Shown here piece by piece: positions 1 to 25,523 of a stretch of DNA of 25,523 nucleotides. Each line of letters opens with the position of its first letter. Within the stretch, counting starts at the first letter, position 1. The position numbers and the translations under genes are program-made. The DNA comes from a virus, in the IMG/VR virus record IMGVR_UViG_3300031997_000059, positions 1 through 25,523 of that record, one strand, 5' to 3'. The notes under the pieces are model-generated. The model worked only from the letters and a program-made list of their open reading frames with translations, did not search any database and had not been told where the DNA came from.

Positions 1-107
1 TTGGTTTTAGCCCCGACATGAAGCGCTACTTTGCAACCGGGTTCTATGACCAACGGTGGAGCCACTCGGGCCCCATCAATCCAGTTGAGCGTCGTTTAGG
101 CAGGTGA
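1..107 (+). CDS. C-terminal end of an upstream gene (possibly portal protein), partial
   Basis: An open frame enters from the left edge (frame beginning at base 3) and stops at TGA 105-107. The visible 34 residues include DMKRYFATGFYDQRW and end in PVERRLGR. The next gene starts 4 bases later with its AGGTGA ribosome site inside this end, so the frame is very likely real. In phages with this type of head operon the gene before the gpF-like protein is often the portal, but the visible piece carries no motif that proves it. Identity is therefore inferred from position only. Confidence 0.45.
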   Translation, partial: GFSPDMKRYFATGFYDQRWSHSGPINPVERRLGR

Positions 108-111
108 AAAG

Positions 112-507
112 ATGGCTACCCGGAAGCCTTTAGCGAAGAAGGGCAAGAAGGCTAAAGCTAAAATGACCCGCGCGGTCTCTCCGCGCCCGACTCCGACCGA
201 TGCCCTGCCCTGGTCATTTGTCGAGATCCAATGGCGGGACGCGACGAGTGAATCTAACTGGAAATCTCAGGACGACTTGCCGAACCTCTCCATGGTGCTT
301 ACCAGGGGGTGGTTAGTGCGCTCAACTAAGGTTTGTGTCACCATCGCCGCTTCCATTGCTTCAATCGACCACTCCGAGGGTGACCAGAAGAATCACAAAA
401 CCATAATCGACTGCGGCGAGATCATCACCATCCCACGCGGCTGCGTATGTTCAATCCTAGAGTTGAACACGGCTGCGAAGCCGAAGAAGAAGGTGGTGCT
501 AAATTGA
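112..507 (+). CDS. Small conserved phage protein of unknown function
   Basis: The protein has 131 residues. The first 30 are very basic (repeated Lys/Ala, KKGKKAKAK), and a compact domain follows with PWSFVEIQWRDATSESNW, a TRGWLV segment and a TIPRGCVCSILEL segment. This W-x-D-A ... GWLV ... TIPxGC pattern resembles small proteins I recall near head genes of many siphophages, but no function is known to me. Start ATG 112 is preceded by AGGTGA. The stop TGA (505-507) overlaps the TTG start of the kinase gene, so the two are translationally coupled. The basic N-terminus could bind nucleic acid, which is speculation. Confidence 0.7.
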   Translation: MATRKPLAKKGKKAKAKMTRAVSPRPTPTDALPWSFVEIQWRDATSESNWKSQDDLPNLSMVLTRGWLVRSTKVCVTIAASIASIDHSEGDQKNHKTIIDCGEIITIPRGCVCSILELNTAAKPKKKVVLN

Positions 508-1046
508 TTATAGGTTTCTGTGGGAAGCTTCAGAGTGGCAAGTCGACCGTCGCTACTCATTTGGTCAAGGCGCATAACTTCATCCGGGTGCGCTTTGCAG
601 GGCCACTTAAAGACATGGTCAAAGCCCTTGGCCTGACAGAGGAGGAATACGACGGCTCACGTAAAGAAGAGCCATGCGAACTCCTGGGTGGCAAAACTCC
701 GCGGTGGGCCATGCAATCACTGGGGACCGAGTGGGGGCGCGACCTAATTGACCCCCAGCTGTGGGTTCGCGCGTGGCAGAAGCGGGTAGACTCTATTTGC
801 CTACAAAACCCATCTGCATCCATCGTCACAGATGACGTTCGGTTCCCGAACGAGGCGGCAGCTATTCGCTTGGTGGGTGGGAGACTCATTTACATTGAGC
901 GTAACCAAGATCTGCTGCAAGCGGACGGCACACTCCATCCCTCGGAGCGCTTTGCTTTCACACCTGACTCCGTGCTGCACAATTTTGGAACTATAGAGGA
1001 CCTATTCAAAAAAGTCCGTCAGGAGCTCGGCCTTGTCAGTGCTTGA
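504..1046 (+). CDS. Deoxynucleoside monophosphate kinase (P-loop NTPase)
   Basis: The likely product has 180 residues and starts at TTG 504, which overlaps the upstream stop as TTGA and has an AAGGTGG-like ribosome site at about 490. An ATG at 447 in the same frame lacks a ribosome site and would add 19 residues ahead of the P-loop. Walker A is GKLQSGKST (G7 to T15). Further family features are RFAGPLKDMVKALG, a WAMQSLGTEWGRDLIDPQLW segment and VTDDVRFPNEA. These match the pattern of T4 gp1-like dNMP kinases, which phosphorylate dNMPs to dNDPs for phage DNA synthesis. Together with the HD hydrolase that follows it forms a small nucleotide-pool pair inside the head operon. Confidence 0.85.
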   Translation: MIIGFCGKLQSGKSTVATHLVKAHNFIRVRFAGPLKDMVKALGLTEEEYDGSRKEEPCELLGGKTPRWAMQSLGTEWGRDLIDPQLWVRAWQKRVDSICLQNPSASIVTDDVRFPNEAAAIRLVGGRLIYIERNQDLLQADGTLHPSERFAFTPDSVLHNFGTIEDLFKKVRQELGLVSA

Positions 1047-1617
1047 CTTCACACCCAATGGTTGGATCCAGACGTACACGGGTCGCAAGTTTGTGGTCAT
1101 GGACCCTGACCCGGAGTGCATCGTAATTGAAGACATTGCCCACTCTTTAGCGAACCAATGCAGGTACGCAGGGCATTGCCTCCAGTTCTACTCGGTGGCC
1201 GAGCATTGCTACCATCTTTGGGCGCTGGCCTCACCTGAGAATAAGCACGTCGCACTAATGCACGACGCGACTGAGGCTTACTTAGTTGACGTGCCGCGAA
1301 CAGTGAAGGAGGCGCTTGGCGATTACCGACCCCTCGAGCACAAGTACGCCGAGATCATCGCCAAGCGGTTCAACCTTGAGTATCCGTGGCCTGAAGAGGT
1401 CCACGACTTAGACAACCGCATCCTTCTAGACGAGCGAGCGCAGAATATGCCCGCGTTCAGGAATGGCAAAGATAATTACTTACCTGCGGGTTATCAGTGG
1501 TGCAAGGCTGAGGAAGACGGCTGGCCTTTTCATAAGTCCCCACTCAATGTGCAGCTCCAGTTTTGGTCTCCTTGGGAGGCCGAAGAAAAGTTCCTTGAAG
1601 CGTTTTACGCGAGATAA
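1033..1617 (+). CDS. HD-domain phosphohydrolase (YfbR/5'-deoxynucleotidase-like)
   Basis: The protein has 194 residues. Start is TTG 1033, with AGGAG at 1021-1025 and 7 bases of spacing, and it overlaps the kinase gene by 14 bases. Metal-binding residues of the HD fold are visible: H37 in IEDIAHSLANQCRY, H48, H58 in YSVAEHC, the H77-D78 doublet in ALMHDATEAYL and D127 in DLDNRIL. This arrangement is typical of phage-encoded HD hydrolases related to YfbR, which dephosphorylate dNMPs. The neighbouring dNMP kinase supports a role in nucleotide-pool control, although the exact substrate cannot be read from the sequence. Confidence 0.85.
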   Translation: MSVLDFTPNGWIQTYTGRKFVVMDPDPECIVIEDIAHSLANQCRYAGHCLQFYSVAEHCYHLWALASPENKHVALMHDATEAYLVDVPRTVKEALGDYRPLEHKYAEIIAKRFNLEYPWPEEVHDLDNRILLDERAQNMPAFRNGKDNYLPAGYQWCKAEEDGWPFHKSPLNVQLQFWSPWEAEEKFLEAFYAR

Positions 1618-1620
1618 TCA

Positions 1621-2661
1621 ATGACGCATGTTCAAGAATGTGCCTGCCGCGACGCAGCAGAGCGGCGGGACCCGACAGGTACTAGCTCAATTCGCAAAGG
1701 CTTCGACCGTGAGGCAATCAAGCGGTTCCGAAACCTGCGTGCACTTGTGCAGCGCGTGCTCATTGATATGGATGTGCTTGGCTTCAAGGGCACGAGCATG
1801 GACAATATGGGGTTCGTGCGACTCTACACAGGGGACGGCTCCGGGGGTGACGACAACTCTATAATTGACTTTACCCCATCTGGTGACAAGGCCAGAGCCT
1901 TCAATACCTGGCTTAAGCAGGGGGTTGAGGACGTAGTGCTTGGTTCTGTGGACTGGCATATCCCCTACATTGCCAAAGCGTATGAGCGCGGTGTGAACGA
2001 TGCAGCGCGCCGCATGAGTGAAGGGATGGGGAAGACCGTCAATACGGACCTGAACCGCGCTATACACTGGCACACCCTGTCTCAAATCCAGGCCCGCACC
2101 CGCGATGAGTTTGTCAACGTCGCGGAAACTATGGGACAGAAGATCTCCCAGGTTCTTGCTCAGGGCTTGCTCGACAACTTAGATGCTACCACTCTCTGTC
2201 AACAGCTTCTGCACCGGGTGGACTCCATTGGCATTATGCGGGCGCGACTCGTCGTTAGTACTGAGATCATCTCGGCCTATAACGAGGCGGCGATCAACGC
2301 TTATGACGAGGGCGGGATTCGCCGCCTTGGAGTGCTTGCCGAATACGTGACCGGCAAGCCTCGTCAAGAAGCTAAGGATAAACTATTGCCCGACACCCCG
2401 CGCCCCGACTTTGGCCCCGGCATTTACAAGCGCGGTCCGAAGAAGGGTGAGCCAAAAAAGACTTCAAAATGGCCTGCCGGTCGTTGGCCTAAAGTGGCGT
2501 GGGTTACGGCTGGCGATGACTGGGTATGTGAGCAATGCGCCGCACTCGAGGATCAGATCTTCACGTTGGAGACTGCTCGAGGGATGCTTCCCCTGCACCC
2601 GAACTGCCGCTGTGCACTTTACCCCCTTGAAGAAATCGACGACGAGTCCGAGGCAGCGTAA
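1621..2661 (+). CDS. Mu gpF-like minor head / head morphogenesis protein
   Basis: The protein has 346 residues. The N-terminus (DPTGTSSIRKGFDREAIKRF) is the usual opening of this family, which supports ATG 1621 although no strong ribosome site precedes it. The middle is helical, with an RLVVSTEIISAYNEAAINAY segment. The C-terminus has the diagnostic gpF signature: C303-x2-C306, then LEDQIFTLETARG and HPNCRC (H326, C329, C331), probably a metal-binding knuckle. Family members are minor capsid proteins near the portal, needed for head assembly or DNA ejection. In related operons the prohead protease follows closely. Here about 5.3 kb of accessory genes separates the two. Confidence 0.88.
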   Translation: MTHVQECACRDAAERRDPTGTSSIRKGFDREAIKRFRNLRALVQRVLIDMDVLGFKGTSMDNMGFVRLYTGDGSGGDDNSIIDFTPSGDKARAFNTWLKQGVEDVVLGSVDWHIPYIAKAYERGVNDAARRMSEGMGKTVNTDLNRAIHWHTLSQIQARTRDEFVNVAETMGQKISQVLAQGLLDNLDATTLCQQLLHRVDSIGIMRARLVVSTEIISAYNEAAINAYDEGGIRRLGVLAEYVTGKPRQEAKDKLLPDTPRPDFGPGIYKRGPKKGEPKKTSKWPAGRWPKVAWVTAGDDWVCEQCAALEDQIFTLETARGMLPLHPNCRCALYPLEEIDDESEAA

Positions 2662-2915
2662 TGACAATCCTGGGCCCAGACGGCGAGCCGCTCCCCAACA
2701 AGAAGAACATCCTCGACCCCGACGACGTGGCGATGCGGATCAAGAAGCGCGAAACTCGTGAGTATGAGGACGCCTCCAAGGCACTGATCCGTTACGCGGC
2801 CTTTGGTATCAAGAAAAAGTGGCCCAAGAACCTTACTGATGATCTGCAAGATTGCGCGCTTTTACTGGCAGAGATTTATGTTGCCAAACGCGAGGGGATC
2901 ATCAAAGGTGCTTGA
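2661..2915 (+). CDS. Small hypothetical phage protein
   Basis: The protein has 84 residues and is charged, with 22 or more Lys/Arg/Asp/Glu residues in the first half. It contains LDPDDVAMRIKKRETREYED and ends ILAEIYVAKREG-like as LLLAEIYVAKREGIIKGA. It starts at ATG 2661 in a TAATG overlap with the gpF-like gene, so it is coupled to head morphogenesis. There is no signal peptide, membrane segment or recognisable domain. The composition suggests a small helical protein. Function is unknown to me. Confidence 0.6.
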   Translation: MTILGPDGEPLPNKKNILDPDDVAMRIKKRETREYEDASKALIRYAAFGIKKKWPKNLTDDLQDCALLLAEIYVAKREGIIKGA

Positions 2916-3111
2916 ACTCCTCGGACTTTACTATGCTATTGGGCTCTGGTTCCAATACTGGCTTCTTTGTCAGCCTGCATATGTAGCGGGGATCAAGGAG
3001 GCACAGCACCCCGATAGGTGGCAGCTAATCCACGCCTACTTAGCCTGTCTGGTCATGGCAACTATCTGGCCTAAGCACGTTTGGATATTGCTCAAAGCTA
3101 AACTCAAATGA
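2908..3111 (+). CDS. Small two-helix membrane protein
   Basis: The likely product has 67 residues and starts at GTG 2908, overlapping the upstream gene by 8 bases, with a GAGGGG ribosome site at about 2892. Two hydrophobic segments are visible: residues about 4-21 (LLGLYYAIGLWFQYWLLC) and about 40-62, including ACLVMATIWPKHVWILL. They are separated by a short polar loop (GIKEAQHPDRW), and the C-terminus is KAKLK. This fits an inner-membrane hairpin protein. It precedes the sugar-enzyme cassette and lies far from the lysis genes, so a role in membrane anchoring or exclusion is possible but unproven. A longer reading from 2803 would overlap the upstream gene by over 100 bases. Confidence 0.6.
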   Translation: MLELLGLYYAIGLWFQYWLLCQPAYVAGIKEAQHPDRWQLIHAYLACLVMATIWPKHVWILLKAKLK

Positions 3112-3272
3112 AAGTGTGGCTGGTATTCTTGCTGTGGGGTCATCTCTGGACGACCCCCATGCCGTACGCCAAGCATGACGAGTGCGAAGCAGCTGGCAAG
3201 CATGCAATGCAGCTAACTCATAGGGAACACCCGCAAATGATCGCGGCGTATGCTTGCATCGAGGTGAAGTAA
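3108..3272 (+). CDS. Small exported Cys-containing protein
   Basis: The protein has 54 residues. It starts at ATG 3108 in an ATGA overlap with the membrane protein before it and stops at TAA 3270-3272, where the next ATG begins. The N-terminus is a signal peptide-like hydrophobic stretch (KVWLVFLLWGHLW) followed by a short mature part with two cysteines (C26 in DECEAAGKHA, C50 in YACIEV). The pattern of leader, Cys-x-x-Ala helix and late Cys is seen again at 23963 in this window. The coupled start and stop on both sides make it a convincing gene despite its length. Function is unknown. Confidence 0.6.
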   Translation: MKVWLVFLLWGHLWTTPMPYAKHDECEAAGKHAMQLTHREHPQMIAAYACIEVK

Positions 3273-4150
3273 TGCGCTTGTGGGTACTCGATGATATAGG
3301 AGGATGGGGCAAAGCCCTGGCCCTCGCAGCCAACCGCCCAGGATGGTCTGTGCAGCTCGGCGGGAAGCTCCCGTACGATCCATGCCATGCCTTCTTGCGG
3401 ATCAATCAAGGTGGCGTGCGCATGGACCAAGAGAAAGCGCTGCTCCGCCAGCTCGTGAGCAAGGACTTCAAGACTATCCCGTCACTCGAGGACGGTGAGA
3501 TGTACGAAAACAAGCTGGCCCAAACGATTGCGTATGGGGCTTTCATGCCCAGGACGCATGTTATTCGGGGGCCGGAGCTTGCTCATTCCTACGTGGGTAA
3601 TCTCGGGTACCCCTTCTTGTCGAAGTCGAGTACCGGCTCCGCATCCTGCAACGTGCGACTAATAAAGGATGCCGCGAGTGCCAGACGTGAGATAGCTGAG
3701 GTCTTTGGTGATTATGGGATGAAAGCGCCACACCGACTTGGTGAGCAGCTGCAGCGCGACTACCTTATCTGGCAAGAGTTTCTACCTGGCAACGCCTATG
3801 ACTATCGGGTGTGTAAGATTGGCAGACCACTGATGATTTTGCGACGTGGAAACCGCGATGATCTGCCCTTTGCATCGGGCAGCGGCAAGACGGAAGCCAT
3901 TGTTGAATTGGACGCCGAGACAAAAGCCGTCTACGATGCAAGCGCCGAGTTCTTCCACCACACCGGCACGAACTGGTGTGGTATTGATTTGGTCAAAGAT
4001 CTACAGGGCAAGTGGAAGGTCTTGGAGACGACCATAGGATGGTCGCAGAAAGCTTACGCCAACTGCACATTCTTCGGCCCGACAAAGCGCAAGGGGGCCG
4101 AGATATTCGACCTGACCTGCGATGAACTCGAAGCCGGAGTGTGGGGATGA
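3272..4150 (+). CDS. ATP-grasp domain ligase
   Basis: The protein has 292 residues and starts at ATG 3272 (TAATG overlap, GAGGTG ribosome site 5 bases upstream); an ATG at 3254 in frame has no such site. ATP-grasp features: PFLSKSSTGSAS (K118 plus a Ser/Gly-rich phosphate loop), IWQEFLPGNAYDYRVCKIGR (residues 166-185), an ASGSGK stretch (201-206), GIDLVKD (D239) and LETTIGWS, where E252 is the expected metal-binding Glu. The usual E-x-N of the family is E-T-T here. ATP-grasp enzymes join a carboxylate to an amine or thiol through an acyl-phosphate. The substrate is unknown. Being first of six coupled genes with sugar enzymes, it may attach an amino acid or similar group to a glycan or protein. 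Confidence 0.8.
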   Translation: MRLWVLDDIGGWGKALALAANRPGWSVQLGGKLPYDPCHAFLRINQGGVRMDQEKALLRQLVSKDFKTIPSLEDGEMYENKLAQTIAYGAFMPRTHVIRGPELAHSYVGNLGYPFLSKSSTGSASCNVRLIKDAASARREIAEVFGDYGMKAPHRLGEQLQRDYLIWQEFLPGNAYDYRVCKIGRPLMILRRGNRDDLPFASGSGKTEAIVELDAETKAVYDASAEFFHHTGTNWCGIDLVKDLQGKWKVLETTIGWSQKAYANCTFFGPTKRKGAEIFDLTCDELEAGVWG

Positions 4151-4821
4151 GAACTACACTCCCTATTTACGACACCCCCGAACTCTTCGCTGAGTGGGAG
4201 AAGGCGCTTGCAGTCCTCGAGCGGATTGGTGAGCTTGGTGTAGTCCGGGCAATGGGTGTAGCAACTCGGCGGATGATCTTCCAAGTCTTGCGGGCAATGG
4301 AAGCGAAGGATGTCCTTGACATCGGCACCTGCTTCGGAACCAGCGCTTGCACCATGGCGCTTGCAGGGTGCAGCGTCGTCACTGTTGACATAAGGCCGAT
4401 CAATGGTGCGGATGGGCAATGGCGCAGGTTTGGACGTCCACGCGACGCGCGAACACTTTGGACTAACGCTGGCGTTGTGGACCGTATTGAAGTTGTGCGT
4501 GCGCACTCGCACGAGTATCTAGCCGAGACGGATCAAACATTCGACTTCATCTCATTAGATGGGAACCATGGAGAGCGGCACGTCTACGACGAGATCAACC
4601 TGGCACTAGCGCGACTCCGCCCGCAAGGTCTGATCTTCATGGATGATGTTCAGACAGGAACCCTGCCAGCTGGCTGCACTCCCATCCATGGACCTAAGCT
4701 GGCGATCGAGCGGCACCTGGCGGAGGGGGCACCGTTTCGTTGCATCCCCTTTACGCAATCTATGTACGGGGACCCGACAGGGGTTGCGTTTCTTGTAGGG
4801 ATTGAAAATGGACCTAACTGA
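4147..4821 (+). CDS. Class I SAM-dependent methyltransferase (Methyltransf_24-like)
   Basis: The protein has 224 residues and starts at ATG 4147 in an ATGA overlap with the ATP-grasp gene; GTG 4141 is a weaker alternative. Rossmann motif I is VLDIGTCFGTSACTMA (D58 to A71) and the acidic end of beta-2 is VVTVDIRP (D81). Motif IV-like sequences are DFISLDGNHGERHVYDEI and LIFMDDV. The GNH-x-Y-DE pattern is common in small-molecule and sugar O-methyltransferases of the Methyltransf_24 type. In this cassette a glycan O-methyl cap is the simplest guess. DNA methylation is unlikely because no N-x-P-Y/F-type catalytic motif of DNA adenine or cytosine methylases is seen. Confidence 0.82.
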   Translation: MRTTLPIYDTPELFAEWEKALAVLERIGELGVVRAMGVATRRMIFQVLRAMEAKDVLDIGTCFGTSACTMALAGCSVVTVDIRPINGADGQWRRFGRPRDARTLWTNAGVVDRIEVVRAHSHEYLAETDQTFDFISLDGNHGERHVYDEINLALARLRPQGLIFMDDVQTGTLPAGCTPIHGPKLAIERHLAEGAPFRCIPFTQSMYGDPTGVAFLVGIENGPN

Positions 4822-5479
4822 TCTCGCAAACCAATGTGGCACGGATAAGGGTAACAAGTGTCTGAACCGGCACCACTACACTCGGATTTACTCTGAGTTA
4901 TTTGAACCCATCCGGTATAAGCCCATCCGACTGCTTGAGATCGGACTCTTGCACATAGACGACCCCGCGCGTACGAGTGGGTTTCCCAAGTGCCCGTCTC
5001 TGCTTATGTGGGGTAAGTATTTCCCCAACGCCGAGATCTTCGGCTTCGACATTGAAGACTTCTCTGCGGTTACAATGCCACGGACTCGCATCTTCCAGGG
5101 TAACTCCTCGCACCGTGACGACCTGCACGCGTTTCTTGCAGAGAGTGGGGGCAGCTTCGATGTTATCATCGACGACGCCTCCCATGCCTCGCATCACCAA
5201 CAGATCGCACTCGCCACACTATTTCCTGACGTAGTGCCCGGAGGTCTTTACATTATTGAAGATCTACATTGGCAGGATCCTACGCAGGAGCTTCCCGGGG
5301 TCACCAAGACCAAGACAATACTCCGCCGCCTGTCCGCCGAGATGGGGCTTGCCTGTCCCTATATCTCAGACCGCGAGGCTAACTATCTCACAAACCACAC
5401 TGAGTATGTAGATATCTATGACAGCAAAAGCCCAGACTGTGGGGAAGCGTTAGCAATAATTCATAAGAGGTTGACATGA
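4808..5479 (+). CDS. Class I SAM-dependent methyltransferase, sugar O-methyltransferase-like (macrocin/mycinamicin type)
   Basis: The protein has 223 residues and starts at ATG 4808, overlapping the previous gene by 14 bases; TTG 4802 in frame is possible. It opens with GTDKG (residues 11-15) and HHYTRIYSELFEP, then RLLEIG, MWGKYFPNAEIFGFDIED (D81), FDVIIDDASHASHHQ (DDASH 122-126) and PGGLYIIEDLHW. This order is that of the O-methyltransferases acting on macrolide deoxysugars and related glycans, where the DD and H residues bind a metal. The glycine-rich SAM loop is unusual: after EIG comes LLHIDDPARTSG rather than a GxG. It is the third gene of the cassette and probably methylates a sugar hydroxyl, which is inference from family. 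Confidence 0.8.
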   Translation: MDLTDLANQCGTDKGNKCLNRHHYTRIYSELFEPIRYKPIRLLEIGLLHIDDPARTSGFPKCPSLLMWGKYFPNAEIFGFDIEDFSAVTMPRTRIFQGNSSHRDDLHAFLAESGGSFDVIIDDASHASHHQQIALATLFPDVVPGGLYIIEDLHWQDPTQELPGVTKTKTILRRLSAEMGLACPYISDREANYLTNHTEYVDIYDSKSPDCGEALAIIHKRLT

Positions 5480-6396
5480 GCGTTTTGATTACTGGCTGCT
5501 ACGGATTTATTGGGCATGCCACCGCGGTACGACTATGCGAGCAGGGTCACCAAGTTTTTGGCCTTGACAAGATACGCGATGCGATCAGCCCAAAGGCGGC
5601 CCGCATTGCGAACTTGCAGAGGTTCAGTAACTTCCACTTCCGCGAGATCAACCTGGCAAACTACGAAGAGCTCATGCAGTTCTTCAAGTCGAATAGCATC
5701 GACAGCATCGTGCATCTTGCCGGGCAGTATTCTGTCCCCATGACCACGGGCACGGTCAAGCAATTTGTCGAAGCTAACCTGGTTGGGTACATGAATCTCA
5801 TGGAAGCTGCCCGCATCCATCATGTTCCCCGGGTAGTCTACGCCAGCTCGACGTTCGTGCAAGACGGGAAAGTCCCAAACTCGATGTATGGTGTGACCAA
5901 AGAGTTTGGTGAGCGCTGTGGTAGCGTGTACTGTCATAACGCGGGCATGGGGTTCATAGCAATTCGGTTCGGCTCGACGTACGGGCCAGACTGCCGCCCG
6001 GACATTGGGGCGTATCAACTCATCCGGAAGCTCTACGCAAAGCAACCAATCGACGTCACAGTCGGCGGGTTCAACTACAAAGTTGCGTTCCTGTTCTCCG
6101 AGGATGCGGTTGAGGTCGTACTACGCTGCTTAGAGAAGAAGCTCGACATCCCCTACTGTGTGGTCACGGCTGTGGCTGAAGACAACCTTGCGGACCTGAA
6201 CGATCTTCTCACCGCGATGGAGAAGCACTCTGGCATCAAGGCAATTCGCAGTGGTGAGTTGCTGCCGCGCCAGGGGTTCCAGGTTCCCACTGAGAAGTGT
6301 GACCAACTCCGCGCGGTAATAGGGTATGCTCCACAAACTAAACTAGACGAAGGCATCCGAAAGTTTGTGGAATGGTACAAGACATCGGCGCACTGA
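5476..6396 (+). CDS. NAD-dependent nucleotide-sugar epimerase/dehydratase (extended SDR)
   Basis: The protein has 306 residues and starts at ATG 5476 (ATGA overlap). The dinucleotide-binding motif TGCYGFIG (T6 to G13) is followed by an acidic residue at the end of beta-2 (GLDKIRD, D31). Catalytic residues of extended short-chain dehydrogenases are present: YASSTF (Ser/Thr 124-126) and Y138-x3-K142 in MYGVTKEFGE. FGSTYGPDCRPDIGAY is the usual sugar-nucleotide contact region. The length matches UDP-glucose/UDP-glucuronate 4-epimerases and related dehydratases. It would supply a modified nucleotide sugar for the two glycosyltransferases just downstream. Exact substrate and reaction are not readable. 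Confidence 0.87.
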   Translation: MSVLITGCYGFIGHATAVRLCEQGHQVFGLDKIRDAISPKAARIANLQRFSNFHFREINLANYEELMQFFKSNSIDSIVHLAGQYSVPMTTGTVKQFVEANLVGYMNLMEAARIHHVPRVVYASSTFVQDGKVPNSMYGVTKEFGERCGSVYCHNAGMGFIAIRFGSTYGPDCRPDIGAYQLIRKLYAKQPIDVTVGGFNYKVAFLFSEDAVEVVLRCLEKKLDIPYCVVTAVAEDNLADLNDLLTAMEKHSGIKAIRSGELLPRQGFQVPTEKCDQLRAVIGYAPQTKLDEGIRKFVEWYKTSAH

Positions 6397-7115
6397 CAAT
6401 CTTCACCTGGCTGTGGACTGGCTGGCGACCAATTTATAACCACACTCACGTCAACGCCATGGCCCGCATGCTTGGGGAGTTCCTCCCTATCCCGCACAAG
6501 GTGATCTGCGTAACAGATCAACCCGGGGGCATCGAGTGTGAGACTTACCCGCTGTGGGATATTCCTTTCGAAGTTATTGGTATCAACGCAAGACCATCAA
6601 TGGGTCGGGTGCAGCCGCGCCAGGAGCGCGGCCTCGTCCATTTCCCAAACTCATACCGGCGGCTCAAGCTGTTCTCACCCTGGGCAGCGCAGGAGTTCCC
6701 GGGGAAGGTTATGTCCATTGATTTAGATGCGGTCATCACTCAGGACTTGTCGCCTCTAATTACGCCGCATGACTTCCGGATTAACCAGGGCGTGTGCTGT
6801 CCATATAACGGGGGCATGTGGATGCTCCGAACTGGGTCGCGTGTGCGCACCTGGGAGTGCTTCGACCAGCACGCCTTTAGAAAAACGACCCACCGCGGGT
6901 ACGTCGGCTCCGATCAGGCCTGGATGGCCTATTCAATGCCTGGGGAAGCAACCTGGACCCGCAAAGAAGGTGTCTATCACTTCTCTACGGCAATTCCAGG
7001 GGAGGATCTGTCGGGGTGCCGGATAATGTTCAACGCCGGTGGGATCAAGCCGTGGCATCACCAGTTCGCGGCGAAGTTCCCAGCCATGCACGCCGCGTAC
7101 ATGCGGTTTCTATGA
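6372..7115 (+). CDS. Glycosyltransferase (first of a paralogous pair)
   Basis: The protein has 247 residues. ATG 6372 overlaps the epimerase by 25 bases. A CTG at 6393 that overlaps the stop would give an N-terminus more like its paralogue, so the start is uncertain. Features are a HVNAMARML helix, VICVTDQPGG, YPLWD, SYRRLKLF, a DxD-type metal/nucleotide-sugar site in MSIDLDAVI (D117-L-D119), YNGGMWML, GSDQAWMAY and GIKPWHH. This order fits a GT-A-fold glycosyltransferase of the small phage and capsule type. Neighbouring epimerase and methyltransferases support a glycan role. It shares about a dozen block motifs with the next gene. Confidence 0.78.
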   Translation: MVQDIGALTIFTWLWTGWRPIYNHTHVNAMARMLGEFLPIPHKVICVTDQPGGIECETYPLWDIPFEVIGINARPSMGRVQPRQERGLVHFPNSYRRLKLFSPWAAQEFPGKVMSIDLDAVITQDLSPLITPHDFRINQGVCCPYNGGMWMLRTGSRVRTWECFDQHAFRKTTHRGYVGSDQAWMAYSMPGEATWTRKEGVYHFSTAIPGEDLSGCRIMFNAGGIKPWHHQFAAKFPAMHAAYMRFL

Positions 7116-7906
7116 TTACGTTTGTCACCTTCAAGTGGGGGTCACTCTATACATCGGAGCACGTCAACGCTCTCGCGTTCGGACTCTACGAGGGAATGCG
7201 AGGCGTCCCTTACCGATTGATTTGCGTAACAGATCAGCCCGAAGGCGTGGCGGTTGAGACGTTCCCATTGTGGGATGACTGTTCGCAGATGCTGAGCCCG
7301 CGTGGACCTGAGGCACCGAGCTGTTACCGCCGCCTCAAGCTCTTTGACCCTGCTACTACACGAGCCCTCGGCATCTCGGATGGTAAGCGGGTTGTGCAGA
7401 TCGACTTAGACATGCTGGTAACCGGAGAAATCTGGCCCCTCTTCGAGCGCGCAGAACCATTCGTAGGATGGCACGCGAAAGGTTCGGTGCAGCAGCTCAC
7501 GTACAACGGCTCTATGTGGATGTTCCCTGCCGGGACCCTCGGGTACTTGTGGGCTGAGTTCAATCAAAGTGATGGTCCACGCTTGGCAATGAACGCCGGG
7601 TTCTTCGGGTCCGATCAAGCCATCTTGTCACATCTCCTGGTAGGGAAGGGTAGAGCGCGTGCAGGGTGGGATCAAAGCGACGGGTGCTATGCCTTTCGCG
7701 ATATTAGAGTTTCTCCATGCCAACCCCCGGACGCGCGACTCATTAGTTTCTATGGTCGTTGGAAGCCTTGGGACGCCGAGACTCACCGGCTTGCGCCTTG
7801 GGTCCGAGTGGCGTGGGAGAGAGTTAAACTAGAGTCTTGCAATACCGGGTTACTTGACCTAAATGCAAGTACTCAGGCGCAGGTACGCAGTACTCGCGTG
7901 CGGTAG
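7112..7906 (+). CDS. Glycosyltransferase (second of a paralogous pair)
   Basis: The protein has 264 residues and starts at ATG 7112 in an ATGA overlap; a longer reading from 7016 would overlap its neighbour by 100 bases. Shared blocks with the previous gene are EHVNALAF, LICVTDQPEG, ETFPLWD, CYRRLKLF, VQIDLDMLVTGEIWPL (D98-L-D100), TYNGSMWMFPAG, FGSDQAIL and RWKPWD. The two probably arose by tandem duplication and then diverged, so they likely add successive sugars or use different donors. A Ser/Thr/Arg-rich tail of about 25 residues (from roughly residue 240) has no counterpart in the first copy. The gene closes the coupled cassette; 27 bases then separate it from the prohead protease. Confidence 0.78.
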   Translation: MITFVTFKWGSLYTSEHVNALAFGLYEGMRGVPYRLICVTDQPEGVAVETFPLWDDCSQMLSPRGPEAPSCYRRLKLFDPATTRALGISDGKRVVQIDLDMLVTGEIWPLFERAEPFVGWHAKGSVQQLTYNGSMWMFPAGTLGYLWAEFNQSDGPRLAMNAGFFGSDQAILSHLLVGKGRARAGWDQSDGCYAFRDIRVSPCQPPDARLISFYGRWKPWDAETHRLAPWVRVAWERVKLESCNTGLLDLNASTQAQVRSTRVR

Positions 7907-7933
7907 CCTAACCCTTTCAACATAGGTGCAAAG

Positions 7934-10252
7934 ATGCCGAAGCCTCACGCGCGGCGCGTCCGCGCTACGGACGCGACCGAAGTGTGGTGCGCGTACTCCG
8001 AAGAAAAGTTCGTCGTAACTGGCGATGGGCACTTCGAGGGGCGAGCTCTCACCTTTGCCGAGCCAGACGAAAACTTTGGCTACACGTTCGAGCCCGACGC
8101 CTTCGATGCCGCACTTGCAGAGCGCGAAGTGAAGGGCGTTAAAATGTTCCGGGAGCATGACGTCTCTCGTCCGATTGGAGCATGGCTAGAGATCTGGCGT
8201 GACGAGCATTGCCTTTACGTCAAGGGTAAGTTGACACTCGAGACTGCCGATGCCAAAGAGGTGAAGGCGCTCATGGAAGACGGAGCGCTGAACTGCCTGT
8301 CGATCGGCTTTCATATCTTGGCTGAGTCTGACAAGCACGTACTCGAAGCTGACATCGTTGAGATCTCAGTGGTAGCATTCCCCGCTGACCCATCTGCTAC
8401 CCTTGGTAAGGATGGAAATGAGTTCAGCGATACACTCCGCAAGTATGCGGCCAATGGACAACTCCCCACGCGCGTGCGTTCGGTCTTGCCCAAGGAAGCA
8501 CAAACACTCTACCGCAAGGCCTGGAACAAGTTTTGCGCGACCCATCCTGATGCGCCACACTCGCGCGCTCACTCGGTAGCATGGAGAGCGGTCACGCGTA
8601 AGTTCAGTGCCCCGCACAAGGAGGCTGGCATGTGGGTTAAGAAGTTGAAGTACGACGCTGGTGGTAACCCCTACCACGTCGCGCAAGGCGAGCACGGTGG
8701 TGAGTTCACGACTGGTCCCTATGGACCGGGAGCCGCAGGTGACACCGCCGAGGCTATCGCCGAATCTTTGCAGGACTTCGCTGAAGTCAGTGACGAGGGC
8801 AAGCTCCAGATCGTCAGCTATCAAGACGCCGGGGTGATGACTCGTGACTCCGGCTTCGTCGTCCGCAGCAAGGATGACACAATCTACGACTCGGAGCACG
8901 TCAACGAAATCGTCCGCGAGGCGGCTGAGGAGCGCGGCTACGACACTCACGACTATAAGGACGTGGGCATCCTCACCAACGACACTGGTTTTGTCGCCCG
9001 CAAAGCGAAGAAGGAGTTCCAGGTCACCGTGGTCAAATCAGCCCGCAATGAGCATCAGGTAACTATCGTGCAGACAAAGTTTGTCGGTATGCGTGGAGGG
9101 CTTGACGCCAGTTCCCGCCAGTTCACCGACTCCATCGTCCTTGACGGTATGCGTCGAACCGCTGACGGTTATCTTGCAGCTACCGCGCGGGTAGCTCGCA
9201 CCGGTATCCAACTTTACTCCGGCCATGACTGTGGACGTCCAGAGATGGACGTCGTTCGCGTCTACCGGCCCGAGTCTGAAGTTTTCGCCCCTGAGGCGAT
9301 CAAGAGTTTTGCCCACCGTCCCGTCACTGTCGATCACCCGAGCGAAATGGTTAACGCCGACAACTGGAAGGACTATGCGGTTGGGCAGACAGGGGACAAG
9401 GTGGAGTTCGGCAACGGATTTGTCCGCGTTCCCCTTGTCCTCATGGATGCAGCTTCGATCAAAGCAGTCGAAGCAGGTAAGCGTGAACTGTCCATGGGAT
9501 ACACAACTGATCTTAAATGGAAGCACGGCTTCACCAAAGACGGACAGGAATATGATGCGGTGCAAACCGACATCAGAGGTAACCACCTAGCGATTGTCGC
9601 CCGGGCTCGCGGTGGTTCTGAACTTCGCCTGGGTGACAGGAACGGCACAGAAGGAGATCCCGAAATGCCCGAGATTAAAACGCAAACTGTTGAACTCGAC
9701 GGACTGCCAGTCGAGGTCACCGATGGCACCGCCCCATACCTCAAGAAGTTTGTTGCCCAGATGACCGAGAAACTCTCGAAGCTGGCAGCTGACATGACTG
9801 CGGCAGAGGCCAAGGCCGAAGAGGACAAGAAGAAGTACAAGGAAGATGCCGACGCCGCCCTGGCGACGAAGGATGCCGAACTCGAGACTGTCAAGAAGCA
9901 ACTCGAGGACGCCAAGCTGACGCCAGAGAGCCTTGACAAGTTGGTGAAGGACCGCGCTGACATCATCAGCAAGGCCAAAGTCATCATCGGCGACTCACTC
10001 GTGACTGATGGCCGCGACAACGCGGACATCTGCAAGCAGGTTGTTGCCAAGCGTATTGGCGACATAGCCAAAGATTGGTCTGAGGATCAGGTCGCAGCCA
10101 GCTTCAATACGCTGGCAGCCGACAAGTCCAAGACCAAAGAGTTCGCAGCCGCACTGGCTGACAGCTCCGGCAAGAAGGATGCTCGTGAGGAAGCTTACGA
10201 CAGCTACCAAACCAAGCTTCAGAATGCCTGGCGCAATACGCCGGCTGCGTAG
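7934..10252 (+). CDS. Fusion prohead protease: S78-like + ChaB-like + DUF2213-like + scaffold
   Basis: The protein has 772 residues and starts at ATG 7934 after AGGTG. Residues about 18-160 are an HK97 (S78)-type prohead protease: MFREHDVSRPIG (H75), LSIGF (S123) and an EADIVEISVVAFPADP strand. Residues about 182-238 look like ChaB: LPKEAQTLYRKAWNKF, then SVAWRAV and an AGMWVKK end. Residues about 295-380 hold a duplicated D-x-G-x-x-T-x-D-x-GFV motif and two QVTVV-like strands. Residues about 396-570 are DUF2213-like: VTVDHPSEMV (H468), ELSMGY (S520). From about 600 a charged coiled coil resembles a scaffold. It would clip capsid precursors during head maturation. Nested starts inside are described separately. 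Confidence 0.85.
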   Translation: MPKPHARRVRATDATEVWCAYSEEKFVVTGDGHFEGRALTFAEPDENFGYTFEPDAFDAALAEREVKGVKMFREHDVSRPIGAWLEIWRDEHCLYVKGKLTLETADAKEVKALMEDGALNCLSIGFHILAESDKHVLEADIVEISVVAFPADPSATLGKDGNEFSDTLRKYAANGQLPTRVRSVLPKEAQTLYRKAWNKFCATHPDAPHSRAHSVAWRAVTRKFSAPHKEAGMWVKKLKYDAGGNPYHVAQGEHGGEFTTGPYGPGAAGDTAEAIAESLQDFAEVSDEGKLQIVSYQDAGVMTRDSGFVVRSKDDTIYDSEHVNEIVREAAEERGYDTHDYKDVGILTNDTGFVARKAKKEFQVTVVKSARNEHQVTIVQTKFVGMRGGLDASSRQFTDSIVLDGMRRTADGYLAATARVARTGIQLYSGHDCGRPEMDVVRVYRPESEVFAPEAIKSFAHRPVTVDHPSEMVNADNWKDYAVGQTGDKVEFGNGFVRVPLVLMDAASIKAVEAGKRELSMGYTTDLKWKHGFTKDGQEYDAVQTDIRGNHLAIVARARGGSELRLGDRNGTEGDPEMPEIKTQTVELDGLPVEVTDGTAPYLKKFVAQMTEKLSKLAADMTAAEAKAEEDKKKYKEDADAALATKDAELETVKKQLEDAKLTPESLDKLVKDRADIISKAKVIIGDSLVTDGRDNADICKQVVAKRIGDIAKDWSEDQVAASFNTLAADKSKTKEFAAALADSSGKKDAREEAYDSYQTKLQNAWRNTPAA
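9665..10252 (+). CDS. Nested in-frame scaffold protein (internal start within the protease gene)
   Basis: An ATG at 9665 lies in the same frame as the protease fusion (its Met578) and has AAGGAG at 9651-9656, 8 bases upstream, which is stronger than the ribosome site of the full gene. The product would be 195 residues, consisting of a short strand-rich start (MPEIKTQTVELDG), then a long Lys/Glu/Ala coiled coil (about residues 25-90 of the short form) and a helical C-terminus. In lambda, scaffold Nu3 is made from an internal in-frame start in protease gene C, so the same arrangement is inferred here. The start coincides with the end of the DUF2213-like domain, which supports a real second product. 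Confidence 0.6.
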   Translation: MPEIKTQTVELDGLPVEVTDGTAPYLKKFVAQMTEKLSKLAADMTAAEAKAEEDKKKYKEDADAALATKDAELETVKKQLEDAKLTPESLDKLVKDRADIISKAKVIIGDSLVTDGRDNADICKQVVAKRIGDIAKDWSEDQVAASFNTLAADKSKTKEFAAALADSSGKKDAREEAYDSYQTKLQNAWRNTPAA

Positions 10253-10335
10253 CAGCTAGCAAATCAGAGACCAAGAGTCCGGCGAGTAAAGGAAACTCCT
10301 CAGAAACTTATCTCTCACGAAAGGACGACTTCAAA

Positions 10336-10776
10336 ATGACTCAGACAACTTACGTTGAGCGGATCGTGAAAGGCGCAGCAGGCCAAGTAGCGAACGAAAC
10401 GAACTGGGACGCCGACACAAAGAAGGTGGAGACTGCAGCCGGTATCGGCTTCGGTCTGGCCGTGTCGCGCGGTACCGATGATGATGGCGTCACCCTCGGT
10501 GGGGCGGCGTTCGTTGGTATTACGGTCAGGGATATTACACTCCTGAGTGGTAACGCTGACAAGTACAAGCAATATGAGCTCGCTGCGGTCTTGACCGAGG
10601 GCGAAATCTTTGCGAGTGCGTCCGAGAATGTGACTGATGGTGCGCAGGTGTTCTTCAACACCACGACCGGCGCGTTGGGTATTACCGGTGGTGGCAAGAC
10701 TGCCATTACTGGTGCCTACTGGCAGACCACGACCAGCTCCGGCGTCATCGGCATTGTTCGCCTGACGAAGCAGTAA
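10336..10776 (+). CDS. Capsid cement/decoration protein (Gp24-like)
   Basis: The protein has 146 residues. ATG 10336 is preceded by AAGGA at about 10320. It is rich in Gly, Thr and beta-branched residues, with no signal or membrane segment. A GIGFGLAVSRGTDDDG segment, FVGITVRDITL and LTEGEIFASASENV follow the pattern of small beta-sandwich cement proteins, and the position directly before the major capsid gene is the usual place. It would bind the outside of the capsid and stabilise the expanded head. The assignment is by pattern and synteny, without a catalytic motif to confirm it. Confidence 0.72.
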   Translation: MTQTTYVERIVKGAAGQVANETNWDADTKKVETAAGIGFGLAVSRGTDDDGVTLGGAAFVGITVRDITLLSGNADKYKQYELAAVLTEGEIFASASENVTDGAQVFFNTTTGALGITGGGKTAITGAYWQTTTSSGVIGIVRLTKQ

Positions 10777-10838
10777 TCGCAGAACTAAATCTAGGCCCGT
10801 CCAACCTGGTCTGGCCCAGCGCAGAAGGAGATTAAAAT

Positions 10839-11810
10839 ATGTCCCGCATGAATATGGCGGACGCCCAGCAACAGGCGCTGGGCTTCCTAACCGAGCAGGC
10901 CTCGTTCATTGAGGCCGAAGTTGTCAAGGTGCTTTACCCTGACATCCAGTACCCTGCCCTTGTCCCTGTCGATTCTTCGGCACCGGAGTGGGCCAAGTCC
11001 GTGACTTATTTCAGCATGGACATGACGGGGCGCGCGGATTGGTTCCATCATGAAGCCAAGGACATCCCGCTGGCAGACGTTGCCCGCGAGAAGTTCGAGA
11101 CCGGCGTCAGGATGGCTGGTATCGGTTATCGGTACACTTTGGAAGAGTTGGGCCAGGCCATGATGGTTGGGCAGAACCTTTCCAGTGAGCGTGCAGCAGC
11201 TGCTCGCCGTTCGTATGAGGAATTCTTGGACGACAAGATTCTCAACGGCGACACTGGCATGAACTTCCTCGGCCTCATTAACAACACCGCCGTCACTTCG
11301 GTCCTCGCGGCTGAGACCGGTGGTGTTGCTGGACACACTGACTGGGCGAATAAGACCGGTGACCAGATCATCACCGATATCAATACCGCCCTGTCCGCAA
11401 TCAACACGAACTCCTTGCAGATCGAGTTGGCGGACACGGTTCTCCTCCCTGTCGCGGAGATGAACCGCCTTGCAACCACGCGGCTCGCCTCGGCATCCGA
11501 TATGTCGGTGTTCGAGTGGGTCATGCGGTACAACGTCTACACCGCGCAGACAGGGCAGCCCTTGATGATCCGCGCGGTGCGTGGTCTTGAGACAGCCGGC
11601 ACGGCATCGAGCGGACGTATGATCGCTTACCGTCGTGACCCTGCGGTTCTCAAGGTTCACATTCCTATGCCTCACCGGTTTCTGCCCGTCTGGCAGACCG
11701 GCCCGATCACCTTTGACGTACCCGGTATCTTCCGCTTCGCGGGCCTCGAGATTCGGCGCCCCGGTGCGGTCCGTTATGTTGACGGCATCGTGACTAACCA
11801 GTACTCCTAA
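10839..11810 (+). CDS. Major capsid protein (DUF2184-type, HK97 fold)
   Basis: The protein has 323 residues and starts at ATG 10839 with AAGGAG (10825-10830) and 8 bases of spacing, a strong site expected for the most abundant virion protein. Features are a helical N-terminus (AQQQALGFLTEQASFIE), a YPDIQYPALVPVD segment, GIGYRYTLEELGQAM, an EEFLDDKILNGD helix, LLPVAEMNRLATTR and a beta-rich C-terminus (MPHRFLPVWQTGPITFDVPG, RRPGAVRYVDG). These match DUF2184 capsid proteins, which assemble the icosahedral shell. The N-terminal helix may be the part removed by the upstream protease. A hairpin follows the gene at 11835-11873. Confidence 0.88.
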   Translation: MSRMNMADAQQQALGFLTEQASFIEAEVVKVLYPDIQYPALVPVDSSAPEWAKSVTYFSMDMTGRADWFHHEAKDIPLADVAREKFETGVRMAGIGYRYTLEELGQAMMVGQNLSSERAAAARRSYEEFLDDKILNGDTGMNFLGLINNTAVTSVLAAETGGVAGHTDWANKTGDQIITDINTALSAINTNSLQIELADTVLLPVAEMNRLATTRLASASDMSVFEWVMRYNVYTAQTGQPLMIRAVRGLETAGTASSGRMIAYRRDPAVLKVHIPMPHRFLPVWQTGPITFDVPGIFRFAGLEIRRPGAVRYVDGIVTNQYS

Positions 11811-11834
11811 GCGAGTGCCGGAGTAAAACAGTAT

Positions 11835-11873
11835 TGAAGTGGGGGCCGGGCCAGAGCTCGGCCCCAAACTTCA
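11835..11873 (+). terminator. Strong hairpin after the major capsid gene (terminator or processing site)
   Basis: TGAAGT (11835-11840) pairs with ACTTCA (11868-11873), and GGGGCCG (11842-11848) pairs with CGGCCCC (11859-11865), leaving a 10-base loop. The 13 base pairs make a stable stem 25 bases after the capsid stop codon. No run of T follows, so it is not a textbook intrinsic terminator. It could reduce read-through or protect the capsid mRNA end. Confidence 0.5.
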
Positions 11874-11890
11874 GTTCAGGAGGAATTGTC

Positions 11891-12325
11891 ATGGTTAAAG
11901 TTCTCGTGCGAAATACACACGCTACGGCACGCCGTGGTTTCTACGACAACAATAGTGTGTCAGTGGTTCTGCGGCCCGGTGAAGAGCGCGTAGTGGACAT
12001 TAGGGAATCCCTCGTCAATGTCCTCACCCGCATGGATGGTGACGTCGTAGTTGTTAGCAAGATCGAGGATGCGCCGGAGCCGGCCCCTCGGACTTATCCA
12101 ACGAACAAGTTGGGCCAGGCAGTGCTGCAAGCAAAGTCGGCGGTGCCTGACCCAGTACCGGTCCCTGCCACCTGGAGAAATCTAGGATGGAATGACATGC
12201 GAAAGCTAGCAATCCAGGTCTCGGGCCACCCGATCAAGAACCGGTTAGAGGCAGAGGCCGCACTCGAGGCCGTGGAGCACAGCGATGGCTTATACAATTC
12301 CGACCGTGGAACAGTTTCAGACTAG
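11891..12325 (+). CDS. Small structural or head-tail region protein, unknown
   Basis: The likely product has 144 residues and starts at ATG 11891 with AGGAGG about 7 bases upstream; a longer frame from 11834 would begin inside the hairpin. The N-terminal half is strand-rich (VKVLVRNTHATARRGFYDNN, VVLRPGEERVVDIRESL, DGDVVVVSKIED). A proline-rich linker with AVPDPVPVPATW follows. The last 30 residues (NDMRKLAIQVSGHPIKN, then EAEAALEAVE) look like a small SAP/Rho-N-like helical unit that might bind nucleic acid or protein. The location between capsid and connector genes suggests a minor head role. It overlaps the next gene by 41 bases. Confidence 0.68.
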   Translation: MVKVLVRNTHATARRGFYDNNSVSVVLRPGEERVVDIRESLVNVLTRMDGDVVVVSKIEDAPEPAPRTYPTNKLGQAVLQAKSAVPDPVPVPATWRNLGWNDMRKLAIQVSGHPIKNRLEAEAALEAVEHSDGLYNSDRGTVSD

Positions 12326-12629
12326 GTTTCCCGAGTTTGAGGACACCGAGGATGAAGTTGTTACCCAGGCCATTACTGATGCCGCGAGGCAGGTCGGTAC
12401 GAACTGGATTGAGGCCGATTACCAAACCGGCATCCTTCTATGTGCCGCGCACCTTGTAGCAATCGGGTCTGCAGCGCAGGATTCAGGGGGCTTGCGGTCG
12501 TTCTCCATTGGAGCGATCTCAGTGACCTTTGCGGACTTTGACAAGGTCGCAAAACTTGAGACCACAAGCTACGGTCAGCAGTTTATTGCACTTCGATCAG
12601 TGAACGTGCGTGGACCCTTGGTGGTATAA
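12285..12629 (+). CDS. Head-tail connector protein (DUF4054-like)
   Basis: The protein has 114 residues. ATG 12285 lies in the end of the previous gene, with GGAG 8 bases upstream. It opens VEQFQTRFPEFEDTEDEVV and has a TQAITDAARQVGTNW helix, LLCAAHLVAIG and YGQQFIALR. This is the pattern of DUF4054, a connector that docks under the portal ring, equivalent in place to HK97 gp6. Its synteny after the DUF2184 capsid gene is typical. Stop and next start share TAATG. Confidence 0.82.
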   Translation: MAYTIPTVEQFQTRFPEFEDTEDEVVTQAITDAARQVGTNWIEADYQTGILLCAAHLVAIGSAAQDSGGLRSFSIGAISVTFADFDKVAKLETTSYGQQFIALRSVNVRGPLVV

Positions 12630-12964
12630 TGGGCCTCAACTACACCCGTATGCAGAAGATCGTAGACCGCCAGATCAAGAACTTTGGTGGTGGTGCGGAC
12701 AATGCAACACTAAAGCGTGGAAGCGTATCGCGCTCTTGCTCCATTGTCATTCTGCAGTTCACTAATCAGGAGCGCGTTGGTAACCTTCTTCAATGGACTG
12801 ACCAACGTGTGCTTGTATCAGCCAAGGATCTCACCACCCCACCCGACAATGAGTTGGACACCCTAGTCCATCTTGGAGTTGAGTATAGGATTGTGCAGCC
12901 GCCGACGGCACTTGCGCCTGACGGCGAAACAGTACTTTACTGGGAATTGGTAGTCAGGAAATGA
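12629..12964 (+). CDS. Head completion / head-tail stopper-like protein
   Basis: The protein has 111 residues and starts at ATG 12629 in a TAATG overlap. A polar helical N-terminus (YTRMQKIVDRQIKNFG) is followed by strands (SCSIVILQFTNQ, RVLVSAKDL) and a C-terminal block TPPDNELDTLVHLGVEYRIV ending YWELVVRK. A P-x-D-x-L, G-x-x-Y-R-I-V, Y-x-L-x-V-R order is usual for the small beta-barrel stopper proteins that close the head-tail joint. The assignment is supported mainly by position between the DUF4054-like connector and the tail terminator. Confidence 0.62.
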   Translation: MGLNYTRMQKIVDRQIKNFGGGADNATLKRGSVSRSCSIVILQFTNQERVGNLLQWTDQRVLVSAKDLTTPPDNELDTLVHLGVEYRIVQPPTALAPDGETVLYWELVVRK

Positions 12965-13461
12965 GCACAAGCGACAAGCGCCGCCAGATCCTGGACCGGC
13001 TTTTCGTTTCACTATCAGCCATCCCTCAGCAGCTCGGCTACGCACAGCATAGTGCGTTCCGCAACCGGGGCGTGCTGAAGACGGATAAGTTGCCCGCTGT
13101 TGTACTACTTGATGGGTCTGAGTCGCATGACGTCCGAACCGAAAACCGTGGCCGGATGTTTATGAACGCGAACATAGTTACGATGACCCCCCAGATCTTT
13201 GTGCTCTTGGTCGCCCGCAACTTCCCGAGTAATGTCGCTGTGGGCGACGAGCTAAACGCGTTTAGAACAGCAGTAATCCGGGCAGTTGCAAACGATACAC
13301 AACTTGCATCCCTCTGTGGCCCGAACGGAGGTGTGAGCTTGCGTAGGTGTGAGACCGACATGCAGACCGGGAGCACCCTTGAAGGTCAGCTACGTATGGA
13401 CTTCGCGTTTAAGTACGTACTCGATCCTTACAAGCTGCCAGTGAATGACGTCACTTCCTAA
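12961..13461 (+). CDS. Tail terminator / tail completion protein
   Basis: The protein has 166 residues and starts at ATG 12961 in an ATGA overlap. It starts DKRRQILDRLFVSLSAIP, then has KLPAVVLLDGSESHD, a MTPQIFVLLVARNFPSN strand pair, a DELNAFRTAVIRAVAND helix and a C-terminal GQLRMDFAFKYVLDP strand. This helix-strand-helix order is that of lambda gpU/SPP1 gp17-type tail terminators, which stop tail tube growth and join tail to head. Position immediately before the tail tube gene agrees. Sequence similarity in this family is low, so the call rests on pattern and place. Confidence 0.68.
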   Translation: MSTSDKRRQILDRLFVSLSAIPQQLGYAQHSAFRNRGVLKTDKLPAVVLLDGSESHDVRTENRGRMFMNANIVTMTPQIFVLLVARNFPSNVAVGDELNAFRTAVIRAVANDTQLASLCGPNGGVSLRRCETDMQTGSTLEGQLRMDFAFKYVLDPYKLPVNDVTS

Positions 13462-13478
13462 CTAAGGAGATTAAAACA

Positions 13479-14324
13479 ATGCCCTCTCTATTCGCCCCAG
13501 ATACCGATAACTATTTTGTCGGTAAAGGCGTGGTGATGTTCAAGCCGGATGGCGACGATCATTACCACTTCCTCGGCAACGTGACCGAGTTTGAGTTCTC
13601 TCCAACGCTTGAAACCCTCGACCATTTCTCGAGCATGGCTGGCGTGAAGTCCAAAGACAAAACCGTCGTTCTGCAGAAGGGTGGTGAACTCCGAATGGTC
13701 ATGGAAGAGTTGACAGCGCGCAACCTCGCCATGTTCCTCCTGGGTGAAGTCGATCTGACCGACCCGGACTTCCCGACCATGGAGATCTTCGGTTCGACCC
13801 TCTTGAGTGGTGCGGTGAAATACATCGGCACCAACGAGATTGGCCCGCGGTGGAACTTCGAGTTCGCAAAGGTGGACTTTGTCCCCTCCGGATCCTTCAA
13901 CCCAATCAGTGACGAGTGGGGCAACTTGGAGGTGACGGGTCAGATGGCTGAGGCAGATGGCACATTCGGCCAAGCTACACTCACGAACCTCAACGACGAC
14001 GGTGTGCCGATCAACGTTGGTTTGCCGTTCTATACCAATGACGATGCAGACGTGAGCCCGAGCGCCGGGCTGGTGTCTGAGGGTGACACCCTCACCGGCG
14101 ACAATGGCACGTGGTTGAACTTCGCAGCCGGTGGCGTTGCTGCCCTTAACTACACCTACCGCTGGTTGCGGGACGGTGTGGCGATCGGTGGTGCCACGAC
14201 TGTCACCCACCTCGTGGTGGCTGGTGACGTCGGCAAGTTCCTGACCTTCGAAGTGACTGCAACCAATATCGTTGGTTCGGCCATTGCGACCAGCGAGCCT
14301 GACAGTGTGGACGTGACCACATAG
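13479..14324 (+). CDS. Major tail tube protein with C-terminal Ig-like domain
   Basis: The protein has 281 residues. ATG 13479 follows AAGGAG with 9 bases of spacing, close in sequence to the capsid gene's site as expected for high expression. Residues 1-180 look like a tail tube protein: NYFVGKGVVMFKP, FLGNVTEFEFSPTLETLDHF, LRMVMEELTARNLAMFLLGE and WNFEFAKVDFVPSGSFNPI. Residues about 190-281 form a separate Ig-like domain: PSAGLVSEGDTLTGDNGTW, YTYRWLRDGVAIGGAT and GKFLTFEVTATNIVGSA. Such domains project from the tail surface and can bind carbohydrate or act as decoration. A terminator-like hairpin follows. Confidence 0.85.
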   Translation: MPSLFAPDTDNYFVGKGVVMFKPDGDDHYHFLGNVTEFEFSPTLETLDHFSSMAGVKSKDKTVVLQKGGELRMVMEELTARNLAMFLLGEVDLTDPDFPTMEIFGSTLLSGAVKYIGTNEIGPRWNFEFAKVDFVPSGSFNPISDEWGNLEVTGQMAEADGTFGQATLTNLNDDGVPINVGLPFYTNDDADVSPSAGLVSEGDTLTGDNGTWLNFAAGGVAALNYTYRWLRDGVAIGGATTVTHLVVAGDVGKFLTFEVTATNIVGSAIATSEPDSVDVTT

Positions 14325-14334
14325 TAGATTAGCC

Positions 14335-14384
14335 CCCCACCGGACTAGCCCGGAGTAACCGGGCCCCGGTGGGGTTATTTCTTC
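14335..14384 (+). terminator. Rho-independent terminator after the tail tube gene
   Basis: CCCCACCGG (14335-14343) pairs with CCGGTGGGG (14366-14374), and an inner stem GCCCGG (14348-14353) pairs with CCGGGC (14359-14364) around an AGTAA loop. The T-rich TTATTTCTTC follows directly. It sits 10 bases after the tail tube stop, where phages often cut transcription after an abundant structural gene. Some read-through must supply the tail genes downstream unless another promoter does. Confidence 0.72.
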
Positions 14385-14407
14385 AAAAAACCGGAGGACG
14401 TTCTACC

Positions 14408-14791
14408 ATGGTTGGATTGTTAGATATTGCCGAGCTCTCCGAAGAGGTTGAGATCAAGGGGAAGAAACTTGAAGTTCGCGGCATCTCTGCTCAGGGTATC
14501 GCAAACTTAATGTCCAAGTTTCCCGATCTTCGCAAGCTAGTGTCAGGCAAAGGGGATGAAGTTACCCCTGAGCAACTCATGGACCTAGCTCCGGGGGCCA
14601 TTGCGATTGCTATTGCTGCAGCGTGTGGTTCACCAGGAGATCCCGCAGCAGAGAAGATTGCGGGCCAGCTTGGCGTCGCAGATCAGGTCAAGTTGCTAAA
14701 CGTGGTCCTCAAGCTAACCTTCCCGGGTGGCTTCGGCCCTTTCGTCGCGGATCTGACCCACTTAGTAGACTCCGTAAGGCAGGTCGAGTAG
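14408..14791 (+). CDS. Tail assembly chaperone (gpG-like, zero-frame product)
   Basis: The likely product has 127 residues and starts at ATG 14408 with GGAGG at 14393-14397; an upstream in-frame start at 14369 lies in the terminator stem. It contains LLDIAELSEEVEIKGKKLEV, GISAQGIANLMSKFPDLRKL, a helical AIAIAIAAACG segment and VADQVKLLNVVLKLTFPGGF. A small acidic-to-neutral helical protein between tail tube and tape measure is the standard place and type for a tail assembly chaperone, which wraps the tape measure before tube polymerisation. Near its end, CCCTTTC at 14737-14743 is positioned for a -1 frameshift into the next open frame. Confidence 0.72.
   Translation: MVGLLDIAELSEEVEIKGKKLEVRGISAQGIANLMSKFPDLRKLVSGKGDEVTPEQLMDLAPGAIAIAIAAACGSPGDPAAEKIAGQLGVADQVKLLNVVLKLTFPGGFGPFVADLTHLVDSVRQVE
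14737..14743 (+). promoter_or_regulatory. Candidate -1 translational slippery site
   Basis: The heptamer C CCT TTC fits the X XXY YYZ rule, and its zero-frame codons CCT and TTC coincide with the chaperone reading frame. After slipping, the -1 codons would be CCC and TTT. The zero-frame stop is 46 bases further on (14789-14791), and the -1 frame stays open to 15051. A hairpin AAGGGCG/CGCCCTT (14799-14815) lies downstream but rather far (55 bases) to be a usual stimulator. Confidence 0.5.
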
Positions 14792-15051
14792 GACGGAGAA
14801 GGGCGCGTCGCCCTTGGATGGGTTCTGGGTATGAGATGGCCCGGGCAATTGAACTATTGGTTGCAGCCGGGCACCCGCCAGACGTAGCGTGGAGCTACAC
14901 ACCTCGGCAACTGGCGGCTTGGGCGGAGCTCTCGACACGACGTAAGAGTGGAGAGTACTCCACGCAGCTGAGTCTCAACTCAATAGCCGCACACGCCGAC
15001 GCAAAACTGCTGAAGTCAAGCACAAAGAAGCTGACAGATGAGAGTCGGTGA
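14743..15051 (+). CDS. Frameshift extension of the tail assembly chaperone (gpGT-like C-terminus)
   Basis: This frame is -1 relative to the chaperone and open across its end to TGA 15049-15051. If joined at the slippery heptamer, the fusion has 112 residues of chaperone plus about 102 new residues, 214 in all. The first 25 new residues are very basic (RLRKAGRVGRRRARRPW). The rest is a helical domain: MARAIELLVAAGHPPDVAWS, YTPRQLAAWAEL, LNSIAAHADAKLL. Alternatively it is a separate gene from ATG 14818 or 14836, but neither has a good ribosome site. The layout matches the lambda G/GT arrangement before the tape measure gene. Confidence 0.58.
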   Translation, partial: RRGSDPLSRLRKAGRVGRRRARRPWMGSGYEMARAIELLVAAGHPPDVAWSYTPRQLAAWAELSTRRKSGEYSTQLSLNSIAAHADAKLLKSSTKKLTDESR

Positions 15052-15127
15052 CATCCTAGATCTTTGCTATTACCCACCCCGCCCGCGCGGTTGTGGATCC
15101 CGTGTGCTTGCACTTGGGGTGCGGTAG
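15038..15127 (+). CDS. Possible 29-residue small protein
   Basis: ATG 15038 opens a 29-residue frame (MRVGDILDLCYYPPRPRGC at the start), ending TAG 15125-15127 one base before the ATG of the next gene. AAAGAAG lies about 7 bases upstream, and it overlaps the chaperone extension by 14 bases. The tight spacing on both sides favours translation, at least as a coupling leader; without it a 77-base gap would remain. No similarity is recognised. Confidence 0.35.
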   Translation: MRVGDILDLCYYPPRPRGCGSRVLALGVR

Positions 15128-15128
15128 C

Positions 15129-15677
15129 ATGGCTACTTTTTCAGTAAGGCTAGGAGAGGGAGTCAAGATCGGTAGGGAGTATAACCTGTCGATGAAGAAG
15201 CATCGGGGTGTGCGCCTGCTAGCACTCCGTGACTCCATGCACGAGATCGGGCAGACCTGTTTAGCAGAGGGGCGCGCGGACATCGCTGGCGCTGGTCGTT
15301 TTGGGCAACGGTGGAAGGACGGCTTGCAGGCTGCAGAAGACTTCGGTCCGGAGCGGTCAACACTGACGATCTTCCATACCATCTTCTATTGGACAGTGTT
15401 CGAGTTCGGTGCGGTAATCAAAGGCAAACCACTCTTGTGGATCCCTTTGAGTTTTGCAGTAGACGCAATAGGGGTCATGGCCCGCAACTTTCCCGGCGGT
15501 TTGTTTCGAGTTGATCGTAAGGCGGGCGGCGCTCCACTCCTCCTGTCGCGTGCGACTGGCGAACCCAAGTACTTCGGGAAAGAGCAGGTTACGATTCCTA
15601 AGAAGTTCCACCTCAGAGCAATTTGTGCCCGGGTACTAAAAGGGTTCAAGGCGCTTTACCTGTCAAAATTGGATTAG
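15129..15677 (+). CDS. Minor tail protein (DUF6441-like)
   Basis: The likely product has 182 residues from ATG 15129, with GGGGTG upstream; GTG 15093 in frame is an alternative. Features are GVRLLALRDSMHEIGQTCL, a RADIAGAGRFGQRWKDGLQ helix, FYWTVFEFGAVIKGKPLLWI and a basic C-terminus with RAICARVLKGFKALYLSKLD. The GAGRFGxRW and FExGAxIxGKPLLWIP patterns resemble the DUF6441 phage family that sits next to the tape measure gene. It probably takes part in tail assembly. The family's molecular role is not known to me. Confidence 0.6.
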   Translation: MATFSVRLGEGVKIGREYNLSMKKHRGVRLLALRDSMHEIGQTCLAEGRADIAGAGRFGQRWKDGLQAAEDFGPERSTLTIFHTIFYWTVFEFGAVIKGKPLLWIPLSFAVDAIGVMARNFPGGLFRVDRKAGGAPLLLSRATGEPKYFGKEQVTIPKKFHLRAICARVLKGFKALYLSKLD

Positions 15678-15682
15678 TCTAG

Positions 15683-18115
15683 ATGGCGACTGAAGACACA
15701 GTAGTCACAAAGTTCGAAGTTGAAGGCCAGGATGACGTCACCAAGGCGTTTGAAGACGTTGGTGCGTCCGGTCAGAAGGCTTTCGAGGATGTGGCCGAAG
15801 CGTCGAAGAAACTTGACGACGCCACTGACCGCGTTGTCAACAACGTTGCCAAAATGGCTTCTGCCTTTAAGGCAGGAGTTGGTAAGGGTCTCAGTGACTT
15901 TGTCACCCCCATCACTTCACAACTCAACAAACTGACTGGTGGTTCCTTCTCCAAGATTGGGGAAAGCATCAGCAGCATCAGCAAGAACTTCGCGGCACTG
16001 GCTGGCGGTGCATTGCGGGTAGCACCGGCGTTGGCTAACCTTAGAAGCGCCTTTGCTGCCTCAGCTGAGGGTGCGGCTGGTGCGGTCGCTAGGACGGCTG
16101 CCCTTGGTACTGCTATTGGTGAGCTGGGTCCGGTTGTCGGTGCAGTAGGCGGAGTCCTCGGCGGGCTGGTCGGCGTCTTTGGAGCCGTAGCTGCTGCAGG
16201 CACCGCACTATCTATTAGCGTCGGTGAAGATGTCAGCGCCATGCGGAACCTGGCAATTGCTGCAGGTACTACCGCTAAGGAAATGGAGCGCCTGACGTTT
16301 GCGATTAAGCAGACCGGCGGCAACGCAGATGCCCTGCCACTTGCCTTTGCTAGACTCTCGCAAGCTCAGGCTGAGGCGGCATCTGGTGGTGGCGAAGTTT
16401 CGAAGAAGTTTGAGGAGTTGGGTATTAAGCTCCTAGACTCTGCCGGACGCGCCAGAGACGTTTCACAGGTATTCCTCGATCTTGCCGAAGTCATTGGCAA
16501 GATCAAAGATCCCGCTGACCGAGCGGCAAAGGCCGGTGACCTCCTTGGCGTGCGACTGGGTCGTCAGTTAGCCGCCTCCCTCGGAGTAGGGAAGGATGCA
16601 CTTTCAGCATTAGGAGATGAGCAGGAGCGTCTCGCTGGTCTGACTGACGAGCAACGAGCCGCTTTCGTCGAACAAGATGAAGCACTGGGTCAGTTAAGCG
16701 AGGCCTTCAAAGGTCTCAAGCAAAACCTCGCCACTTTATTTACCCCTTCCGTCATTGCAGGTGCCAAGGCCCTTACTGGAGCCATCGAAGCTCTTAACGG
16801 ACTCCTGGGTCAGACTGGACCGAAGGCTAAAGAGGCGGGTGATGGAGTCAAGCAAGGTCTCGGCCTTACACAACAGCAAGTTAACGAACTTCAAGGCACC
16901 GTAAATAGTTTCAGCTTCGACAAGTTCATCGCGTCTGCAACTAAAGACCTAAGTGGACTCTCGGGTATTGCAAAGCTCGTGACTCAAGCCGCTGCAAGAG
17001 AGTTGAGTGGACTTGCAGGGCTTACCAACTTCAAGCCCGTCCTTGATCTACTCAGGGCACTTGGCAATGAGATAGTGCCCGCTGCCCATGCCGAAGGCGT
17101 AGAAGCGGGCGCAGCGTTGGGGACTGGTGCCCAAGAGGGTGCAAAGACAACCTTAGCGCAAGTGCCATTGGAGGCAACCAAGGCAGGCGACGAGACAAAG
17201 ACCAATCTCGAGCAGGCCACGACCGGCGTCGACTTCCAGCCTATTGTGGATGCTGCAACCACTTCATTCCAGGCCATTGCAGATCAGTCAGGACAGATTG
17301 ACTTTTCTACGACATTCCAAGGGGTCGTAAACGCCGCGCAACAATCGTTCTCACAGCTGCCCCAGATTGCAAGCAACGCTCTTCAAAGCGTGACTGCTGT
17401 AGTAACGCAAGCATCCATAGCCCTTGCTAGTATCTTTACCGGCCCAGTTGCTACCGCAACCGCACAACTGACCTCCCTCGGAACTGCGGGGAAGCTTGCG
17501 GGTGACGGGATCAAGACATCCATGAGTGGGGTTGCAGAGGTAATCAACGGCATTGCAGCAGCGGCGACAGGTGCGTCAGATGCCTTTAATGAGATGGCCC
17601 GATCCGCAGCGGCCGCTGCGGCAGCTGCTCGAGATGCGAACGCCGCAGCACAAGGTAACGCTGGTGGCGGTGCGGTCTTTGCAGGGGGTGGGCGTGTGTA
17701 TGGAGCCGGTACCGGGACTTCCGATAGTATCCCGGCGTGGCTCTCGCATGGAGAATGGGTTATCAAAGCGGCTGCGGTTCGCAAGTACGGTCACGGAATC
17801 TTCGCTGCGCTAAACAGTATGAGATTATCGCCAAACATGATGCGGGGTTTGCTCCGAGGCTTCAAGATGGGTGGGATGGTGGATATGAGTTCCGGCTTAG
17901 GAGCTGGGACCCCACTGAAGCTGTCAGGTGGCGGTGCGGTGGACTCGGCTGGAGGTGTATCACGACAGACTATCAACCTCACTATTGGTGGGCAAACCTT
18001 CGCTGGTCTACTTGCCCCCAAAGAAGTGGCTGACAAGCTGACCCGCTTTGCACTGAACGAACAAGTAAAGTCTGGCGGTCGGAAGCCGAGCTGGTACTAC
18101 GGCAGTCAGGGTTAA
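15683..18115 (+). CDS. Tail tape measure protein
   Basis: The protein has 810 residues, is Ala/Gly-rich and highly helical. It starts at ATG 15683 five bases after the previous stop with no clear ribosome site, so it may depend on coupling. The N-terminus is charged (VVTKFEVEGQDDVTKAFEDV). A hydrophobic Gly/Ala stretch at about residues 145-180 (VVGAVGGVLGGLVGVFGAVA) could insert in membrane during DNA ejection. At about 670-700 comes the usual C-terminal tape-measure motif: GAGTGTSDSIPAWLSHGEWVI, then a KYGHGIFAALN helix. The final 60 residues carry a strand-rich INLTIGGQTFAGLL block. At about 1.5 angstrom per residue it predicts a tail near 120 nm. Confidence 0.88.
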   Translation: MATEDTVVTKFEVEGQDDVTKAFEDVGASGQKAFEDVAEASKKLDDATDRVVNNVAKMASAFKAGVGKGLSDFVTPITSQLNKLTGGSFSKIGESISSISKNFAALAGGALRVAPALANLRSAFAASAEGAAGAVARTAALGTAIGELGPVVGAVGGVLGGLVGVFGAVAAAGTALSISVGEDVSAMRNLAIAAGTTAKEMERLTFAIKQTGGNADALPLAFARLSQAQAEAASGGGEVSKKFEELGIKLLDSAGRARDVSQVFLDLAEVIGKIKDPADRAAKAGDLLGVRLGRQLAASLGVGKDALSALGDEQERLAGLTDEQRAAFVEQDEALGQLSEAFKGLKQNLATLFTPSVIAGAKALTGAIEALNGLLGQTGPKAKEAGDGVKQGLGLTQQQVNELQGTVNSFSFDKFIASATKDLSGLSGIAKLVTQAAARELSGLAGLTNFKPVLDLLRALGNEIVPAAHAEGVEAGAALGTGAQEGAKTTLAQVPLEATKAGDETKTNLEQATTGVDFQPIVDAATTSFQAIADQSGQIDFSTTFQGVVNAAQQSFSQLPQIASNALQSVTAVVTQASIALASIFTGPVATATAQLTSLGTAGKLAGDGIKTSMSGVAEVINGIAAAATGASDAFNEMARSAAAAAAAARDANAAAQGNAGGGAVFAGGGRVYGAGTGTSDSIPAWLSHGEWVIKAAAVRKYGHGIFAALNSMRLSPNMMRGLLRGFKMGGMVDMSSGLGAGTPLKLSGGGAVDSAGGVSRQTINLTIGGQTFAGLLAPKEVADKLTRFALNEQVKSGGRKPSWYYGSQG

Positions 18116-18128
18116 GGAGGAATAAATC

Positions 18129-19124
18129 GTGGCTATTGTTTACAGGACAGCTGGTGCATGGGGTGCAGGTCTAGGCGTCAACCTGAGCCCCGCCCAGGTA
18201 GATAACAATTTCTATGAGCTGGTAACCCGAGTTGTGGCCCTCGAGTCGAGCGGCATCCAACCAAACAACATTGCCAGTGTCACAGTCGTTGGTTCACAGA
18301 TGACCATCTTTATGGAGGACGCTTCAACCTTTGGACCGTTCACCCTGCCAATTGCTATGCTCCATTGGCGCGGTGAGTGGGTGCCAGATGAGGATTATAA
18401 CGAACTCGACATTGTTTGGGTTGCTTTCCAGGGCACCTACCTAGTTCTGAGGGATCACACCGCGGACCCCTATGACTTTGACCCGGCTGCGGTCGACGTC
18501 AGTAGCAACGCGCTATACTTTCAGCTGATGGGTATGCTGCCCTTTAACCTGGACGTGCCAGTAAGTATCTCGGGGATGCCCGCGGATGGAGCCAAGATCT
18601 TCCAGTACATCTTTTGCCAGGAGTGTCAGTACCCATCTTTTGGGGTCGGCTCGTATGGGCACAGTGGTGTAGTTCCTTCAGATTCCGATGTAACTATGGA
18701 CGTTTGGAAGTGGTGGGCAAACCTGAATTACTTTGTCACCTTTGCTGCTGCAGGTAAGACCCTCACTCGAGCAGACGGCAGCTGGGTGGTCGATGGTTTT
18801 GCAGCTGGGCAGCGAGTTCGGGTCTACAACACCGCTAGCAATGACGGCGAGTACCTGATCGATACGGTGACTAATTTAGTAATCACCCTGGACGCTGGTG
18901 AGACATTGGTTGACGAGGGCCCGTTTGTTTCTAGCTACCTGTCCCAAGGCAGTCTGGTTGGCAATGTTACGGCGTTCCAAAATAGCACCTACAACTTTAT
19001 CTTTACTGACTTGGTACCGATCAACATCGGGGATCATCTAGAGATCTTTGCACCGACGCCACAAGATTCGACCTTTGCCGACTTCACGTTCACTCTGCGC
19101 TTTGCAGAGCTGACAAACGGGTAG
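18129..19124 (+). CDS. Distal tail / tail fibre-like protein
   Basis: The protein has 331 residues, with GTG start 18129 and AAGGAGG 9 bases upstream. The opening AWGAGLGVNLSPAQVDNNFY is common at the N-terminus of phage tail proteins. Residues about 78-115 (LHWRGEWVPDEDYNELDIVW then FQGTYLVLRDHTA) look like a carbohydrate-binding module of the W-x-Y-D-V type. Residues about 205-265 (KTLTRADGSWVVDGFAAGQR, SNDGEYLIDTVTNLVITLD) match a small beta domain I recall as repeated in many phage structural proteins. The last part is strand-rich. Located between tape measure and hub, it probably belongs to the tail tip and may touch surface glycans. Confidence 0.68.
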   Translation: MAIVYRTAGAWGAGLGVNLSPAQVDNNFYELVTRVVALESSGIQPNNIASVTVVGSQMTIFMEDASTFGPFTLPIAMLHWRGEWVPDEDYNELDIVWVAFQGTYLVLRDHTADPYDFDPAAVDVSSNALYFQLMGMLPFNLDVPVSISGMPADGAKIFQYIFCQECQYPSFGVGSYGHSGVVPSDSDVTMDVWKWWANLNYFVTFAAAGKTLTRADGSWVVDGFAAGQRVRVYNTASNDGEYLIDTVTNLVITLDAGETLVDEGPFVSSYLSQGSLVGNVTAFQNSTYNFIFTDLVPINIGDHLEIFAPTPQDSTFADFTFTLRFAELTNG

Positions 19125-19128
19125 GTCA

Positions 19129-19593
19129 ATGCCTGTAATCATAAACACCGACGAGCTGCGTATTACCAGCATGAACTTCCCGCCGTACTGTACGCGGCAG
19201 GCAATTCAGACACTCACCCCGATCCCCGCTGCCACGCAGTTGGCGCGAACCGCCAATGGAGTCTTACTGGACGTGTCAGACCCCGACTTGCTCTTCCGCA
19301 AGTTTGCGAGCAATATCTCCTGCACTGATTACCAGACGCCGGAGTTTACCTGGCCTGGGGTTGAAGTCACGGTCGATTGCTGTGCAGAGCTTGGCTACAA
19401 ACCTGGGTCAGGGGTTCAGATCAGGACTGCAGTTGACGGCTCCATCCGCCATGACGGTGACTACATCTTCTACCGACCTCGGTTGATTATGCGGGTCCGC
19501 GCGTACGCAATATCTCGCGATGATTGGCAAGCCGTCACAGGCTGGACGCTCGATCTCGAGGAGAGCCGACTTCCGGTCGGCATTACTACATGA
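19129..19593 (+). CDS. Conserved small tail protein
   Basis: The protein has 154 residues and starts at ATG 19129 five bases after the previous stop. Conserved blocks are PPYCTRQAIQTLTPIP, RTANGVLLDVSDPDL, FASNISCTDYQTPEFTWPG, EVTVDCCAELGY, FYRPRLIMRV and a final WTLDLEE. I recall this order from an uncharacterised family found just upstream of the tail hub in many siphophages, but it has no named function. Several cysteines cluster at 86-87 (CC). An ATGA overlap links it to the hub gene, which suggests the two act together in the tail tip. Confidence 0.68.
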   Translation: MPVIINTDELRITSMNFPPYCTRQAIQTLTPIPAATQLARTANGVLLDVSDPDLLFRKFASNISCTDYQTPEFTWPGVEVTVDCCAELGYKPGSGVQIRTAVDGSIRHDGDYIFYRPRLIMRVRAYAISRDDWQAVTGWTLDLEESRLPVGITT

Positions 19594-21362
19594 CCTTTTA
19601 CTTTGCATGGGTTGATCCTAGTACTGCGTTTAGTGCTGGGACGCACTCGGTTGAAGATGAGGACGTTTTTGCTTGGGAGATGACCCACAGCGAAGGCGAT
19701 CTTGCCCAGCTCCGGGTGGACGTACGGAACCCTAGAATTAACCTCCTCGACCCGGGGCGCAAGTTGTGGGTTTGGTTCTCCATGAACGGCACGCCAATCT
19801 TCTATGGGCGGCTTGTGGCGTACCCCGACAACATCACTAAGGAAATTGTGACGCTGAACTTTGTCGCGCGTCCGGTCGATTACGTGGCACAGAAGGAAGC
19901 GCTTGCAGCTACCTTACGGGTGCTCCCATACTTCGACCCGATCTGGCTAAATGAGCAGCGGCTGGCAGACCCCGACGTTGTCCTTGAGGCACGCGCAGAG
20001 CTTTGGCACGTGAACCGTACCACTCACGTATTGACAACCTCAAACATCACGGTAGGTGAAGAGTCGACTGTAACCTTTGGGCCTGACGACCATTTCTATG
20101 ACAACTTAACTATTGGGTTCGGTGCAGCTCCATTGCGGCGGTGCTCGGTTGAGGCGCAAGTCTCCTGGGACCAGCTAGCACAAGGGCGCATGAACATCAC
20201 CCCGCAGCTGCTTGATGCGTTCAAGCAAGCAGGGTCCCCGAGTAAAGTTGTCTCGTCTTACACGGCACAAGGACTCGAGGGCGACTGGCCGCAGAAGGGG
20301 GCGAACTTCAATGGTGGGTGGGAGACAGGTCCCATCGTCCTACGCCGCCTAGATGGCATCTCGCGCCCCGCGCGGTATAAGAAGGTGTCGGTCGACAATA
20401 TCTCCCAGACAACCGACGCCCCCGGAGATCAGGCAGCGGGTGTGCTGCAGACCCCCGGCTTCGCACAGTTCTTTGTCTGGGAGTTCAAGCCGACTTTCAA
20501 CCTGGTTTACGACGTCTCACGCAAGCGTATTGAGAAGGTGACGTTCACCCTCGAGTCCGACGTGCAGAACTTGATTGTGGAGCCGGGTGAAGATGAGGTA
20601 GACTTGATTACCTTATCGACCAAAGCAGTAGGGGAAGTTGACCCCCTGGACCCGTACTCACTACCTCCAATCGAAGATGTCCGTCGCCGGTCCTACATTA
20701 TGACCGACCGTGGGCAAGAGTCGGTCAAGTACCTGATCCTACTTGCACGTGCGCGACTCCTGGCCCGGGCGCGGGCTATCAACATCAGGTTCCAAACGAC
20801 GCTCGCCAATGGCCTCGCTTTGACCTGTCGCAAGAGTTGTCACATCATTGACCCGCGGCTTCCGAGCGGTGAGGCGGTCGGCAAGATCATTGAGTACTCT
20901 TTGGCCGCGGATGGAGACGGTGCGCAGCGGACTGAGATCACTATCGGCTGCACGATTGGAACCGGGGACACTTTAGTTGAGGATCCCGGCACGCCGACCT
21001 ACGTCACGGCTGGTTACGTGAACCTTGGGTACCAGCAGTACGTTGGTGCAACCTATCTGGTGGTTGGTAGTGAAGTGACCTATCAGGACTACAGTAATAC
21101 GGTTATCGGGGACGACGGGATTGATTTCCTGAACTTCGGACCTACTGAAGCCATTGTGGACCTCTTCGTAGTCAATGGAGAGAGTCACCAAGCAGGGCTA
21201 CTGTCAGTTCGCTATCAGGACATTCCTGCTGCAATCGAGAAGTTGAACACAGACTTTACCGAGGTAGAGTTAGACCTGGTGAACTTAAAGGGTGGACCCT
21301 TCGAGACTGATTTCCCGCTCGTGCTCAGCACGTTGCAAATCCCGAAGACCATTGACCTCTAA
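19590..21362 (+). CDS. Tail hub / baseplate-type tail tip protein
   Basis: The likely product has 590 residues from ATG 19590 (ATGA overlap); a longer reading from 19524 would overlap the previous gene by 70 bases. The N-terminal domain (AWEMTHSEGDLAQLRVDVRN, RKLWVWFSMNGTPIFYGRLV) follows the hub pattern of strand pairs around a W-x-F/G-R-L core. The central region has ALEAQVSWDQLAQ-like sequence (VEAQVSWDQLAQG) and DVRRRSYIMTDRGQESVKYL, with an ARARLLARARAINIRF helix. The C-terminus has VDLFVVNGESHQAGLLSVRY. Length and place after the tape measure fit the ring-forming hub at the tail end. The final helix may start a fibre attachment. Confidence 0.7.
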   Translation: MTFYFAWVDPSTAFSAGTHSVEDEDVFAWEMTHSEGDLAQLRVDVRNPRINLLDPGRKLWVWFSMNGTPIFYGRLVAYPDNITKEIVTLNFVARPVDYVAQKEALAATLRVLPYFDPIWLNEQRLADPDVVLEARAELWHVNRTTHVLTTSNITVGEESTVTFGPDDHFYDNLTIGFGAAPLRRCSVEAQVSWDQLAQGRMNITPQLLDAFKQAGSPSKVVSSYTAQGLEGDWPQKGANFNGGWETGPIVLRRLDGISRPARYKKVSVDNISQTTDAPGDQAAGVLQTPGFAQFFVWEFKPTFNLVYDVSRKRIEKVTFTLESDVQNLIVEPGEDEVDLITLSTKAVGEVDPLDPYSLPPIEDVRRRSYIMTDRGQESVKYLILLARARLLARARAINIRFQTTLANGLALTCRKSCHIIDPRLPSGEAVGKIIEYSLAADGDGAQRTEITIGCTIGTGDTLVEDPGTPTYVTAGYVNLGYQQYVGATYLVVGSEVTYQDYSNTVIGDDGIDFLNFGPTEAIVDLFVVNGESHQAGLLSVRYQDIPAAIEKLNTDFTEVELDLVNLKGGPFETDFPLVLSTLQIPKTIDL

Positions 21363-22015
21363 TGGCTGAGAGCTTCATCCCATCTATCACGCCGGGTGCC
21401 ACGCCCAACTTTGGGGGTGGTGGCTTTGGGGGTGGTGGCTTCGGCGATGGGGGCTTTAATGGACTCACCTCCGAGGGCACCAGTGGAGCAGGTATAGGCG
21501 CGTTTAAGGACATTATTCCCGTTACAATGGGATCGAATACGCCAATAGACAAACCGCAGCCACAACCTCCTGATCCTGAGATTGGGGCTCGGTGGGGCTC
21601 ACCCTCGCAGTTCGTTCTACGAAATCAGAACGCCGACCCGACAGGCCAGGGCGATCCGTCGCCCCAACCTCTCTACGTGAAGAACTCCCCGACCGAGGAA
21701 GCCAAGACTCGGGTTGAGAGTTTCTCAGGACCTAAGAAAGAGATTGAGACATACCTGATCCATAACAAAGGGTGTGACACAGTTGGGTGCAGTGAGCAGA
21801 TGACTGAGGGTGAGATCATCCGAGTGGCGTACTTGTCACTTGGTAAGGAGACACAGAAAGAGATTGCAGGCTTCACCGCGTATGCAGATGGGCACGTGGT
21901 TGAGCGGTACAAGGATACCATCTGGGACCGCTACGTAAAGATCGACAGCAGTGGGTTCCCCTGCCCGCGTCGGACTGGGAAGATTAGGATAGAGGGAGCA
22001 ATTCCTCCGCCATGA
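21362..22015 (+). CDS. Tail-tip associated protein A (Gly-rich N-terminus, PDPEIGARWG module)
   Basis: The protein has 217 residues and starts in a TAATG overlap with the hub. Residues about 17-34 are FGGGG-type repeats, coded by two perfect 15-base units plus one degenerate unit (21410-21454). A module with IIPVTMGSN and PPDPEIGARWGSPS (about residues 51-82) recurs in the next two genes. The C-terminal domain is different (KEIETYLIHNKGCDTVGCSE, AYLSLGKETQKEIAGFTAYA, WDRYVKIDSSGFPCPR), with Cys in a CDTVGC pair. It is probably a tail-tip appendage or adaptor, and no named family is recognised. Confidence 0.62.
   Translation: MAESFIPSITPGATPNFGGGGFGGGGFGDGGFNGLTSEGTSGAGIGAFKDIIPVTMGSNTPIDKPQPQPPDPEIGARWGSPSQFVLRNQNADPTGQGDPSPQPLYVKNSPTEEAKTRVESFSGPKKEIETYLIHNKGCDTVGCSEQMTEGEIIRVAYLSLGKETQKEIAGFTAYADGHVVERYKDTIWDRYVKIDSSGFPCPRRTGKIRIEGAIPPP
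21410..21454 (+). repeat. Three 15-base tandem repeats coding a Gly-rich segment
   Basis: TTTGGGGGTGGTGGC occurs at 21410-21424 and is repeated exactly at 21425-21439. A diverged copy (TTCGGCGATGGGGGC) is at 21440-21454. They encode FGGGG, FGGGG, FGDGG near the start of a tail-tip protein. Repeat number could vary by slippage and change linker length. Confidence 0.8.
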
Positions 22016-22497
22016 CCTCACTACTTTCACGCGCCCTCTCGGACTACATTCCTGTTACTTCACAGCCGAATGTAAAGCCCGACAAGTCTCGACAAGTCCC
22101 CGATCCTGACGTTGGTGCTCGATGGGGTAAGCCAGCTTCCTACGCATGGAGCGCAGTCGGACAGATGGCTAACTTTACTCTCAAAGACCCTTGGGTTGAG
22201 CTGATAGAAAACAACGACAACCCGCCACGCAGGACACGGATCCTCGAGTGTGGTGCCAGCTTTGCCACCCGGCGTTTGATTGTCGTCGGTTTCATCTCTG
22301 GTTCTTCTGGTGGCGGTAATGAGGGCGAGGGTGAGCCAGTGACCCATCCTGGTCAAAGGGTGGGTGGGGAAGACCACTCCCACCCGTTTGAGAATGAGCC
22401 GGATCCGAACGCGCAGTATGGCCCGGGGCTGTCAAATAACAATGGGTCCAAGCGCGGAACTATAAACGGAAGTGGCGGCACAGTGTTGGTGAATTAG
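22012..22497 (+). CDS. Tail-tip associated protein B (PDPDVGARWG module)
   Basis: The protein has 161 residues and starts at ATG 22012 in an ATGA overlap. Residues about 10-42 carry the shared module: DYIPVTSQPNVKPDKSRQVP then DPDVGARWGKPA. The rest is unlike its neighbours: a strand region (TRILECGASFATRRLIVVGF), then a Gly/Asn/His-rich, low-complexity tail (GSSGGGNEGEG, EDHSHPFENEPDPNAQYGPG, NNNGSKRGTINGSGG), which may be a flexible display segment. Likely a small tail-tip component attached through the shared module. Function is unknown. Confidence 0.6.
   Translation: MTSLLSRALSDYIPVTSQPNVKPDKSRQVPDPDVGARWGKPASYAWSAVGQMANFTLKDPWVELIENNDNPPRRTRILECGASFATRRLIVVGFISGSSGGGNEGEGEPVTHPGQRVGGEDHSHPFENEPDPNAQYGPGLSNNNGSKRGTINGSGGTVLVN
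22099..22129 (+). repeat. 31-base direct repeat, copy 1 (shared module of proteins B and C)
   Basis: An identical 31-base string starting CCCGATCCTGACG and ending GATGGGGTA is found here and at 22583-22613, 484 bases apart, in the same reading phase. It encodes PDPDVGARWG in both proteins. A diverged version lies at about 21568-21597 in protein A. Perfect identity at DNA level between otherwise different genes points to recent duplication or gene conversion. Confidence 0.88.
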
Positions 22498-22498
22498 G

Positions 22499-23086
22499 AT
22501 GAGTGGTCTCGGTAACTTTGTCAGCACAGTGGTCCCGGTAGACTCGTTCTCTAGAGTGGTCCCGGACAAAGCCAGGACTATACCCGATCCTGACGTTGGT
22601 GCTCGATGGGGTAGGCCGGCTGTTTTGGACTTTCAGTTGCCTCCAAGCTTGGGTGGTGAAGAGCAGAAGCAACCTATCCCAGTAGTATTCGATGACGACG
22701 AGCTGATCGAACGAATTGGGCATGGATTTGCAGCGTCGGAAGATCCACCCACCAAGCCCTTCTTCCTTACTAAATACTTTGACTGCGGGTACATTGACGA
22801 GTACAAGGAAGAGACCAAAGACCTTGGAAACAACGTTACTGAGATTGACCCACATATCATTCACTGGCACGTGTTCTTCAAGATGGATTTTGTGCCGGAG
22901 ATTGTAGTCGTTGACCAATACTCTATCTTCGACGTCAACGAAGATGTGACGACCCGCGATGAGTATATAGTGTTGGTAGATGCGTCGTGGAACTTTACCG
23001 AGCAGCTTCCTCCGAAGTATCTAGGCCAAGGAACCGGACCACAGCGCCGATGGAATTACTCCATGCAGGGCGCATCGCCGATTTAA
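22499..23086 (+). CDS. Tail-tip associated protein C (PDPDVGARWG module)
   Basis: The protein has 195 residues and starts at ATG 22499 one base after the previous stop. Residues about 10-42 repeat the module: VVPVDSFSRVVPDKARTIPD then PDVGARWGRPA. The C-terminal part is acidic and strand-rich: IPVVFDDDELIERIGHGFAA, FDCGYIDEYKEETKDLGNNV, IIHWHVFFKMDFVPEIVVVD, YIVLVDASWNFTEQLPPKYL. The FDCG-Y, VFF, VVVD order suggests a compact beta domain. It closes the three-gene module set before the lysis region. A role as a receptor-binding or adaptor subunit is inferred from place only. Confidence 0.6.
   Translation: MSGLGNFVSTVVPVDSFSRVVPDKARTIPDPDVGARWGRPAVLDFQLPPSLGGEEQKQPIPVVFDDDELIERIGHGFAASEDPPTKPFFLTKYFDCGYIDEYKEETKDLGNNVTEIDPHIIHWHVFFKMDFVPEIVVVDQYSIFDVNEDVTTRDEYIVLVDASWNFTEQLPPKYLGQGTGPQRRWNYSMQGASPI
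22583..22613 (+). repeat. 31-base direct repeat, copy 2
   Basis: This is the second copy of the 31-base sequence at 22099-22129. Here it encodes PDPDVGARWG of protein C, and flanking bases diverge within a few positions on either side. Confidence 0.88.
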
Positions 23087-23090
23087 GGAA

Positions 23091-23414
23091 ATGAAGATTG
23101 AAGAGCTACAGAGAATGCGTGGAAGCGGGAAGAGTGGCTTTTCTCTCCGACCCAAGCTGCAACCGACCCAAGCTCCCGACAGAACTTCCGCCGGACCTAC
23201 AGTCAGCGTGGGCCCTGGGCTGGCGGATGGAGGAGATCAAAGCCCGAGCGAACCAGAGCTGCCGCCGATCGAGATAACGGTCCCGGAGCTTTATGATGCT
23301 TGGCACAAAGCTAAGAGCGCCAGCGATGAGCGTGGGATGCGTATCATCGGCACTATCATGGCAGACATCCTAAGAAAGAGGTTCTCACCAAAGGATAAAA
23401 GTAGAGATGGCTGA
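23091..23414 (+). CDS. Small hypothetical protein with a proline-rich middle
   Basis: The protein has 107 residues. ATG 23091 is preceded by AAGGAA just after the previous stop. The N-terminus is basic (KIEELQRMRGSGKSGFSLRP), the middle is low-complexity Pro/Ser/Gly, and the last 50 residues look like a helical domain: VPELYDAWHKAKSASDERGM then IIGTIMADILRKRF. It overlaps the next gene by 8 bases. It lies between tail-tip and lysis genes. No family is recognised. Confidence 0.58.
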   Translation: MKIEELQRMRGSGKSGFSLRPKLQPTQAPDRTSAGPTVSVGPGLADGGDQSPSEPELPPIEITVPELYDAWHKAKSASDERGMRIIGTIMADILRKRFSPKDKSRDG

Positions 23415-23688
23415 CAACAATGAGAAGGACCTTCCGGGCCTCCCAGAACAAGGGTGGTGGCTGGTCCGAGAGCTTGAGCGCTTAAGTACATCATTGGATG
23501 ACTTGAAGCACCAGAACCGCGAGGATCACAACCGTGTGGTGACTGAACTATCACAGGTAAAGGAAGAGATTGGCGCGCTCAAGGTCAAGGCCTCTTTCTA
23601 TGGAGCCATCTCCGGCCTGGGTGCAGGGCTCGCAATTTTCCTTGCTCAAATCCTTGGGCATGGTGGCGGTGGAGTCCCAAAGCCATGA
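23407..23688 (+). CDS. Coiled-coil membrane protein (XhlA-like, lysis-region)
   Basis: The protein has 93 residues with start ATG 23407. Residues about 17-60 are a heptad-rich coiled coil (LVRELERLSTSLDDLKHQ, VVTELSQVKEEIGALKVK), and residues 62-83 form one membrane segment (ASFYGAISGLGAGLAIFLAQ). A short Gly-rich tail ends it. The layout matches phage XhlA-like proteins, which assist holin action, with the N-terminus in the cytoplasm. It overlaps the next gene by ATGA. No lysis function is shown by sequence alone. Confidence 0.62.
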   Translation: MADNNEKDLPGLPEQGWWLVRELERLSTSLDDLKHQNREDHNRVVTELSQVKEEIGALKVKASFYGAISGLGAGLAIFLAQILGHGGGGVPKP

Positions 23689-23963
23689 GTTACCTGAATA
23701 GTAATCGCGAGCTGGTGATTGTCACAACCCTGCTTGTAGTAATTGCAGCAGGTATCGTCTTTCTCGGCGTGCGTAGCGAGCAGAACTTTGAAAAGCTCCG
23801 CCACCACGCAATGGAGATCGACGCAATCCATGGCCTTAAAGTTATCAGCCATGACGAGTTGCGGAATTGGTGCATTGAGACAGAGTTGTTGAATAAAGGT
23901 TGGAAGTGTGCCCCAATCCCCTACAACGAGTTTGATGACTACTACCCACGTGCGGTGTTCTAA
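23685..23963 (+). CDS. Single-pass membrane protein, unknown
   Basis: The protein has 92 residues and starts at ATG 23685 (ATGA overlap). Residues 9-29 are one strong membrane segment (ELVIVTTLLVVIAAGIVFLG), followed by a mostly polar domain with two cysteines (C63, C75) that could pair outside the membrane. It contains GLKVISHDELRNWCIE and ends DDYYPRAVF. Placed in the lysis region, it may be a spanin-like or accessory protein, but it lacks the long periplasmic coiled coil of Rz. Function is unknown. Confidence 0.6.
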   Translation: MSYLNSNRELVIVTTLLVVIAAGIVFLGVRSEQNFEKLRHHAMEIDAIHGLKVISHDELRNWCIETELLNKGWKCAPIPYNEFDDYYPRAVF

Positions 23964-24328
23964 TGTTAGTTGCAGCCAAAGCAACCTATATTGTGCTCGT
24001 GGCATTTTGTGGCCTTGCGAGTGGCGACTGTGGCTTGGCTGTCCTGCACCCACTTAAGACTCCGACGTATAAGAATTTGGCTGCGTGCAAGGTGGCAGCA
24101 GATAAGCTTAGGCCCGACGTGCCGGAGCAGACCAAACTCTTGAGTCACTCACAGATCCCCGGCCCTTGGACTGTTGAGATCGCGTGTGGTACGCAAAAAG
24201 ATTTTGACACCCTCACTAATTACCTAAGGGGTAGGCAAGCGGTGAGAAATCTACAGGCGGAGCACCCCGAAGAAGAGGACAGACCTGAGGCTCCGGGCGA
24301 CCGGGACCCGTACCCAGACGGAGGGTAA
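23963..24328 (+). CDS. Exported Cys-containing protein
   Basis: The protein has 121 residues and starts at ATG 23963 in a TAATG overlap. Residues 5-19 are signal peptide-like (AKATYIVLVAFCGLA). No proper lipobox is seen, because Phe precedes C16. The mature part has C23, C42 in NLAACKVAADKL and C75 in WTVEIACG, and then an acidic proline-rich tail (AEHPEEEDRPEAPGDRDPYP). The Ala-Cys-x-x-Ala helix and late Cys resemble the 54-residue protein at 3108. Probably periplasmic. Function is unknown. Confidence 0.6.
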   Translation: MLVAAKATYIVLVAFCGLASGDCGLAVLHPLKTPTYKNLAACKVAADKLRPDVPEQTKLLSHSQIPGPWTVEIACGTQKDFDTLTNYLRGRQAVRNLQAEHPEEEDRPEAPGDRDPYPDGG

Positions 24329-24332
24329 TAAA

Positions 24333-24653
24333 GTGATTAGAGCGTTTGTTGTTTACTGCATGGTCTTAAACCCGACCATGTGCCGCAACCTCGAGATTGT
24401 ACCAGATGATGGGCATAAGATTGCATCGCAGATGGAGTGTCTGCTTGGAGGTGCGATCTTCGATGCTCAAACTCGTATCTCACAGCAGACGCCAGCGTCG
24501 CAGGATGCAGAGCTTCGGATCACATACGAGGGCATTGAGTGGCGCGTAAAATACATCATGTGCAAGCAGGAGGGAGATGACGACAATGGAGTGCACCAAT
24601 GGGTCGAAGAACAAAAGCGAAGAGCCCTGCTAAGCAAACCTCAAACCGAGTAG
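24333..24653 (+). CDS. Small conserved phage protein with four cysteines
   Basis: The protein has 106 residues with GTG start 24333 and GGAGG about 8 bases upstream. It begins AFVVYCMVLNPTMCRNLEIV and continues DDGHKIASQMECLLGGAIFD, then IEWRVKYIMCKQEGD; cysteines are at 9, 17, 36 and 77. I recall similar VLNPTMCRxLE proteins in other phages but no function. The paired Cys suggests an exported, disulfide-bonded or metal-binding fold, though the N-terminal hydrophobic stretch is short. It overlaps the holin-like gene by 55 bases. Confidence 0.6.
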   Translation: MIRAFVVYCMVLNPTMCRNLEIVPDDGHKIASQMECLLGGAIFDAQTRISQQTPASQDAELRITYEGIEWRVKYIMCKQEGDDDNGVHQWVEEQKRRALLSKPQTE

Positions 24654-24895
24654 GGCCGAAACTCGTCGCAGGTCTAAGGCTTAAGCCACATTGGCGGTCT
24701 ATTGCTGCACGAGCGTGGTCTATTCGCTTCATGGCCATCGCTGCGATCTTATCGGGTTTTGAAGCCGCCTTCGGGATGGTTGGTCCATACCTGCCAGTGT
24801 CAAATGCCTGGCTTGCCGGACTCACCTTTCTACTAGTCGCGGCGGGGTGTGTCTCACGGCTAATTGCCCAACAAAATCTTCAAGAGGAGTGTTAG
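24599..24895 (+). CDS. Holin-like protein (two membrane segments)
   Basis: The protein has 98 residues. ATG 24599 lies inside the previous gene with GGAG about 7 bases upstream. The N-terminus is basic (GRRTKAKSPAKQTSNR), then LKPHWRSIAARAWSIRFMAI leads into membrane segment 1 (about 43-60) and segment 2 (about 70-86, WLAGLTFLLVAAGCVSRLIA), ending in a polar tail. The W-R-x3-R-AWS-x-R pattern before the first segment is typical of a phage holin family I recall as DUF7940-like. It lies directly before the endolysin, as holins do, and would form the membrane lesion that times lysis. Confidence 0.7.
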   Translation: MGRRTKAKSPAKQTSNRVGPKLVAGLRLKPHWRSIAARAWSIRFMAIAAILSGFEAAFGMVGPYLPVSNAWLAGLTFLLVAAGCVSRLIAQQNLQEEC

Positions 24896-25523
24896 ATGCC
24901 CGCAGGCGCAGCAAATAAAGGAACCCGCTTGACGGCAGCCGGCAAAGCCGGAGTCGCTGTCACTATTACCGCTGCCGGACTTCTGGCGATCTCCCAGATT
25001 GGAGGATTCGAGGGTTTGCGTCTTCTCGCTTACCGAGATGTAGTTGGCGTGTGGACTGCCTGCTACGGCGAGACAAAGGGTATCAAGCCCGGGATGCGCT
25101 TCACAAAGGACGAGTGCAACGTGATGTTTATTGGGGGGCTTGCCCGGCATGAGTCGGGGATGCGTTCCTGCCTACTCGAGCCCGACAAGCTCCCCGACAA
25201 AACCTACGTCTCGTTCTTGTCACTAACCTATAACATCGGAGTCGGCGGTTTTTGCAAGTCGAGTGTTGCGCGGGATGCGAACGCTGGGAAGCTTTACCGC
25301 GCGTGCGATGATCTTCTGCGCTTCAACAAAGCTGGTGGTCGCACTGTGCAGGGGCTCGTCACTCGCCGTAACATGGAGAGGAAGCTCTGCATTGAAGGGC
25401 TAAAAGATAAGGTCACGACCCTGCCTGGTTTGGACGCCATTCTCCCACCCTCTGACCCCGCGCCCACCCCGGCACCCACCCCACCCCCTGAACCGGTCCC
25501 TGCACCGGCTCCTACCCCTGCAA
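24896..25523 (+). CDS. Endolysin, GH24 lysozyme family (SAR type), partial
   Basis: ATG 24896 starts right after the holin stop with AGGAG upstream; the frame is still open at the window edge (209 codons visible). Residues about 17-33 are a weakly hydrophobic Gly/Ala stretch (KAGVAVTITAAGLLAIS), typical of a signal-arrest-release anchor. The T4-lysozyme type catalytic triad E-x8-D-x5-T is E39, D48, T54 in FEGLRLLAYRDVVGVWTACY. FLSLTYNIGVGGFCKSSVAR and GLVTRRNMERKLC are conserved lysozyme blocks. From about residue 180 a Pro/Ala/Thr tail begins, which is longer than usual for this family. It cleaves the glycan strand of peptidoglycan to release phage. Confidence 0.88.
   Translation, partial: MPAGAANKGTRLTAAGKAGVAVTITAAGLLAISQIGGFEGLRLLAYRDVVGVWTACYGETKGIKPGMRFTKDECNVMFIGGLARHESGMRSCLLEPDKLPDKTYVSFLSLTYNIGVGGFCKSSVARDANAGKLYRACDDLLRFNKAGGRTVQGLVTRRNMERKLCIEGLKDKVTTLPGLDAILPPSDPAPTPAPTPPPEPVPAPAPTPA

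Follow-up and report, generated by a model that had tools for sequence, protein, structure and literature searches.

An ATP-grasp ligase and glycosyltransferase cassette in the head operon of a metagenomic phage, with a putative role in decoration of the capsid C-terminus

Our analysis of a 25,523-nt virus record (IMG/VR IMGVR_UViG_3300031997_000059, positions 1-25,523, hereafter the window) revealed a cassette of six enzyme genes (3272-7906, + strand), flanked by a gpF-like head gene and a prohead protease, which we consider to serve late-expressed virion decoration with a probability of roughly 0.6. The decorated site is probably the C-terminus of the major capsid protein. The conserved core of the cassette is an ATP-grasp ligase and a glycosyltransferase (GT); a short-chain dehydrogenase/reductase (SDR), methyltransferases (MT) and further components are optional additions. 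Among tailed phages, glycosylation of the virion has been described for a few mycobacteriophages, in which it protects the particle from antibodies. The present module, recurrent in dozens of metagenomic phages, includes an ATP-grasp ligase, an activity unreported for virion decoration in the searchable literature, and the capsid C-terminal tail associated with it represents a concrete candidate acceptor, which opens the nature and purpose of the groups that phages place on their shells to direct testing by mass spectrometry.

ORF calls and domain matches on both flanks confirmed the position of the six-gene block given in the initial annotation, all genes lying on the + strand. To the left stands the gpF-like head morphogenesis protein (1621..2661; PF04233 Phage_Mu_F, E=8e-7; phrog_758, E=1e-20), and to the right the prohead protease (7934..10252), in which Peptidase_S78, ChaB and DUF2213 domains are fused, with the major capsid protein (10839..11810; PF09950, E=1e-83) further downstream. 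The block itself opens with the ATP-grasp ligase (3272..4150), a core gene with an ArgX/LysX/RimK-like fold, and continues with three accessory genes: the SAM-dependent O-methyltransferase-like MT1 (4147..4821; PF13578 Methyltransf_24, E=2e-15), a second SAM methyltransferase, MT2 (4808..5479; phrog_21658 methyltransferase, E=1.6e-22), and an extended SDR resembling nucleotide-sugar epimerases (5476..6396; PF01370 Epimerase, E=1.6e-31). It closes with the GT8-like glycosyltransferase GT1 (6372..7115), the other core gene, recognized by its predicted fold and invariant DxD, and its paralogue GT2 (7112..7906; phrog_1962 glycosyltransferase, E=9e-10). Overlaps were found at 5/5 junctions (4, 14, 4, 25 and 4 nt), a coupling slightly tighter than the four of five initially described, and the enzyme identities proposed at that stage (ATP-grasp, two methyltransferases, SDR, two glycosyltransferases) are backed by domain profiles and folds. 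GC content displays no shift over the six-gene block and thus does not point to a recent acquisition from elsewhere. The interval between gpF and the ATP-grasp gene contains three short ORFs (2661-2915, 2908-3111 and 3108-3272). A search for DNA near-identical to the window gave no match among 50,697 phage records.

Single-sequence domain searches returned no confident match for the ATP-grasp protein or GT1, and profiles and folds were used instead. The AF2 model of the ligase (pLDDT 90.7) had its best fold match in ArgX (Z=24.1, rmsd 3.0, 265/292 residues) and also matched LysX and RimK (Z=22.7 for the latter). With ArgX/LysX and RimK the ligase shares the whole-length fold and a set of catalytic residues consisting of two Lys, one Arg, one Asp and one Glu (K81, K118, R179, D239 and E252, invariant in 51/51 ligase sequences), whereas it differs from them in its low identity (15-20%), its occurrence, as far as searched, on phage contigs only and the replacement of the usual ExN motif by Ex[ST], the third position being Ser/Thr in 50/51 sequences and Ala in 1/51. 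The NCBIfam models for RimK and LysX matched it at E of about 1e-5, far under the curated cut-offs (TIGR00768, 24.8 vs 143.4 bits; TIGR02144, 23.6 vs 275.6 bits). The protein is thus described here as RimK/LysX-like and, judging from its modelled fold and residues, probably active, and is not assigned as a member of those families.

ArgX, LysX and RimK join amino acids to proteins. Since these enzymes, nearest in fold to the ligase, and glycogenin, nearest in fold to the glycosyltransferase, are all protein-modifying, their likeness counts for decoration of a virion protein. The same closeness of fold could also speak for a host target, with ribosomal protein S6 or some other host factor tagged by the RimK-like ligase and acted on by the GT as well; this reading is rather improbable, as the GT pairing is near-obligate and located in head operons, whereas host-takeover genes are usually early. 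In its favor, the R2K ATP-grasps of phages have been proposed as taggers of host proteins (PMC4431377). The R2K clade is characterized by the lack of a linker lysine ahead of its RAGNYA domain (PMC4431377), and the invariance of Lys81, which by position occupies the linker-lysine place in 51/51 sequences, argues against this clade; with an R2K_3 match at E=0.1 only, R2K membership was rejected. Within the first 50 kb of Myrna, listed as an R2K phage, no annotated ATP-grasp/GT pair was seen.

A GT profile search of IMG/VR yielded 148 relatives, and when their neighbors were clustered, ligase genes came to light next to several of these GTs. The ligase profile in turn detected 62 loci in IMG/VR vs 1 in 84,980 prokaryote genomes. 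That lone locus lies on a 75,335-base contig of the same size as the IMG/VR contig of locus L116, and therefore in all likelihood belongs to a phage whose contig was binned into a Myxococcaceae MAG; as pattern-based searches can miss distant relatives, the confinement of the ligase to phages holds within these searches. When loci found by the ligase alone were collapsed at 90% identity, restricted to those with at least 2 kb downstream and scanned for GT in six frames, a GT of the same family was present within 3 kb of the ligase in 42/42 non-redundant loci (41 downstream, 1 directly upstream). The initial view of the genes as a set is supported in that ligase and GT proved inseparable over these 42 loci; a single pathway formed by them is presumed.

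In 51 non-redundant loci, accessory genes lying up to 3.5 kb from the ligase were tallied, giving a small predicted membrane protein in 16, a methyltransferase in 11, a sialyltransferase-like protein in 11, GT2/GT-D in 7, an SDR in 4 and a glycerophosphodiesterase in 2. As the SDR occurs in only 4/51 loci, synthesis of an own nucleotide sugar is not essential. A recognized head or tail gene was present on 37/51 ligase contigs. Relatives of the ligase or MT1 were looked for in the phage collection and none was found. In the defense-system search a methyltransferase gave a weak match to mad2 only and the other five genes gave none, and the candidate assignment as a defense system was rejected.

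A search for the same gene order in other phages, proposed earlier as a check, revealed one exact and one partial match. The overlapping contig L002 (4,806 bp, 100%) is identical to the window and adds no independent evidence. Contig L099 comes from the sample of L002, yet represents a different phage, and carries all six genes in identical order with the same neighbors as the block in the window; its protein identities to the window are 58% for the ligase, 64% for MT1, 76% for the SDR and 70% for GT1, with GT2 61% identical over its visible part and MT2 only 27%. The 37-kb contig L003, whose capsid and gpF are 72% and 35% identical to those of the window, has ligase (56%), SDR (67%), GT1 (52%) and GT2 (47%) at the same site, a small ORF replacing both methyltransferases. 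These six-gene and four-gene forms indicate a conserved order in which the methyltransferases can be missing, and the arrangement gpF, ligase to GT, protease recurs in L003, L079 and L091. The six genes regarded as a set thus keep their order in L099 (6/6) and L003 (4/6), but do not form one fixed unit.

Such variability might be expected of unrelated morons gathered at a spot among the head genes that tolerates insertions: the accessory gene content varies greatly, and relatives carry other genes at the site, with the portal directly followed by the protease in L013 and an amidase-like ORF in L011. This explanation is nevertheless highly improbable in view of the ligase-GT pairing in 42/42 loci and the retention of the six-gene order in L099 at 58-76% protein identity, MT2 apart. 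The flanks of the same phages bear on a further alternative, hypermodification of DNA, in which sugars and amino acids would be placed on modified bases with the aid of the upstream dNMP kinase and HD phosphatase (447-1617). Genes for a dNMP kinase and a dNMP phosphatase adjoin gpF in the window, L003 and L099; they were, however, found only in this small phage group, and a base hydroxymethylase of the thymidylate synthase type was encoded in 0/47 partial ligase-bearing records, so that we regard hypermodification as improbable. The search for PF00303 relatives, negative in these 47 records, was positive in 9/14 control genomes, and the specific route via hydroxymethylated bases was rejected.

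The glycosyltransferases gave no Pfam match as single sequences. The AF2 model of GT1 (pLDDT 88.2) resembles glycogenin (Z=18.1) and LgtC (Z=17.7), and the GT profile run against PDB chains recovered glycogenin (E=8e-5). GT1 has in common with these GT8 enzymes the GT-A fold (Z about 18) and the DxD motif, located at 117-119 with D117 and D119 invariant in 26 sequences, but differs from them in a sequence identity of about 9-14%. GT1 and GT2 are paralogues (30% identity, E=2e-27). The GxxGxxG motif and the SST...YxxxK active site of the SDR are kept in its close relatives. 4,6-Dehydratases carry an Asp-Glu pair, and its absence from the SDR suggests an epimerase. The homologous family of MT1 was present within 3.5 kb of the ligase in 11/51 loci.

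The late head-operon position of the cassette suggests the virion as its target, and comparison of capsid proteins pointed in the same direction. Capsids of cassette phages carry a short extension after the conserved RYVDGI, first noticed on 15 capsid proteins, with tails including VTNQYS, SGVNLYS, SDYAS and LTPEYE; in the window the candidate acceptor tail VTNQYS constitutes the last six capsid residues (11790-11807, + strand). The comparison covered 55 non-redundant capsids for which no less than 5 kb of sequence lay upstream; 19 were cassette-positive and 36 were without a detected cassette. A tail of at least 4 residues ending in Ser/Glu was present in 19/19 of the former vs 0/36 of the latter, in which tails of at least 4 residues occurred in 10/36, none of them Ser/Glu-terminal (Fisher values for the association of tail and cassette, both ignoring kinship, were 7e-8 and 4e-15). 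The terminal Ser/Glu rule was framed after this table. In a later scan, with the rule fixed first, 19 new cassette-negative and 0 new cassette-positive capsids were obtained, and 18 were as predicted, the exception being the cassette-negative L276/L277 with the tail TSNS. Both sets joined, the Ser/Glu-ended tail is found in 19/19 cassette-positive capsids vs 1/55 relatives without a detected cassette.

The correlation between capsid tail and cassette is strong and weakly independent. On the phylogeny each of the two traits shows 6 changes, with only one contrast on strongly supported branches, and tail and cassette may accordingly go back to a single origin. The tail is also present in GT-positive loci without a detected ligase, and the correlation therefore bears on the GT and not on the ligase. 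Phages with other capsid families displayed no clear tail rule, nor did tail-tube and protease-capsid C-termini.

Covariation of the tail with the cassette has to be weighed against modification of the host surface, that is, late remodeling of LPS, capsule or wall glycan that would keep out superinfecting phages or release progeny from debris. LPS is assembled with the help of GT8 enzymes such as LgtC, clusters of GT, SDR and MT genes in jumbo cyanophages have been interpreted in this sense (PMC7824862), and a small predicted membrane protein is encoded between ligase and GT in many loci. Against this, the cassette belongs to the head operon, its presence covaries with the capsid C-terminal tail, and no gene for a flippase, a polymerase or an acceptor lipid was seen in the window; we consider a host-surface target unlikely. 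The initial annotation had named both the host surface and the virion, for example the Ig-like tail tube domain or the capsid. The virion is the best supported of these by the late head operon and the capsid-tail correlate, with some support for the major capsid protein and no specific support for the Ig-like tail tube.

Under the preferred reading of virion decoration, GT1 and GT2, as GT8-type enzymes, would transfer sugar onto a virion protein, most likely onto hydroxyl residues of the short capsid C-terminal tail. The ATP-grasp enzyme would activate a carboxylate with ATP and join it to an amine, most likely adding an amino acid to the capsid tail or to the sugar, while the SDR would make or convert a nucleotide sugar and MT1 and MT2 would methylate the product. 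We infer every reaction, the step order and the target from computed features, namely the gene set and its coupling, the folds with catalytic residues kept, the near-obligate ligase-GT pairing, the head-operon site and the tail correlate. A more specific and tentative version pictures a virus-confined two-enzyme module, a RimK-like ligase with a glycogenin-like transferase, that might build a hybrid amino-acid/sugar tag on the capsid tail, optional enzymes varying it from phage to phage.

As regards the ligase, the searchable literature bears out the statement that no described phage system has this exact set, but a similar cassette exists at nearly the same site in mycobacteriophage Corndog (cluster O), where the portal and protease genes are separated by gp35-gp38, which code for an O-methyltransferase, two GTs and an N-acetylglucosaminyltransferase (PMC4351075). 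Methyltransferase and GT genes lie between portal and capsid protease there and between portal/gpF and protease here; unlike the present cassette, gp35-gp38 are not reported to include an ATP-grasp ligase or SDR. The Corndog capsid has been reported as glycosylated (PMC12363180), and a report quoted in PMC12619734 describes capsid and tail-tube subunits of mycobacteriophages that bear glycans at their C-termini, which the capsid-tail correlation fits. Tetraselmis viridis virus S20 has a 38% identical GT homologue in a series of sialyltransferase-like, methyltransferase and GT genes that separates the head genes from the head-closure gene, but no ATP-grasp or SDR relative was detected in its head region. 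The Corndog and S20 cassettes indicate that this kind of system is already known. A published ligase-GT pair or capsid-tail correlate was not found within the open-licence literature, and the ATP-grasp partner, the near-obligate pairing with a GT8-like enzyme, the phage confinement in the searches made and the capsid-tail correlate seem to be new. Relatives of MT2 have glycosyltransferases as neighbors, both in prophages of mycobacteria and in a sugar cluster of a cyanophage.

Among prokaryote genomes, the ATP-grasp ligase of the cassette found a single match (L158), on a 75,335-base contig (RPRB01000006.1) of a Myxococcaceae metagenome-assembled genome. Because the IMG/VR contig carrying the ligase locus L116 is equally long (75,335 bases), RPRB01000006.1 is probably a phage contig that was binned with the Myxococcaceae genome. 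Tetraselmis viridis virus S20 (L004, NC_020840.1), whose recorded host is algal, yet whose genome is of the tailed-phage type, carries a run of sialyltransferase-like, glycosyltransferase and methyltransferase genes flanked by head genes.

Near the ligase in 16 of 51 non-redundant loci, and often positioned between the ligase and glycosyltransferase genes, lies a gene for a small protein (about 100 aa; L145 1972-2274 and homologues) that is predicted to reside in the membrane and shows the pattern PRETxSGxxGR...HC. Its sole match was a weak one to phrog_3342, of unknown function. In L139 (8953-9801), and also in L132 and L135, the slot between ligase and glycosyltransferase holds a domain of the glycerophosphodiester phosphodiesterase type (PF03009, E=4e-20).

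Immediately 5' of the gpF-like gene, a dNMP kinase and an HD-type dNMP phosphatase are encoded at window positions 447-1617, a position that this pair retains in both the four-gene form L003 and the different phage L099. Two short ORFs, for which no family matches were found, precede the ligase gene (2908-3272); they encode a 67-aa hydrophobic protein, 53% identical to its L099 counterpart, and, just ahead of the ligase, a 54-aa product that begins with a signal-like segment. A few kb 5' of the cassette, the overlapping contig L002 (431-2101) and L099 (3-1376) carry a gene whose DNA contains 66-69-base tandem repeats, and its product, built of units of roughly 22 aa (SLFTDTDTFFAPTV...), likewise gave no family match.

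The capsid tail rule had one exception, the TSNS tail with terminal Ser in the capsid relatives L276 and L277, where no upstream cassette was detected. The 772-aa prohead protease (window 7934-10252) combines Peptidase_S78, ChaB and DUF2213 in a single ORF, an uncommon architecture that is also found in L003.
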